Positions 1 through 64,000 of a stretch of 64,000 bases of DNA are shown here, one piece after another. Numbering within the stretch: the first letter of the stretch is position 1; each line of letters starts with the position of its first letter. Below the pieces are notes generated by a model. That model did not search any database. It saw nothing but the letters and a program-made list of their open reading frames with translations, and was not told the origin of the DNA. Both the position numbers and the translations under genes were made by a program. Source of the DNA: Oscillospiraceae bacterium (lineage in GTDB: Bacteria; Bacillota; Clostridia; Oscillospirales; CAG-272); the NCBI GenBank assembly GCA_015064685.1, contig SVRT01000010.1, positions 1-64,000 on the forward strand, written 5' to 3'.

Positions 1-65
1 ATCCTCCAAATATGTTTTTTAGTTTCGACTGGCAGGTCAAAGCTATTATATCATATTTGGAGGAT
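1..65. repeat. 14-bp perfect inverted repeat (ATCCTCCAAATATG ... CATATTTGGAGGAT) with 37-nt spacer; left arm includes a probable minus-strand Shine-Dalgarno for a gene left of the window
   Basis: Direct reading: arms at 1-14 and 52-65 are exact reverse complements; TATAAT on the minus strand at 45-50. Confidence 0.6.
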
Positions 66-92
66 TTTTCACTCACCGGTTAACCTCTATTG

Positions 93-120
93 AACCACGC
101 GACTATCGCGTGGTTTTCGG
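93..120 (+). terminator. Hairpin AACCACGCGA-CTA-TCGCGTGGTT followed by T-rich tract
   Basis: 10-bp perfect stem, 3-nt loop. Confidence 0.5.
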
Positions 121-130
121 TTTACAAGAA

Positions 131-158
131 AAGGGGCTGAAATCAGCCCCTTGTTTTT
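131..158. terminator. Rho-independent terminator downstream of the rubrerythrin gene
   Basis: AAGGGGCTGA-AA-TCAGCCCCTT with flanking T/A tracts. Confidence 0.7.
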
Positions 159-160
159 TA

Positions 161-712
161 TTAATAGTTTTCTGCGTGGATCTCAAAATAGCTCTGAGGA
201 TGTGCGCAAGTGGGACATACCTCGGGAGCCTCCGTACCAACGATGATGTGTCCGCAGTTGCGGCACTCCCAAACCTTGACCTCACTCTTCTTGAATACCT
301 CTGCGGTCTCAACGTTATGAAGAAGCGCGCGGTATCTCTCCTCGTGATGCTTCTCAATAGCCGCTACGAGACGGAACTTTGCGGCAAGCTCGTGGAAGCC
401 CTCCTCCTCTGCGGTCTTTGCAAAGCCGGCGTACATATCGGTCCACTCGTAGTTCTCGCCTGCCGCTGCACTTACGAGATTCTCTGCGGTGTTACCGATG
501 CCATCAAGCTCCTTGAACCACAGCTTTGCATGCTCCTTTTCATTGTCGGCTGTCTTGAGGAAAAGAGCCGCGATCTGCTCATAGCCCTCTTTCTTTGCCT
601 TAGATGCAAAATATGTGTACTTGTTTCTCGCCTCGCTCTCGCCCGAGAATGCTGCCATCAAATTCTTTTCTGTCTGTGTTCCTGCGTATTTGCTCATTTC
701 TTTTTCCTCCAA
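161..712 (-). CDS. Rubrerythrin
   Basis: Ferritin-like helices ([25 protein letters not shown]) and C-terminal rubredoxin motif [10 protein letters not shown]...CPTCAHP. Confidence 0.93.
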
Positions 713-1039
713 AATAAAAATTGTTATGGAATATTATTTCCCGAAATCCATTTTATCATACATTTTTGAAGTTGTCTATAGTTTTTCATAAAAAACCGTT
801 ATTTTTTCTTCATAGCATACCAATTTAGTTTTTGATATCAAATATCTATCATTTTTCTTTCGATTTAGGCAAATTTTTGTCGAATTGCTCTTGATTTTAC
901 TATCAATAAATGTTAAACTATTCTTAGGTGCATAAGATTATTCACATCGGCATGCGGTCAAATCAAATAAAAAAGACTTCCCTGGAATTTCCAAAATATT
1001 AGCGAAACCAAATATTATTAAAGATAGGAGAAAAGAACA

Positions 1040-3124
1040 ATGAAAAAAACTAATAACGTTTTTAAAATTATTTTAGTTTTTTCCCTCTGCCTGAGCTTCT
1101 TCGCGCTAGTTTCTTGTGATAGTTTGAACAGCATGCTTTCGAATGTTAATATCAACATAAACAACACAAGTGATAATACTACGGATGCACCAACGCAAGC
1201 TCCTACGGAAGCTCCGACGGAGGCTCCCACGGCAAAGCCGGCTGAGGTTCCAACCGAATCTCCTAAGGAAGATCCCACTGAACCTCCTGCGGAATATCCC
1301 ACCGAACCTCCCGCGGAAGATCCCACCGAACCTCCAAAGGAAGATCCTACCGAACCTCCAAAGGAAGACCCCTCTGATCCTCCTGCGGAAGATCCCACCG
1401 AACCTCCGAAGGAAGATCCTACCGAACCTCCAAAGGAAGATCCCACTGAACCTCCCACGGAAGATCCCACCGAACCTCCAAAGGAAGACCCCTCTGATCC
1501 TCCTGCGGACGATGAATGCAACATTATTACAATTGCCGAGGCTCTTGCTCTTATCAGCGACGAAGACGGCTTCTTGACCGAGGAAAGATATTACATTAAA
1601 GGCGTTATCTCCGAGATCATAGACGAAAAGTACGGCAAGATGATTCTTAAGGATGCAACAGGAGAGATCCAAGTTTACGGAACTTACTCCTCAGACGGAA
1701 GCATCAGGTACCCCGACCTTCAAGAAAAGCCCCTGGCAGGTGATGAAATAATCGTCCACTGTACACTAAAAAATTATCAGGGACTTAAAGAAATCTATAA
1801 CGCACGTCTCATTGAGATCGTCAGCAAAGGCACAGTAGATGACGGATCTACCGATGACGGCTCAACCAACGACGGCACGATCAATGACACGCTTCCGGAT
1901 GGAATTAATCTCACATCAATATCCCAAATAACCGAAATACTCAGCGAAATGCCGGCAAACATCCCTTCTTCTACCAAGTATTACATTAAAGGTGTGGTTA
2001 CTTCAGATGTAGATCCCGTATGGGGCAACTGCACGATATCGGACATTGAAACCGGCGAGAGTATATTTGTTTATGGCATTTATTTCAAGGACGGCACGGT
2101 AAGGTACTGTGACGGTGACGTAAAAATAAAAGAAGGCGATATAGTTATTCTTCATAGCACAATAATGCGCTATGAAAACGGAATCGAAGTAAAAAACGAG
2201 ATTTACAAAGCAGAAATTGCGAATTTCAATGGAAACGAAAACGAGGAACAATTCCCTGACTACGGTGAGACGATTGTTATTTCGACCCCGAACGATCTTG
2301 TAAATCTTGCAAGCGATATAAATTCCGGCACTGTATCCAATGCATCAAGAATAGAGTTGGGCGCGAATATAGATATGGCAGGCGTAACGTATACTCCTAT
2401 CGTTAATTTCCGCGGAACATTTGACGGCAAGGGATATACGATCTCAAATCTTGTTTTACCTGAAACCGGTGCGACTATCAGCCTTACAGACGGAAACTGG
2501 GTCGGTTATACCGTCAAATCTATTGGCTTGTTTGGAAGCGCGTACGATGCCACCGTACAAAATCTCATCCTTGAAAACGTCACCGCAGAATACGATACAG
2601 GAAATGAGTTATTCGTTGGCGCTCTCGTCGGTTATGCAGAAGGCATAACGGTCAAGGATTGTTATGTAAGCTCCGCATTCACAGTTAAGATAAACCATCA
2701 AAGCGTAACATCTAAGAGTATCAGCGGTATTGCGGGACTTATCGGATATTCTCTCGAGGCATACGTGGAAAACGTTACAGTGGATAGCTATATAGACTAC
2801 GAGGCAAATAGCTTCGAGGCATTCGCAGGAGCAGTCCTGGGAGTTGGAAACGTGGTCATTGAGGCATGTGATATTACCCTCGACATCTCCTTTGTCGGCA
2901 CACGGTACGGTCATACCGGCTCACTCATAGGTATGGAGCGTACACCGGAAGGAATAGCCATAACAACCATTCATAATTCTGTAATCAGAGGAAAGCTCTA
3001 TATCGATAATCCGAGAGGATATGCTTGGGGCGAGGTTGGTCAGGGATACTTTTATCACGAGGATATCTCAATACTTGACGTTAGCGAGTATAACGACATT
3101 TATGTTACCGTGACAAACAAATAA
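1040..3124 (+). CDS. Secreted lipoprotein: lipobox, DPTEPP-type repeat linker, two OB-fold-like repeats and a GLUG/beta-helix-like region
   Basis: Signal peptide with lipobox LVSC; duplicated segments 'YYIKGVISEI...' and 'YYIKGVVTSDV...'; 'FRGTFDGKGYTISNL' GLUG-like motif; RBS aggag at ~1027. Confidence 0.75.
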   Translation: MKKTNNVFKIILVFSLCLSFFALVSCDSLNSMLSNVNININNTSDNTTDAPTQAPTEAPTEAPTAKPAEVPTESPKEDPTEPPAEYPTEPPAEDPTEPPKEDPTEPPKEDPSDPPAEDPTEPPKEDPTEPPKEDPTEPPTEDPTEPPKEDPSDPPADDECNIITIAEALALISDEDGFLTEERYYIKGVISEIIDEKYGKMILKDATGEIQVYGTYSSDGSIRYPDLQEKPLAGDEIIVHCTLKNYQGLKEIYNARLIEIVSKGTVDDGSTDDGSTNDGTINDTLPDGINLTSISQITEILSEMPANIPSSTKYYIKGVVTSDVDPVWGNCTISDIETGESIFVYGIYFKDGTVRYCDGDVKIKEGDIVILHSTIMRYENGIEVKNEIYKAEIANFNGNENEEQFPDYGETIVISTPNDLVNLASDINSGTVSNASRIELGANIDMAGVTYTPIVNFRGTFDGKGYTISNLVLPETGATISLTDGNWVGYTVKSIGLFGSAYDATVQNLILENVTAEYDTGNELFVGALVGYAEGITVKDCYVSSAFTVKINHQSVTSKSISGIAGLIGYSLEAYVENVTVDSYIDYEANSFEAFAGAVLGVGNVVIEACDITLDISFVGTRYGHTGSLIGMERTPEGIAITTIHNSVIRGKLYIDNPRGYAWGEVGQGYFYHEDISILDVSEYNDIYVTVTNK
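1250..1510 (+). repeat. In-frame ~24-bp tandem repeats encoding (K/A)EDPTEPP units
   Basis: Repeated 'gaagatcc(t/c)accgaacctcc(a/g)aag' units; about 10-11 imperfect copies. Confidence 0.9.
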
Positions 3125-3135
3125 TCAAGTTTAGA

Positions 3136-3175
3136 AAAGCAGGCAGATCTGCAATTACGGATCTGCCTGCTTTGA
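3136..3175 (+). terminator. Terminator of the lipoprotein gene
   Basis: AAAGCAGGCAGATC / GATCTGCCTGCTTT perfect stem. Confidence 0.75.
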
Positions 3176-3200
3176 TAATAAATAAATCTAAAAATTACAA

Positions 3201-3227
3201 AAGCCCTCTATATACCGTAGAGGGCTT
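3201..3227 (-). terminator. Terminator of the rpsF-ssb-rpsR operon
   Basis: AAGCCCTCTA / TAGAGGGCTT stem downstream of rpsR. Confidence 0.65.
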
Positions 3228-3288
3228 AATTGTGTTGCTTCGCCGCAAGTCAATATAAACTTTCGGTCAAAAGCTTTCTGAATAAATA

Positions 3289-3543
3289 TTAGTCAGAAAT
3301 GTAAGGAAGAAGTGCTACCTGACGAGCTCTCTTAATTGCTGTGTTGAGCTCTCTCTGGTGAACTGCACATGCTCCGGAAACTCTTCTGGGAAGAATTTTG
3401 CCGCGCTCGCTGATGAACTTGCGAAGCTTTGCAGAATCCTTGTAATCGATAAAGGAAACCTTATCTGCGCAGAAGATACATACCTTTTTTCTCTTTGCAC
3501 GCATAGCGGGGCGTGCAGGACGAGTGTTTTCTGTTCTATCCAT
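3289..3543 (-). CDS. rpsR: 30S ribosomal protein S18
   Basis: [17 protein letters not shown]...[35 protein letters not shown]. Confidence 0.97.
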
Positions 3544-3590
3544 CTTATGAAATCCTCCAAATAAATTTTTTGTGACGCGACTATCCTGAA

Positions 3591-4034
3591 TTAGAAAGGA
3601 AGATCGTCGTCGGTCTTGATCTCCTCGAACTTGGGAGCATTGCCTGCGGGTGTTGCGAAAGCAGGTGCCGCAAACGCCTCATCTCCAACCGAGGACTCGG
3701 AACGGCTGTCTACAAACATAACCTCATCTGCAACGATGTCGGTTCTGTAGTGCTTAACATTCTGCTGGTCTGTCCAGGTGCTGTTCTGAATAGTTCCTAC
3801 AACACAGATGGAAGAGCCCTTCTTGAAGTAACGGGAAACGAACTCTGCAGTCTGTCTCCAAGCGGTTACGTTAAAGAAATCGGTCTCACTCTGCTGTGCT
3901 GCGTTCTTGGAATAACGGCGGTTTACCGCGATACTGAAGGAAACAACAGCGATGCCGCTCTGTGTCTGCTTAAGCTCGGGATCCGCGGTGAGTCTACCAC
4001 CAAGAATGACCTTATTAAAGTTAAAATTAGCCAT
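3591..4034 (-). CDS. ssb: Single-stranded DNA-binding protein
   Basis: N-terminal OB-fold of SSB; acidic C-terminal tip DDDLPF; between rpsF and rpsR. Confidence 0.96.
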
Positions 4035-4051
4035 GTTTTTTCTCCAATCAA

Positions 4052-4444
4052 TTACTCAGCATCGTTAGCTTCAGCTACTTCCTCAACAGGAGCAGCCTCT
4101 TCAACGGTCTGTGCAACGGGCTCCTCAACGACAGGTGCAACTACGACCTCATGATCGAGCTTTACTGTCATGGAACGCATAATTGACTCGTCGATATTGA
4201 AAAGACGGTCAAGCTCTGCAAGGAAATCAGGTGCGCACTTGTGAGTAACAACGGTGTAGTAACCCTCGGGCATATCGTTGATGGGATATGCAAGACGACG
4301 CTTGCCCCACTGATTAACCTGAATGATCTCGCCGTTGGAACCGATCAAGCCTGTGAACTTCTCAACAGTTGCCTGTGTTGCCTCTTCACCGTTTGTAACG
4401 TCGGTGATGAAAAGAGTTTCATAAGTGTTGAATACGTTTTCCAT
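4052..4444 (-). CDS. rpsF: 30S ribosomal protein S6
   Basis: YETLFIT...WGKRRLAYPINDMPEGYYTV..F; operon order rpsF-ssb-rpsR. Confidence 0.96.
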   Translation of the reverse strand: MENVFNTYETLFITDVTNGEEATQATVEKFTGLIGSNGEIIQVNQWGKRRLAYPINDMPEGYYTVVTHKCAPDFLAELDRLFNIDESIMRSMTVKLDHEVVVAPVVEEPVAQTVEEAAPVEEVAEANDAE

Positions 4445-4474
4445 TTTTTATACCTCCCTATGGACTTTATATCG

Positions 4475-4531
4475 ACCGCGCTGTGTCATATTTTGCGCGG
4501 TAGAGAGACGGTTTTGTGCATCTCAAACCGT
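4475..4531 (-). promoter_or_regulatory. Candidate S6:S18 autoregulatory mRNA leader (two 7-bp hairpins)
   Basis: Perfect stems 4475-4481/4495-4501 (ACCGCGC/GCGCGGT) and 4508-4514/4525-4531 (ACGGTTT/AAACCGT) between promoter and rpsF. Confidence 0.5.
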
Positions 4532-4542
4532 ACCAAGCAATG

Positions 4543-4571
4543 ATTATACCATAAATAATATTATTTGTCAA
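4543..4571 (-). promoter_or_regulatory. Consensus sigma-A promoter for rpsF operon
   Basis: TTGACA (4566-4571), 17-nt spacer, TATAAT (4543-4548) on minus strand. Confidence 0.85.
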
Positions 4572-4606
4572 TAGTGAAAATGAATTAATTGTAAACTTTT
4601 TGAAAA

Positions 4607-5191
4607 TTACAGAAAACTGGTAATAAAAATCTCAAGACCGATTGCTATAAGTATAATTCCACCGAAAATGCCCGCCTTACCCGCAAGACGGGTTCCCGCT
4701 TTTTTGCCTATAAAGACTCCGCACAGACAGATCGCGAATGTCACAAGCGCAATTATCGCTGCGGCAACGAGAGCGGCAAACAAATCGTATTCTGCGATGG
4801 TAAAGCCAACCGAAAGCGCGTCGATCGAGGTCGCAATTCCCTGCACTATAAGCGCGCCGAAAGTAATGCTTACACATTTGACCTCTCCGTCGTGATTCTT
4901 TATTCCCTCGTAAAGCATCTTGCCTCCGATAAAGCAAAGAAGCACAAGCGCGATCCACGGTATGCACTGCTCAAACCACTTGAAATATTCAACTATCGTG
5001 TGTATGCAGATCCAGCCGAGCATAGGCATAAGTGCCTGGAAGAATGCAAAAAGGCCTGCTACACCGCACATTTTTCTTGTTTTCATACAAGGCTCGTTGA
5101 GTCCGTTAGCAAGTGAGACCGAAAACGCATCCATAGCAAGACCCACGCCGAGCAATATACTTTCAAGAAAGAATTTAAAATCAAAAACCAT
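4607..5191 (-). CDS. mntP: Manganese efflux pump MntP family
   Basis: GVGLAMDAFSVSLANGL...IATSIDALSVGFT repeated motifs. Confidence 0.92.
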   Translation of the reverse strand: MVFDFKFFLESILLGVGLAMDAFSVSLANGLNEPCMKTRKMCGVAGLFAFFQALMPMLGWICIHTIVEYFKWFEQCIPWIALVLLCFIGGKMLYEGIKNHDGEVKCVSITFGALIVQGIATSIDALSVGFTIAEYDLFAALVAAAIIALVTFAICLCGVFIGKKAGTRLAGKAGIFGGIILIAIGLEIFITSFL

Positions 5192-5232
5192 ATTATTTTC
5201 CTTTTATCTTCGCTTTTTATGATAACTATATA

Positions 5233-5261
5233 ATTCTACCACCGATACACTCTTTTGTCAA
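5233..5261 (-). promoter_or_regulatory. Promoter for mntP
   Basis: TTGACA (5256-5261), 17-nt spacer, TAGAAT (5233-5238). Confidence 0.7.
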
Positions 5262-5369
5262 GAAAAATGTATTTAAATCCCCCTTGACTTGACACAAAAT
5301 ATATGTTACAATTATACAGTAAATATTATAAAAAATGTATTATCTAAATATTTGAAAGGATGCACCGTA

Positions 5370-5915
5370 ATGGATTTCACCGTTGAACTTTTAAAATATC
5401 CCTCCGAAGAGGATTGGATGCTGTGTAAGCTCTGCACCCTGAACACCGTAGGTAAAACAAGCACAAAGCTACCCACAGCCGAGTGGAGACATAAACTGCT
5501 TCTCTCCGAACATAGCCCTATCCGCACACTCAACTTCTGCATTAAAATGAACGTTCCCTATTACGTTTCTGTTCATTTCTGCCGTCATTTCATAGGTGTA
5601 ACGCACTTTGTGCAGAGCCAGAGAAACGACCGCCAGGACAACTACGACAGAACGAAGGCGCCCCAGGACTCTCCCGTTTCGCATATGATGTACATAAACG
5701 CGCAGGAGCTTATGTTTATGGCTCGCCGCCGCCTCTGTATGCAGGCAGCAGCAGAGACACGCGCCGTAATGGAAGAGATCGTGCGCCAGGTCGAGGCACA
5801 GTGCCCCGAATTCGTCGGTACGCTCGAGCCTATGTGCTCCTACCGTGGCGGACGTTGCACCGAGTTCAACCCCTGCGGACTTTATAAGAAGTATCTTACC
5901 GGAAAAGATGAATAA
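5370..5915 (+). CDS. thyX: Divergent FAD-dependent thymidylate synthase (ThyX-like)
   Basis: ATG at 5370 with gaaagga RBS; 'SEHSPIR..NF...P.Y.SVHFCRHFIGVTHFVQSQRNDRQ' aligns to the ThyX core; ORF track start 5289 lies over the likely promoter. Confidence 0.8.
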   Translation: MDFTVELLKYPSEEDWMLCKLCTLNTVGKTSTKLPTAEWRHKLLLSEHSPIRTLNFCIKMNVPYYVSVHFCRHFIGVTHFVQSQRNDRQDNYDRTKAPQDSPVSHMMYINAQELMFMARRRLCMQAAAETRAVMEEIVRQVEAQCPEFVGTLEPMCSYRGGRCTEFNPCGLYKKYLTGKDE

Positions 5916-5920
5916 ACTCA

Positions 5921-5954
5921 AAAATCTCAGGAGCATGCTCCTGAGATTTTTTTA
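5921..5954 (+). terminator. Terminator of thyX
   Basis: AAAATCTCAGGAGC-ATGCTCCTGAGATTTTTTT. Confidence 0.8.
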
Positions 5955-5972
5955 TAATTGCAACCCGGGTCT

Positions 5973-7253
5973 TTAGCATCTCCCCGTCATGATCTCAATG
6001 ATCTTCTTATCGGTCTCCTTCATGCCGTCATGACCGAGTATCGAGATGTTGTTGATGGTATTCTCAACGCCCTTACTGACGAGTCCCTCGCCGCCGAAGA
6101 ATTGACAGCCCTCGCAGAACATTTCGTATCCCATAATTCCTGCATCCACTGCCATAGCTATTTTCGCGGCGCAGGACGCCTTTGCACCGTCGCAAATGAT
6201 GCCGCTCGACATGGCAAGCGCGTTCACTATCGTGTGATTTATCGCCGAAAGATCGCGCGAAAGCAAATAAGCAATTCCCGCCCCCGCGCCGGCACCTGCG
6301 CTGACCGCACCGCAGTATGCGGATAAACGTCCAATGCCGCTCTTAAGATGTAATGTGACCAGACTTGAAAGTACAAGCGCGCGGTAAAGCTCTTCCTCGC
6401 TATTTTCGTAGTACTCCGCGTATTTTATAACGGGAAGGCTCGTAGTCATTCCCTGATTTCCGCTTCCCGAGCAGATAATTACCGGCATATCGCATCCGCC
6501 CATTCTTGCATCCGAGCCGGCGGCTGCCGCCGCGCAGGCTTGAGTTCTGACCTCGTCGTTTCTCTTTGCAAGTATCTGACCGATCTTAGCACCGTATCCA
6601 TTCGTCAAGCCCTCATGCGATATCGCGGTATTGTACGCGATCTGACGGGAAATAATATCCCTTACGTCATCAATATCTACAGTCTCGGCAAAATCAAAAA
6701 TATCGCAAATTTGCAAGCAATCGCTGAGGCTTTCACATCCGTCAACCGCCACACTCTTGTTGCTGTCAACGTAAATACACTTGCCATTTTGAATTACCTC
6801 TACCACGTTGGTATGCTCGTCCTCAATATGCACCGCTACCGAATCGTCGCCATCACTTACCGTTACCACAAGATCAAGAATGTGCTCACTCTCAAGCGGA
6901 ACAACGGATATCTCAAGCTCCTTCATTCTTTCCGCAAGAGCGCACTCCTCTTCCTTAGTAACAGAGGAGATTACCTCAAGCTCGCCGCAAGAATCTCCGT
7001 AGAAAATTCCAACCGCAGCCGCCGCTTCAAGTCCTCTCATGCCGTTCGTGTGAGGAACAATAACACTCTTGACGTTCTTTATGATATTTCCGCTCGCTTG
7101 GATGCGAACGCTCTTGGGCATTCTCCCAAGCACCTCTCTCGCCCTTGCGGCACAAAAAGCCACCGCGATAGGCTCGGTGCACCCCATAGCGGGAACAAGC
7201 TCGCGGCGAAGAATTTCAATATAGGTCCGGTATATCTTCGTTTTTTTATCCAT
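5973..7253 (-). CDS. L-cysteine desulfidase / L-serine deaminase-alpha-like family (UPF0597, YhaM/CyuA-like)
   Basis: LVPAMGCTEPIAVAFCAA...; conserved Cys residues and glycine-rich regions of the family. Confidence 0.85.
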   Translation of the reverse strand: MDKKTKIYRTYIEILRRELVPAMGCTEPIAVAFCAARAREVLGRMPKSVRIQASGNIIKNVKSVIVPHTNGMRGLEAAAAVGIFYGDSCGELEVISSVTKEEECALAERMKELEISVVPLESEHILDLVVTVSDGDDSVAVHIEDEHTNVVEVIQNGKCIYVDSNKSVAVDGCESLSDCLQICDIFDFAETVDIDDVRDIISRQIAYNTAISHEGLTNGYGAKIGQILAKRNDEVRTQACAAAAAGSDARMGGCDMPVIICSGSGNQGMTTSLPVIKYAEYYENSEEELYRALVLSSLVTLHLKSGIGRLSAYCGAVSAGAGAGAGIAYLLSRDLSAINHTIVNALAMSSGIICDGAKASCAAKIAMAVDAGIMGYEMFCEGCQFFGGEGLVSKGVENTINNISILGHDGMKETDKKIIEIMTGRC

Positions 7254-7365
7254 ATCGACCTCTGAATCAATATAATATATCTAATTATACTAAAAATTCA
7301 CTCAATTGTCAAGGAGTAATTATCCGCAAACAAAAACAATCGCATTATCAATGTGAAAATAAAAC

Positions 7366-7395
7366 ACGGGTGCGACAACCGTCGCACCCATATTT
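7366..7395 (-). terminator. Terminator downstream of FAD oxidoreductase
   Basis: GGGTGCGAC-AACC-GTCGCACCC. Confidence 0.65.
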
Positions 7396-8664
7396 TTAAA
7401 GGGTAAATCCCTCTTTTTTAAGTATTTCTCTGACCTCTGCCACGTCAACGTCTCGCACTGTCGTGCCGTTCTTCTTTGCAACCGATACCGCAGTGCCTGC
7501 CGCATGACCAAGCTCCGCGCAATAAGGCATTATTCTGAAGGATGCCTGCGCCTCGTGAGTTGCGGAAATGCAACGTCCCGCGACTAAGAGATTGTCCTTT
7601 CCCTTAGGGATGAGACAACGGTAAGGTATCTCATACCATTCGCCCAAGCCGAAATAGTGGTGGCTCGTTCCGGTTCCCTCGGGGTTATGGATATCTATGT
7701 CGTAGTTTGCGACCGCGATCGCATCGGGGAAACGCGCGAGGGATACGAGATCCTCCTGTGTCAGCACGTATTCGCCGTCTACCTTGCGACTCTCACGGAT
7801 TCCTATCTGGATAGCCGTGGAGAGGACCTTTGAGTTTTCAAAACCCTCAATATTCTCCTTCAAGAACTTGTGTATCTCATACACCTGCTCTCTAGCGTCG
7901 ATCTCCGCCTCTGTAACCTCAAAGATGTCTGTCGGATTCTTTTTTACGATCCTCGTCGTATTGAAGTGAAGCACTCCACGGTTAAGATTTCCGAATATCA
8001 GCACGTCCTCGCGCGGATTCTTGATAAATCCCTTTTGTTGATATTCCCTGTAAAGAGGATTGATCTTATTTCTGTTCTGAACGTATTTTTCTTTGTCAAC
8101 TCCGCCCATTCTGAAGCAAAGAGTCATAGGCTGGCAAAGCGAATCCTTCTCTCTTCCGAGTCTGCACGAGCATCCCGCAATAACTGACAGCTCCGCGTCA
8201 CCCGTAGCGTCGATAAAATGATCGGCATAGAGATCAACGAAGAGTCCGCGTCCAAATGCCCTGATCGAATTTATTCTACTACCGTCAAGCATTACACCCG
8301 TGACCGTGGTATTGAAAAGAAGCGAAACTCCGTACTTTTTGCACATTCTGTTGAGTACGAGCTTTAATATTTCCTCATCGAAGTCGGTAAGATAGTCCTT
8401 GGAGTTCTGATTGCCCGCAAGTTCCCACATCTCGCTAATTATCTCGTGAAATATGTCTCCACAAAGGAACTTTTTCTCCTTCGTCTCCTTGTCCTTCGTC
8501 CAGTAAGGCATAAAAGGCATAACGAGAGCGTTTGCAGCAGCGCCGCCAAGACAGTTGTATCTCTCTACCAAAAGCACGTCGACTCCCTTTTTCGCTGCAG
8601 AGATCGCTGCGGAAACTCCCGCAAGACCTCCTCCGACAACTATCAGATCATATTTTCTGTTCAC
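7396..8664 (-). CDS. FAD-dependent oxidoreductase (FAD_oxidored family)
   Basis: DLIVVGGGLAGVSAAISAAKKGVDVLLVER dinucleotide fold; GTG start at 8664 with ggaggt RBS (ORF track start 8712 is upstream). Confidence 0.85.
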   Translation of the reverse strand: MNRKYDLIVVGGGLAGVSAAISAAKKGVDVLLVERYNCLGGAAANALVMPFMPYWTKDKETKEKKFLCGDIFHEIISEMWELAGNQNSKDYLTDFDEEILKLVLNRMCKKYGVSLLFNTTVTGVMLDGSRINSIRAFGRGLFVDLYADHFIDATGDAELSVIAGCSCRLGREKDSLCQPMTLCFRMGGVDKEKYVQNRNKINPLYREYQQKGFIKNPREDVLIFGNLNRGVLHFNTTRIVKKNPTDIFEVTEAEIDAREQVYEIHKFLKENIEGFENSKVLSTAIQIGIRESRKVDGEYVLTQEDLVSLARFPDAIAVANYDIDIHNPEGTGTSHHYFGLGEWYEIPYRCLIPKGKDNLLVAGRCISATHEAQASFRIMPYCAELGHAAGTAVSVAKKNGTTVRDVDVAEVREILKKEGFTL

Positions 8665-8711
8665 AATATACCTCCAAATAATCAAGGCGATCAACTTTAT
8701 CAATTGGACCA

Positions 8712-8748
8712 AAAACGCCCATCAAGCGGGAGCGCGGATGGGCGTTTT
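8712..8748 (-). terminator. Terminator downstream of guaB
   Basis: AACGCCCATC ... GATGGGCGTTTT. Confidence 0.65.
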
Positions 8749-8779
8749 AAAATTTCATTCGCGACCTTGTCGCACAGCT

Positions 8780-10282
8780 TTATTTCAACGATGTCTTATC
8801 CTTCTGAATAACGTCGTGAGCGCCGCCCTCAACGATACTCGTAGCGGATACGAGCGTGAGAGTTGCCTTCTCCTGAAGCTCGGGGATAGTCAAAGCACCG
8901 CAGTTGCACATGGTTGACTTGACCTTCGCAAGCGTCATAGCAACGTTGTCCTTAAGGCTTCCCGCGTAAGGAACGTAGGAGTCAACACCCTCCTCGAAGG
9001 ACAGCTTCTTGTCTCCGCCGAGGTCATATCTCTGCCAGTTTCTTGCACGCGCGCTTCCCTCGCCCCAATACTCCTTGTAGTAGGTACCTCCGATGCTCAC
9101 CTTGTTAGAGGGAGACTCGTCGAAGCGAGCGAAATATCTTCCAAGCATTACGAAATCGGCGCCCATAGCAAGCGAGAGTGTGATGTGGTGATCGTAAACG
9201 ATACCGCCGTCGGAGCATACGGGAACGTATACACCTGTCTCCTCAAAATACTTATCTCTCTCAGCACATACCTCGATGAGGGCGGTAGCCTGTCCGCGAC
9301 CGATGCCCTTCGTCTCACGGGTGATACAGATAGAACCTCCTCCGATACCGACCTTGATAAAGTCAGCGCCGCAATCGGCAAGGAAGCGGAATCCTGCAGC
9401 GTCAACAACGTTACCCGCACCGATCTTTACACTGTCACCGTAGTGCTCACGCACCCAAGCAATAGTTCTCTGCTGCCACTCCGAAAAGCCCTCGGAGGAG
9501 TCGATACAAACAACGTCGACACCCGCCTCAACAAGCGCGGGGATTCTCTCTGCGTAATCACGGGTATTGATGCCCGCGCCAACAACGTATCTCTTGTTAG
9601 AATCAAGAAGCTCGTTAGGATTCTTCTTGTGAGAGGTATAGTCCTTGCGGAATACGAAATAGCGGAGTCTCTGCTCATCGTCAATAATAGGAAGTGAATT
9701 GAGCTTGTGATCCCAGATAATGTCGTTTGCTTCCTTAAGCGTAGTTCCCTCTTTGGCAACTACAAGCTGATCGAAGGGAGTCATAAATGTCTCGACCTTC
9801 GTGTCAACACTCATACGGCTTACGCGGTAATCTCTTCCGGTAACGATACCGAGGAGCTTACCCTCCGAAGTTCCGTCATCGGTAACAGCAACGGTAGAGT
9901 GACCTGTCTTCTCTTTGAGCGCAATTATATCAGCAAGAGTTGCGTCGGGACGAACGTTCGAATCGCTCGAAACAAATCCTGCCTTGTGATCTTTTGCCCT
10001 CTTTACCATCGCAGCTTGATCCTCGATCGTCTGCGAGCCGTAAATAAAGGACACACCGCCCTCTTTTGCGAGAGCCACAGCGAGCTTGTCACCGGAAACA
10101 GACTGCATGATCGCAGAAACCATCGGGATATTCATAGTAATTGCGGGCGTCTCACCCTTCTTATACTTTACAAGGGGGGTCTTGAGACTTACGTTAGCCG
10201 GTATACACTCGCTTGAGGAATAACCGGGAATAAGAAGATACTCATTAAACGTATGTGAGGGTTCATTGATAAACTTTGCCAT
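8780..10282 (-). CDS. guaB: IMP dehydrogenase (CBS-containing, divergent type)
   Basis: Active-site loop [32 protein letters not shown]; paired CBS region VETFMTPF...LPIIDD. Confidence 0.94.
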
Positions 10283-10323
10283 TTTTCATTTTCTCCTTCT
10301 CTTACGAATATACTAAGTAATTA

Positions 10324-11562
10324 TCAGTTGTAAATAGGATATTTCTCACAGAGGGCAATAACCTCTTTTGTGATCTTCTCCTTGTTCGCCTCGAAATCGG
10401 TAGCAACAAGCTTCATCCACTTAGCTATTATCTTCATTTCTTCAACGCCGAAGCCGCGCGAGGTGACTGCGGGAGTGCCGACTCTGATACCGCTTGTAAC
10501 AAAAGGCTTCTCGGGGTCATTTGGGATAGCGTTCTTGTTTACAGTAATGTGTACCTCATCAAGACGGTGCTCCATCTCCTTGCCTGTCACACCGAAGGGG
10601 CGGAGGTCGATGAGCATAAGGTGGTTGTCGGTGTCACCCGAAACGATGCTGAAGCCTTCCTCCTTGAGGGCCTCGCAAAGAACCTTGGCATTATTTACTA
10701 TATTCTGCTGATATTCCTTGAACTCGGGTGTAAGAGCCTCTCCGAGCGCTACTGCCTTAGCCGCGATAATGTGCATAAGAGGACCTCCCTGCGTTCCGGG
10801 GAAAACAGCCTTGTCTATCTGCTTTGCAAGCTCCTCACGACAAAGGATCAATCCGCCACGGGGACCGCGAAGTGTCTTGTGTGTCGTCGTAGTAACAACG
10901 TCAGCATAAGGAACAGGGCTCGGATGAAGTCCTGCGGCAACAAGACCTGCAATGTGAGCCATGTCGACCATGAAGTAGGCACCTACCTCCTTGCAGATCT
11001 CGCTGATCTTCTCAAAGTCGATGGTTCTCGAGTATGCACTCGCACCCGCGATGATCATCTTGGGCTTGCACTCAAGCGCGGTTGCTCTTATAGCATCGTA
11101 ATCGAGCATTTCTGTATCGTCAGATACACTGTACGGAACAATATTGAAGTACTTACCGGAGATGTTGACAGGAGAGCCGTGAGAGAGGTGACCGCCGTGA
11201 GCGAGATTAAGTCCCATAACAGTGTCGCCGGGCTCAAGAAGTGCAAAAAATACCGCGAGATTCGCAGAAGCGCCGCTGTGAGGCTGAACGTTGGCGTGCT
11301 CTGCTCCAAAAAGCTTTTTAGCACGGTCGCGCGCAATATCCTCTACGATATCGACACACTGACATCCGCCGTAGTAACGCTTACCGGGAAATCCCTCGGC
11401 ATACTTATTTGTGAGAACTGTTCCCGCAGCTAAAAGCACTGCCTTTGAGACAATGTTCTCGGATGCGATAAGTTCAATGTTGTGTTGCTGGCGCTGAAGC
11501 TCAAGGTTGCAGGCGTCGTGCACTTCCTTGTCGTAGATAGAAAGCTCGTCAAAAAAATTCAT
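10324..11562 (-). CDS. glyA: Serine hydroxymethyltransferase
   Basis: [42 protein letters not shown]-lysine motif. Confidence 0.97.
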
Positions 11563-11824
11563 CTCGGTGTTCCTTTCTTTTTTATAATAGTGGTTAATTG
11601 CGATATTGTCGGCGTTTCCGACAAAAAATAATATTTGAAATAATTATACTATAAAAGCGTTTTATTGTCAAGAGTCGGTTTTTGATTTTGCAATTTTTGT
11701 CGTTATGCGTAGAAAGGAGACTCATTTAAATCTATGCCTTGTTTTATTGCACAAAAAAGACCTCTTTAGCATAAAAATAACTCCTGCAAAATATCATTCT
11801 ATTAGCAAACCTCGGAGGAAAACT

Positions 11825-12571
11825 ATGAAAACCCGCACAAGCATAAAAATCATATTATTTCTTATCATTTCATCAATGTCTATATGCATACTCGCATATC
11901 TGCTCGGTACACTGTATCTACCCAACCGCAATAATGATCTCCAAGCCTCGTCAAATGTAGAAAAAGACTCCGTAACAGTTATTATAGATGCGGGACACGG
12001 CGGTGAGGACGGAGGGGCATCAAGTGTATCGGGGCTTGTCGAAAAGGATATCAACCTTGATATCTCACTCAATTTGTTCGATATGCTCTCCTCTTGCGGT
12101 GTTAATGTTATTATGACTCGCACAGACGACCGCCTGTTATACGACAGGAACGTAGATTTTCAAGGTAGGAAGAAAAAGCTGGACCTCGCCGCTCGTCTCG
12201 CAGTCGCCAATGATACCGATAACGCTATTTTTATCAGTATTCACATGAATTCATACACGAATCCCAAATATTCGGGGCTTCAGGTCTGGTATTCACAAAA
12301 TGAGCCCTCGTCCTATACACTCGCCGAGCTTATTCAAACGAATAACCGCAAATATCTCCAGCCATATAACAACCGGAAAACGAAGGCAGCAACCTCCGCC
12401 ATAAACCTGCTTCATAACGCAACCTGCCCCGCCGTTCTCGTCGAATGCGGATTTCTCTCAAACCCCGACGAAGCCGCGCTTTTTGAAACAGAAAAATATA
12501 AGCAAAAGGTCGCTTTTATACTTTTTTCCTCAATCATGGAATATTTGAACGAAAAAAGCTCTGCCTCTTGA
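11825..12571 (+). CDS. N-acetylmuramoyl-L-alanine amidase (Amidase_3, CwlD-like)
   Basis: VIIDAGHGGEDGGA, FISIHMNS, VLVECGFLSNPDE; ATG at 11825 after ggagg. Confidence 0.9.
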   Translation: MKTRTSIKIILFLIISSMSICILAYLLGTLYLPNRNNDLQASSNVEKDSVTVIIDAGHGGEDGGASSVSGLVEKDINLDISLNLFDMLSSCGVNVIMTRTDDRLLYDRNVDFQGRKKKLDLAARLAVANDTDNAIFISIHMNSYTNPKYSGLQVWYSQNEPSSYTLAELIQTNNRKYLQPYNNRKTKAATSAINLLHNATCPAVLVECGFLSNPDEAALFETEKYKQKVAFILFSSIMEYLNEKSSAS

Positions 12572-12596
12572 CAGACTCACCTTTTTGTTGTATAAT
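12568..12596 (+). promoter_or_regulatory. Consensus sigma-A promoter for pnuC leader
   Basis: TTGACA (12568-12573), 17-nt spacer, TATAAT (12591-12596); -35 overlaps the amidase stop codon. Confidence 0.9.
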
Positions 12597-12602
12597 ATAG
12601 CA

Positions 12603-12703
12603 AATGATAAATACGTTCTGCCACCGGGTAGAGATGCAGAAGCATCCGCAAGCGCACGTTAGGTCTTAGAAGTGCGTTTACGGATGCTTTTTTTAGGAGA
12701 AAA
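12603..12703 (+). promoter_or_regulatory. Candidate riboswitch/attenuator leader of pnuC
   Basis: ~100-nt leader; stem 12616-12621/12636-12641, alternative stem 12633-12637/12642-12646, terminator 12640-12648/12681-12689 + T7, then AGGAG SD. Confidence 0.65.
12640..12694 (+). terminator. Intrinsic terminator immediately before the pnuC SD
   Basis: AAGCATCCG...GCGCAC...GTGCGT...CGGATGCTTTTTTT. Confidence 0.85.
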
Positions 12704-13393
12704 ATGAAGATTAAAAGATTAATAAACTACTTTTCACCGTTCGAGTGGAGCCTCTGGCTCACATCCCTGTTTATTATTTTCCTCTTTTTCTGTCTGTTTG
12801 ACAGAGAGGGATATCTGACGCTCATTTCATCGTATATAGGCGTTACATCTTTGATATTTGCCGCAAAGGGCAACCCGACGGGACCCGCGCTGATGATAAT
12901 ATTCAGCGTCCTCTACGGCATTATATCCTATTCCTTTTCCTATTACGGTGAGATGGCGACCTACCTCGGCATGACCGCGCCTATGTCCGTCATAGCACTC
13001 GTGGCATGGCTAAAAAACCCTTACGGCAAAAGCCAAGCCGAGGTAAAGGTCAATAAGATATCAGTCAAAGAAGGAATATTCGCGATAATTCTCACCACAA
13101 TCGTTACAATAGCCTTTTATTTTATTCTGCTCGCGCTGAATACCGCTAATATGATCCCAAGCACGATCTCGGTGATGACAAGCTTTCTTGCAGTCTACCT
13201 CACGTGGAGACGAAGTCCGTACTACGCACTTGCCTATGCCGCAAACGATGTGATCCTTATTATTCTTTGGATACTTGCAACGCTCGAGGATATATCCTAC
13301 TTCTCGGTAACAGTCTGCTTTGCGGTGTTCCTCGTAAACGACCTGTACGGATTTATCAGTTGGCAAAGAATGCAGAAAAGACAAGAAAAATGA
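12704..13393 (+). CDS. pnuC: PnuC-family nicotinamide riboside/vitamin transporter
   Basis: Seven-TM PnuC pattern, 'YGIISYSFSYYGEMATYLGMT', 'TWRRSPYYALAYAANDVILIILW'. Confidence 0.88.
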   Translation: MKIKRLINYFSPFEWSLWLTSLFIIFLFFCLFDREGYLTLISSYIGVTSLIFAAKGNPTGPALMIIFSVLYGIISYSFSYYGEMATYLGMTAPMSVIALVAWLKNPYGKSQAEVKVNKISVKEGIFAIILTTIVTIAFYFILLALNTANMIPSTISVMTSFLAVYLTWRRSPYYALAYAANDVILIILWILATLEDISYFSVTVCFAVFLVNDLYGFISWQRMQKRQEK

Positions 13394-13416
13394 GCGACGG
13401 AGTCGCTCATTTTTCT
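13386..13416. terminator. Bidirectional terminator between pnuC and RluA-family gene
   Basis: AAAAATGAGCGAC-GGA-GTCGCTCATTTTT. Confidence 0.75.
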
Positions 13417-14090
13417 TTGGTTTTAAAAGCATCCCACGGGTAAGCATCCGCGGGATTGCTCTCAACCGAGATCACCTTTTTCGTCACCGGATGGATAAAC
13501 TCCACCTTATGTGACCAAAGCGCACAGGTCGCCTTGTTGTCTCTGCTACCGTATTTTCCGTCCCCAACAAGCGGCATCTTTCTCGATGCAAGCTGTACCC
13601 TTATCTGATGAGTCCTGCCCGTGACAAGCTCGACCTCGACAAGCGACATCACGTCCCCATCCTCGCGCGTCACGCTCTCTAAAAGCTTGTAGCTTGCCAG
13701 GGCTTCTTTCACACCCGCGCGTTTTTTTGCAACGACAAAGGACTTGTTCTTCTGCTTGTCGTGATATAAAAGGTCGCGCATCTCGCCCTCATTCTCCGAG
13801 GGCGCACCGTGAACGACTGCAAGATAGGCCTTTTTATAGTCTCCCGATTGAACGAGAGAAGAAAGCTTCCTCGTCATATCAGAGCGCTTTGAATATATCA
13901 TCGCACCACCAGTCATAGTGTCAAGACGGTGAACGAGTCCAACGTACGCGTCCTCGCCCTTCTGCGCCCTGTACTGCGACAGAAGCGTTATCATATCCTC
14001 TTTACCGCTACTGCTCACCTGCGACTCGACACCCACGGGTTTCTCGCAGACTATTAAGTATCTATCTTCATATAATACTTTCATCTTCAA
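13407..14090 (-). CDS. RluA-family pseudouridine synthase
   Basis: VGLVHRLDTMTGGAMIYSKRS catalytic motif; ELVTGRTHQIRVQLAS. Confidence 0.93.
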   Translation of the reverse strand: MKMKVLYEDRYLIVCEKPVGVESQVSSSGKEDMITLLSQYRAQKGEDAYVGLVHRLDTMTGGAMIYSKRSDMTRKLSSLVQSGDYKKAYLAVVHGAPSENEGEMRDLLYHDKQKNKSFVVAKKRAGVKEALASYKLLESVTREDGDVMSLVEVELVTGRTHQIRVQLASRKMPLVGDGKYGSRDNKATCALWSHKVEFIHPVTKKVISVESNPADAYPWDAFKTKEK

Positions 14091-14110
14091 CTATTCTTTC
14101 ACACGATGAT

Positions 14111-14779
14111 CTAAATAAGCTCTTCTCTGTCTTGTAGTAATTCACCTTCATACATAAAATGCCGTGCAACATATCCAGGACCGTGGGATGTTGACTCCTT
14201 TCCACTCACCAATTTTGCTAAGCGTGTCATTGACATTACCTCTCCATTGTATTCTACACTTTTCTTATCGATTACAGTGCACATAACATTTGGATTATCA
14301 GTATTAACAAGTATCGCACCTGAAGGTACGTTCCAATTATCAAATGTCCAATTCGCACTTCGGGAAGCCCTTTTATTTTCCATTTCCTCTGCCAAGTTTT
14401 CTGCTAATTCTTCTTCCATAATACTATCAGTACTTGTTTTCCATTTTTTCAATCTTTCAGGACAATCGTGTATTTCCGCCATCGCCTCAAAGACAGCATA
14501 AGCATCTTCCGGAGATATGGCGTAAAACTCTCGCACTCTTCTTTGTCCGTTATAATCGTCTATTGAACGCAAATTACGATTCAATTTATCAATAATTATA
14601 TGCATTTTCTTGTCCAGTAGTCGATTATTAACTTCGTAGGTCGCATAGACTCTAAACGCGAATGGTGTACACTCTGATCTATTTAGGTCTTTAACCCTTT
14701 CTTCAACATTATCAGCATATCCGATTTTTACCCAATCACGAAATGATGGATTTGTAAGTATATATATGTATCCCTTCAT
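14111..14779 (-). CDS. GIY-YIG (T5orf172-type) nuclease-domain protein with possible RAMA-like C-terminal domain
   Basis: N-terminal 'GYIYILTNPSFRDWVKIGYADNVEERVKDLN'; C-terminal 'WNVPSGAILVNT..PNVMCTVIDKKSVEYNGEVMSMTRLAKLV'. Confidence 0.75.
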   Translation of the reverse strand: MKGYIYILTNPSFRDWVKIGYADNVEERVKDLNRSECTPFAFRVYATYEVNNRLLDKKMHIIIDKLNRNLRSIDDYNGQRRVREFYAISPEDAYAVFEAMAEIHDCPERLKKWKTSTDSIMEEELAENLAEEMENKRASRSANWTFDNWNVPSGAILVNTDNPNVMCTVIDKKSVEYNGEVMSMTRLAKLVSGKESTSHGPGYVARHFMYEGELLQDREELI

Positions 14780-14864
14780 ATTTATGCCTCCTAGTAGGTG
14801 TTTTATATTTGAATTATACCATCATTTGATGGAAGAGTCAACACTTAAACGCGCAAAAGTACAA

Positions 14865-14979
14865 GACCTTTCAATTTTGTCGCAGACAAGGCGCACCGGA
14901 GGAAACCAAGCGCAGGCGTAGTTACCTACGTCAAGCTGTTTCCGAGGAGCAACGCCGTATGCGGCAAAAGTCAAAGGTC
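14865..14979 (+). repeat. Structured intergenic element, copy 1
   Basis: Nested stems 14865-14871/14973-14979, 14875-14883/14961-14969, 14901-14906/14938-14943, 14915-14921/14926-14932; core blocks shared with 19335-19411. Confidence 0.85.
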
Positions 14980-14988
14980 GCGAATAAA

Positions 14989-15025
14989 TAGATAAGGGGT
15001 GCGTGTACCGCACCCCTTATCTATA
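14989..15025 (-). terminator. Terminator of rplU-prp-rpmA operon
   Basis: GATAAGGGGTGCG ... CGCACCCCTTATC 13-bp perfect stem with T-rich tail on minus strand. Confidence 0.75.
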
Positions 15026-15039
15026 GCCTGTCGAAAGAA

Positions 15040-15318
15040 TTAGTCAGCGTATACGCTAACCTGCTTCTTTCCGCCTGCCTTATGCTCAAACTTAACCCTT
15101 CCGTCGATAAGAGCGAAGAGCGTATCATCCTTACCGATACCAACGTTGTTACCGGGATGAATAGCTGTTCCTCTCTGTCTTACGAGGATGTTGCCGGCGA
15201 GAACTACCTGACCGTCAGCTCTCTTAACGCCAAGGCGCTTGGATTCGCTATCACGGCCGTTCTTGGTAGAACCGACACCCTTCTTATGAGCAAAGAACTG
15301 TAAACTAAGCTTTACCAT
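15040..15318 (-). CDS. rpmA: 50S ribosomal protein L27, with Prp-cleavable N-terminal extension
   Basis: [34 protein letters not shown]. Confidence 0.97.
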
Positions 15319-15357
15319 TATCTTTACCTCCTGTTATGTGTGTGTAAGTTGTTCGCC

Positions 15358-15720
15358 TTACTCGTCGTAAGGTCTGTCCTCGATGGAAACATCGAGAAAA
15401 TCGTAATACTCCTCGATAAGATCCTCGATCTGCTTGTAGTATGCAAGAAAAATTCCCGATACCGCATATCTCTTGAGCTCGTCCTCCTCATATTCGGGGA
15501 GAGCGGACTTCGATCTTACTCGGATGTTTGTAGTTTCCTCATCGATCTCATAGTCGACCGAGGAAGCATACGCTACCTCTACGCTGTTGATAATAAGCAT
15601 TGTCATTGCGGAAAGCGCCGCACAGAGAATATCGTCTCCTTCGGTGCCAAAGCCCGTATGTCCCTGCTCCTCAAAGCCGTAGAAGACGCCGCCGCTACGG
15701 AAAAATACAATTTTCGTCAT
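15358..15720 (-). CDS. prp: Ribosomal-processing cysteine protease Prp
   Basis: GHTGFGTEGDDILCAALSAM motif (His/Cys); between rplU and rpmA. Confidence 0.94.
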   Translation of the reverse strand: MTKIVFFRSGGVFYGFEEQGHTGFGTEGDDILCAALSAMTMLIINSVEVAYASSVDYEIDEETTNIRVRSKSALPEYEEDELKRYAVSGIFLAYYKQIEDLIEEYYDFLDVSIEDRPYDE

Positions 15721-15725
15721 AGCGA

Positions 15726-16037
15726 TCAGCCAACGATGGATGTGATCTGAACCTTGGTATAAGGCTGTCTGTGACCGATCTTCTTCTTGGAGTCCTTCTT
15801 GGACTTGTACTTAAGAACATAGATCTTCTTGCCCTTACCGTTCTTTACAACAGTACCCTTAACAACTGCACCGTCAACAACAGGTGTACCTGCCTTAAAG
15901 CCTGCCTCTGTGGAAACTGCAACGACCTTGTCAAAAACAACCTCGCTGCCCTCTTCGCAGTCAAGCTTCTCAACGAAGATAATATCCTGCTCCGTTACCT
16001 TGTACTGCTTTCCGCCGGTTTCGATTATTGCAAACAC
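15726..16037 (-). CDS. rplU: 50S ribosomal protein L21
   Basis: FAIIETGGKQYKVTEQDIIFVEKL...KYKSKKDSKKKIGHRQPYTKVQI; GTG start at 16037 (ORF track start extends into leader). Confidence 0.94.
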   Translation of the reverse strand: MFAIIETGGKQYKVTEQDIIFVEKLDCEEGSEVVFDKVVAVSTEAGFKAGTPVVDGAVVKGTVVKNGKGKKIYVLKYKSKKDSKKKIGHRQPYTKVQITSIVG

Positions 16038-16116
16038 GAAAAGCACCTCTCTTTCATCAAGTCTCGCTATGATGGCGGCGTTTTTAGGCGCACTTAAAAG
16101 AGCCATTTTTATGCGG
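16038..16116 (-). promoter_or_regulatory. Candidate L21 ribosomal-protein leader RNA
   Basis: ~80-nt structured leader after consensus promoter; CUCUUU/AAAGAG and AUCA/UGAU pairings before the rplU start. Confidence 0.45.
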
Positions 16117-16122
16117 CATATT

Positions 16123-16151
16123 ATTATAACACTCAAAATCATATTTGTCAA
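16123..16151 (-). promoter_or_regulatory. Consensus promoter for rplU operon
   Basis: TTGACA (16146-16151), 17-nt spacer, TATAAT (16123-16128). Confidence 0.85.
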
Positions 16152-16197
16152 GAGTTTTTTAAAACATTTTTAGCATTTTTTCGTTTTTTCTTTCCAC

Positions 16198-16226
16198 TTG
16201 ACAAAAGCGGAGATTTCCCTTATAAT
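16198..16226 (+). promoter_or_regulatory. Consensus promoter for the HTH protein at 16241/16262
   Basis: TTGACA (16198-16203), 17-nt spacer, TATAAT (16221-16226). Confidence 0.85.
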
Positions 16227-16240
16227 CATTTATATTACTA

Positions 16241-17287
16241 ATGAAATATCACGGTGAAAGAATGACAAAACACAAAAGAATAAAACTGAATATGCGCCCG
16301 TCACTCGTCGATGACCTTATCCATGCATACCTCTCGGGCAATGCTCCGACAAGAGCTTCCGTCAGCGAAAGATGTGGCGTAAGCCGTGCAAGTGCCGGCA
16401 AGGTAGCAAAAGCCCTGGTCGAGAGCAAAATAATGTGCGAGAAAACCTTCTCAATGAACGGAGATGCCCCGTCCGCACATCTGTTTGTTGACGATGACGT
16501 AAACGTAATGATCATCGATCTCTCTACTCCGCGCTTTTCACTGACTCTCTTTGATCCCAACGCACAGGTGAAATTTCAAGCAACGTACAGTTACGACACC
16601 TCTGTGCTATTTGATGATAATCTGAATATCTTCCTATCACGTTGCGGGCTTAAAGCCAAGCAATCCGAGCACCCATACTCGGCAATCGCAGTAATTTATG
16701 CCGATGACATAAGACACACGTATCTTGAAAACGCTGAAGCAAAATCTATCCTTCCTTCTATACATAATGAGGAAAAGATAGACCGACTTGTCTTCTCCGT
16801 CTTCCACAAACACGTCACCAAGCATCTTACAGTCTCAATGGCAATATGTGAATCACTTAAATTCAACGCTTCTTCCTCGATTTTGGATAAAGCCGGCGTG
16901 TCGTATATCTTCCTCGGTAGCCGTCTTTTCTCATTTCACGTATATCAAAACGGATCGATAACGGTCTGCTCGCCGCAAAATATTCTCTCAGATAACGAAA
17001 AAGAGCTGATAATTAAAAGCCGTTCCATATCAAAGGATGAGCTTGATACGCTTTTTATTCGCCTTGCGATATTTATGGACTCCGCCTTTTGTCCAGCCGT
17101 TATGCTACTCGAGTCAGATAATCTTCTACCAGATGATGACACCGCCCAAAAGCTCTACCGCGCTTTTGCACTCAAAGGTATCACGCCACCGATCATTCAA
17201 TATAAAAGCAGCGACAAGCCTCTGTATATTCTCGGCGCTATAAAAAGCTCGCTATTCGCCATTGCCAAAAAATACATAATTACATAA
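16241..17287 (+). CDS. Winged-HTH regulator, degenerate ROK/NagC-like
   Basis: N-terminal 'LIHAYLSGNAPTRASVSERCGVSRASAGKVAKALVESKIM' HTH; ~270-aa remainder weakly ROK-like with no clear ATP-binding signature; start may be the internal ATG at 16262. Confidence 0.5.
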   Translation: MKYHGERMTKHKRIKLNMRPSLVDDLIHAYLSGNAPTRASVSERCGVSRASAGKVAKALVESKIMCEKTFSMNGDAPSAHLFVDDDVNVMIIDLSTPRFSLTLFDPNAQVKFQATYSYDTSVLFDDNLNIFLSRCGLKAKQSEHPYSAIAVIYADDIRHTYLENAEAKSILPSIHNEEKIDRLVFSVFHKHVTKHLTVSMAICESLKFNASSSILDKAGVSYIFLGSRLFSFHVYQNGSITVCSPQNILSDNEKELIIKSRSISKDELDTLFIRLAIFMDSAFCPAVMLLESDNLLPDDDTAQKLYRAFALKGITPPIIQYKSSDKPLYILGAIKSSLFAIAKKYIIT

Positions 17288-17288
17288 A

Positions 17289-17328
17289 AACATCGGAGAG
17301 CCGACATGATCGACTCTCCGATATTTTT
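17289..17328. terminator. Bidirectional terminator between HTH gene and rplS
   Basis: ATCGGAGAG...CTCTCCGAT with flanking A/T tracts. Confidence 0.7.
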
Positions 17329-17342
17329 CAGATAAAGAATTA

Positions 17343-17690
17343 TTACTTTGTGAGATCTTCCTTAACCTTAGAAGCCTTACCAACTCTTCCGCGGAGGTAG
17401 TAGAGCTTAGCGCGGCGAACCTTACCCTTACGGATAACGTCGACAGCTACTACGTTGGGAGAGTGAACGGGGAAAGTCTTCTCAACGCCGCATCCGTAAG
17501 CAATTCTTCTTACGGTAAAGGTGGAGGAAATGCCACCCTCGTGCTTTGCGATAACAGTACCCTCGTACATCTGAATTCTTTCTCTTGTACCCTCTACGAT
17601 CTTGTTGTGAACACGAACGGTGTCACCGATGTTGAACTGGGGTACCTCTGTTTTGAGTTGCTCGTTTGTAAAAGCCTTAATAAGATCCAT
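17343..17690 (-). CDS. rplS: 50S ribosomal protein L19
   Basis: [29 protein letters not shown]...[19 protein letters not shown]; start MDLIKAF at 17690. Confidence 0.96.
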
Positions 17691-17696
17691 TTTAAA

Positions 17697-17772
17697 GCCC
17701 TCCTTAATAATCCGGATGTTCATGCGAGCATAGCAGCGGACCACCCTTAAACTTATGTGTTTTCACACGCAA
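17697..17772 (-). promoter_or_regulatory. Candidate L19 leader RNA
   Basis: Leader 'GGUCCGCUGCUAUGCUCGCAUGAACAUCCGGA' between promoter (TTGCAA 17801-17806 / TATAAT 17778-17783, 17-nt spacer) and rplS. Confidence 0.5.
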
Positions 17773-17851
17773 CGATGATTATATCATATTTCTCGCTTTT
17801 TTGCAAGTGAAATCCAAAAATAAATGTGAATTATTTGTAAATTATTCTTTC

Positions 17852-19270
17852 TTATGCCTTTTTTCTTATAGATCTGAGAACGTCAAGACAACCGAGAATA
17901 ATATCTCTCCCGTTAATCACAAGACTAACAAGCAGTATAGCACAGGATGTTAAAATTCCCCAAGTCTCACTTCCCCATCCCGTCATAACGACCGAAATCG
18001 CGGTGATCAACACCGTGTTAACAATAAGCTTCATAGGATACATCTTAAACGGAATAAATCTCTGCATTGTGACCGCGCGGATCACAAACACGATAAAGTA
18101 GCTCGCATAAGTAGCAACCGACGCGCCCATCGCTCCGTACGGGGGGATTAATATCACGTTTAACGCAACATTGACTACTGCCCCGATAAGTGCCGTCCAG
18201 AATGACATTCCGGTCTTCTTCACCGTAAAATACGCGCTTCCGAGGAAGGTATCAAGCGAGGTAAACACGGTAGCGGCAGACAGTATCGGTATAAATATCC
18301 AAGCCGAAAAATAGCTTTCCGCAAACAGTATTTTAGCAAATATCTGCGCACCGACCGCTAGTATTGCTCCACCCGCAAACATCACGGCAAGGTAATACTT
18401 AAACACCTGAGAATAAAACCTGGTACACTCTTCCCTATCCTCAGACTCGGCAACCGCAGACAGCTTCCACGCATCATTGAAAATTACAACAACGTATGTC
18501 AGCAGCGTAGGTATCTTGTATGCCGCGGCATAAAGACCGTTTTCTGCGTCCGAGCAGAGATACGCGACCATATATCTATCCGATACACCGGTCACCCACC
18601 AGAAAACAGTTGACGGAACGAGTGGCAGACAGAATCTCATAAGCTCCCACATAACGCGACCGCTTGTCTTTTTGGGTTTGAACGCGCGATAAAGCTTCGC
18701 GGTAAATACCAAAAAGACCGTCGACAGAAAATCAGCAAGAACGATCGAGAGAACGTATCCGTTGATACCCATATCAAATCCAACGAGGAAAAGGATATTG
18801 AGCAAGACCGTCAGCATCGTATTTATTACTCCCTGAACGGCAAAAAGCTTCGTCCGACCAATCGCGCAGACGTACTGCGAGCATACCGAGTGGATATTCG
18901 ATGCAAGAACGTAAATAATTATCAGCCAGATATAATCCGTAAAATACTCGAACAAGCTGAGCAACGGTGACAGAACGAGAAAAATCGCACTTCCGATAAG
19001 CATAAGCACCGCGCCGTTCGTAAAGAAGGATTCCTTGTCTCCTTCCTTTGCGGCAGCGTTGCGGAATATACCCTCGCTCACACCGAGGCAAGCGATCGGG
19101 ATCAGAAGATTACATAGGTTTGTAATCAGATCCGAAGTACTGTACTCCGCACTTGAAAGATAGGAGGTATAGAACGGAAGCATAAAGATGACGATAAGCT
19201 TTGAAACGAACTTACCGACAGTAAATATCAGAGTATTCGATGCAAGACGCATCCATTTATTCTGTTTCAT
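17852..19270 (-). CDS. Polysaccharide biosynthesis/flippase-type MOP-superfamily membrane protein
   Basis: Multi-TM; 'LIFTVGKFVSKLIVIFMLPFYTSYLSSAEYSTSDLI' typical of Wzx-like flippases. Confidence 0.85.
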   Translation of the reverse strand: MKQNKWMRLASNTLIFTVGKFVSKLIVIFMLPFYTSYLSSAEYSTSDLITNLCNLLIPIACLGVSEGIFRNAAAKEGDKESFFTNGAVLMLIGSAIFLVLSPLLSLFEYFTDYIWLIIIYVLASNIHSVCSQYVCAIGRTKLFAVQGVINTMLTVLLNILFLVGFDMGINGYVLSIVLADFLSTVFLVFTAKLYRAFKPKKTSGRVMWELMRFCLPLVPSTVFWWVTGVSDRYMVAYLCSDAENGLYAAAYKIPTLLTYVVVIFNDAWKLSAVAESEDREECTRFYSQVFKYYLAVMFAGGAILAVGAQIFAKILFAESYFSAWIFIPILSAATVFTSLDTFLGSAYFTVKKTGMSFWTALIGAVVNVALNVILIPPYGAMGASVATYASYFIVFVIRAVTMQRFIPFKMYPMKLIVNTVLITAISVVMTGWGSETWGILTSCAILLVSLVINGRDIILGCLDVLRSIRKKA

Positions 19271-19313
19271 TTTACCTCCCGTATTAATTTGGTCATCTTT
19301 ATAGATAAGGCAT

Positions 19314-19432
19314 CAGCCTGTCGAGATTTTTTGAAGACAAGGCGCACCGGAAAAGGCAAAGCGAAGGCGTAGTTATCTACGTCAAGCTGCCTTTGAGGAG
19401 CAACACAGTATTCAGGAAATATCGGCAGGCTG
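19314..19432 (+). repeat. Structured intergenic element, copy 2
   Basis: Outer stem 19314-19335/19411-19432, inner 19352-19357/19389-19394; 77-nt core (19335-19411) same length as copy 1 core (14884-14960). Confidence 0.85.
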
Positions 19433-19439
19433 ACTAACT

Positions 19440-20171
19440 TTAGTCGCAATTATCGCAGTTGTGATATACTTCCATTACGTCGTCATCTTCCTCGAGCTTC
19501 TCGATGAGAAGATTCATAAACTTAAGGTCGTCCTCATTGTCAATATTAACGGTAGTGGAAGGAACCTTTGTCTTTTCAGCGTTCTCAAGCGTGTATCCCG
19601 CTTCCTTGAGCGCATCCGCGATAGCATAAACGTCGTCCGGAACGGTGTAGATCTCGAAAACTCCATCCTCACCGGAGAAATCCTCGGCGCCTGCCTCGAG
19701 AGCAGTCTCCATAAGCTTGTCCTCGTCGATCTCGCCGTCCTCGTCCATGATGACGATAACGCCCTTCTCCTCGAACATAAAGCTTACACAACCTGTCTGA
19801 CCCATATTACCGTGATACTTTGAGAAGTAGGAACGGATATTGCCCGCAGTTCTGTTTCTGTTATCGGTGGTAGCCTCAACGATGACTGCAACGCCGGAGG
19901 GACCGTAGCCCTCGTAAACTACCTCCTCGTAGGACTCACCCGTACCGCCGAGAGCCTTTTTGATCGTTCTCTCGATGTTATCGTTAGGCACGTTGTTTGC
20001 CTTTGCCTTCTGAATAAGGTCACGGAGCTTGGAGTTGGACGCGGGATCTCCGCCGCCCTCCTTTACCGCAATAGTGATCTCCTTGCCGATCTTTGTAAAG
20101 ACCTTTGCTCTCGCGGAGTCGGTCTTTTCCTTTTTGTGCTTGATGTTAGCCCATTTGCTATGTCCTGACAT
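19440..20171 (-). CDS. YebC/PmpR family DNA-binding regulatory protein
   Basis: MSGHSKWANIKHKKEKTDSARAKVFTKIGKEI. Confidence 0.96.
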   Translation of the reverse strand: MSGHSKWANIKHKKEKTDSARAKVFTKIGKEITIAVKEGGGDPASNSKLRDLIQKAKANNVPNDNIERTIKKALGGTGESYEEVVYEGYGPSGVAVIVEATTDNRNRTAGNIRSYFSKYHGNMGQTGCVSFMFEEKGVIVIMDEDGEIDEDKLMETALEAGAEDFSGEDGVFEIYTVPDDVYAIADALKEAGYTLENAEKTKVPSTTVNIDNEDDLKFMNLLIEKLEEDDDVMEVYHNCDNCD

Positions 20172-20210
20172 GTCTTTATATTCCTTTCAATTATTAACTT
20201 TCAAAATGAA

Positions 20211-21941
20211 TTATATACGCTCGGTCTTTTTAAGACAAATGAGCGAGAACGCGCTTCCAAGCACGTATCTTGTAGCCTCGGTGAGCAGAATTCTTGTTCC
20301 GCGCACGTCGTTGTCCTCCGCGTTGAGGATCGAACACTCGTGGTAGAATTTATTGAACGCAACCGCGACGTCGAGAATATAACGTGCGATTACAGAAGGC
20401 TCATAATCCTTGATTGCCGTTCTTACTCTCTCCTCATACTGAGCGAGAGTCTTGAGGAGTGTCGCCTCCTCGTCACAGCTGATCACGATCTTACCTCCGC
20501 AGTGTGTTGCCTTTTCAAGCACCGAGCAGGTACGCGCGTACGTGTACTGAACGTAAGGCCCCGTATTACCGTCAAAGGAAAGCGCATCCTCAAGGTTGAA
20601 GTTGATATCCTTTATACGGTTATTCGTGAGGTAGTAGAATACTATCGCACCGACACCAACCGCCTCTGCGACCTCCTCGTTGCCTGCGAGGTCCGGATTC
20701 TTCTCTGCCATAATTCCCTTTACCTTCTCGATAGCCTGCGCGAAAAGATCCTTGAGTAATACGACGTTACCGGTTCTCGTCGCAAGCTTTGCACCGTTGA
20801 GGGAGACAGTACCGTAAGGAATATGAACGAGCTGATCATACCAATCGTAGCCCATAAGCTCAACGACCTTGAACCACTGCTTGAAGTGGAGTATCTGCTG
20901 AGTACTGGTTACGTATATTGCCTTATCAAAGCCGTAATGCTCTTTTCTGTAGACCGCCGCAGCAATGTCACGCGTAGGATAAAGGGTCGAACCGTCGCGC
21001 TTGAGAATGAGGCAAGGAGGCATTCCGTACTCCTCGAGATCAACGATAGACGCACCGTCGTCGATCTTCATAAGATTCATCTCACGCAGCTTTTCGACCT
21101 GCGCGGGCATCTTATCGGTATAGAAGCTCTCACCCTTGTAGCTGTCGAACTCGATACCGAGCTGCTTGTAGGTCTTCTGATATTCCTCAAGGCTTATCTC
21201 GACGAACCACTTCCAGAGCGCGATGTTTTCCTCGTCACCGATCTCCATCTTGTGGAACTCTTCTCTTGCCTGATCTGCAAGATCCTCTCTTGCGGGGATT
21301 CCGTTCTCCTCGTCACCCTTAATGGTGTTGTTGATACGAACGTAAAGCTCAACGAGCTTGTCGATTCCGCCCTCCTCGATCTGCTTTTTGTCTCCCCAGA
21401 GCTTGTAGGCAACGATAAGCTTACCAAACTGAGTTCCCCAGTCACCAAGGTAGTTGATACCTACACACTTGTAACCTGCGAACTCGTGGAGCTTCTTGAG
21501 CGCGTGACCGATAACGGTCGTTCCAAGATGTCCTATATGGAAGGGCTTCGCAACGTTGGGGGAGGAATAGTCAAGAACGACCGTCTTTCCCTCACCGATG
21601 CGGGGCGCACCGTAATTTTCTTTTTTGTCAAGTATCTCGGGAAGAACGTTCTCGCCAAGGTACTCGTTTGAAATTTTTATGTTCAAATAGCCGTTTACAG
21701 CCTCCGCGTGACCGACAGCGCCTCCGCAAAGTCCCTCGGCAATAGTCGCCGCAATCTGCACGGGTGAGCGACGGAGAGTCTTTGAGAGCTTGAAGCAAGG
21801 AAACGCAAGGTCACCCATACTCGTATCAGGGGGATACTCAAGCATTGCGGCGATATCCTGCACGCTGAGCTCTGCATCGGGATTGATACCCTTTACTCCC
21901 TCGTAGATTTTTTCGGCTATTTGTAATTTGATCTTTAACAT
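20211..21941 (-). CDS. argS: Arginyl-tRNA synthetase
   Basis: SSPNVAKPFHIGHLGTTVIGHAL (HIGH motif); YVQYTYARTCSVL; start at ATG 21941. Confidence 0.96.
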   Translation of the reverse strand: MLKIKLQIAEKIYEGVKGINPDAELSVQDIAAMLEYPPDTSMGDLAFPCFKLSKTLRRSPVQIAATIAEGLCGGAVGHAEAVNGYLNIKISNEYLGENVLPEILDKKENYGAPRIGEGKTVVLDYSSPNVAKPFHIGHLGTTVIGHALKKLHEFAGYKCVGINYLGDWGTQFGKLIVAYKLWGDKKQIEEGGIDKLVELYVRINNTIKGDEENGIPAREDLADQAREEFHKMEIGDEENIALWKWFVEISLEEYQKTYKQLGIEFDSYKGESFYTDKMPAQVEKLREMNLMKIDDGASIVDLEEYGMPPCLILKRDGSTLYPTRDIAAAVYRKEHYGFDKAIYVTSTQQILHFKQWFKVVELMGYDWYDQLVHIPYGTVSLNGAKLATRTGNVVLLKDLFAQAIEKVKGIMAEKNPDLAGNEEVAEAVGVGAIVFYYLTNNRIKDINFNLEDALSFDGNTGPYVQYTYARTCSVLEKATHCGGKIVISCDEEATLLKTLAQYEERVRTAIKDYEPSVIARYILDVAVAFNKFYHECSILNAEDNDVRGTRILLTEATRYVLGSAFSLICLKKTERI

Positions 21942-22031
21942 TTTTACATTAACCTCTCTATTTTTAAGCAACTTATATATTTTATCACACAAAGGATAAA
22001 ATTTCAATACGTATAGTGTATTTTTCCTAAA

Positions 22032-22535
22032 TTAATTTTGTTTTGACGGCTCGACAGCTATGTCACAAAGCACAGCCTGAGTATATTTGAGTATTTCATC
22101 CGAACACACGAGAAGCTGCGCGCCGCGCATTCCCGCACTGACAGTCAATCTTTCAAGAGATGCCGCAGAAGAATCAAAGAAGGTCGGAAATTTCTTCTTC
22201 ATTCCCACGGGTGAGCAGCCGCCGCGAATATATCCCGTCACGCCGAGCAGGTCTTTGACGTGCAAAGGCTCGATGCTCTTGTTACCCGACGCGCGCGCCG
22301 CCGCCTTGAAATCTATCTCCTTGTCGCAGGGCAGACAGAATACACAGTACCCCGTCTTGTCTCCCTTTGTAACTATGGTCTTAAAAACCATACCGTAAGG
22401 CAGACCTATCTGATCGGCAATATGAGTACCGCTCAGATCGTTCTCGTCCACCTCGTATTCCTTTATCTCATAAGGGATCTTCGCTATGTCGAGCATTCGC
22501 ATAGCATTTGTTTTTACAATCTTTTTCTGTGCCAT
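22032..22535 (-). CDS. ybaK: Cys-tRNA(Pro)/YbaK-type deacylase
   Basis: GLPYGMVFKTIVTKGDK...VTGYIRGGCSPVGMKKKFPTFFDSSA. Confidence 0.92.
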   Translation of the reverse strand: MAQKKIVKTNAMRMLDIAKIPYEIKEYEVDENDLSGTHIADQIGLPYGMVFKTIVTKGDKTGYCVFCLPCDKEIDFKAAARASGNKSIEPLHVKDLLGVTGYIRGGCSPVGMKKKFPTFFDSSAASLERLTVSAGMRGAQLLVCSDEILKYTQAVLCDIAVEPSKQN

Positions 22536-24208
22536 TATTCCGATTTATTATCAAGCATATCCCTCGCCGCCTGTCTCTGCGCCTCGGTTATGCTGATACC
22601 TCCAAGTATCCTTGCCGCCTCCTCAACGCGCTCACCGTATGAAAGAAGTCTTATGCTCGTCTGCGCTCTTCCCTCCACCTCTTTTTTGGAGATGAGGAAA
22701 TGACTGTCCGCAAGAGTCGCTATCTGTGCAGAGTGCGTAACGCAAAGCACCTGCGAGTCAGCCGCTATCGAGTGTAATTTGATACCGATCTTACGCGAAG
22801 TCTTACCCGAGATTCCCGTGTCGATCTCATCGTATACCGAGCAGGAAACGCCATCCTTTTCGTTAAGCACGCTTCTTATCGCGAGCATTATTCTCGCCAT
22901 CTCACCGCCCGAAGCGATGTCGCTCATTGGCATCATAGGCTCACCCGGATTTGTCGCAACGAGAAACTCGATCTTATCGCATCCGTAGGACGTGAGAGTA
23001 TCACTCTGCTTTACGTCAATTAAGAACTTAACCTTCGGCATATCGAGATAAGCCAGAACGTCCATAATTCCCTTCGAAGCCTTCTCTGCCGCAATACGTC
23101 TCTTGTGTGAAAGCTCCAGCGCAGCCGCCATAGCATCTTTTTCAAGCCTTGCGATCTCTATTCTGTATTTTTCTGCGTTCTCATCTGCAGATTCTATGGC
23201 ATCAAGCTCTGCCGCTGCCTTGTCTCTGAACGCAAGTATAGCCTCAATGTCTCTGCCGTAGCGTCTCTTGAGCGAGGATATCACCTCAAGGCGCGACTCG
23301 ATCTTGTCAAGCTTGTCATCTGCGTTTTCGCTATCCATATCTGACAGTGCCTTGACCTCATCCGCAACGTCCGCAACCTCGTAACTCATATCCATAAGCT
23401 TTTCGGCAAGCTCGCCCGCCTTAGGAACTACGTCGGATATCTTACCGAGCGACTCGGACGCGCGTGAGAGCATATATGCCACGTCCCCGCCGCGCTCGCC
23501 ACCTGAAAGCACCCTTTCTGCAAAATTTATGTGCTTGTTTATCTTTTCTATGTTTTTGAGGCGAAGCTTTTCGGATTCAAGAGCCTCTTCTTCGCCCACC
23601 TTAAGCCTTTTTGAATCGATATCCTTGATCTGATACTCAAGCATATCCCTTCTTCTCGCCTTTTCCTCCTCATCGGTGTCAAGCTCTTTCAGCTTTCGGC
23701 GGGTCTCCTCAAGAGATCTGAATATCTCACGGTATCTCTCTCTTTCGCCAAAGCACTCGCCGTAGGAATCGGTCAGCTCATAATAAGAATTTTTACTGAA
23801 GAGCATCTGACTGTCATTCTGCCCGTGTATCGATATAAGAAGTCGCGCGATCTCCTTAAGCGTGGTACGCGTAACGCTTCTGCCGTTTATTCTGTTGACC
23901 GTCCTGCCGTCCAAGTTCATTTTGCAGGTAACAACTATCTCGCCGTCCTCACAGTCAATGCCCATCTCAGAAAGCTTTGATGCAACCTCATCGGAAAGCC
24001 CGTCAAATACCGCCTCGGAAAGCGCATAGTCCTCTCCCGAGCGAATAACGTCTCTTGAGACCTTTGCTCCCGTGAGCATATTTATACTGTCGATAATGAC
24101 CGATTTACCCGCACCGGTCTCACCCGTAAGCACGGTAAATCCGAGTCCAAGCTCGATATCCGCACTCTTAACTACAGCAATATTCTCAATGTGAAGGCTT
24201 CTCAGCAT
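22535..24208 (-). CDS. recN: DNA repair protein RecN
   Basis: MLRSLHIENIAVVKSADIELGLGFTVLTGETGAGKSVIIDSI; SGGEMARIMLAIR. Confidence 0.95.
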   Translation of the reverse strand: MLRSLHIENIAVVKSADIELGLGFTVLTGETGAGKSVIIDSINMLTGAKVSRDVIRSGEDYALSEAVFDGLSDEVASKLSEMGIDCEDGEIVVTCKMNLDGRTVNRINGRSVTRTTLKEIARLLISIHGQNDSQMLFSKNSYYELTDSYGECFGERERYREIFRSLEETRRKLKELDTDEEEKARRRDMLEYQIKDIDSKRLKVGEEEALESEKLRLKNIEKINKHINFAERVLSGGERGGDVAYMLSRASESLGKISDVVPKAGELAEKLMDMSYEVADVADEVKALSDMDSENADDKLDKIESRLEVISSLKRRYGRDIEAILAFRDKAAAELDAIESADENAEKYRIEIARLEKDAMAAALELSHKRRIAAEKASKGIMDVLAYLDMPKVKFLIDVKQSDTLTSYGCDKIEFLVATNPGEPMMPMSDIASGGEMARIMLAIRSVLNEKDGVSCSVYDEIDTGISGKTSRKIGIKLHSIAADSQVLCVTHSAQIATLADSHFLISKKEVEGRAQTSIRLLSYGERVEEAARILGGISITEAQRQAARDMLDNKSE

Positions 24209-24238
24209 AAATACACCCCCTTCCAAGCAAAATGTGCT

Positions 24239-24697
24239 TTAAAGTGACAAAATATTCTTCAGCTTATCCGCAACCGCCGCCGCTATGTCATTATTCAAGG
24301 TAACGATGATTATCGTATCATCTCCCGCAACACATCCGACGATATCGCCGTCATGCATACGGTCAACGAAAATACCGACCGCCTGAGCCATACCGGGATT
24401 GGTCTTAATCACGATGATGTTCTGCGCGCAGGTTATGCTGATAACCGTGTCAACAATCGGATTTTTCATTACACTGACGTTACCGGTGCCAACGCTTGAC
24501 ACGTGAGATACAACGTACTTGTAAGCCCCGTCGGGTGTTGCCACCTTTACAAGGTCGAGGTCTCTTATATCTCTTGAGATCGTAGCCTGAGTGACCTTAT
24601 ATCCGTCAATTCGGAGCATCTCCATAAGATCGTCCTGCGTCTCAACCTCGTATTTTGTTATAAGCTCGAGGATTCTTTCCTGTCTTCCCTTTTTCAT
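24239..24697 (-). CDS. argR: Arginine repressor
   Basis: RQERILELITKYEVETQDDLMEMLRIDGYKVTQATISRDIRDL. Confidence 0.95.
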   Translation of the reverse strand: MKKGRQERILELITKYEVETQDDLMEMLRIDGYKVTQATISRDIRDLDLVKVATPDGAYKYVVSHVSSVGTGNVSVMKNPIVDTVISITCAQNIIVIKTNPGMAQAVGIFVDRMHDGDIVGCVAGDDTIIIVTLNNDIAAAVADKLKNILSL

Positions 24698-24711
24698 ATC
24701 TATCTCCGTAT

Positions 24712-25599
24712 TTATCTGTTATCGTTCATTTTTTGTCTGAGTCTGTCATAAAAGCTGTCGTCCTTAATTCGAATAAACCTTGTATGTAAGGGCGAGCGTG
24801 TGATCCTTATCCTCTCACCGAGAGAAAGCTCATAATTTACTCTGCCGTCCACCGTCAGAAACAGTGTCTTTTCTCTCTGACAGTTGTTTTTGATCTCAAT
24901 GCTTGCGCTATCGGGAAAAATAAGCGGCCTTGCATAAAGCGAATGAGGACATATCGGTGTCACGCAAAGACAGTTAAGTCTCGGATCGACTATCGCGCCC
25001 CCCGCGGCAAGCGAATAAGCGGTAGAACCGGTCGGAGTTGAAACTATCATTCCGTCCGAGCGATATCCACCTATAAACACGCCACCCTCGTAAAGCTCAG
25101 TGTCAACTATTCTCGAGATCGTTCCGTTTGAAAGCACCGCGTCGTTTAGCGCGTACTCGTTCTTTCTGACACTGCCGTCAGTTGCCAGGATCTCAATATT
25201 GATCATTGAGCGCGTCTCGATTTTATAGTCTCCCGAAACAATGCTCTCAAGCTTGTCTATCTCTCCAAGCTCAAGCTCCGCCATATAGCCGAGGTGACCG
25301 AGATTGAGTCCCAATACACACGTGCCGTAAGGCGCAGATCTTCTTGCAGATTCAAGGATCGTTCCGTCACCGCCAAGCACTATAACGGCATCAACCGAGC
25401 TGTATGCCTCGTCTGCGGATAAGAAAGTAAAGTTTAGCCTTGCCTTGTTGCACCTGAATAGCTTGTCCTTGTTGTAAATAAGCGTACACACCTCGCATCC
25501 GAGATTAATTAGCTTTTGAGCAACTTTCATCGCGGCATTTGCCTTGTCGTATATGTTAAAATTGGTGATTATCAGCACCTTTTTAATGGGTCTGTTCAT
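24712..25599 (-). CDS. nadK: NAD kinase
   Basis: VIVLGGDGTILESARRSAPYGTCVLGLNLGHLGYMAE; STPTGSTAYSLAAGG. Confidence 0.95.
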   Translation of the reverse strand: MNRPIKKVLIITNFNIYDKANAAMKVAQKLINLGCEVCTLIYNKDKLFRCNKARLNFTFLSADEAYSSVDAVIVLGGDGTILESARRSAPYGTCVLGLNLGHLGYMAELELGEIDKLESIVSGDYKIETRSMINIEILATDGSVRKNEYALNDAVLSNGTISRIVDTELYEGGVFIGGYRSDGMIVSTPTGSTAYSLAAGGAIVDPRLNCLCVTPICPHSLYARPLIFPDSASIEIKNNCQREKTLFLTVDGRVNYELSLGERIRITRSPLHTRFIRIKDDSFYDRLRQKMNDNR

Positions 25600-25618
25600 T
25601 GTTGTTTGCCTTTCCGTA

Positions 25619-26401
25619 TCAATTGCGCGATATCGCAATTATATGCTTTGGATCAATTGAATTTACCGCAAGTGTTCCCTCTCTTTTTACAAAGCAGGCG
25701 AGATACTCACGGTTTCCGTCTCCTCCCTCTATCGGAGAATTAATTATGCCTATCGGCTCAAAGTGGTTCATTATTGCAGATTGCAATACCTTTTTGATAG
25801 CTCCCTCACGGTCCTTGGCATCCTTAACGATCCCATTTTTGCCAAGAGCCGAGCGTCCCGACTCAAATTGCGGCTTGATCAGACTGATAAAAACAGCACC
25901 GTCACACAAAACGTCCGATAGGGCGGGATGTATCAAGGTCTGCGAAATAAACGACACGTCCATCACCGCAACGTCAAATACTCCAAGCTCGTCGCGTGAA
26001 AGCGCACGCGCGTTATACCCTTCAATATTGACTACTCTCTCGTCACTCAGAAGCTTGGGATGAAGCTGTCCTCTTCCCGAGTCGATCGCATAAACAAAAG
26101 CAGCACCGTTTTGTAAAAGACAATCGGTAAATCCTCCCGTAGAGGCTCCGACGTCAATACACTTTTTACCCGCCACGTCGATTTTGAACTGTTCAAGAGC
26201 AGCCGAAAGCTTGAGCCCTCCTCTGCCAACAAACAGATCATTTTCGGTTATCACAACTGTGTGCTCGCCTTCACATATCTCCTCAGATGCCTTTTGAACG
26301 GTCTTGCCGTCCAATAACACCTTTCCCTCGGAAATAAGCCTTGCCGCACGTGTTCGGCTTTCAGCATAGCCGTTCTGCGATAAATAGGTATCAGCTCTCA
26401 T
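25619..26401 (-). CDS. tlyA: TlyA-family rRNA methyltransferase/hemolysin-like
   Basis: S4 domain MRADTYLSQNGYAESRTRAARLISEGKVLLDG; CIDVGASTGGFTDCLLQNGA; start ATG 26401. Confidence 0.94.
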   Translation of the reverse strand: MRADTYLSQNGYAESRTRAARLISEGKVLLDGKTVQKASEEICEGEHTVVITENDLFVGRGGLKLSAALEQFKIDVAGKKCIDVGASTGGFTDCLLQNGAAFVYAIDSGRGQLHPKLLSDERVVNIEGYNARALSRDELGVFDVAVMDVSFISQTLIHPALSDVLCDGAVFISLIKPQFESGRSALGKNGIVKDAKDREGAIKKVLQSAIMNHFEPIGIINSPIEGGDGNREYLACFVKREGTLAVNSIDPKHIIAISRN

Positions 26402-26883
26402 ATTAATGAAATACCGAATGCAGGGATAAGAGCCATCGAAAATGCTACGACAGCACCCACCAGTGCTCCCGCAAAGACCTGAAGAGGCGTATGACCTGCC
26501 AACTCGCCAAATGCCTTTTGAGTCAGCTTGGGATCGTTTTTCGCCTCTGCAAACTCTTTGAAGATCATATTGAGTGCCTTGGCATGCTCGCCAACCTGAC
26601 GTCTCATTCCCATTGCATCTCTTATGACGATCATAGCTAGAATGAAGCTGATCGCAAACTCGCCCGAGCCAACACCGAACTTCAAGCCGCATGCGCACAA
26701 AAGCGCGCAAACAGCCGCCGTGTGCGATGAAGGCATTCCGCCCGTACCGAAGAAAAACTCGGTCAAGGTAAACTTCTTAACCTTGAACACTCCGGTTATA
26801 GACTTTAATATTTGTGCCACTACCCATCCGCATCCTGCGGATACAAGCGGATAATTCAATGCAAGTTCAAGAATAAAATCCAT
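26398..26883 (-). CDS. Divergent PAP2 family membrane protein
   Basis: GGMPSSHTAAVCAL and VIRDAMGMRRQVGEHAKALN motifs. Confidence 0.92.
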   Translation of the reverse strand: MDFILELALNYPLVSAGCGWVVAQILKSITGVFKVKKFTLTEFFFGTGGMPSSHTAAVCALLCACGLKFGVGSGEFAISFILAMIVIRDAMGMRRQVGEHAKALNMIFKEFAEAKNDPKLTQKAFGELAGHTPLQVFAGALVGAVVAFSMALIPAFGISLI

Positions 26884-26901
26884 TTTATTTTTCCTAACTT
26901 T

Positions 26902-27804
26902 TTATTTTTTTCTGTCGCAAAGGAACTGCGCCAGATTAATGAGTCCTTCGGCTCCTTCAATATTATCAAGAGAATCTATCGCATCCTGCGTTAATCTCTT
27001 GGCATATTCGTACGCCTGCTCAACCGTAAAGAAGCTCAAAAACGTCGTCTTATTGCTTTCGCTATCAGAGCCTATATTTTTTCCAAGCTCCTCGTTTGTT
27101 GAAGTAACGTCAAGAATATCGTCAATTATCTGGAAGACAAGTCCAATCTTCTGCGCAAACGAGGTGAGCTTCTCTGTCATCTCGTGATTTGGAGCAAATC
27201 CCGCCGCAAGGCATCCAAGCTGAGCAGATGCGCATATCATAGCACCGGTTTTGCCCATATGCAATTCGATAAGCTCTGCCTCACTCAGATCGTGTGTTTC
27301 GCCGTAAAGGTCGATCACCTGCCCCTTGATCATTCCGTAACTTCCCGCAGCACCCGAAAGAATGGCTACCGCCGCTGCCGCACAATCGCCCGTCACGTGA
27401 GGATTCATAGCGCAAACGGAAAAGGCATCTGTCAGAAGCCCATCGCCCGCCAAGGTTGCGATCGCCTCGCCATACACTTTGTGATTTGTCGGCTTTCCGC
27501 GTCTCAGATCATCATTGTCCATACAAGGCAAGTCATCGTGAATAAGTGAGTAGGTATGTACCATCTCAATGGCGCAAGCAAAAGGCAATGCAGCACAGTC
27601 CTGTCCTCCAAGCATCTTGCAGGATTCAAGCAAAAGCGCGGCTCTTATTCTCTTGCCACCAGCCAAAAGACTGTATCTCTCGGCTTCGTAAAGCACGCTT
27701 GCTATGCCATTTTTTTCAGGATATATTTTTTCAAGCTCGGCATTTACTTTTTCAGCATTGCTCCGGAGTATATCAAGTGCGAGCTGCTCATTGTAGTTAA
27801 ACAT
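26902..27804 (-). CDS. ispA: Polyprenyl (farnesyl) diphosphate synthase
   Basis: HTYSLIHDDLPCMDNDDLRRGKPTNH; FQIIDDILDVTST. Confidence 0.95.
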   Translation of the reverse strand: MFNYNEQLALDILRSNAEKVNAELEKIYPEKNGIASVLYEAERYSLLAGGKRIRAALLLESCKMLGGQDCAALPFACAIEMVHTYSLIHDDLPCMDNDDLRRGKPTNHKVYGEAIATLAGDGLLTDAFSVCAMNPHVTGDCAAAAVAILSGAAGSYGMIKGQVIDLYGETHDLSEAELIELHMGKTGAMICASAQLGCLAAGFAPNHEMTEKLTSFAQKIGLVFQIIDDILDVTSTNEELGKNIGSDSESNKTTFLSFFTVEQAYEYAKRLTQDAIDSLDNIEGAEGLINLAQFLCDRKK

Positions 27805-27833
27805 ATAAAACCCCTTTCAGAGTATTGATGATA

Positions 27834-28079
27834 TCAGGAATTGAAGGTGCCCTCAGGTACGTCAACGATTTCGATCTCGCCGTCCTTGCCCTGCTGAAGA
27901 ATCATAATTTTTCTCTTAGCATTCTCAAGCTCGCCCGAGCATCGCTCAACAAGACCAATGCCTTCTTCATACAGCTTAAGGGATTTGTCCAACGGGAGCT
28001 TTTCGTTCTCCATTTCCTTAACGATTTCTTCAAGCCTTAACATCGATTGCTCAAGGCTCATCTTCTTTTTTTCTGCCAT
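27834..28079 (-). CDS. xseB: Exodeoxyribonuclease VII small subunit
   Basis: LEQSMLRLEEIVKEMENEKLPLDKSLKLYEEGIGL. Confidence 0.93.
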   Translation of the reverse strand: MAEKKKMSLEQSMLRLEEIVKEMENEKLPLDKSLKLYEEGIGLVERCSGELENAKRKIMILQQGKDGEIEIVDVPEGTFNS

Positions 28080-28092
28080 TTTATTCTTCCTT

Positions 28093-29307
28093 TTATCTAC
28101 TGATCTTTTTTTCGGTTACTGTTGCGTTTATCTCACCGTCCGAGAGCTTAACGGTTATTATCTCGCCCATCTCGACATCATCAATCGAGGATACGATGCT
28201 TCCCTCTCGGTTTTCAACCACGCTGTAACCGTGTGAAAGAACCGCGAGGGGATTCACTCCCTCAAGGCGAGTGCATAACATTAAAAATCTGTTTTGCGTT
28301 TCATCCATGATGCTCTTTTGAGCATTTTCAAGCCTGTTTTTCAAAAGCTGGAGCGAATTGCTCTTTTCTTTCAATCTGTTGGCAGGTGACTGCAGCTCAA
28401 TGCTTTTGTGCATGAGCATAAGTTTTGTCTGTAAATTTCTTAATCGGTTGGCGGTAATGTCGTCTGCCTTTCGACTCAAAATTCTTACGCGTGAAAGAAT
28501 TTCCGACGTGTCCGGAAACGCAAGCTCCGCCGCGGCGGAGGGAGTCGGGGCGCGAAGATCGGAGACGAAGTCACATATTGTAAAATCCGTCTCGTGACCG
28601 ACGGCTGAAATAACCGGGATTTCGGATTCTGCGATCGTGCGCGCTAACGTTTCGTCGTTAAAGCACCATAGATCCTCGGCGGAACCGCCTCCTCGACCTA
28701 TGATTATTACGTCTACCTTTTGTCTGTTATTGAAGAAAAGAATTCCTCCGGTAAGGCTTCTCGGGGCAAGCTCACCCTGAACGTAGGACGGATAAATTAT
28801 TATCTCTGTGGATGGACTTCTTCTGCCTGACACGTTTATTATATCGTGCAATGCCGCGCCCGACGCTGAGGTGATTACACCAACGCTTTTCGGAAATTTC
28901 GGTATCGGCTTTTTTCGCTCGGGAGCGAAAAGTCCTTCTGCTTCAAGCCTTTTTTTGAGTTGCTCGAAGGCTATCGCAAGCGCGCCTGCGCCGTCGGGCT
29001 GCATATCGTCGATGATTATCTGACAATCTCCGCTTACTGTATATGAGGAAATTCTGCCGTGAACTATGACCTTCATTCCGCTTTCAAGACGGAATTTAAG
29101 CCGTGAGGCACTTGAACGGAACATCACCGCGCGGAGCGAGGAGGTTTCGTCCTTCAAGGAAAAATAGAGATGTCCTGAGCTGTAATTACTTTTAAAGTTC
29201 GAGATCTCTCCACGGAGAAAGACGCTTTTAAGCACTGCGCTCGATTCAAGCGTCATTTTTATATACTCGTTTATCTGCGTGACGCTGAAAATTGCCTGCT
29301 CTTGCAT
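28093..29307 (-). CDS. xseA: Exodeoxyribonuclease VII large subunit
   Basis: FSVTQINEYIKMTLES...VIIIGRGGGSAEDLWCFNDE...ISAVGHETDFTI. Confidence 0.96.
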   Translation of the reverse strand: MQEQAIFSVTQINEYIKMTLESSAVLKSVFLRGEISNFKSNYSSGHLYFSLKDETSSLRAVMFRSSASRLKFRLESGMKVIVHGRISSYTVSGDCQIIIDDMQPDGAGALAIAFEQLKKRLEAEGLFAPERKKPIPKFPKSVGVITSASGAALHDIINVSGRRSPSTEIIIYPSYVQGELAPRSLTGGILFFNNRQKVDVIIIGRGGGSAEDLWCFNDETLARTIAESEIPVISAVGHETDFTICDFVSDLRAPTPSAAAELAFPDTSEILSRVRILSRKADDITANRLRNLQTKLMLMHKSIELQSPANRLKEKSNSLQLLKNRLENAQKSIMDETQNRFLMLCTRLEGVNPLAVLSHGYSVVENREGSIVSSIDDVEMGEIITVKLSDGEINATVTEKKISR

Positions 29308-29564
29308 TTCTTCCTCCTTTTTTGATATTGATAATCTTAACTTTTAGCTGAAAATAACGCAAAATTACGCATTTTTAGCGAATTATTAAGGCTTATTTGT
29401 GTTCTTGATCGAAATTTTCAGCCGATATATAGGTGAGATCTTGACGAAACACCGTTATTTTGGCTGTTTTTTACGGATTTTCACGCTTTTTGCCGTTTTT
29501 GAATAATATTCATTAAAAAATGCATATATACATTTTTTATGCATTTTTTCGTTATCATTCTTTT

Positions 29565-30533
29565 TTATTCGTTATCTGATGTATACGCTCTTCTTGTCAG
29601 AAGTGCGGTGCCTGCGGCATTATCAGCTGAAAACTCCGGCTCGGAAAAAAATACGTTGCCGAGCATTGAGAGTCTTTTGGCGATCCTCTTATTACTCATC
29701 ACACCGCCGGCAAACACTATCGGAATATCAGGATATATCTCTCTGAGATTAAGTGAGAGCTGTGTGAGAGTGTCTGCTATGAAATCAAAGCAGAATGCTG
29801 ACGTTACCGCCTTATCACCAGTCTCGGCATATAGCTTTGCGGCGAGATTCTCAAGTCCGGAAAGATTACACTTAAGTCCCTTCACCGATATCCTGCTCTT
29901 TTTATAGGGCACGGAGGTACAGAGAGCTTCCATCTCCTTACCGCACGGAAACGCGAGCCCCATAAGCACTCCTGTTCTGTCAACAGCCTGGCCTGCATTC
30001 ATGTCGTCGCTTCCGCCTATCTGCTCTATACTGAAGCTGTCAGTATTCGGCTTTACGAGAAGAAGCTCTGTCGTTCCGCCTGAGACGTGAAATGCGGCAA
30101 AAGGCATCTCTCCGTCTATCAAAGAGGTCATTCCCGACGAATACAGAGCCGCCATAACGTGACCGTTCTGGTGCGAAAAGCTGTACTTTTCACATCCGAC
30201 TGTCGCAGAGACCGTCTCTGCCGCCGAAACTCCCGCCAGAAAACAAGGCATATACGAGCCCTCCGCGTCTCTTGGGGTTGCGGAACAGCCCACGGCAACT
30301 ATACGGTGATCTCTGTATCCCGAATCGAGAAAGGCTTTAAGTCCTCGCATTATCTCGGGAAGATTTTTAGTGTGGGCAAAGAGCGCGTCGCTTTGTCTGA
30401 GTCCCCGCTCCCCCGCCTTTACGGGAAGCAGCTTTTTAAGGTTAAGTATCACCTTGCCGCTATCGTTACAAAGAGCAACCGAGGTCGTATAATTACTCGT
30501 ATCTATGCCGAGAAAAAGATCCTTTTCAGACAT
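29565..30533 (-). CDS. TsaD/Kae1-like (O-sialoglycoprotein endopeptidase family) paralog
   Basis: LFLGIDTSNYTTSVAL, SHQNGHVMAA (HxxxH), VFAGGVMSNKRI; start ATG 30533 overlaps nusB 3' end. Confidence 0.8.
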   Translation of the reverse strand: MSEKDLFLGIDTSNYTTSVALCNDSGKVILNLKKLLPVKAGERGLRQSDALFAHTKNLPEIMRGLKAFLDSGYRDHRIVAVGCSATPRDAEGSYMPCFLAGVSAAETVSATVGCEKYSFSHQNGHVMAALYSSGMTSLIDGEMPFAAFHVSGGTTELLLVKPNTDSFSIEQIGGSDDMNAGQAVDRTGVLMGLAFPCGKEMEALCTSVPYKKSRISVKGLKCNLSGLENLAAKLYAETGDKAVTSAFCFDFIADTLTQLSLNLREIYPDIPIVFAGGVMSNKRIAKRLSMLGNVFFSEPEFSADNAAGTALLTRRAYTSDNE

Positions 30534-31029
30534 TTTCTTCGTCTTCTGTGATTTCTGCAGCAGGCTCATCATCGCTATTGGGCGAGGTTGCCATTTCCTC
30601 GACAAAGAGCTTTACGTCCTTACCGTCGATATCCTTAAAGAGTCCCGAAAGCACTCCGTTGACGAACTGCTTTGCCTTATCCTCTCCGTACTTCACAGAA
30701 AGCTCTACCGCCTGGCTGATAGAGATATTGGGGTGGATATCCTCGATAAAGAGCATCTCGTATATAGCGATACGAAGTATAGTTCTTGATACTCTTGAAA
30801 GTCTGTCGGCTCTCCATCCCTTTGAGTACTTGCTGATAACAGAGTCGATAAGCTCGGAGCGAGAGATCACACCGAAAAAGGTATTCTTCACGTATGCATC
30901 CGTGGGAAGCTCTCTGTCTCGGCATGCCAGATCGTATATCTCGGCGGGGCTATCTCCGTTTTTGAACTCTGTCTCAAAGAGCAGACCGAAAAGGATATCT
31001 CTTGCTTCTTTTCTCGAAATTTTTGCCAT
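30526..31029 (-). CDS. nusB: Transcription antitermination factor NusB
   Basis: SRKEARDILFGLLFETEF...ISQAVELSVKYGEDKAKQFVNGVL. Confidence 0.94.
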   Translation of the reverse strand: MAKISRKEARDILFGLLFETEFKNGDSPAEIYDLACRDRELPTDAYVKNTFFGVISRSELIDSVISKYSKGWRADRLSRVSRTILRIAIYEMLFIEDIHPNISISQAVELSVKYGEDKAKQFVNGVLSGLFKDIDGKDVKLFVEEMATSPNSDDEPAAEITEDEENV

Positions 31030-31335
31030 ATTATTATTCCTCCGTATCCCAAAAACAGTGTGCTAAAAATGTTCTGTTTTTGAAAAAAAGCATAATTAGT
31101 CAATTATATTAATTATACATTTTTTTTGCATATTTGTCAAGGAGAGAAATAAATAAAAATACGGAAAAAATGAAAAATTATGCATTTTTTCGCATCACTT
31201 CTCTGACCGCATTATTTCCAATAAGACAACAAACCTTACGGATAAATATTTTCTTTTAGGTATTGAAATATATTCTTTTTTATGGTAAAATAAAGAGAAC
31301 AGAATTTCCAGATTATTTTGACGAGGACGCGAATT

Positions 31336-31830
31336 ATGAAGAACAACAATCTAATAAAATTCTTTTTCTGCTGCGGCTCAATTATCTACACGGCAGGAAC
31401 TACTCTTATAGTGCTGATATCACTCGGCTTAGCGCAGGACAAAGCTAACACGGCGATCTACGCAAGACCGCTTCTCTCATTTCTCCTGTTTGCCTTTATG
31501 ATGTCGCTTGGAAGCACGCTTTTCAGATACGAAAAGATCTCCTCTCCTATGAGAAGACTTGCACACGCTTTATGCTACATTCTCGGACTTCTCGTTTTTC
31601 TGCTTCTTTGCTCATTGAAATTCTATGCAGCCGTAATAGTAACCGCGGTTTTCGCTATCATATACGGAATCGTAGTTCTTATTAAGGCTTTGATCAGTGG
31701 CAATCTCGGTCGTCTTTCTACTCCAAATGCACCTACGGGTAAAAGCACAAAGAGTCAGGCAGGCGCAAAAAAGACCGACAGCAAGAAAAATCAGCCTGCG
31801 AAGGAACAGTATAAAAACAGATTCTCATAA
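31336..31830 (+). CDS. Small hypothetical membrane protein
   Basis: Multiple hydrophobic segments and Lys-rich C-terminus; immediately upstream of the SGNH gene. Confidence 0.55.
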   Translation: MKNNNLIKFFFCCGSIIYTAGTTLIVLISLGLAQDKANTAIYARPLLSFLLFAFMMSLGSTLFRYEKISSPMRRLAHALCYILGLLVFLLLCSLKFYAAVIVTAVFAIIYGIVVLIKALISGNLGRLSTPNAPTGKSTKSQAGAKKTDSKKNQPAKEQYKNRFS

Positions 31831-31841
31831 TACATAACGGT

Positions 31842-32618
31842 ATGAAGAATTTCAACTTTATCTCAAGGCTGATGATAACGCTTCTGTCTGTTGCCTTGGT
31901 CGCGTGCATATCCTCATTTGTGATGCTATGCATTTACGGTATCAACTCCAAGCTCTTCACCTTCAATTCGGATAAAGTGGAGGAGACGATGCTCAGCTCG
32001 GCGCAGCTTGAGCGGACGTTTGATTACGGCAACAGCTATCTAAAAGGTATCGTCTTTGTCTCTGACAAGTCTATGGCATCAATATCCACCCGTGACGAGA
32101 TCAGCAAGAACCAGGTATGGTCTACAAAGGACAATTCCCTACCTCTTGATTACAATCTTGCTACAACGTCTATCATTCACTCTGACGGTGAAAAGGGCTC
32201 GTCTATCGCGGATGCGATAGAGCTATACAAGCCACAGTACGTTATCATCACTGTAGGCATTGAAAACGGTGTCGGACATTGCACCGAGGAAAAATTCAAG
32301 GAGTATTACACCCGTCTTATTGATTCTATACTTGACAAATCCCCGGACACAAGGATAATTTTACAGTCTGTTTTTCCCGTCTCAAAATCGGCAGAAAAAA
32401 ACGATCCCTCGATATCAAACGAGAGGATCGATCAAGCCAACATGTTTATTGCTTCTCTTGCAGAGGAGCTTGCGGTAAGATATCTTGACACCGCATCTGT
32501 TCTCAAGGGCGAGGACGGACGTCTTGATCCGAAATACGATTCAGGCAACGGCATTTCGCTCAATTCCGATGGATATGGGGCGGTGCTTGAATACATCAAG
32601 ACGCACGGATATAAATAA
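31842..32618 (+). CDS. Membrane-anchored SGNH/GDSL-hydrolase-like protein
   Basis: N-terminal TM; 'YVIITVGIENG', 'IILQSVFPVS', 'D..GISLNSDGYGAV' SGNH-like arrangement. Confidence 0.7.
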   Translation: MKNFNFISRLMITLLSVALVACISSFVMLCIYGINSKLFTFNSDKVEETMLSSAQLERTFDYGNSYLKGIVFVSDKSMASISTRDEISKNQVWSTKDNSLPLDYNLATTSIIHSDGEKGSSIADAIELYKPQYVIITVGIENGVGHCTEEKFKEYYTRLIDSILDKSPDTRIILQSVFPVSKSAEKNDPSISNERIDQANMFIASLAEELAVRYLDTASVLKGEDGRLDPKYDSGNGISLNSDGYGAVLEYIKTHGYK

Positions 32619-32630
32619 CGTCAAAAAAAA

Positions 32631-32680
32631 CCTCATCACCCGCTTGCGCGGGAGCTTCCCCTCAAGGGGAAGCCTTTTTT
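32631..32680 (+). repeat. Two-hairpin 'CCTCATCACCCGC...GCTTCCCC-TCAA-GGGGAAGC' element, doubling as terminator
   Basis: CCCGC-TTGC-GCGGG (32639-32652) then GCTTCCCC-TCAA-GGGGAAGC (32654-32673) and T-run. Confidence 0.7.
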
Positions 32681-32740
32681 AACATTTAAAAATCCCTTTT
32701 TAATTTTATGCTACGCTTTTTTATCTTGTTTTGTGTATAA

Positions 32741-32772
32741 AATACCCCCGACGCGAATGCGTCGGGGGTATT
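32741..32772. terminator. Bidirectional terminator
   Basis: AATACCCCCGACGC-GAAT-GCGTCGGGGGTATT. Confidence 0.75.
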
Positions 32773-32802
32773 TATTGAGATATTTGAATTTGTTAATTCA
32801 AA

Positions 32803-34674
32803 TTAGTCCTCTTTCTTCTTGAAGGAAACAAGACCTGCTGCTGCGATAGCAACTACTGCGATTGCGCCGAATCCAACTACGCCGCCGCATCCGCTCTTCT
32901 TCTCTTCCTTCTTATCATCAGTCTTATCGCTGCTGTTACCACCGGAGGTAGCGGGAGCCTTCTCGGTCTCCTCTGTCTTTGTTGTCTCCTTCTCGGTTAC
33001 ATCATCACCGGGCTCAGTTGTAGGATTATCATCACCGGGCTCAGTTGTAGGATTATCATCACCGGGCTCAGTTGTAGGATCATCATCACCGGGCTCAGTT
33101 GTAGGATCATCATCACCGGGATCGGTGTCTGTTGTGGGAGGAGTAACTTCGCCTCCGCCAAGCTCCTCGATGTATGCTTCAAAGTAAGCGTTAGCCTCTG
33201 CCTCTGTTCTGAAGAATGCAAGTGCAACGATGTCAAAGTTATTTCTTTCAGCATCGCTACCCTTCATACCGGCAACGTCAACACGGAGACCGTTAATTCT
33301 TCCCTCAAGTCCTGCGATGGTAGACCAGTCGAATACGAAGTAGTGATAGAAATCATCACCTACGTATGTGGGCTCCCAGTAGGAGAGAGGATTGCTTCTT
33401 GCTGCGTAGGAGCTGGACTCCTGAACGAGGTTACCTGCAAGTGCAAGCATATTTACAGACTCTGTGCATGTGCAGTATTCCTCGGGAACACCGTCTATAT
33501 CGCTGTCGGTGTAGTTACATGTACAGAAGTTTCTTGTGATCAAGAGAACGTAGGGGAAATCCTTTGTATCGTAGGATACTTCGTTATCAACGATATACTT
33601 TGCGTTTGCCATGTTATCGGTGTTAGCAAGAACGTTGATGGAGTTATCGTCGTTTACAACGATGATGTTACCCAAAACGGATGTGGGCTTACCCTTTACG
33701 TTAGAGTCAGAACGAGAACCGTTAAGAACGATTGCGGGCTCGCCTTCGGGAATTGTAGAAGCGTCTGCGATGGGAGCTGTCTCGTTGGAGTAAGCATCAG
33801 GAGCTGCCTCGTCATCACCCTGAGGAGGAGCTGCATCCTCTGCGCTTGTTCCGTACTTAAGAATTGTGCATCCAAGTGTACCGCCCATGGTGTTGTTCTG
33901 GAGCGAGAAGCCAACGTATGCCTGGTCGTCAAGCTCTGCGAAATAGTCGGTAGCTGCCTGGTTGTATGCGTCAGGTGCGGGAGCACCGTTAATGGAGATC
34001 GCGTATGTCTCGGAGTCTGCGTCCCAAACGATCTCAAAAATGATAATGGGGAATACTTCTGTCTCGCCGTCTGCAACGGTAACTTCGTTACCCTCAGCAT
34101 CAACGAACTTATTTACATAAAGCTTATCATTTGCTGTGTTGGAGCATCTGATTCTCTGTCCCTCTTCAAGGTCCTTATACCACTCAAGGCCCTTCATAGC
34201 GCCGGGCCATGTTGCAGGATCTTCAGCATTGTACTTAACTGCGTCAGCCTCATTCGTACCAACAATACGGATAAGTGTCTCAACACCGTAACCGTAGTCA
34301 TCACCCTGCTTACCAAGCTCAACGTTCTGCTGGTCCCAGATGCTCAATCCGAACCAACGGTCGCCTGCATCGTATGTAAACTGGTCAACTCTTACCTCGA
34401 GGTAAACGCCTTCCTTAAGGTTTACGGGCTCTGTTGTCTGGAAGGTTGCGTAAGGTGTGGAATCCTTCCAAGTTGAAGGGATCATCTGAAGTCCCTCGTC
34501 TGTGTACTTGTATCCGGGAACGTCACGCATAATATCTGCATAACCATCGAGATACTGTGACTTGATCGCGTATACGGACCAGTCGCCGTCTACTGCAGAT
34601 ACAGAAACGGTTGCTACTACGAGAGTTGTAACAAGCATTGCTGCAACGAGCAGTACTGAAAGAAATTTTTTCAT
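32803..34674 (-). CDS. Secreted surface protein with Thr/Pro/Asp repeat linker and C-terminal Cys-Gly/TM/basic anchor-like signal
   Basis: Signal peptide; (TTEPGDD[ND]P) repeats; C-terminus KKSGCGGVVGFGAIAVVAIAAAGLVSFKKKED; paralog of 34901..36673. Confidence 0.75.
   Translation of the reverse strand: MKKFLSVLLVAAMLVTTLVVATVSVSAVDGDWSVYAIKSQYLDGYADIMRDVPGYKYTDEGLQMIPSTWKDSTPYATFQTTEPVNLKEGVYLEVRVDQFTYDAGDRWFGLSIWDQQNVELGKQGDDYGYGVETLIRIVGTNEADAVKYNAEDPATWPGAMKGLEWYKDLEEGQRIRCSNTANDKLYVNKFVDAEGNEVTVADGETEVFPIIIFEIVWDADSETYAISINGAPAPDAYNQAATDYFAELDDQAYVGFSLQNNTMGGTLGCTILKYGTSAEDAAPPQGDDEAAPDAYSNETAPIADASTIPEGEPAIVLNGSRSDSNVKGKPTSVLGNIIVVNDDNSINVLANTDNMANAKYIVDNEVSYDTKDFPYVLLITRNFCTCNYTDSDIDGVPEEYCTCTESVNMLALAGNLVQESSSYAARSNPLSYWEPTYVGDDFYHYFVFDWSTIAGLEGRINGLRVDVAGMKGSDAERNNFDIVALAFFRTEAEANAYFEAYIEELGGGEVTPPTTDTDPGDDDPTTEPGDDDPTTEPGDDNPTTEPGDDNPTTEPGDDVTEKETTKTEETEKAPATSGGNSSDKTDDKKEEKKSGCGGVVGFGAIAVVAIAAAGLVSFKKKED
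33000..33123 (-). repeat. In-frame 27-bp tandem repeats (9-aa TTEPGDD[ND]P units)
   Basis: 'ggatcatcatcaccgggctcagttgta' repeated with T/C variants, >4 copies. Confidence 0.9.
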
Positions 34675-34900
34675 AGCTTTTTCTCCTTAAAAAACTTTTT
34701 TTGCAAAAGCTTTCTTTTGCTTTATAACATTTTATCACAATTTGGGAAAAATGTAAATACGCAATATTGACAAAATAAATGATTTTGAATTGTGCTATTT
34801 ACACAATGCAAAATTTTATCTTTTAGGAATTATTCACAAATGTAACCGAAAAGGTCACGCGGCGGTCACATTTCATGACCGCCGCGCATATTTTCAGCTG

Positions 34901-36673
34901 TTATTCTTCTCTTTTTCTAAAGCACGTGAGTCCTATCATTGCTATGGACATAACAGCGATCGCTCCAAGTCCGAGCGTGCTTCCACAGCCTGATTTTTCT
35001 TCGGGCTTCGTGTTATTATTGTTGTTCTCTTCCTTCTCGGTTTCTTCAACGGTTTCGCCCTTTGTTGCCTTTTCGGTCTCCTTCTCGGTCTCCTTTTCTG
35101 TTTCGGGAGACGTTACAGGCTCGGTAGAAGGAGTATCGACGGGTTCGGTTTCGTCGTTATCGTCGGATGGCTCTGTACAAATAGGATCTGTGTCGTCTTC
35201 GGGATCGGTTACAGGCTCGGTATCAACCTCTCCTCCGCCATCGGGAGGCGTGGTGTCCTCTTCGCCTTCCTTCAAGCCGATCTCGACAAGATAATCGTCA
35301 AAATATGCCTTTGCCTCGTTTACGTCGCGGAAGAATGCGACGCAGATTATATCGAAGTTATTTCTTCCCTCTTCGGTATACTTCATTCCGTGAACGTCGA
35401 TGCGGACTCCGTTTATTCTGCCGCTGTATTCTGTCCAATCCGCTACGAAGTAGGAGTACATATTGCCATCCATATCGGTTACGGGCTCCCAGAGATATGA
35501 CTCTGCCATAATGGTGTTGTCGCTACTCTCTGCGATCGTGTCGCCTGCCATCGTTATAAGCGATGGGATCTCTCCGCAAGAGCAGTTAGGCATGCCGTCC
35601 TGCCAAGCACAAGTACACAGGTTTCTTGTGATCATAAGCATGATCGGGAAATCATCTACGTCATAAGAGGTATCGTACGCGACAGACATCGCGACGGATG
35701 CCCAGCCGGTCGTGGTCAATACGTTTATAGAGTTATCGTCGTTTATTGTAAGCGTACAGTTATTGGTCGAGCTGGGCTTTCTGCGAAGGTTGGATCTCTC
35801 TGCGCTTCCGTTGATAAGTACTGCGGGTTCGCCAAGCGGTATTTCATCGGGGTCGGCGATCTCGGCGATCTCAATTTTGTTGTTTACCGGCGCTGCTCTG
35901 TCATCACCCATAGGGGTCTGGCAATCCTCGGGGCTGGTGCCGAACTTCAAGACCGTACATTCCGCGGCTCCGCCCTTGATACTGTTCTGAAGCGAGAAGC
36001 TGACGTATGCGCATCCGTCGTTGTCCGCACCGTCAAAATATTTGGTAACTTTATTCAAAAAGCCGGTGGACATCGATGCTCCGTTGATGATAATATCATA
36101 TCCGCTTGCTTCGTTCCAGGTTATCTGGAGTGTGATTATCGGGCAGCCATTATCGTCGAAGACGTTTTTCGCGTCCGCATTACCCATACTCATAGTTGCA
36201 AGAGACTCGCCGGGAGCAAGGTGTGAGTTCAACTGAAAAGATGATATCTTCTTCTCCCCGTCTACTCGAACAAGCATTTCAACTCCGAGAGCCTGCTTGT
36301 CTTCATCGTTTGGAAATTCGTCTATCTTCTCTTCCCAAAGGTTAAAACCGAACCACTTGTCGCCCTCATACGTAAAGTTATCTATTCTTACCTCCATGTA
36401 TACACCTTGGCGAAGGTCGATCTGCTCTTTAGTCTGGATAATTCCCCAAGGAGTCGTTTCGCTCCAGTCAGCGGGGATCATATGAAGTCCGTCCTTAGTA
36501 TACTCATAACCGGGGATCGGCTTCATATCAGGATTGTCCTTTTCGCTATACTGCCCTTTGCTTGTGTATACGTTCCAATCGCCCTCTACTGCCGCGCTTG
36601 CGTTGATAACGCAGCCGATCATAAGTGTGAGGATCATTGCGAATGCCAATGAAAGTGACAATGCTTTTTTCAT
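34901..36673 (-). CDS. Secreted surface protein, tandem paralog with same C-terminal signal
   Basis: Signal peptide; shares 'DGLHMIPADW', 'YMEVRIDNFTY', 'FDIICVAFFR' segments with the 32803 protein; C-terminus EEKSGCGSTLGLGAIAVMSIAMIGLTCFRKREE. Confidence 0.75.
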   Translation of the reverse strand: MKKALSLSLAFAMILTLMIGCVINASAAVEGDWNVYTSKGQYSEKDNPDMKPIPGYEYTKDGLHMIPADWSETTPWGIIQTKEQIDLRQGVYMEVRIDNFTYEGDKWFGFNLWEEKIDEFPNDEDKQALGVEMLVRVDGEKKISSFQLNSHLAPGESLATMSMGNADAKNVFDDNGCPIITLQITWNEASGYDIIINGASMSTGFLNKVTKYFDGADNDGCAYVSFSLQNSIKGGAAECTVLKFGTSPEDCQTPMGDDRAAPVNNKIEIAEIADPDEIPLGEPAVLINGSAERSNLRRKPSSTNNCTLTINDDNSINVLTTTGWASVAMSVAYDTSYDVDDFPIMLMITRNLCTCAWQDGMPNCSCGEIPSLITMAGDTIAESSDNTIMAESYLWEPVTDMDGNMYSYFVADWTEYSGRINGVRIDVHGMKYTEEGRNNFDIICVAFFRDVNEAKAYFDDYLVEIGLKEGEEDTTPPDGGGEVDTEPVTDPEDDTDPICTEPSDDNDETEPVDTPSTEPVTSPETEKETEKETEKATKGETVEETEKEENNNNNTKPEEKSGCGSTLGLGAIAVMSIAMIGLTCFRKREE

Positions 36674-36782
36674 AAGTTTTCTCCTTGTAAATTATTTTGT
36701 TTACCTTATTATTTTACCATAAAACAGGCGGGCGTGTAAAGATAAATATTGGACAATTTTTTCGCCTCGTTTTTGGACCATT

Positions 36783-37757
36783 TTAACAAGTGGTTTTTTT
36801 ATAATTTTGTCCTTGAACCAGGTTGTCGGAGAACATCTTTTTGTCGATATTGTTTATTACAACTGTTTTTTTGCGGCTCCATTCGGGTGCTAACAGCTCG
36901 CTTTGCATTCCGTCACCGGTGAGACGTCCGATAACCGTGTCGGGTGGGAGGTACGTCAAGGCTTCGGCTACCGTGTCGACATAGTCCTCCATTGTCATGG
37001 GGGTGTATTCGCCACGCTCGTAGATATGCGCGAGACGTGTGCCGCGTATGACGTGAAGGAGGTGGATCTTGACCTGGTCGGGCGCAAGCTTGGCGATCTG
37101 CTTTACAGTCTCAAGCATCATTTCCCTGTCCTCTCCCGGGAGTCCGAATATTACGTGGATACAGATGTTGATCTTCTCTGAAGCGAGGCGGAGCTTTTCG
37201 TAGCCCGCGACAAAATCGGCGTAGGTGTGTCCGCGGTTGATCAGATCGGCTGTTACATCGTGAACCGATTGGAGTCCGAGCTCAACGGTGAGCGTCGTGC
37301 GCTCGGCGAGCTCGCGGAGATATTCGACTGTTTCGTCCTCAAGGCAATCGGCGCGGGTCGCAATATTGAGCCCTACGACTCCATCTTTTTTCATTACGGG
37401 CTCGATCTTATCGCGGATTATGGCGGTGGGTGCGTATGTATTCGTATGGGCTTGGAAATACGGGATATATTTATCGGTTTTCCATTTCGAGGAGAGCTGT
37501 GACTTGACTATCTCGAACTGCTCATCGGTCGGGATGCTCGCTGCGGCGGCGAAGTCTCCGCTACCCCGAGGTGAGCAATAGATACATCCGCCCGTAGAGC
37601 ATTTGCCATCGATATTCGGACAGGTAAAGCCCGCGTCGATCGGTATTTTCATGCACTTGCCACCGAAGGTTTTGCGGAGGTAGTAATCATAGGTATAGTA
37701 GCGTTTATTCGTGTCGCTGTTTTTATATGGGTTTTTAGTTACCTGGGTTTCCTTCAT
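36783..37757 (-). CDS. TIGR01212-type radical SAM protein (YhcC-like)
   Basis: KTFGGKCMKIPIDAGFTCPNIDGKCSTGGCIYCSPRGSGDF; VELGLQSVHDVT. Confidence 0.92.
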   Translation of the reverse strand: MKETQVTKNPYKNSDTNKRYYTYDYYLRKTFGGKCMKIPIDAGFTCPNIDGKCSTGGCIYCSPRGSGDFAAAASIPTDEQFEIVKSQLSSKWKTDKYIPYFQAHTNTYAPTAIIRDKIEPVMKKDGVVGLNIATRADCLEDETVEYLRELAERTTLTVELGLQSVHDVTADLINRGHTYADFVAGYEKLRLASEKINICIHVIFGLPGEDREMMLETVKQIAKLAPDQVKIHLLHVIRGTRLAHIYERGEYTPMTMEDYVDTVAEALTYLPPDTVIGRLTGDGMQSELLAPEWSRKKTVVINNIDKKMFSDNLVQGQNYKKTTC

Positions 37758-37797
37758 TTTAGATGATCAACTTACCTTTCCTGAAAATCTGTCAAAT

Positions 37798-37826
37798 ATA
37801 GGCGACCCGAAAGTCGCCTATTTTCA
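37798..37826 (-). terminator. Terminator of aminotransferase gene
   Basis: ATAGGCGAC-CCGAAA-GTCGCCTAT. Confidence 0.6.
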
Positions 37827-37835
37827 TTATTAAAA

Positions 37836-39116
37836 TTATGCGTTGAGGTATTTTTCAAGAGTTGCCATCTTGACGCAGATGACGAAGAGCTTCATTGCTT
37901 TATCGAGGTCCTCGAGCGAGGGGTACGTGGGGGCTATACGGATGTTTGAATCGTCCGGGTCGTAGCCATAGGGGTAGGTTGCGCCGACGGTGGTGAGCGT
38001 AAGTCCCGCTTCCTTTGCAAGAGCATATATTCTCTTTGCGCATCCCTTTTCTGCGAAAAAGCTGATGAAATATCCGCCATTGGGATTTGTCCAACGTGCG
38101 ATGTCGAGATCGCCAAGTCCTTCGCTTAAGCGCTTCTTTACAAGAGCAAACTTTGGAGCAATGATCGCGGCATGCTTTTTCATGTGTGCCTTGATATTTT
38201 CCGCATTCTTGAAGAATCGCACGTGGCGGAGCTGGTTGAGCTTATCAAAGTTTATCGTCTGCGCGCCCATTATCGCCTTGATCTGCTTGAGATTGTTCTC
38301 ACTTGCAGCCATAAGCGCTACACCGCCGCCGGGATAGGTTATCTTACTTGTTGAATAGAAACAGAGGACTCTGTCGGGGTGTCCCGCGTCACAGCATTCG
38401 GCAATAATGTCGATAAGCTCGTCGCTCTTGTCGTAGAGATCGTGGACGGCATACGCGTTATCCCACATAATTCTGAAGTCGGGTGCGGCGGTCTTCATTT
38501 TTGCAAGACGGCGCACGGTTTCGGCAGAATAGGTGATTCCGTCGGGGTTCGAGTACTTCGGGTTACACCAGATACCCTTTACCATACTGTCCTTAACTAT
38601 CTCCTCGACGGCATCCATATCGGGGCCTTCGGGCGTCATATTGACGTTTATCATCTCGATGCCGAGTGATTCGGTTACTCTGAAATGACGGTCGTATCCC
38701 GGTACGGGACAGATAAACTTTACCTTTCCCTCCTTACACCACGGTCTTTCGCTTCCGCAGACTCCGTAGAGCATCGCGCGTGCGAGCGTGTCATACATAA
38801 ATGTGAGGGATGAGCTTCCTCCAAGCAGAATGTTTTCTGACGGAATGGTGAGAAGCTCCGAGAACATCTTATGCGCCTCCGGAACACCCTCGAACAAACC
38901 GTAGTTACGGCAATCAAATCCCGCCTCGGTCTTGCAATCATCCGCTCCGTTAAGTGCAGTCAGAAGTCCGTCCGAGAGGTTCAACTGCTCGGTACAGGGC
39001 TTTCCTCTCGATATATCGAGGGACATTCCCTGCGCCTTTATTTCTTCATATTCGCTTTTAAGCTGAGTATAAGCCGCGCCGATCTGCGCGCGGTCCATAT
39101 CGCAATATTTCATCAA
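37836..39116 (-). CDS. Class I/II aminotransferase (aspartate aminotransferase-like)
   Basis: [47 protein letters not shown]-lysine region. Confidence 0.9.
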
Positions 39117-39231
39117 AAAATCTTCTCCAAAATCAAATATTCACGCTATATTCAAAGCATATGTGACATTATACCACACTGTGCCAAAAAAAGCAAGATG
39201 TTTTTTGATTTTTTGCAAAAAATTTCAAAAA

Positions 39232-41649
39232 TTATTGCAATTCCCAAAATTTGCGCGCGATTTCTGCAAGAGATTGAGCATTTCCTGCAAATTTTGCGCC
39301 TTTCCACTCTTTCGGGAAGAGGCTTGTATACTTAGGCTCTGCATATCGGTCGTCTATAAGGACCGCTATTCCTTTATCGTTCTCGGTACGGATAACGCGG
39401 CCTACCGCCTGGAGGATAGAATTCATTCCGGGATAGGTATACGCGTAGTCGTATCCGTTTCCGCTCTTCTCGTCATAATACTCGCGAATGATATTATTCT
39501 CGCTTGAAAGTCCCGGCAAGCCGACACCAACGCAAATGACTCCGATGAGCTTGTCTCCGGGCAGGTCTATTCCCTCCGAGAACGAGCCGCCCAGGACACA
39601 GAAGGCTATTCTCGTCTTACCGTCATCGGCGAAGGATGCAATAAACTCCTCTTTCTGCATGGCGCTCATATTCTTCGTCTGCTCGATAACAGTTACCTTT
39701 GGGTACTTCGCAGTAAATATCTTCTTCACCTCGTGCATATAGCTGTACGACGGGAAAAAAACCATATAGTTTCCGCGCTTCGCGCTGACAGTGGCGGCAA
39801 TGCATGAGGATATTTTTTTATACGACTTTTCCCTGTCCTCGTATCTCGTGCTTATCTTATCGACCACCGCTACGCAGAGGTTTTCACTCGGAAAGGGTGA
39901 GCTGAAGCTTACCGAGACCGTCTTTTTTCCTCCTCCCAAAATATCCGCAAAATACTCGGTTGGCGTGAGTGTTGCCGAAAACAGGACGGATGCCTGAGCG
40001 CGTGAGAGCGCACTTGAAAGCTCGGTTGCGGGATCGAGACAATACAAAAGGATCGAAATGTTATTGCCATCTTTTGTTATAAAGGTGATGTATCCCTTAT
40101 CGTATCTTTCGGATATTTTATTGTATTCAAAAATTTTGAAGCATATATCCTCAAGATGAAGATATGCGCTGTGGTCGGGATTATTCTTCATCCAGCTATC
40201 GGTTTTCTTATAAAACGCTGATAGAACCTCACTTAAGCCATCGGGTAAAGAACGGGAGACCGAAAAGCCAACCTTTTCACCGTCTTCACTCATTTTCGTG
40301 TCGTCCTCGCAAAGCTTACCTATCTTATCAAATTCATTAATGACCGAGAGGCAGGGTGTTGAGAGCGTTGAGCTTTCTCCGAGCATTTCAAGCAATGATT
40401 CAAATTCGCTCTTCTCAAGCCTTGACGAAAACATCTCTCTTGCTCTGTCGGGCAGGTTATGCGCCTCGTCGACAAGGAAGATATACTTCTCCTCTCTTTC
40501 TCCGTCAAAATAGCGTTTGAGGTATACAGTAGGTGAGAAAACATAGTTATAGTCACATATTATCACATCACAAAGCTCACTTAGATCAAGTGACAGCTCA
40601 TACGGACATACTCTGTGCTTTTCGGCAATTCTTGAAATAAGGTTACTGTCATATCCGTCTCCCGACGCTATGATATCCGCAAGGGCGAAGCTCACTCTGT
40701 CATAATACCCCTTGGCATAGGGACAGAGGTCGGGATTACAGCTTGACGAGAGTCTTCCGCCGCGAAGCTTTGCCGCGGCATTTTTACACATGCTCTCTCT
40801 TGACGAGATAACACAGGTACGCAATCCTACTCCCGCTTTATTCATTCTTGCCATTGCGGAAAATGCCTCGCGGCGGATGCTTTGCTTTGACGTGAGATAG
40901 AATATCTTATCAGCAACACCCTCGCCTATGCATTTCACCGACGGGTAAAGCGTTGAGACCGTTTTACCTATTCCCGTGGGTGCCTGGCAGAAGAGTCTGC
41001 TTCCGTGCTTTATATCGCGGTAGCACTCCTTTATCATCTCGCTCTGACTCTCTCTCAGACTTTTATACGGAAAAGGAGCATTTGCCGTTGCGGGGATGCG
41101 CTCTCTTACTCTGTCTCTCAAAATATGCGCGCGCCAGAGAAGTCTTGATATCATTGAATAATAGATCTCTCTCAGCTCTTCCCTTTGCGCGCCCGTCTGT
41201 CGCGTTTCTATTTCGTTCTTTTCGGTATCATAGAAAATATGTCTGATACTTACCGCATCTCTTTCCTTGGCGCAACACAGAAAATATGCGTACAAGGAGA
41301 GTCTTGCCCTATGGTACTGCTCCTCGGCAGAATCGTATCTTTTATCGGGAGAGCCGACTCTTACCTCGTCCACGGTATATCCGCCGTCAGTACACAAAAC
41401 ACCGTCCGCGTACCCTGAAACTGTGAAGAATATTCCGTCCACCTTGCATGTATTGGTAAGCTCTACGCGATCATAATATCTCATTCCAAAGGAGAGATGC
41501 AGCTTTTCGTATATACGTGTATGGTCGGCTGCTCGCTCGTGAAAGCGGCGGTATGTGCGGCGGTTATCTATGCTTCCGCCCATAAGAGACGACATACAAA
41601 GCTCTTCGACAGATATTTCTATTGTATCTCTGCTGAGGTCGTACCGCAT
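39232..41649 (-). CDS. DinG/XPD-like ATP-dependent DNA helicase with N-terminal PD-(D/E)XK-like region
   Basis: QAPTGIGKTVSTLYP Walker A; VDEAHNL DEAH box; Cys-rich FeS-type insertion; QAVGRVIR motif VI. Confidence 0.88.
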   Translation of the reverse strand: MRYDLSRDTIEISVEELCMSSLMGGSIDNRRTYRRFHERAADHTRIYEKLHLSFGMRYYDRVELTNTCKVDGIFFTVSGYADGVLCTDGGYTVDEVRVGSPDKRYDSAEEQYHRARLSLYAYFLCCAKERDAVSIRHIFYDTEKNEIETRQTGAQREELREIYYSMISRLLWRAHILRDRVRERIPATANAPFPYKSLRESQSEMIKECYRDIKHGSRLFCQAPTGIGKTVSTLYPSVKCIGEGVADKIFYLTSKQSIRREAFSAMARMNKAGVGLRTCVISSRESMCKNAAAKLRGGRLSSSCNPDLCPYAKGYYDRVSFALADIIASGDGYDSNLISRIAEKHRVCPYELSLDLSELCDVIICDYNYVFSPTVYLKRYFDGEREEKYIFLVDEAHNLPDRAREMFSSRLEKSEFESLLEMLGESSTLSTPCLSVINEFDKIGKLCEDDTKMSEDGEKVGFSVSRSLPDGLSEVLSAFYKKTDSWMKNNPDHSAYLHLEDICFKIFEYNKISERYDKGYITFITKDGNNISILLYCLDPATELSSALSRAQASVLFSATLTPTEYFADILGGGKKTVSVSFSSPFPSENLCVAVVDKISTRYEDREKSYKKISSCIAATVSAKRGNYMVFFPSYSYMHEVKKIFTAKYPKVTVIEQTKNMSAMQKEEFIASFADDGKTRIAFCVLGGSFSEGIDLPGDKLIGVICVGVGLPGLSSENNIIREYYDEKSGNGYDYAYTYPGMNSILQAVGRVIRTENDKGIAVLIDDRYAEPKYTSLFPKEWKGAKFAGNAQSLAEIARKFWELQ

Positions 41650-41837
41650 ATTCTCTCTCCTTTCCTTCGGTTATTAAATATATCATATCTATTATATCAT
41701 CGGTATGCCCTGATGTCAACTGTTTTTCAAGGTGAAGAATATATGACCGCAGCTTGAAAATTACCATATTTTTAGGGGTTACATTTTTTATCCCTTCGTA
41801 TTATAATAGTAGTATAACAAACTTACAGGAGGAAATT

Positions 41838-42488
41838 ATGGAGCTTATACCTATCAATGAATCAAAGCTTAAGATAATGCTTGATGAAAGTGATATGAAG
41901 GAATACAATATCGGCGACGAGGCGGATTGCGCAAACCAGGAGACAAGGCTTGCTATCCGCCATATTCTTGACCGAGCCAAGAGTCAGATAGGCTTTGACA
42001 CCGAGGGCTCGGAGATTTTCGTTCAGCTTTATACGTCCAAGAGAGGCGGATGTGAGCTATTCATTACGAAAGGCTCTCTTTCACCCAATACAGATACACT
42101 GAGGCAAGCTGACAAAAGAAGTAAAAAGGGTAAGCGCGAGGAATGCAAGGCACTAACTGTACGGGGAGAGGCACAAATGGGCAATGGCAAGAATGATTTC
42201 GGGCGTATGGTCTTCTCATTTGAGACTCTTGGCGATCTTTGCGCTGTTTGCAGGATACTTGCAGGTCTTCCTTTCGCCTTTAAAAGTCACGCTTACAGAG
42301 ATGAATGCGACGTTTTTTTTCTTGTTCTCGAGAACACAAACATATCCGCGTACACCCGTCTTGACAGGCTGACATTTATTCTTGAATACGGCTCGAGAGA
42401 ACGCGCCGATCACACCTCTACATACCTTTTTGAGCATGCAAAGCCTATCTGCCACGATAATGCAGTTGCTACTCTTGCTCTTTTTTGA
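41838..42488 (+). CDS. MecA-like adaptor protein
   Basis: MELIPINESKLKIMLDESDMKEYNI... N-terminal MecA fold; ATG at 41838 after aggagg. Confidence 0.75.
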   Translation: MELIPINESKLKIMLDESDMKEYNIGDEADCANQETRLAIRHILDRAKSQIGFDTEGSEIFVQLYTSKRGGCELFITKGSLSPNTDTLRQADKRSKKGKREECKALTVRGEAQMGNGKNDFGRMVFSFETLGDLCAVCRILAGLPFAFKSHAYRDECDVFFLVLENTNISAYTRLDRLTFILEYGSRERADHTSTYLFEHAKPICHDNAVATLALF

Positions 42489-42506
42489 CCAAAGAGATAA
42501 AAAAAT

Positions 42507-42536
42507 GCTCCCCGATACTTGAAATCGGGGGCTTTT
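42507..42536 (+). terminator. Terminator of mecA-like gene
   Basis: GCTCCCCGAT...ATCGGGGGCTTTTT. Confidence 0.75.
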
Positions 42537-42586
42537 TCTGTTATAATGTTTTTCAGTGAATTATTTTCGAAAGGAACGTTAAATAT

Positions 42587-43135
42587 ATGAATTGGGATGA
42601 GCTTAAAAAGGTATGCTCGGAGTGCCAAAATTGCGAGCTGTGCAATACACGCACCAACTGCGTTTTCGGCGTTGGAAATGAAAATGCAGATCTTTTATTC
42701 GTTGGCGAAGCCCCCGGTGAGCAGGAGGACCTTTCGGGTACTCCCTTTGTCGGTCGCGCGGGTCAGCTTCTTGATAAATTTCTTTATGCCGTTGACATCA
42801 AGCGCGAGGACGTTTACATAGCCAACATCCTCAAATGCCGTCCTCCCAAGAACCGTGATCCTCTTCCCGAGGAGGAGGATGCCTGCATCGGATATCTGCG
42901 CGAGCAGGTTGCTCTTATCAACCCCAAGATCATAGTTTGTCTCGGCCGTATTTCCGCTATGAGACTTATAAAGCCCGATTTCAAGATCACAAAGGAGCAC
43001 GGTCAGTGGTTTAAAAAGGGCAACTATCTTATGACCGCCGTTTATCATCCTGCGGCTCTTCTCCGCGATCCGAGAAAGAAGGAAGATATGCTTGAGGATA
43101 TGAAAAAGATAAAGGAAAAGCTTTTGGAGAACTGA
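42587..43135 (+). CDS. Uracil-DNA glycosylase, FeS (family 4/5-like)
   Basis: [59 protein letters not shown]. Confidence 0.95.
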
Positions 43136-43139
43136 TCTT

Positions 43140-44114
43140 ATGAATTTTGATGCTTTAAATACCGTTGTTGCTACGCTGTCTTTGATCTTAGCTATCGGTT
43201 TTTTATGCCGAAAGATAGGTATTATTGACGACGTTGCCTCAAAAAGACTGTCCAAGCTGATCCTCATGGTAGGTCAGCCTGCGATGATCATTCACTCGAT
43301 GGCGAATGCCGAATACAATGCCTCCAACGTCAATATGGCTTGGATAATGCTCGGTCTGGGCTTCGTTTTCCACGCAGTTCTTGCATTTATCGGATTCTTT
43401 ATGGCTTTGCCATACAAAAAGATTCCCGATGAGGAAAAGATAAGTGAATTCTCCTTTATGTTCGCAAACTGCGCCTTTATCGGATTCCCGATATTTGAGG
43501 CATTGATAGGCCCTGTGGGTCTGTTTATGGCTTCATTTCTTACCTTTAGCTTCAACATTCTTCTCTGGACCTGGGGTCTTGGAATTTTCGCGAGAGGAAG
43601 AAGTGATATAAAGCTCAACATCAAAAAGGTGCTTCTCAATTTCGGAACTGTTCCCTGCGTGATCGGCTTTATTCTTTATCTTTTGAAGGCACCCGAGATC
43701 GGCTTTGAGATCCCTGCATTCGCTATGAAGGGTATGGGATATCTTTCAAATCTTTGCACTCCCGTTTCGGTCCTCGTAACCGGATCTCTCATTGCTACTC
43801 AGAGTGCTAAAAGGATCTTCGGCAGCTGGAAGCTTTACTATTTCAACGTAATGAAGCTTTTTGTGCTTCCGCTTATAGTTTGTCTTATTTCAAAGGTATT
43901 GCTGATCCTTATTCCCGTAGAGGGACTTGAGATATACGCGATATTCGTTACTGCAGCCGCGGCGCTCCCGTCTGCTTCATCCGTCACTATGATGAGCGAG
44001 ACCTACGGGCTTGACGCGGGGTATTCCTCGGTTGTCGTAGGTACGTCCTCGGTGTTATCCGTCCTCTCTCTGCCGCTTACTATGATGGTGGCGCAGTGGA
44101 TACTGGCACTATAA
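43140..44114 (+). CDS. AEC family (auxin efflux carrier-like) transporter
   Basis: Ten-TM pattern; 'CAFIGFPIFEALIGPVGLFMAS', 'AAALPSASSVTMMSETYGLD'. Confidence 0.9.
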   Translation: MNFDALNTVVATLSLILAIGFLCRKIGIIDDVASKRLSKLILMVGQPAMIIHSMANAEYNASNVNMAWIMLGLGFVFHAVLAFIGFFMALPYKKIPDEEKISEFSFMFANCAFIGFPIFEALIGPVGLFMASFLTFSFNILLWTWGLGIFARGRSDIKLNIKKVLLNFGTVPCVIGFILYLLKAPEIGFEIPAFAMKGMGYLSNLCTPVSVLVTGSLIATQSAKRIFGSWKLYYFNVMKLFVLPLIVCLISKVLLILIPVEGLEIYAIFVTAAAALPSASSVTMMSETYGLDAGYSSVVVGTSSVLSVLSLPLTMMVAQWILAL

Positions 44115-44115
44115 A

Positions 44116-44153
44116 ATAAAAAAGAAGATCGCCGGGCGGTCTTCTTTTTATTT
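44116..44153. terminator. Bidirectional terminator between AEC transporter and DivIC-like gene
   Basis: AAAAGAAGATCGCC / GGCGGTCTTCTTTTT. Confidence 0.65.
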
Positions 44154-44501
44154 ATTGCTGTCGTTATGATAAATTATTTCATCGGGAAGGTAGAGGTTCA
44201 GCTTTTCCTTCGCGATACGGACGATGTAGTCGTAATCAACCGGGCAATCAATGAGATACTCGAGCTTCTCCACCTCTGCTTCATATTCCTCGACCTTCTG
44301 CTCGAGAGCTTCCTTCTCTCTCTGCAGCTCACTGTATTTCATAAGTCCCGTTACAAACGTGGCAATTGAGGCGATGATCAACGTGGCAAGCAAAAGTCTG
44401 GCTATAACCTTGATGTGCGGGGTCTTTATTCCCTTTTTTACCGCTCTGCCGAGGTCTCTTTCACCGTTCTCTTCGTTTTTAAGTCGCTCTTTTTCCTCCA
44501 A
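44148..44501 (-). CDS. FtsB/DivIC-type septum formation initiator
   Basis: Single TM followed by coiled coil and 'DYDYIVRIAKEKLNLYLPDEIIY'. Confidence 0.85.
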   Translation of the reverse strand: MEEKERLKNEENGERDLGRAVKKGIKTPHIKVIARLLLATLIIASIATFVTGLMKYSELQREKEALEQKVEEYEAEVEKLEYLIDCPVDYDYIVRIAKEKLNLYLPDEIIYHNDSNK

Positions 44502-45069
44502 AGCTGATCCTCCCTTCTTTTTTATATCCTCCGTTTATCTCGCCTGTCTGCATTTCTTGTAATCGCGCTTTTTCCTGCAAGGCTATTCTGAGGTGTTTCT
44601 TTTCTTTTATTCTAAATATTATTTTACCAATAATTTTGCCTATTGTCAAGGTGTAAAGCTTAAAGATGAGCGAAAAAATTGCTCGGATCGGTATACTGAC
44701 AAGATTTAGTATTTTTCGCATCGTTTTTCTGCAAAAGAGCGCAAGCCTTTGGCTAATTTTTCGCGTGAGCTTACCGAGTGTGAAATAATATAGCAAAACT
44801 CCCGCAAGTATTCCAAGATAGCTGATCCCTCTGAATATTCCGCCGCTTATTCTGTAAGATTGCAGTATTGCGGTGAGTGCAAAGAGCAGGCAAAAAATGA
44901 AATCGCTCAAAAACGTGAGAATATATGCGAATACCGCGCCCGAACGACCGTTCACAGTGAAAATGAACTTAAAAAAGCAAAATGCTTCGTATATTACTCC
45001 AAGAGTTACTCCAAGCAGAAAAGAACTTAGAATAAGTGTTGTAATCTGTGATTGTGTGAGATTTATCAC
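44479..45069 (-). CDS. yabQ: Spore cortex biosynthesis protein YabQ
   Basis: Four-TM start 'LSSFLLGVTLGVIYEAFCFFKF'; between yabP and divIC-like genes. Confidence 0.88.
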   Translation of the reverse strand: MINLTQSQITTLILSSFLLGVTLGVIYEAFCFFKFIFTVNGRSGAVFAYILTFLSDFIFCLLFALTAILQSYRISGGIFRGISYLGILAGVLLYYFTLGKLTRKISQRLALFCRKTMRKILNLVSIPIRAIFSLIFKLYTLTIGKIIGKIIFRIKEKKHLRIALQEKARLQEMQTGEINGGYKKEGRISFGGKRAT

Positions 45070-45082
45070 CTTTTACCTCTGA

Positions 45083-45361
45083 TCAATCGCTTTTTCTTGC
45101 GAAAAGTCCTCGTTTTACCGTGGGTTTGTTATCATAGTAGTAGACTCCGTTTATCCTGCCTTCAATCTCAACGACTCCGTCAGAGGTATTGAGTGTTTTT
45201 ACGCGTAAATCCTCACCCTCTACTGCCATATTTCCGCAAACAGTTTCAAGTGATACTCCCCGATCGTCAAAGCTGATTACGTCGCTGACCCCGCTTATCT
45301 TGATTCTCTCTCTGGCATCGGAGCAGAATTCGTGCTCCCTTTTCTTTTCTGTTTCAAGCAT
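45083..45361 (-). CDS. yabP: Sporulation protein YabP
   Basis: ISGVSDVISFDDRGVSLETVCGNMAVEGEDLRVKTLN..DGVVEIEGRINGVYY. Confidence 0.9.
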   Translation of the reverse strand: MLETEKKREHEFCSDARERIKISGVSDVISFDDRGVSLETVCGNMAVEGEDLRVKTLNTSDGVVEIEGRINGVYYYDNKPTVKRGLFARKSD

Positions 45362-45416
45362 AAAAAACCTCCGCATATAGCACCGATTGGTACATTATAT
45401 GCGGAGATCCTTCAGG

Positions 45417-45659
45417 TTATTCAATTACCTCATAAAGCGATGCGGCGTCTGCCTTTGCGGTGAATTCCTTTACGTCGAGGACTCTTACCTTGAGAGTTCT
45501 CTGACCAAAGGTTATTTCTATGACATCGCCCGTCTTGACGTCATACGACGCCTTGGCGGGTCTGCCGTTTACGCTTACGTGTTCTGTATCGCACGCGTCG
45601 TTAGCGACCGTTCGTCTCTTTATGATTCTTGAAACCTTGAGATATTTATCTAGTCTCAT
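45417..45659 (-). CDS. rqcP: S4-domain RNA-binding protein (RqcP/YabO)
   Basis: MRLDKYLKVSRIIKRRTVANDACDTEHVSVNGRPAKASYDVKTGD. Confidence 0.92.
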   Translation of the reverse strand: MRLDKYLKVSRIIKRRTVANDACDTEHVSVNGRPAKASYDVKTGDVIEITFGQRTLKVRVLDVKEFTAKADAASLYEVIE

Positions 45660-45662
45660 TTA

Positions 45663-45938
45663 TTAGCCGTTTACTTTTTCCTTAAGTGTGCTGCCTGCGC
45701 TGAATGCAACGTACTTGGAAGCAGGAATCTCTACTGCCTCACCTGTCTTGGGGTTTCTACCTGTTCTTGCTGCGCGAGCCTTAACCTCAAATCCGCCGAA
45801 GCCTGTGATCTTAACATCGTCGCCTGCTGCAAGTGCCTCTGCGATAACGTCGAGAACTGCGTCTACTGCTGCTGCTGCTTCCTTCTTAGTGATCTGAGCC
45901 TTTGCTGCTACTGCATCTGTGAGCTGTAATTTCTTCAT
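45663..45938 (-). CDS. hup: DNA-binding protein HU
   Basis: ITKKEAAAAVDAVLDVIAEALAAGDDVKITGFGGFEVKARAARTGRNPKTGE. Confidence 0.96.
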   Translation of the reverse strand: MKKLQLTDAVAAKAQITKKEAAAAVDAVLDVIAEALAAGDDVKITGFGGFEVKARAARTGRNPKTGEAVEIPASKYVAFSAGSTLKEKVNG

Positions 45939-46086
45939 GATAAACCTCTTTCTTTTTATATATTTTTTTGAGTTCTGCTAAACAATGGGCAAAAGCACCA
46001 CTTAAACGGCGAAAACTCTTTATTTGTTTAGTTAATTATAACATATTATATACATTTTTGCAATAGCTTTTTTAAAAAAAATAAGC

Positions 46087-46124
46087 AAAAAAGCGAAAAA
46101 ACATAAAGTTTTTTCGCTTTTTTT
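46087..46124. terminator. Terminator between mazG and hup
   Basis: AAAAAAGCGAAAAAAC-ATAAA-GTTTTTTCGCTTTTTTT. Confidence 0.75.
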
Positions 46125-46126
46125 GA

Positions 46127-46954
46127 CTATTTTGTATGTTTTATGCCGTCCCACACCTCATCAAGCTCGGTCATGGTCATATTTTCAACGTTTTTTCCTT
46201 GTGATATAACGGCATTTTCCACTTTTTCAAATCTGTCGATAAATTTGTTCGTTGCATTATAGAGCGCTTGCTCGCTATCTACTCCGAGCTTACGTGCTAG
46301 GCTCGTAACCGTCAAGAGCAGGTCTCCCATTTCCTCCATTACGGCATCGTGATCTCCAGCTCTCGCTGCTTCCCTTACCTCGGCTATCTCCTCGTTGAGC
46401 TTATCGTATACCGCTTCGGTGGTTTCAAAGTCGAAGAAGGAAGCCTTCTTTCCGACCTTCTGCGCGCGCATAAGTGCGGGGAGCATCGGAGGGATAGAGC
46501 GGAGCTTATCCGTCAGGGAATTTCTATGCTTCTCTACTCCCTTTATCTTATCCCAATTTTTGAGCACGTCGGCACTGTTGTCGATCTTCAATTCTCCGAA
46601 TACGTGTGGGTGACGGTGGATGAGCTTTGCGCAGATATCATTTGCTACGTCCTCAATGTCAAATCTCTCTTCCTCACGCTCTATCTGCGCGTGAAATACG
46701 ACCTGGAGCATTACGTCGCCAAGCTCCTCGCGCAAAAGCACGGGATCCTCTGTATCTATTGCCTCAATGACCTCATAGGTCTCCTCAATAAAGTCGCGGC
46801 GGATGCTTTTATGCGTTTGCTCCATGTCCCACGGGCATCCTCCCTTTGAACGGAGTATCTGCACGATAAGGACGAGATCCTCAAAGCTATATCTTTGGCA
46901 TCCGAGGAGGTAGTTAATTTTTTCCTGTCTTTCGTTTTCTGTAAAGGTATTCAT
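46127..46954 (-). CDS. mazG: Nucleoside triphosphate pyrophosphohydrolase MazG
   Basis: ILRSKGGCPWDMEQTHKSIRRDFIEETYEVIEAIDTED...LREELGDVMLQVVFHAQI; likely start ATG 46954. Confidence 0.95.
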   Translation of the reverse strand: MNTFTENERQEKINYLLGCQRYSFEDLVLIVQILRSKGGCPWDMEQTHKSIRRDFIEETYEVIEAIDTEDPVLLREELGDVMLQVVFHAQIEREEERFDIEDVANDICAKLIHRHPHVFGELKIDNSADVLKNWDKIKGVEKHRNSLTDKLRSIPPMLPALMRAQKVGKKASFFDFETTEAVYDKLNEEIAEVREAARAGDHDAVMEEMGDLLLTVTSLARKLGVDSEQALYNATNKFIDRFEKVENAVISQGKNVENMTMTELDEVWDGIKHTK

Positions 46955-46982
46955 TTTTCTTTTCCTTTTTGTTTTTTTATCT

Positions 46983-48617
46983 TTATCGTTCGCCTGCGTG
47001 TCGCTTAACAAACGGTAGCTTTTCAAGGTCATTTTTATCAACCACTCTCAAAACAACACACAACGCGGCATAAATTAGTGCGGATGTGGCTATTGATATG
47101 AGTGTGAGAAGAGTTCCCGAGCCGTACTTAGCTTCGGAGACCCCGTAGAGGATTTTTACCAGAGACACCGCCAAGGTAGATGCTATGAACGGGCGGATAA
47201 GTGTTTTTTTGAGATTTATACTTCGGGGTAAATACTTGGTGATATATGAGAAATTTATGACATTTATGATAAAGTCACAGCAAAATGTACTGATGGGTGC
47301 GCCTGCGGCATTAATTTTCGGATTGCCTATGAGGATAAATGCCAACACTGCTTTTATCACGGTTCCCACGGTCATGGAGATCATAGGAATCGACGGGTGT
47401 CCGTATGCCTGAAGTATCGAGTTTCCGGTGGTTATCAGTGATGAAAGTGTGACCGATATACCGAGCACTGTCAAAAGCGGTGCTGTGAGTGCTATCGCTT
47501 CGGTCTGCCCTTTAAATAAAAGCTCGAGTATTTGCTTTGAAAAAAGCGATAAGCCCACCCCTATCGGCATTGAGATAATACAGGTCAGTCTTATGCCGTC
47601 ATTTACGGTTTCAGATTGCGTGATTAAATCTCTTTCGGATATTGCCCTACTGAGCCTCGGGACTATCGGGACTGCTACCGAGCTTATCAGCGCGGGGGCT
47701 AGCGCGAAAAGCGGAAGCGCGAGGGTCGTATAGCTACCGTATACCGAAAAGGCCTCCTCGCTTGTATATCCTATTCCTTGAAGTCTGCGAAGAAGCATAG
47801 TCATATCGATCATCTTTGTGATACTTATGACCGCGGCAGACAGCGTGACGGGTATTGCTATGCGCAAAAGCTCCTTCACTATTCCTCTCTCTCGCTCGAG
47901 CTTTACTTCGCTTATTCTATTCGTTTCCCTTCGCTTAAGCACGAGAAGATAAAGCGCGGAGATCATACTGCCAAGCAAGAGTCCAAGCACTGCAAACGCT
48001 GCAACCGCCTCTGTGCTAAATCCCGCATTAAGCGCGACAATTGCGAACAGTATTCCGAGCACTAGCTTTCCTGCAGCCTCTATAAGCTGCGAGATGGCGG
48101 TTGGTATCATTCTCGATTTACCCTGAAAATATCCTCTGTATGCGCTTACCGCACAAATAAAAAAGAGAGTTGGGGCTATGGCGAGTATCGAATAAAAGCT
48201 TTTTCCGTTTCCTAAAAAGGATGCAAACGGATATGAGAGCGCGAGCATTATTCCGCTTCCGATCATTCCAAGCAACAAAAAGAGCTTTAGCGATATGCGA
48301 AATATTCTCTCAGATGCCCCGTCTCTGCCAGAGCAGCGCGATATCATAACCGTCATTGCCACGGGAAGTCCCGCCGTTGATATGGCACACAAAAGTGCGT
48401 ATATCTCATAGGCTGAATTAAAATACCCCATGCCCTCGCTCCCCAAGAGTCTGAGCATGGGAATTTTATATACAAGTCCGATTATCTTTACTATAACTGC
48501 CGAAAATGAGAGCGCCATCACTCCCGAAAGATAGCTGTTGCTTTTGGAATTCTCTTTTTCTTTCTTTTTTCTTCCGGGTTTTTTATATTTCTCGATCGCG
48601 CAGGTCTTTTCGGTCAT
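46983..48617 (-). CDS. SpoVB-type MOP flippase (putative polysaccharide biosynthesis protein)
   Basis: Multi-TM; 'LGSEGMGYFNSAYEIYALLCAISTAGLPVAMT'. Confidence 0.88.
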   Translation of the reverse strand: MTEKTCAIEKYKKPGRKKKEKENSKSNSYLSGVMALSFSAVIVKIIGLVYKIPMLRLLGSEGMGYFNSAYEIYALLCAISTAGLPVAMTVMISRCSGRDGASERIFRISLKLFLLLGMIGSGIMLALSYPFASFLGNGKSFYSILAIAPTLFFICAVSAYRGYFQGKSRMIPTAISQLIEAAGKLVLGILFAIVALNAGFSTEAVAAFAVLGLLLGSMISALYLLVLKRRETNRISEVKLERERGIVKELLRIAIPVTLSAAVISITKMIDMTMLLRRLQGIGYTSEEAFSVYGSYTTLALPLFALAPALISSVAVPIVPRLSRAISERDLITQSETVNDGIRLTCIISMPIGVGLSLFSKQILELLFKGQTEAIALTAPLLTVLGISVTLSSLITTGNSILQAYGHPSIPMISMTVGTVIKAVLAFILIGNPKINAAGAPISTFCCDFIINVINFSYITKYLPRSINLKKTLIRPFIASTLAVSLVKILYGVSEAKYGSGTLLTLISIATSALIYAALCVVLRVVDKNDLEKLPFVKRHAGER

Positions 48618-48630
48618 CTATCCTCCGATA

Positions 48631-49920
48631 TCAGTCGAAATAATGAGCTATAACCGTTTTTGCGTTATGCTTCAAAAGCTCTTCATCAATCGTAGTATAT
48701 GATCCGTTTTCGTAAAGTATGTTACCGTCACAGACGGTCATAAGAATATTATCGTCGTTTGCACTATAGCACACTGCTGAATCGATGCTATACGCGGGGA
48801 TATTGTTTATCGCGTTCATATCGACAAGGATAAGATCTGCTCTCTGTCCTGCCTTTATCTCTCCGCAATCAGCTCTTCCCTGCGCGACGGCTCCGTTTTT
48901 CGTTGCACACTTTATCATATCGGACGCGAGCGTTACCGCGGGGTCGCGCTCGACTCCCTTGTGGATAAGCGTTGCAAACTGAAGCTCACGGAGGATACTG
49001 AGTCTGTTATTTGATGCGACTCCGTCCGTACCAAGAGTTACGTTTACCCCCGCCTCCTTCATTTTTCTGTACGGCATTACACCGCTACCGAGCTTTAAGT
49101 TACTTACGGGGTTATGAGCTACGCTGACTCCCTTTTCTGCCATAAGCTTTATATCGTCGTCATCGACATAGACGCAGTGTGCGGCGGTTACGGGAACCTC
49201 AAGCACTCCGCAGCTCTCGAGGAATCGCATAGGCGTCATTCCGCGTCTCTCGATTCCCTCCTTATGCTCACTTGCAGTCTCCGAGACGTGAATCTGGAAG
49301 CCTGTGTTCATCCTTTTAGTGAGGTCGGCAACGTATCTGAAGCATCCCTCGACATTTGAATACTCGGCATGGAGCGACATATCTATCTTGATCCTGCCGT
49401 CTGCTTTTCCGTGCCATCTGTTAAAGACGTCTATCGATTCGAGGACTCTTGAGTCCTTTGAGAAATCCGCATCCTTATCGAAGGAGACGATAGAGCGCGA
49501 GAGGTTTGCCTTGATTCCTGTCTCCTCGACCGCGCGCGCGGTCTCGTCAAGGAAAAAGTACATATCCGAGAAGGAAACGACACCGTTTCTGATCATCTCG
49601 GCTATCGCTATCATTGATCCTATATAAACTCTTTCCTCATTGAGTCTGTCCTCTGCGGGAAAGATCTTTTCATTGAGCCATCTCTGAAGCGGAAGGTCGT
49701 CTCCGTAGCCGCGGAAGAGCGTCATTGCGCTATGGCAATGTGTATTGTAAAATCCCGGCATAAGGAGGTTTCCGTTGCCCTCGACTGTCTTTGTCGCCCT
49801 CTCGGCAGGCATATCCTTACCGACGTATTTTATATATTTGCCATCTGTGAGGACATTGACCGTGCTATCGGCATAGCCGTACTCCTCAAGAAGCTTTACG
49901 TTTTTGAATAAAATGCTCAT
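48631..49920 (-). CDS. Amidohydrolase, MTA/SAH deaminase-like
   Basis: LMPGFYNTHCHSAMTLFRGYGDDLPLQRWLNEKIFPAE; HNPVSNLKLGSG; LGTDGVASNN. Confidence 0.92.
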   Translation of the reverse strand: MSILFKNVKLLEEYGYADSTVNVLTDGKYIKYVGKDMPAERATKTVEGNGNLLMPGFYNTHCHSAMTLFRGYGDDLPLQRWLNEKIFPAEDRLNEERVYIGSMIAIAEMIRNGVVSFSDMYFFLDETARAVEETGIKANLSRSIVSFDKDADFSKDSRVLESIDVFNRWHGKADGRIKIDMSLHAEYSNVEGCFRYVADLTKRMNTGFQIHVSETASEHKEGIERRGMTPMRFLESCGVLEVPVTAAHCVYVDDDDIKLMAEKGVSVAHNPVSNLKLGSGVMPYRKMKEAGVNVTLGTDGVASNNRLSILRELQFATLIHKGVERDPAVTLASDMIKCATKNGAVAQGRADCGEIKAGQRADLILVDMNAINNIPAYSIDSAVCYSANDDNILMTVCDGNILYENGSYTTIDEELLKHNAKTVIAHYFD

Positions 49921-49929
49921 TTGTTCTCC

Positions 49930-51432
49930 TTAAAAGAGGTTTCTGCGGCGGTAGAATTCAAGTGCCGCTTCTATCTTCTGTTCGGTCTTGTTGTCAGAGA
50001 GATACTCATACGGGTACTTAGGATTGAAAAATCTTTCGATCACTCTTGGGCTTCCGTCCTTCGGCGCGTAATCAACGAACTTTGATACCGCACCTGCTCC
50101 GCAAGCGAAGATAGAATGTATCTCCTCCATCATATAGATGTTATATAGCCCCTTATATCCGTCAAGCGAGAAGCCTACGTTTTCATAGTTACCGACTGTA
50201 TTTTTCTGCCTATACATATAATAAGGCTGATATCCCTCGTGCTGTGCGGTTATCTGCGAATAATCGACGCATTTTCCAACGTCTCCGCCACGTATCGAAT
50301 AGATATGTGTACTGTTCTTCAGAAAATCGCTCGCCTTCTTGACACTGAAGGTATGTACGGTTATATTCTCGGGACGGAGCGACACTATCTTATCGTAAGA
50401 TGCCGCAAAGCTTGAAAATTTATCTCCCGGAAGTCCTGCGATAACGTCCGTATTGATTATCTCTATCCCGGATTCGCGCGCTATTTCATACGCGCGGAGG
50501 AAGTCCTCTGCGGTATGAGAGCGTCCGATTATTCGAAGCACATCGTCGTTCAGAGTCTGCGGATTTACGCTGATTCTGTTTACTCCCCTTGCCTTTGCAA
50601 TCATCATTTTCTCTGAGGTAATGGTGTCGGGGCGGCCTGCCTCAAGCGTATATTCCGCAAGCGTTGAAGGATCAATATTATTCTCGACCGTAGCAAGCAG
50701 CCAATCGAGCTGTGTGTCATCAAGAATAGTGGGTGTTCCTCCGCCTATATACACTGTTTTGACCTTAAGTCCAAGCTCCTTTATAAGGGAGAAGGTCTTA
50801 TTTATCTCGTCGCCGAGAGCTATGAGATAATCCGGTATGGTTGCGAGCAGCTTCTTTGATGTATACGACACGAAGGAGCAATACGCGCATCTCGTTGGAC
50901 AGAACGGGATAGATATATACACACTGCATTCCTTCTCATCCGCGCTCTTGACGAATTCCGCCTCATTGAGCGCGACCTCGGTTGCCAGAGCCGCCTTTTT
51001 GGGAATGACGAAATAGTCGCTGACGAGCGTCTTTTTCACCTTGGTTTTTGACATTCCGCTCTCGAGCATTTCGGTTGCAACCTTTGACGGTCTTACACCG
51101 ACGAGCATTCCCCAGGACGGGCGGTATCCTATTACCTCACCGCAAACCGAAAGGATCGCATCTCCGACCGCGATCTTTTTAAGTCGGTCGTGTGTTATAT
51201 CCTCTCTGTTAGGATATATCTTTTCGCATGACGAATACTTTCCGTCAAGCGAAAGCTCCGCAAACACTCTGACACCGTCCTCATCATCCTCAAGCTTCAA
51301 GGATAACTCGGGAACAGCTATACCGTCGTTATCGGCATCTGCATCCTCCGAAAATCTCTCCCCGGGGAAAAATATCATACATAGTGTTTGGACGTAATAT
51401 TGATTTATATTTCCGCTTACATTAAGCTTCAT
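49930..51432 (-). CDS. hemZ: HemZ-type coproporphyrinogen dehydrogenase-like radical SAM protein
   Basis: SIPFCPTRCAYCSFVS; VYIGGGTPTILD; HemZ-specific N-terminal region and operon context. Confidence 0.92.
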   Translation of the reverse strand: MKLNVSGNINQYYVQTLCMIFFPGERFSEDADADNDGIAVPELSLKLEDDEDGVRVFAELSLDGKYSSCEKIYPNREDITHDRLKKIAVGDAILSVCGEVIGYRPSWGMLVGVRPSKVATEMLESGMSKTKVKKTLVSDYFVIPKKAALATEVALNEAEFVKSADEKECSVYISIPFCPTRCAYCSFVSYTSKKLLATIPDYLIALGDEINKTFSLIKELGLKVKTVYIGGGTPTILDDTQLDWLLATVENNIDPSTLAEYTLEAGRPDTITSEKMMIAKARGVNRISVNPQTLNDDVLRIIGRSHTAEDFLRAYEIARESGIEIINTDVIAGLPGDKFSSFAASYDKIVSLRPENITVHTFSVKKASDFLKNSTHIYSIRGGDVGKCVDYSQITAQHEGYQPYYMYRQKNTVGNYENVGFSLDGYKGLYNIYMMEEIHSIFACGAGAVSKFVDYAPKDGSPRVIERFFNPKYPYEYLSDNKTEQKIEAALEFYRRRNLF

Positions 51433-51466
51433 CTGAGTCTTTTCCTGACTTTCCTTTTATTTTGGG

Positions 51467-51928
51467 TCACTGCTTTTTCTTTTTCAGAACTTCGCTATCC
51501 ATTACTATCGTCACGGGTCCGTCATTTATGAGTCCGACCTCCATATGCGCTCCGAATACTCCCTTACCTACGTGCTTAAGCTCCGCGGATATAAGGGAAA
51601 CAAAATATTCATAGAGGCGATTCGCCTCGTCCGGCGGTGCGCTCTCGAGATAATCTGGGCGGTTACCGTGCTTATAGTTTGCCATCAGTGTAAACTGGGA
51701 TATTATAAGAGCTTCTCCGTCGATATTCTTTATCGAGAGGTTCATTTTATCGTTCTCGTCCGTGAATATTCTGAGGTTACATATTTTGGTTGCGAGAAGC
51801 TGTGCGTCCTCCTCACAATCCCCCTTAGCAACTCCGAGAAGGATCATAAGTCCCTCGCCGCATGCTCCTACTGTCTCTCCGTCCACCTTGACGGATGCAT
51901 TTTTTACTCTTTGTAATACTGCTTTCAT
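51467..51928 (-). CDS. dtd: D-aminoacyl-tRNA deacylase
   Basis: MKAVLQRVKNASVKVDGE...SQFTLMANYKHGNRPDY...NDGPVTIVMDS. Confidence 0.95.
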   Translation of the reverse strand: MKAVLQRVKNASVKVDGETVGACGEGLMILLGVAKGDCEEDAQLLATKICNLRIFTDENDKMNLSIKNIDGEALIISQFTLMANYKHGNRPDYLESAPPDEANRLYEYFVSLISAELKHVGKGVFGAHMEVGLINDGPVTIVMDSEVLKKKKQ

Positions 51929-51942
51929 ATATCTTCCTTAAA

Positions 51943-54174
51943 TCACGAAAATCCTCTGCCAACGCTTTCGACTCCGTCAAGAGAGCGAAGTCTTGCTACG
52001 ATGGAATTGTAATGGTCGATGTTCTTACAGCTTATCTTAAGGCTGATTATACATCTGCCGTTCGTGCGCTTTTGTGAATTGACCTGCAAAATCGCAACCT
52101 TCATATCCGCAAGCGCGACCGCAACGTCTGCAAGCATTCCGACTCTGTCCTCTGTGAAGAGCTGGAGGAGTGCCTCATAGACGTTCCTGGAGGATTCCTG
52201 CGCGCTTGTTTCCCAATGCGCTTCCTTCCATCTGTCCTTATTGATCTCAAGCTTTTTGCCCTCGATGACATTGGGGCAATCCTTCTTGTGTATGGATATT
52301 CCGTATCCCTTTGTGATAAATCCGATGACCTCGTCTCCGGGAAGCGGATTACAGCATTTGGCAAATTTGACCTGACAGCCACTCTCTCCGTCGACGATTA
52401 TTCCACTGTTTGACTTGAGATTTTTAGGCTTAACTGCTTTTTGCGACAGGCTTTCCTCAGTGATCTCAACAGCATCTGTCTCGGGCTCGATAAGCTTTGC
52501 CGATTCCTCTTTTATCTTATTTACAAGCTTGCTGATCGATATACCGCCGTAGCCTACGCCATTATAAAGATCATCCGCACTTGCAAATCCGATCCTGCTT
52601 GCGACCGCATTTACGACCTCGAGTCTTCCCTGCTCGTCAAGCTTGATATTCTGCTTGCGGAACTCTCCGTCGATCATTGATCGGCCGAGAGAGATATTCT
52701 CTGCTCTTGTCTCTTTCTTGAACCACTGCTTGATCTTGGAGCGCGCTTCACTCGTTTTAACGATATTAAGCCAATCTCGGCTCGGTCCTTTCGTTACCGT
52801 TGACGTGAGTATTTCTACGATCTCTCCGTTCTGTACGATACGGTCGATCGGTACGATCATTCCGTTGATCTTTGCACCGATCATCTTATTTCCCACCGCG
52901 GAGTGTATTGCATATGCGAAGTCGATTACCGTCGCTCCCTGAGGAAGCGCGATAACGTCTCCCTTAGGTGTAAACACGAAGACCTCATCCTGGAATATAT
53001 CTGTCTTCAGTGCATTCATAAACTCGTCGTGGTCTCTTGCCTCGCCCTCAGTCTCGATGAGCTTGGATATCCACTCGAGCTTTTTGTCCATATCCTCCTT
53101 TGAGGATGCACCCGACTTATATTTCCAGTGCGCCGCGATACCGTATTCCGCAAAATGGTGCATCTCTCTTGTTCTTATCTGCACCTCAAACGGTATTCCG
53201 TCGCGTCCTATTACCGTTGTATGGAGAGAACGGTACATATTGGGCTTCGGGGTTGAGATATAGTCCTTGAAGCGTCCGGGGATAGAATTGAACATCTCAT
53301 GGATTATTCCGAGCGTGGTATAGCACTCAAGCTCGGTCTCGACAATAACTCTCACCGCGTAAAAGTCGTATATCTCATCAAAGCTCTTATTCTGGTTATA
53401 CATCTTTTTGTAGATGCTATATACCGTTTTGATTCGTCCCTCAAGTGTAAAGTGTATATTGTTCTCCGTCAGCTTTTCCGATATGACGGAACGGATATTT
53501 TCGATTACGTTAAGGCTTTGTCCGTATTTGTTCTCGATCGACTCCTTGACCTCCTTATAGCCTATCGGGTCAAGGTGCTGGATTCCTATATTCTCAAGCT
53601 CCTGCTTGATCTTCTGTATTCCGAGTCGGTGGGCTAAGGGCGCGTAGACCTGCATCGTTTCAAGCGCGGTCATACGTCTCTTGTTCTCTGCCTTCGCCTC
53701 GAGAGTTCGCATATTATGCAGTCTGTCGCAGAGCTTGATAAAGATTACTCTTACGTCCTTATGCATTGCGAGCAGCATCTTACGGAGGTTCTCGATGTGC
53801 TGCTCCTCCTTATCCTCGATCTGAAGTGAGACTATCTTTGTAAGTCCGTCTACAAGCTGCGCTACGTCGTTGCCGAATATCTTCTCGATGTCCTTAAGGT
53901 CTACCTTATCCGAGCAGTCCTCCACGGTATCGTGAAGGAGCGCGGCACAGATAGAGTCTGTGTCAAGTCCGAGTCCCGCTACTATCTCCGCTACCGCCAA
54001 CGGGTGCGAAATATAGGGCTCTCCGCTCTGGCGGAACTGTCCTTGGTGAAGCTCATTGGCATACTCGTATGCCTTTTTTATCTTCTCGAGATCGTAGTTT
54101 TTTCCCGATACTCTGAGCAGATCAAGCAATCTGTTACAATTGAATTCCTGGTTAACGCTTGATGATGATTCCAT
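51943..54174 (-). CDS. relA: RelA/SpoT bifunctional (p)ppGpp synthetase/hydrolase
   Basis: HD domain 'CAALLHDTVEDC'; 'YDFYAVRVIV' synthetase; TGS 'FVFTPKGDVIALPQGATVIDFAYAIHS'; ACT C-terminus. Confidence 0.96.
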   Translation of the reverse strand: MESSSSVNQEFNCNRLLDLLRVSGKNYDLEKIKKAYEYANELHQGQFRQSGEPYISHPLAVAEIVAGLGLDTDSICAALLHDTVEDCSDKVDLKDIEKIFGNDVAQLVDGLTKIVSLQIEDKEEQHIENLRKMLLAMHKDVRVIFIKLCDRLHNMRTLEAKAENKRRMTALETMQVYAPLAHRLGIQKIKQELENIGIQHLDPIGYKEVKESIENKYGQSLNVIENIRSVISEKLTENNIHFTLEGRIKTVYSIYKKMYNQNKSFDEIYDFYAVRVIVETELECYTTLGIIHEMFNSIPGRFKDYISTPKPNMYRSLHTTVIGRDGIPFEVQIRTREMHHFAEYGIAAHWKYKSGASSKEDMDKKLEWISKLIETEGEARDHDEFMNALKTDIFQDEVFVFTPKGDVIALPQGATVIDFAYAIHSAVGNKMIGAKINGMIVPIDRIVQNGEIVEILTSTVTKGPSRDWLNIVKTSEARSKIKQWFKKETRAENISLGRSMIDGEFRKQNIKLDEQGRLEVVNAVASRIGFASADDLYNGVGYGGISISKLVNKIKEESAKLIEPETDAVEITEESLSQKAVKPKNLKSNSGIIVDGESGCQVKFAKCCNPLPGDEVIGFITKGYGISIHKKDCPNVIEGKKLEINKDRWKEAHWETSAQESSRNVYEALLQLFTEDRVGMLADVAVALADMKVAILQVNSQKRTNGRCIISLKISCKNIDHYNSIVARLRSLDGVESVGRGFS

Positions 54175-54245
54175 AGATTATTTTTCTCCTTCCGGCACTA
54201 TTGCACCGGCAAATATGTCGGCTTTTTGGCGACGCCGTATCGCTT

Positions 54246-56447
54246 TTATGCCTGGCATCGGCTCTCAAGCATTTTATACGTGCTTGTGAGCTCGACGTTG
54301 CTCTTTTCTGCATTCTTGCAGATCTCGAACTCGAACAGATCGTCTCCGAGATGCTCGAATTCGCAAACTCTCATTTCAGAAAGAATGTCGATGATAAATC
54401 TGAGCTTTACGCAGTTGACATCGACGTTCAACTGCTCAAGTATTGAGCTACGGAGAACTCGGTAGCTGAACATTGTATGTCCGCACATTCCCTCGTACCT
54501 CAAAAACTTATATATATGCGCTACGTCAGCTCTTGTAGGAATTATATCCTCATCTCGAGAGTGCTTCGCGCCTCCGACGATCTCCTTATATCTCGTTTTT
54601 TCGCTTTCATACTTGGCTTCGAGTGAAGGAGTGAGTCTGATATCCTGGACTATGAGCTGGAGGCTCTTCTGCCCTCTGAATTCATTGATGGCGAGCTGAC
54701 AGAGGATGTCCAGATGCTCACCGAAATGATAATTCACAGTCGATGCGCTCATTCCGAAGCAGACAGCGGTATAGCTCTTACCGCCTGCGCTGAGCATAAG
54801 CTTTGTATGCTTTCCCGCGCCCATTGAGATCACTCTCTCAAGGGTCATATCACGCACCATAAAAACGGGCGTCTGATTGGAAACACCGAAGGGCTCGAGC
54901 GCGCTTATTTCGTCTACCACATCCATTGAAAGCTCATCTGCAGAGATCGCGCAGTCGGCTTCATATTTCATTACAAAAAGGTCATCTGAAAGGCTTTCTC
55001 TTGCATAGTCGTTGATCATTCTTCTGAAGCCTTCGATATTACATCTCATTACGGAGAGACCTGCTGCCAGCTCGTGACCTCCAAACTGTACGAGATGCTC
55101 CTTACAGTGATCGAGCGCGTCGACGAGGTTCATTCCCTTTACGCTTCTTCCAGATCCCTTGCCCACGTCGTGGGGATCGCTGTCTCCGTCGGTCGCACCG
55201 TCAAACGAGATGAGTATTGAGGGGAGACCGTATTTTTCAGTGATTCTTGAGGATACTATTCCGATTATGCCCTGCTGCCAAGTGTCGTTTTCAAGGACTA
55301 TGACCTTATCATTCGCAAAATCGTGAGTCTCCTCTATCATTTTATACGCTTGCTCCGCTATGCTGTTTTCCTCTCTCTGGCGGACAAGGTTTATCTCGCA
55401 AAGCTCCTCGGCAAGGTATGCCGCTCTCTCTGCATCCTCCGCAAGCAAAAGCTCTACTGCCTTTGACGCAGAGCTGATCCTTCCGGCGGCGTTTATTCTT
55501 GGTGCGAGAGAAAAGCTGATATATCCCGAATTGATCTTCCTCTTTTTCGTATTCTTCTCTGCTACTCCGGTTGCGGGACGGGTAAGCGCAGAATTATTTG
55601 CCGCCTCGATAAGCGCGGCAAGCCCTACTCGCGCTCCTGCATCTATCGAAGCAAGTCCCTGCTTTACTATCACCCTGTTCTCGTCGATAAGCGGCATTAC
55701 GTCCGCTACCGTTCCGACCGCAACGAGGTCTACGTATTTTGAGCAGATATTGCGTACCGCCTCATCACGTGAAAGCTCGGGACATCTTAATATTTCGTAT
55801 CCGCAGACAAATTTGAATACTACTCCGACTCCCGCAAGCTCGCAGAAGGGGTAGGTACAGTCGGGTCTGTGGGGATTGACTACCGCACATGCCTCGGGTA
55901 ATTCTCCGTGGCACTCGTGGTGATCGGTTACTACCGTGTCTATTCCAAACTCCCTGGCATATTCGACCTCGTTGTTTGCGGTGATGCCTGTATCGACCGT
56001 TATTATGAGCTTGGTCCCATTTTTGGAAAGTGTATCAATTGCTGTATTTGACACACCGTATCCCTCCTTCGCACGAAGGGGTATGTAATAATTCACATCT
56101 GCACCGAGTGATTTTAAGTAAAGATAAAGCAGAGTCACAGAGGTTACTCCGTCAACGTCGTAATCTCCGTATACTGTTATTCTCTCACCTTGCTCAATTG
56201 CTCTTGAGACTCTCTCCACCGCTTTGTCCATATCCTTGAGAAGATAGGGATCGTGAAGTGTTTCATCGGTGGGGTTCATAAAGGCTTCTCCGCTTTTTGA
56301 GTCGTGGAAGCCTCTGTTATATATCAGACTTGCTACCACTCTTGAAACGTTTAAGTCGTGCGCCAATTTATCAATGTTGGCGTCGACCTCACTATTTCCC
56401 GGCGTATACCTCAGTGACCACACCTTTTTCTTATCGTTTGCGTTCAT
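54246..56447 (-). CDS. recJ: Single-stranded-DNA-specific exonuclease RecJ
   Basis: ITVYGDYDVDGVTSVTLLYLYL; VTDHHECHGELPEACAVVNPH; FGGHELAAGLSV. Confidence 0.95.
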   Translation of the reverse strand: MNANDKKKVWSLRYTPGNSEVDANIDKLAHDLNVSRVVASLIYNRGFHDSKSGEAFMNPTDETLHDPYLLKDMDKAVERVSRAIEQGERITVYGDYDVDGVTSVTLLYLYLKSLGADVNYYIPLRAKEGYGVSNTAIDTLSKNGTKLIITVDTGITANNEVEYAREFGIDTVVTDHHECHGELPEACAVVNPHRPDCTYPFCELAGVGVVFKFVCGYEILRCPELSRDEAVRNICSKYVDLVAVGTVADVMPLIDENRVIVKQGLASIDAGARVGLAALIEAANNSALTRPATGVAEKNTKKRKINSGYISFSLAPRINAAGRISSASKAVELLLAEDAERAAYLAEELCEINLVRQREENSIAEQAYKMIEETHDFANDKVIVLENDTWQQGIIGIVSSRITEKYGLPSILISFDGATDGDSDPHDVGKGSGRSVKGMNLVDALDHCKEHLVQFGGHELAAGLSVMRCNIEGFRRMINDYARESLSDDLFVMKYEADCAISADELSMDVVDEISALEPFGVSNQTPVFMVRDMTLERVISMGAGKHTKLMLSAGGKSYTAVCFGMSASTVNYHFGEHLDILCQLAINEFRGQKSLQLIVQDIRLTPSLEAKYESEKTRYKEIVGGAKHSRDEDIIPTRADVAHIYKFLRYEGMCGHTMFSYRVLRSSILEQLNVDVNCVKLRFIIDILSEMRVCEFEHLGDDLFEFEICKNAEKSNVELTSTYKMLESRCQA

Positions 56448-56474
56448 TATATCTCCAAATTTAATTTATTTCTG

Positions 56475-58115
56475 TTAATCCTCGGGAGAAAATCTCGATG
56501 CGATCGCCAAGGCAGTCTTTATTCCGTCGACTGCCGCGCTCGTTATTCCTCCTGCATATCCTGCGCCTTCGCCGCAAGGATATATATTCTCTCTGCCTAT
56601 TGCTCTCATATCCTCAGAACGGAGAATTCTTACGGGTGATGACGTACGGGTCTCGGCTCCCGAGAGCAATGCTTCACTTTGCGCAAAACCGTTTATCTTC
56701 CTGTCAAAGGAAGAAAGTGCATATCGGAGCGAGGCGGTAACGTAATCCGGGAAAATATCGTACATAGACGACATCTTAAAGCTATTTCCTCCCATATACG
56801 AGGGCATGACCAAGCCGGGCTCGGTTCCTCTCTTACCCGTCATAAAATCTCCGACCGTTTGCACGGGTACGCAGTAGTCTGCGCCACCTGCGGCAAATGC
56901 GCGTCTCTCTATTTTTCGCTGATACTCGATCGCGCCAAGCACAAGGCTTCCGTCGACCGACTCAAAATCGTCCGGCTGTATTGATACCGCAACCGCCGAA
57001 TTTGAATTTTCCTTATCTCTTGCGTATGCGCTCATTCCGTTGACAACTACTCCGCCCTCTTCACTCGCAGCGGCGACTACCTCGCCACCCGGACACATAC
57101 AGAAGGTATACACTCCTCTGTCGCCCTTGGTGTCGGAAAGAGCGTACTCTGCGGCACCGAGAGACTCATGACCTGCGAGCTTGCCGTAAAGTGCTTCTTC
57201 GATAAAGCTTCTTCTGTGCTCTATCCTCACACCTACAGATATCGGCTTTGCTATCATACTGAAATTATTATTCAAGAGCATCTTATAGGTATCACGTGCG
57301 CTATGCCCGAGTGCAAGCACGAGTGCGCTACACTCAAAATCGCCCTTGGTGGTCTTTGCGACCGTAATTCCGCTCTTTTCGACTATATCGATAAGCTTGC
57401 AGCGATAAACGACGTCACCTCCGAGCTTCTCAATATACGAGAGCATATTATCTACCACCGTACGCAACACGTCCGTACCGATATGTGGCTTTGCCTTAAC
57501 CGTAACCTCGTCGGATGCTCCGAAGCGGCGGAGCGTTTCAAGCACGTAAGAGCATTTGGGGTCGTTTATTCTGGTGAGAAGCTTTCCGTCAGAAAAAGTT
57601 CCCGCACCGCCCGCGCCAAACTGTATATTCGACTCGGTATCAAGCGTTCTTTCACGGCAGAATCTTTCAACTGCACCGACGCGGTCTTTTATACAGTCGC
57701 CTCGGTCTATTATGATCGGTCTGTATCCGTTCTCAGCCAAAATGAGCGCGCAGAAAAGTCCTGCGGGACCCATTCCTACGACGAGCGGACGGGAGGTCAT
57801 TTTCTCACTTCCCTTTTTGATCTCGAGGTCGTCGACCTCGACCGCTCGCGCGCCAAGTCGCGAAAATCTTCCGTCGTCAAGCGGTGAGTTGTCCTCTCTT
57901 TTCGCGCATACCGAATAAACAAGCCTTATGTTATCTTTTTTTCTGGCATCAACGCTCTTTTTATATATATTCAGCTCATAGTCCGATTGCGATATTCCTA
58001 CGCTTTGCAGCTTCTTTTTTGCAAGACGAATGACCTTTTCCTCGCTCTCGAACGGGGTTATCGCTATTCCGTCAATGACGTAAATTTTTCTCATATTACT
58101 CCGCGGGCTCCTCAA
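56475..58115 (-). CDS. NAD(P)/FAD-dependent dehydrogenase (COG2509-like)
   Basis: PLVVGMGPAGLFCALILAENGYRPIIIDRG; NIQFGAGGAGTFSDGKLLTRI; YPCGEGAGYAGGITSAAVDG. Confidence 0.9.
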   Translation of the reverse strand: MRSPRSNMRKIYVIDGIAITPFESEEKVIRLAKKKLQSVGISQSDYELNIYKKSVDARKKDNIRLVYSVCAKREDNSPLDDGRFSRLGARAVEVDDLEIKKGSEKMTSRPLVVGMGPAGLFCALILAENGYRPIIIDRGDCIKDRVGAVERFCRERTLDTESNIQFGAGGAGTFSDGKLLTRINDPKCSYVLETLRRFGASDEVTVKAKPHIGTDVLRTVVDNMLSYIEKLGGDVVYRCKLIDIVEKSGITVAKTTKGDFECSALVLALGHSARDTYKMLLNNNFSMIAKPISVGVRIEHRRSFIEEALYGKLAGHESLGAAEYALSDTKGDRGVYTFCMCPGGEVVAAASEEGGVVVNGMSAYARDKENSNSAVAVSIQPDDFESVDGSLVLGAIEYQRKIERRAFAAGGADYCVPVQTVGDFMTGKRGTEPGLVMPSYMGGNSFKMSSMYDIFPDYVTASLRYALSSFDRKINGFAQSEALLSGAETRTSSPVRILRSEDMRAIGRENIYPCGEGAGYAGGITSAAVDGIKTALAIASRFSPED

Positions 58116-59118
58116 AGCTTACGGTTATTATTACATTTTCCTTTACGTTAACGCCATCGGGAAGATCCTTGTTGCTTACCTCGTGAGGTGTGATCTTACC
58201 AACCTCTGCCTTCTCGATAGTTATCACGTACTCGGATATCACCATTATCTCCGAAGGCGCACCCCACACCTCTATTGCATCGGATGAGGGTTTTGCGATC
58301 AGCTTATTTTTATCGTCCAAGATCTCAACTCTTACAGGCACCTGCTTGTGAGCGAAAATATCAACATTGACCTCGATCTCCTCGGTTGAATAGTCTATTT
58401 CAGTGCCGTCAACATTTACAGGGTTAAGGTTCTTATCAAGGAATGAAAGAGCAAATCCCGAGAAGGTCTTGGAGTCTGTGTTCATAGCAAAGCTACCGTC
58501 TACGTTGAATCTTGCCGTTTCTATGAGGTCTATTACGGTTTTAGGACCCCTTATTGTTACGTTATCGCTGTCGGGATCGGCAAACTGATGCTCGTACGTA
58601 TAGGAGACAAGTCCAAGACTTGGATAATTTATTACCTGCACGTCCAATGGAACCGTTTTTTCAGCGATATAGTCGGTACTGAAGTTGACATTGAGCGGCT
58701 CGGATTCAGCTATTGTAAGGCTGCTTCCTGTCGGTGTTGTGACGGACAGAGGCAATGTATACTGACCCACCTCGTTTATCGCACCTACGTCGACAGTTAC
58801 CTTATACTCGCTCTCCTTGTATTTCTTCAGGTCACGGTTAGAGCCCTTCACGGTTACGGTTATTTCTCTTTTGTCAAGACCGTAAATCATCATTCCGTTG
58901 TCCTCAAGGGCATCGAGTCCGGTTATCTGAATCTTAAGCACCATCGTCTCGGTAACGTCGGTATCGTTGAAGTTTACCGTCCAAAGCCAAATAACTACCG
59001 CAATAAGGAGACATACCAGTCTTCCCACAAGGTCAAGTCTTCTTTTCGGTTTGTCAGATACGCTTATGTTTTCATTTCCGTTTTCATCGGTATCCTTTAT
59101 GAGTTCGTACTGTTTCAT
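58096..59118 (-). CDS. cdaR: CdaR/YbbR-domain regulator of diadenylate cyclase
   Basis: Single N-terminal TM and repeated YbbR domains; 4-bp overlap with cdaA. Confidence 0.88.
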   Translation of the reverse strand: MKQYELIKDTDENGNENISVSDKPKRRLDLVGRLVCLLIAVVIWLWTVNFNDTDVTETMVLKIQITGLDALEDNGMMIYGLDKREITVTVKGSNRDLKKYKESEYKVTVDVGAINEVGQYTLPLSVTTPTGSSLTIAESEPLNVNFSTDYIAEKTVPLDVQVINYPSLGLVSYTYEHQFADPDSDNVTIRGPKTVIDLIETARFNVDGSFAMNTDSKTFSGFALSFLDKNLNPVNVDGTEIDYSTEEIEVNVDIFAHKQVPVRVEILDDKNKLIAKPSSDAIEVWGAPSEIMVISEYVITIEKAEVGKITPHEVSNKDLPDGVNVKENVIITVSFEEPAE

Positions 59119-60065
59119 TTTGTCCTGTCTCCTCCTTTCGTGCTATTCTTTTTCTTAACTTCGGTAATCTTTTGCTCTAAGGATGACTCATATTCGACGT
59201 TCTTTCCTGTCATAAGCTTATAGAGGTCGTCTCTGAGGTCGTTTGACTTATGCTTTCCGCCCTTGCCTATATCATGATAATCACGGTTAAGCAGCTTATT
59301 GTTTGCAATTGATATATTTCCCGTTTCCTCCGACACTACAACTACCACCGCGTCGCTAATCTCACTTATTCTGAGCGCCGCACGGTGACGGGTTCCGAGT
59401 CCCTCTGCAATATCGGTGTTTTCAGAGATCGTTTTGGATTTACACGATGCGGCAACTATTCTCGCGTCTCTTATTATTACTGCTCCGTCATGAAGAGGAG
59501 ACCTATTGACGAAAATATTACACAGAAGCTGGCGCGTCACTATTGCATCGACGGGTGTTCCCTCTGTCATCTGATTACGTAGTCTGCCTCTTCTCTCGAT
59601 GACTATAAGCGCACCCTCGCCCTTACTCGAAAGCTCGAACGCTGCCGCTGAGATCTCCTCGACCGCGTGAAGGATCGCATCCTCGCCCACCGTTTGTCTG
59701 TTAGCTATTCTCTTGATATTGACCGACGTTGTCGCTCCGAACTCCTCAAGCATCTCACGGAATTCGGGCTGGAAAATGATACAAAACGCAATTATTCCAA
59801 CGGTGTAGAAGGTCTGCAAGATCGTATTGATAGCAACCATATCTAACACGTCACTCAGAATATAGAGACCGACAAGTGAGACGAATCCGATAAGTATTCT
59901 TGACGCATGCCTATCTCTAATAAATTTGTATACGATATACAAAAGGCTTGCCAAAACAATTATATCGAGAAGGCTGATGACGTTTATGTTCGCCAGGGGA
60001 AACACGATATAATCCATAAAAAATTCTGTTATTGTACTCCAAAGATCACTTAAGCGTTCTAACAT
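59115..60065 (-). CDS. cdaA: Diadenylate cyclase CdaA
   Basis: DAC motifs SPLHDGAVIIRD and GTRHRAA; three N-terminal TMs. Confidence 0.95.
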   Translation of the reverse strand: MLERLSDLWSTITEFFMDYIVFPLANINVISLLDIIVLASLLYIVYKFIRDRHASRILIGFVSLVGLYILSDVLDMVAINTILQTFYTVGIIAFCIIFQPEFREMLEEFGATTSVNIKRIANRQTVGEDAILHAVEEISAAAFELSSKGEGALIVIERRGRLRNQMTEGTPVDAIVTRQLLCNIFVNRSPLHDGAVIIRDARIVAASCKSKTISENTDIAEGLGTRHRAALRISEISDAVVVVVSEETGNISIANNKLLNRDYHDIGKGGKHKSNDLRDDLYKLMTGKNVEYESSLEQKITEVKKKNSTKGGDRTK

Positions 60066-60296
60066 CTTTTTCTCCTTTGCTTCCGGTCAATGTCTTACTG
60101 ATTTTGTCTTTTATTTTGTCGCGCGTGCGCGCATTACGCGATTATAATATAATAATAAATATTCATTCTATTATAACAGACTTTCCCCCCTCAAGTCAAT
60201 AGTTTTTCAGCAATTATTCAGAATATTTTTCATTTTACGCTACACCGGAGAATACTCGGATAAAAATTCATTTAAAATTTACATCTTTCGGGCATA

Positions 60297-60331
60297 AAAA
60301 AGCCTCTTGCGTTATGCAAGAGGCTTTTTTT
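60297..60331. terminator. Terminator downstream of 60330 gene
   Basis: AAAAAGCCTCTTGC-GTTAT-GCAAGAGGCTTTTTTT. Confidence 0.8.
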
Positions 60332-61112
60332 ACGCTTCAAGGTCCTTTGTCAATGATGACATTGCCGCGTATACGAACAAGTAGGATATACATCCCATAA
60401 TCGCTTTTATCAGATAGTTGACCGCCATATACAGCCAGGTTATTCCCTCCGTAGGTATTCCGTACGCTATTATCAGCCAGACGTCACTGATCACGGCGCC
60501 TCCAAGCTTGGCAATAAGCGTTACGGTGGCGCAGATGAACGCTGATCTCAAAAGGCAATTCCCGTTATCGATTATGCTCTGGAACGGATACGCATGCGGA
60601 GGTATTCCCTCTATATGCTCATCCGTCTTTTTGGATGCGCGAAGCATCACGAGGCGCTTATCGGTATATTTTGTAATTATTCCCTTCGATAGCGAAAATA
60701 TGATAAACATCTGCAAAAACTCAAGCAGCGTCCAGAACAAGACATCTGTCAGATCCCACGCCCAGGAAAGCGGAATACTTCCTCCATTCACCCAGCTCGA
60801 CACGGTATTTGCCATATACTTATAGAAAGTAACCAAGCAAAACGTTCCGAATACACCTTTGACGCTCTTGGTCCCCCAGGTATAGACTGCCAGCAACATC
60901 ACAGCATAGCACATCGAAATTCCCCCAAGCTCCAAAAGCTCTGCTATATACTCGAGAAGCATCGGTATGGCTGTTTCCGCATATACAACGTTATTGGTTA
61001 CCGATGCCGTCAGTGGATACAGTAAAAAGCAATTTACCGAATACACAACGGCAAGCACAGCACCGCTCAATGATATCCATTTTTTCAAAACGGCTCTATC
61101 CGCTTTTTCCAT
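60330..61112 (-). CDS. Hypothetical polytopic membrane protein
   Basis: Several TM segments; no family recognised. Confidence 0.6.
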   Translation of the reverse strand: MEKADRAVLKKWISLSGAVLAVVYSVNCFLLYPLTASVTNNVVYAETAIPMLLEYIAELLELGGISMCYAVMLLAVYTWGTKSVKGVFGTFCLVTFYKYMANTVSSWVNGGSIPLSWAWDLTDVLFWTLLEFLQMFIIFSLSKGIITKYTDKRLVMLRASKKTDEHIEGIPPHAYPFQSIIDNGNCLLRSAFICATVTLIAKLGGAVISDVWLIIAYGIPTEGITWLYMAVNYLIKAIMGCISYLFVYAAMSSLTKDLEA

Positions 61113-61146
61113 TTTTATTTCCTCTTCGCCTCTTCAGGCTTTATTC

Positions 61147-62322
61147 TTACTTTATTTCCTTCAAGAATTCTTCGATTCTTGACAAAGCTTCTCTTATATG
61201 AGCCGTTGAATAGCAATACGACGCTCTGACAAAGCCCTCTCCACTCGCTCCGAATGCATTGCCCGGAACGAGTGCAACCTTCTTTTCTCTCAAAAGCGTT
61301 TCACAGAAGGTCTCGCTATCCATACCGGACACCTTGATCGACGGAAAGGCATAGAATGCTCCCTTTGGCTCAAAGCAGGTCATTCCGATCCTATTGAATC
61401 CTCCGACCATAAGTCTGCGGCGCATATCGTACTCACCGAGCATATTCTCTATGTCTGCGTCTCCGTTCCTTATTGCCTCTATGGATGCGTACTGCGAGGT
61501 GGTAGGTGCGCTCATTATCGCAAACTGATGGATCTTTGTCATCTGTTCGATTATCGGCGCTGGACCGCAGGCATATCCCATTCTCCAGCCCGTCATTGAA
61601 TAGGTTTTTGAGAAGCCGTTGATAACCACGGTTCTCTCCTTCATACCGTCGACAGACGCGATCGAAACGTGTCTTTTGCCGCCGTACGTCAGCTCGGAAT
61701 AGATCTCGTCCGAGAGAACGCATATATCGGTTCCACGCAGAACGCTTGCGATGCTCTCAAGATCGCTCTCCTCCATAATAGCTCCCGTAGGATTACACGG
61801 GAACGGAAAAACGAGCAGCTTTGTCTTATCAGTTATTGCTGCCTCCAGCTCCTTTGCGGTGAGTCTGAACTCGTTCTCTGCCTTGAGCTGAACCGTTACG
61901 GGAACACCTCCCGCAAGTCTTACGATTGGCTCATAGCAGACGAAGCTCGGCTGAGGAATGATGACCTCGTCACCGTATCCCACAAGAGCTCTTATTGCCG
62001 CGTCTATTCCCTCGCTTCCGCCAACCGTTATCAATATTTCGTTCTTTGAGGAATACTCAAGAGAATACTTTCGTTTCATAAACGACGATATTTCTTCTCT
62101 AAGCTCGACAAGTCCGGAATTTGAGGTATATCTCGTTCTGCTCTCCTCAAGCGATTTGATTCCCGCGCGTCTTATATGCCACGGAGTCGGAAAATCCGGC
62201 TCGCCTACACCGAGGGATATGACACCCTCCATGCTTGCGGCAATATCAAAAAACTTTCTTATTCCCGACGGCTTGATATCATTGAGTACCGTTGGGTTGA
62301 GTATCTTAGAATAATCCATCAT
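61147..62322 (-). CDS. Class I/II PLP-dependent aminotransferase (PatA-like)
   Basis: ISLGVGEPDFPTPWHIR; VFPFPCNPTGAIM; VINGFSKTYSMTGWRMGYACGP. Confidence 0.93.
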   Translation of the reverse strand: MMDYSKILNPTVLNDIKPSGIRKFFDIAASMEGVISLGVGEPDFPTPWHIRRAGIKSLEESRTRYTSNSGLVELREEISSFMKRKYSLEYSSKNEILITVGGSEGIDAAIRALVGYGDEVIIPQPSFVCYEPIVRLAGGVPVTVQLKAENEFRLTAKELEAAITDKTKLLVFPFPCNPTGAIMEESDLESIASVLRGTDICVLSDEIYSELTYGGKRHVSIASVDGMKERTVVINGFSKTYSMTGWRMGYACGPAPIIEQMTKIHQFAIMSAPTTSQYASIEAIRNGDADIENMLGEYDMRRRLMVGGFNRIGMTCFEPKGAFYAFPSIKVSGMDSETFCETLLREKKVALVPGNAFGASGEGFVRASYCYSTAHIREALSRIEEFLKEIK

Positions 62323-62801
62323 AGCAGGTATGCGCCTCTGTCATCCTTTTCATTTCCTACAAGCTCTACGTCAAGCTCCTTATATCGGCGGAGGACAAAA
62401 TGAGTGGCGGTTGACGTTACGCAATCCATAGTTGCAAGCTCCTTTGAAACGAACATTGCGACCTCCTGGAACGTTTTGCCCTTTACTATAACGCAAAGGT
62501 CATATGAGCCTGACATAAGATATACGGTCTCCACCTCCGGATATTTCATTACAGTTTCGGCGATCTTCTCAAACCCATACTTATCCTGAGGTATGACTTT
62601 AAGCTCTATAAGTGCGGAAACGTATGCGTTATCAAGGCTTTCCCAGTCGATAACCGTTTTATATCCTCTGATAAGGCCTGCACCCTCAAGCTCCTTGATG
62701 TCTTTTTCGACCTCTTCGTTTGTAAGTCCGGTCATAAGCGCGATATCATCGATCGGACAACGTGCGTTTTTTGCAAGTATCTTAAGTATTTTGGTGTTCA
62801 T
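62319..62801 (-). CDS. Lrp/AsnC family transcriptional regulator
   Basis: MNTKILKILAKNARCPIDDIALMTGLTNEEVEKDIKELEGAGLIRGY; RAM-like C-terminus; start ATG 62801; overlaps the aminotransferase start. Confidence 0.9.
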   Translation of the reverse strand: MNTKILKILAKNARCPIDDIALMTGLTNEEVEKDIKELEGAGLIRGYKTVIDWESLDNAYVSALIELKVIPQDKYGFEKIAETVMKYPEVETVYLMSGSYDLCVIVKGKTFQEVAMFVSKELATMDCVTSTATHFVLRRYKELDVELVGNEKDDRGAYLL

Positions 62802-62827
62802 TATGTTTCCCTCTAAATAAATAAATT

Positions 62828-62858
62828 TAGGGGTGCGACCATAATCTGCTCGCACCCC
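62828..62858 (-). terminator. Terminator-like hairpin upstream of the Lrp/AsnC gene
   Basis: GGGGTGCGA...TCGCACCCC. Confidence 0.5.
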
Positions 62859-62894
62859 AAAAGCTCGGCATTCAGCCCGAGCAAGTCTTCAGTT

Positions 62895-63302
62895 TCAGAT
62901 GTACTTCTTTACGAGATCGCTTGCTTCCTCTGCGGGAATGGACGAGGTGATTACTACGTTAACCTCGAGCTTGTTTGCAAGCTCGTCAACTTCCTTAATG
63001 AATGCCTCGAAGCCTGCGATATCATTGCCAGCGATCTTAAGCGCAGAATCTATGAAGAGATCGGTCACGTCGTGGTTGCTGGCAAGAATACCTGCTACAA
63101 ATCCGTAAAGAGCCTCTGCGTCGAAAATGAGGTAGTCATTAGTGTTGATAAGGCGAGCGGTGTACTTAACGTCAAAACGAAGTCCTACTCCCTTTTCGAT
63201 ACAAACAACGGTTCCCTCGCTCTTCTCAACTGCCTCGTTTACCATGGAGATGAGTGTCTTGGTCTTACCTGTTCCCTTAACGCCGATAATCAATTTGAGC
63301 AT
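62895..63302 (-). CDS. Small P-loop NTPase-like hypothetical protein
   Basis: N-terminal Walker A LIIGVKGTGKTKT; 'DLFIDSALKIAG' possible Walker B. Confidence 0.6.
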   Translation of the reverse strand: MLKLIIGVKGTGKTKTLISMVNEAVEKSEGTVVCIEKGVGLRFDVKYTARLINTNDYLIFDAEALYGFVAGILASNHDVTDLFIDSALKIAGNDIAGFEAFIKEVDELANKLEVNVVITSSIPAEEASDLVKKYI

Positions 63303-63433
63303 AAATGTCCTCCTCTGCCGCCGGTTTGCGGCTTTGTATATTTTTATATTTCCTACGAAATTTTTCTTCCGTTAATCCATTATAGCATAGTTTTATGCCA
63401 TTTGCAAGTGGGATATTGAATTTTTTTGCAAAT

Positions 63434-64000
63434 TTATTTCAATTTTTCCTCGAGTTCTGCTCTCATTTCCTCGTAACCGGGCTTTCCAAGGAGCGCGAAC
63501 ATATTTTTCTTATACGCTTCAACTCCGGGCTGATTGAAGGGGTTGACTCCGAGCATATAGCCGGAAAGTGCGCACGCGAGCTCGAAGAAATAGAAGATGT
63601 ATCCGAGCGAGTACGCGCTTCTGTCCTTCATTTCGATAAGGATATTCGGTACTCCGCCGTCTACGTGAGCGAGCAAAGTTCCCTGCATTGCGGTCTTCTT
63701 TACAACATTGAGATCAACGCCCGAGAGGAAGTTGAGTCCGTCGATATTGTTGGGGTCGTGGGGGATCTTGAACTCTATTCCGTTATCCTCGACTGCGATG
63801 ACCGTCTCAAAAAGGTTTCTTACGCCGTCCTGGATATACTGACCGAGAGAGTGGAGGTCTGTCGAGAAGATAACCGATGCGGGGAAAATTCCTCTCTTGT
63901 CTTTACCCTCGCTCTCGCCGTAGAGCTGCTTCCACCACTCGTTGAGCATCTTTGCGTATGACTCGTAGCCTACAAGGATCTCTGTGGTCATTCCCTTTCT
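63434..64000 (-). CDS. pgi: Glucose-6-phosphate isomerase, C-terminal part (gene runs off the window)
   Basis: [23 protein letters not shown]...[23 protein letters not shown]; the Met at 63991 is probably internal. Confidence 0.92.

Follow-up and report, generated by a model that had tools for sequence, protein, structure and literature searches.

An apparently uncatalogued hairpin element, seen in anaerobic Firmicutes and some Gammaproteobacteria, with changing stem letters but a constant folded shape

What is the structured stretch that stands twice between genes in this window (the whole 64,000 nucleotides analysed), and what keeps it folded? A first-pass annotation had described it as an intergenic element that is structured and does not code, its loops conserved and its stems covarying, and fold z-scores and alignments bear this out. 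Copy 1 folds at -52 kcal/mol (z = -6.7; none of 200 shuffles was as good) and copy 2 at -56.8 kcal/mol (z = -8.1), both far exceeding chance expectation, while their reverse strands fold less well (z = -3.6 and -4.5, respectively). The covariance model places the boundaries exactly at 14865-14979 and 19316-19430. The features are:

14865..14979, + strand (folding strand): copy 1 of the hairpin element, full length, 115 nt; covariance model 121.6 bits, E 3.6e-25
14865..14884, + strand: left outer arm of copy 1, variable, partner 14960-14979
14888..14892, + strand: internal-loop strand AAGGC of copy 1, conserved, (nearly) invariant in alignments A2 and A4
14893..14897, + strand: core helix GC.A.CC of copy 1, partner 14946-14950; covaries from C-G to U-A
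14901..14906, + strand: left side of the inner stem of copy 1, GGAAAC, partner 14938-14943
14915..14932, + strand: terminal hairpin of copy 1, GGCGTAG-TTAC-CTACGTC; recurs in two forms, GTAG/CTAC and TTAC/GTAA
14951..14956, + strand: internal-loop strand AACGCC of copy 1, conserved in the alignments
14960..14979, + strand: right outer arm of copy 1, variable, partner 14865-14884
14986..15030, no strand assigned: separate terminator-like hairpin that lies between copy 1 and rpmA, AAGGGGTGCG TGTA CGCACCCCTT, read from the sequence; folds alone
15040..15318, - strand: gene upstream of copy 1, an ORF that we take to be rpmA (ribosomal protein L27) from its protein sequence and the neighbouring rplU/prp genes; stop codon ~61 nt from the element
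19316..19430, + strand: copy 2 of the element, 115 nt; covariance model 124.9 bits, E 5.7e-26
19440..20171, - strand: gene upstream of copy 2, an ORF presumably encoding a YebC/PmpR-type protein, to judge by its sequence; stop codon ~10 nt from the element

The shape shared by the copies

Direct reading of the two copies confirms the outer stem reported earlier, GACCTTT..TTTTGTCGCA pairing with TGCGGCAAAA..AAAGGTC, as well as the blocks said to be shared, one identical at 17/17 positions (14884-14900 and 19335-19351) and a second matching at 28/30. The inner stem is GGAAAC/GTTTCC in copy 1 and AAAGGC/GCCTTT in copy 2, with double changes at four of the six pairs, also as described. Minus-strand ORFs run across both copies (14822-15013 and 19267-19449) and give similar small peptides (..APRKQLDVGNYA..PVRLV..); they look like annotation traps rather than genes. 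Elsewhere in the window, tandem repeats of 24/72 bp (1249-1503) and 27 bp (33000-33120), of in-frame lengths, are probably repeat regions within proteins.

Eleven copies (alignment A2) align without gaps over 115 columns, and the element ranges from 115 to 121 nt in length. Read from the outside inward, each copy of A2 begins with an outer stem of some 20 pairs whose letters vary. AC/GT comes next, then an internal loop in which AAGGC faces AACGCN, followed by GC/GC, an A.A mismatch, CC/GG and a small loop, GSA/GA. Innermost are a six-pair stem, also variable, another of three pairs, and the terminal hairpin. Since the strands of the internal loop read alike in the alignment (RCAAGGCGY and RCAACGCNGY), the loop appears to be pseudo-symmetric. 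When the alignment is widened to 58 copies from several orders, the covariation noticed in the first pair grows stronger: at 41 of 42 base pairs some sequences differ on both sides, pairing holds in 91.2% of cells compared with 33-40% in slid controls, doubly changed cells number 703 compared with 103-149, and the covariation score is 0.717 compared with 0.08-0.11 for slid structures. The core helix switches too, from CC/GG to GG/CC in some lineages and from C-G to U-A, while the internal loops CAAGGCG and CAACGC are constant. Small palindromes, GCAAGC..GCTTGC(GTA), are inserted within several copies (L221, L226, L234, L210, L034 and L035), many of them flanked by GAGGA and CGC or sitting in the terminal loop, and constitute a second repeat family nested in the element.

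Copies elsewhere and where they sit

BLAST with copy 1 gave 17 matches in this genome, and R1, a covariance model made from the 11 copies of alignment A2, found 19 copies, two of which the first-pass annotation had met; homologs beyond that pair are abundant, here and, by covariance models, in other genomes. Among the copies of this genome is a tandem array (G000:C17:119646-120525, L006-L009) of six near-identical 157-bp units, each consisting of one hairpin and a spacer of ~40 nt; one unit contains an N run. The earlier remark that this is not a recognised named RNA family holds in Rfam (release 15), where no family reached the gathering score in the window and the element was unmatched in 11 copy loci up to an E-value of 5, the T-box match there being to the host leader of one copy. 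A literature search found no description of it, and the hairpin is apparently uncatalogued. Near another copy, L016:1061-1136 matches Gut-1 RNA (RF01706) at 79.3 bits.

The element is found in anaerobic Firmicutes and some Gammaproteobacteria, and over this range the folded shape is kept while the stem letters change. Within the same family R1 has matches in 20 of the 120 genomes; the R2 model, some of whose matches are weak, has them in 21/294 Clostridia, 68/151 Negativicutes and 47/291 Gammaproteobacteria genomes, several of the source genomes being incomplete MAGs. One 4.5-Mb Negativicutes genome holds 94 copies. Selenomonadales MAGs and Thalassolituus maritimus (two copies before tRNA genes) are among the pattern-scan matches listed; in the latter (L096:7344-7977) the element stands ahead of duplicated tRNA units that by eye resemble tRNA-Val and tRNA-Asp, and has the same sense as they do, a placement unlike that in Firmicutes. 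One proteobacterial pattern match (L118) is without the element's fold and was taken as chance. Carriage by phages or plasmids was considered and rejected, as viral contigs contain no match and a distant blastn with one copy each found none in phages and plasmids.

In Gammaproteobacteria and one Clostridia lineage, related motifs lie within near-identical repeats of roughly 130-290 bp. Some of these have clear terminal inverted repeats, G443 giving an example in GGGCCTGTTC with its CTAG flanks; inverted pairs of opposed motifs occur in G443, G488 and G654. Repeats in G443 (L301-L303), G601 (L309) and G488 (L310) are MITE-like, with long terminal inverted repeats, and some are CTAG-flanked; they might be called IS5-like, by flank only. 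The possibility raised at the outset, that further hits would resolve to a known IS or MITE end, applies in part, to the motifs in these MITE-like repeats, while the solitary copies here are without such ends: among solitary copies we saw no terminal inverted repeats beyond the arms and no conserved target tag, and no target-site duplication could be demonstrated. A supposed transposase between inverted copies in L117 turned out to be a transketolase subunit.

Which strand folds can be read from 83 copies found by loop sequence alone, hence blind to the arms. Their arm pairing scores 25.7 on average compared with 11.1 when arms are swapped between copies, and they contain 102 G.T pairs compared with 36 A.C mismatches (p 2e-8); because G.T on one strand reads A.C on the other, the element strand is the folding one. 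Upstream on this strand there is no enrichment of -10-like sites.

The element sits mostly just behind a stop codon, in one orientation, with its folding strand on the gene's template strand. By a heuristic test for opposite-strand ORFs of at least 120 codons running into the right end, 104 of 123 copies have such an ORF, and in 85 of these 104 its stop codon lies -12 to +21 nt from that end; on the left side the same test, as a control, finds stop codons evenly spread. The placement is repeated in an independent genome with 30 copies (G803; 19/25). Since the ORFs that stop at the right end lie on the opposite strand, it is usually their template strand that folds. Copy 1, at ~61 nt from the rpmA stop, is off the rule, and two copies in this genome (L030, L034) are exceptions that lie upstream of a gene's start, where antisense ORFs were counted. 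The sense entry of the right arm is enriched in stop triplets (90/120 compared with ~68 in shuffles) and the left arm is depleted. The genes next to it, such as rpmA, yebC, pgk and queA, have housekeeping roles and are not cassettes; queA is the neighbour in several genera, and there the right arm includes its last codons and stop, to which codons the left arm is complementary. These queA copies hinted that arms are copied from the target sequence, an idea that we rejected, as at the s8 locus the arms are unlike the empty site. The strand asymmetry, the lack of a promoter signal and the antisense position together make it seem likelier that the element is recognised as single-stranded DNA than that it serves as a dedicated RNA.

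That the element inserts is clear from empty and filled orthologous sites and from a copy within a T-box leader. Across 12 congeners its presence is patchy, orthologous sites being filled in some and empty in others, and it has been lost at many loci. At the s8 locus this genome and G421 are filled, with a compensated difference in the inner stem, and G049 and G428 are empty, with other sequence directly after the TGA stop; the element is wholly absent from congener G049, and its relative G428 is without it at the loci examined. The T-box leader (L010:1428-1788; G000:C15, - strand) houses its copy in the hairpin loop just before the antiterminator and is intact apart from this insert. It hinted at insertion into existing terminator hairpins, which we rejected since rpmA retains its own separate terminator-like hairpin. 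Structure and loops are kept at rpmA, pgk, yebC and one further orthologous locus while the stems change, and among the six intact orthologs at the rpmA locus the inner stem occurs in several complementary versions and the terminal hairpin in two.

What the element may be and how its pairing is kept

Placement, patchiness, copy number and MITE contexts all point to a mobile repeat, and with a little more than even confidence we take the solitary copies to belong to a hairpin repeat of the REP/BIME/MITE class that is dispersed and non-autonomous and forms its own family. The carrier strand, mobilising enzyme and function are what we infer beyond this. The template strand, when single during replication or transcription, would fold into a rod of ~42 pairs, and the pseudo-symmetric internal loop (RCAAGGCGY across RCAACGCNGY) would be recognised by a putative trans-acting protein that moves or copies the element, the arm sequence being free so long as the arms pair. 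Insertion at gene ends would do little harm and copies would then persist for long, their pairing kept by selection on folding, by arm-to-arm template switching, or by both. A bolder and distinctly more tentative proposal is that these are cross-phylum mobile single-stranded DNA hairpins, known to a putative enzyme by their shape and one pseudo-symmetric loop rather than by their ends, and delivered to the template strand behind stops. Against a mobile repeat speaks the persistence of structure when orthologous loci of different species are compared, since an insert without use would be expected to decay there; a host function is thus possible. The solitary copies, with no separate terminal inverted repeats, target tag or demonstrated target-site duplication, and the off-rule positions of copy 1, L030 and L034 also count against it.

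The earlier argument that covariation implies selection on structure stands only in its first half: the covariation is real and does not by itself establish selection. At the rpmA, pgk and yebC orthologous loci we counted 73 double transversions, 73 double transitions and 29 one-sided G.U states (contrasts between pairs of related species, not independent events), and at pgk both arms are replaced as blocks. Sequential compensation via G.U should favour transitions, whereas template switching, which is reported to create and maintain RNA hairpins (PMC8794818), changes both sides at once; equal double transversions and transitions with scarce G.U are what one arm rewritten from its partner by template switching at a palindrome should leave. 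The covariation could then be mutational, with template switching at a quasi-palindrome rewriting arm from arm so that any old insert looks structurally conserved. We regard this as a serious minority possibility, compatible with a mobile repeat as it concerns how the pairing is kept. Arm copying alone, however, does not predict that mismatched loops remain mismatched and conserved across phyla, nor the excess of G.T over A.C on one strand. These need something further, so selection and template switching may both act.

Somewhat unlikely, in our view, is a cis-acting RNA under selection. On the reverse strand such an RNA would be made as the 3' UTR of the gene, on the folding strand as an antisense or 3'-end RNA, and it would tune mRNA decay, ribosome release or convergent transcription. 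It would account for the structure and loops kept at four orthologous loci while stems change, for the precise proximity to stop codons (in G803 also) and for the stop triplets of the right arm with their scarcity in the left. However, the strand that folds better is antisense to the adjacent gene and has no upstream promoter signal, the 100-odd copies adjoin unrelated genes, and the element is absent from G049, from G428 at the loci examined and from the many loci where it was lost.

If the mobile-repeat reading is right, an abundant element in nearly half of the sampled Negativicutes genomes appears to be missing from the RNA-family catalogue. Its many copies are a natural experiment on whether covarying stems mean selection on structure or template switching at palindromes, a question made testable by orthologous copies and empty-site outgroups, and the placement rule (template strand, behind stop codons) points to an unexplained targeting mechanism.

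Comparison with known systems

REPs are dispersed palindromes of 20-40 bp that mostly follow coding regions, in many cases no more than 20 bp from the 3' end of an ORF, with alternative complementary stem residues, G.T pairs, opposed pairs, GTAG/CGTC tags and RAYT transposases (PMC3733652). The element is like REP/BIME in being dispersed, mainly downstream of ORFs, with alternative complementary stems, G.T pairs and opposed pairs, and unlike them in its length of ~115 nt (115-121), conserved internal loops and fixed orientation to the gene. Despite these likenesses, actual membership of a REP/RAYT or IS200/IS605 system is improbable. The GTAG or CGTC tag marks neither end (1-10 occurrences among 120 ends, ~7 expected by chance), and the Y1 transposase/RAYT family PF01797 was not found in nine carriers (G106, G420, G423, G425, G426, G028, G099, G121 and G123); this genome has one match, at C24:95914, ~48 kb from the nearest copy. 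Size, missing tag and lack of a Y1 transposase in the nine carriers exclude REP/RAYT membership on the features tested. The IS605B stem loops of Borrelia, which are IS-derived, lie where lipoprotein genes end and overlap the last codons (PMC2775950). They resemble our element in their 3' position and overlap, and differ in having short stems recognisably from an IS605 element.

Very improbable is an attC-like recombination site of an integron-type system, although likenesses exist in the imperfect hairpin, the folding of the template strand, the adjoining stop codon and the variable sequence with shape kept. Integron attC sites are themselves placed next to a stop codon. They form imperfect hairpins of which the bottom strand folds (PMC8876359), the same strand as here. 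In contrast, the conserved part of our element is internal rather than at the stem base, where RYYYAAC/GTTRRRY boxes (including the R-box GTTRRRY) are absent in the arm alignment, the element ends share no sequence, and the housekeeping neighbours come with no cassettes or attI. Least probable of all is a transcription terminator, for despite a strong hairpin at gene ends no T-run directly follows the element in the gene's direction, as an intrinsic terminator would have, and a terminator-like hairpin belonging to rpmA itself lies between that gene's stop and copy 1.

Bacterial MITEs and bcr1-bcr18 of the Bacillus cereus group are repeats that are short and non-autonomous and lie in UTRs or between genes, in some cases with a conserved secondary structure (PMC3446304 and references therein). 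Our element is likewise short, non-autonomous, located in UTRs or intergenic regions and conserved in secondary structure; unlike them, its solitary copies are without terminal inverted repeats apart from the hairpin, its motif crosses phyla and its outer arms vary from copy to copy. By analogy, the nearest precedent for its dispersal, 3' placement, G.T pairs and opposed pairs is provided by REPs.
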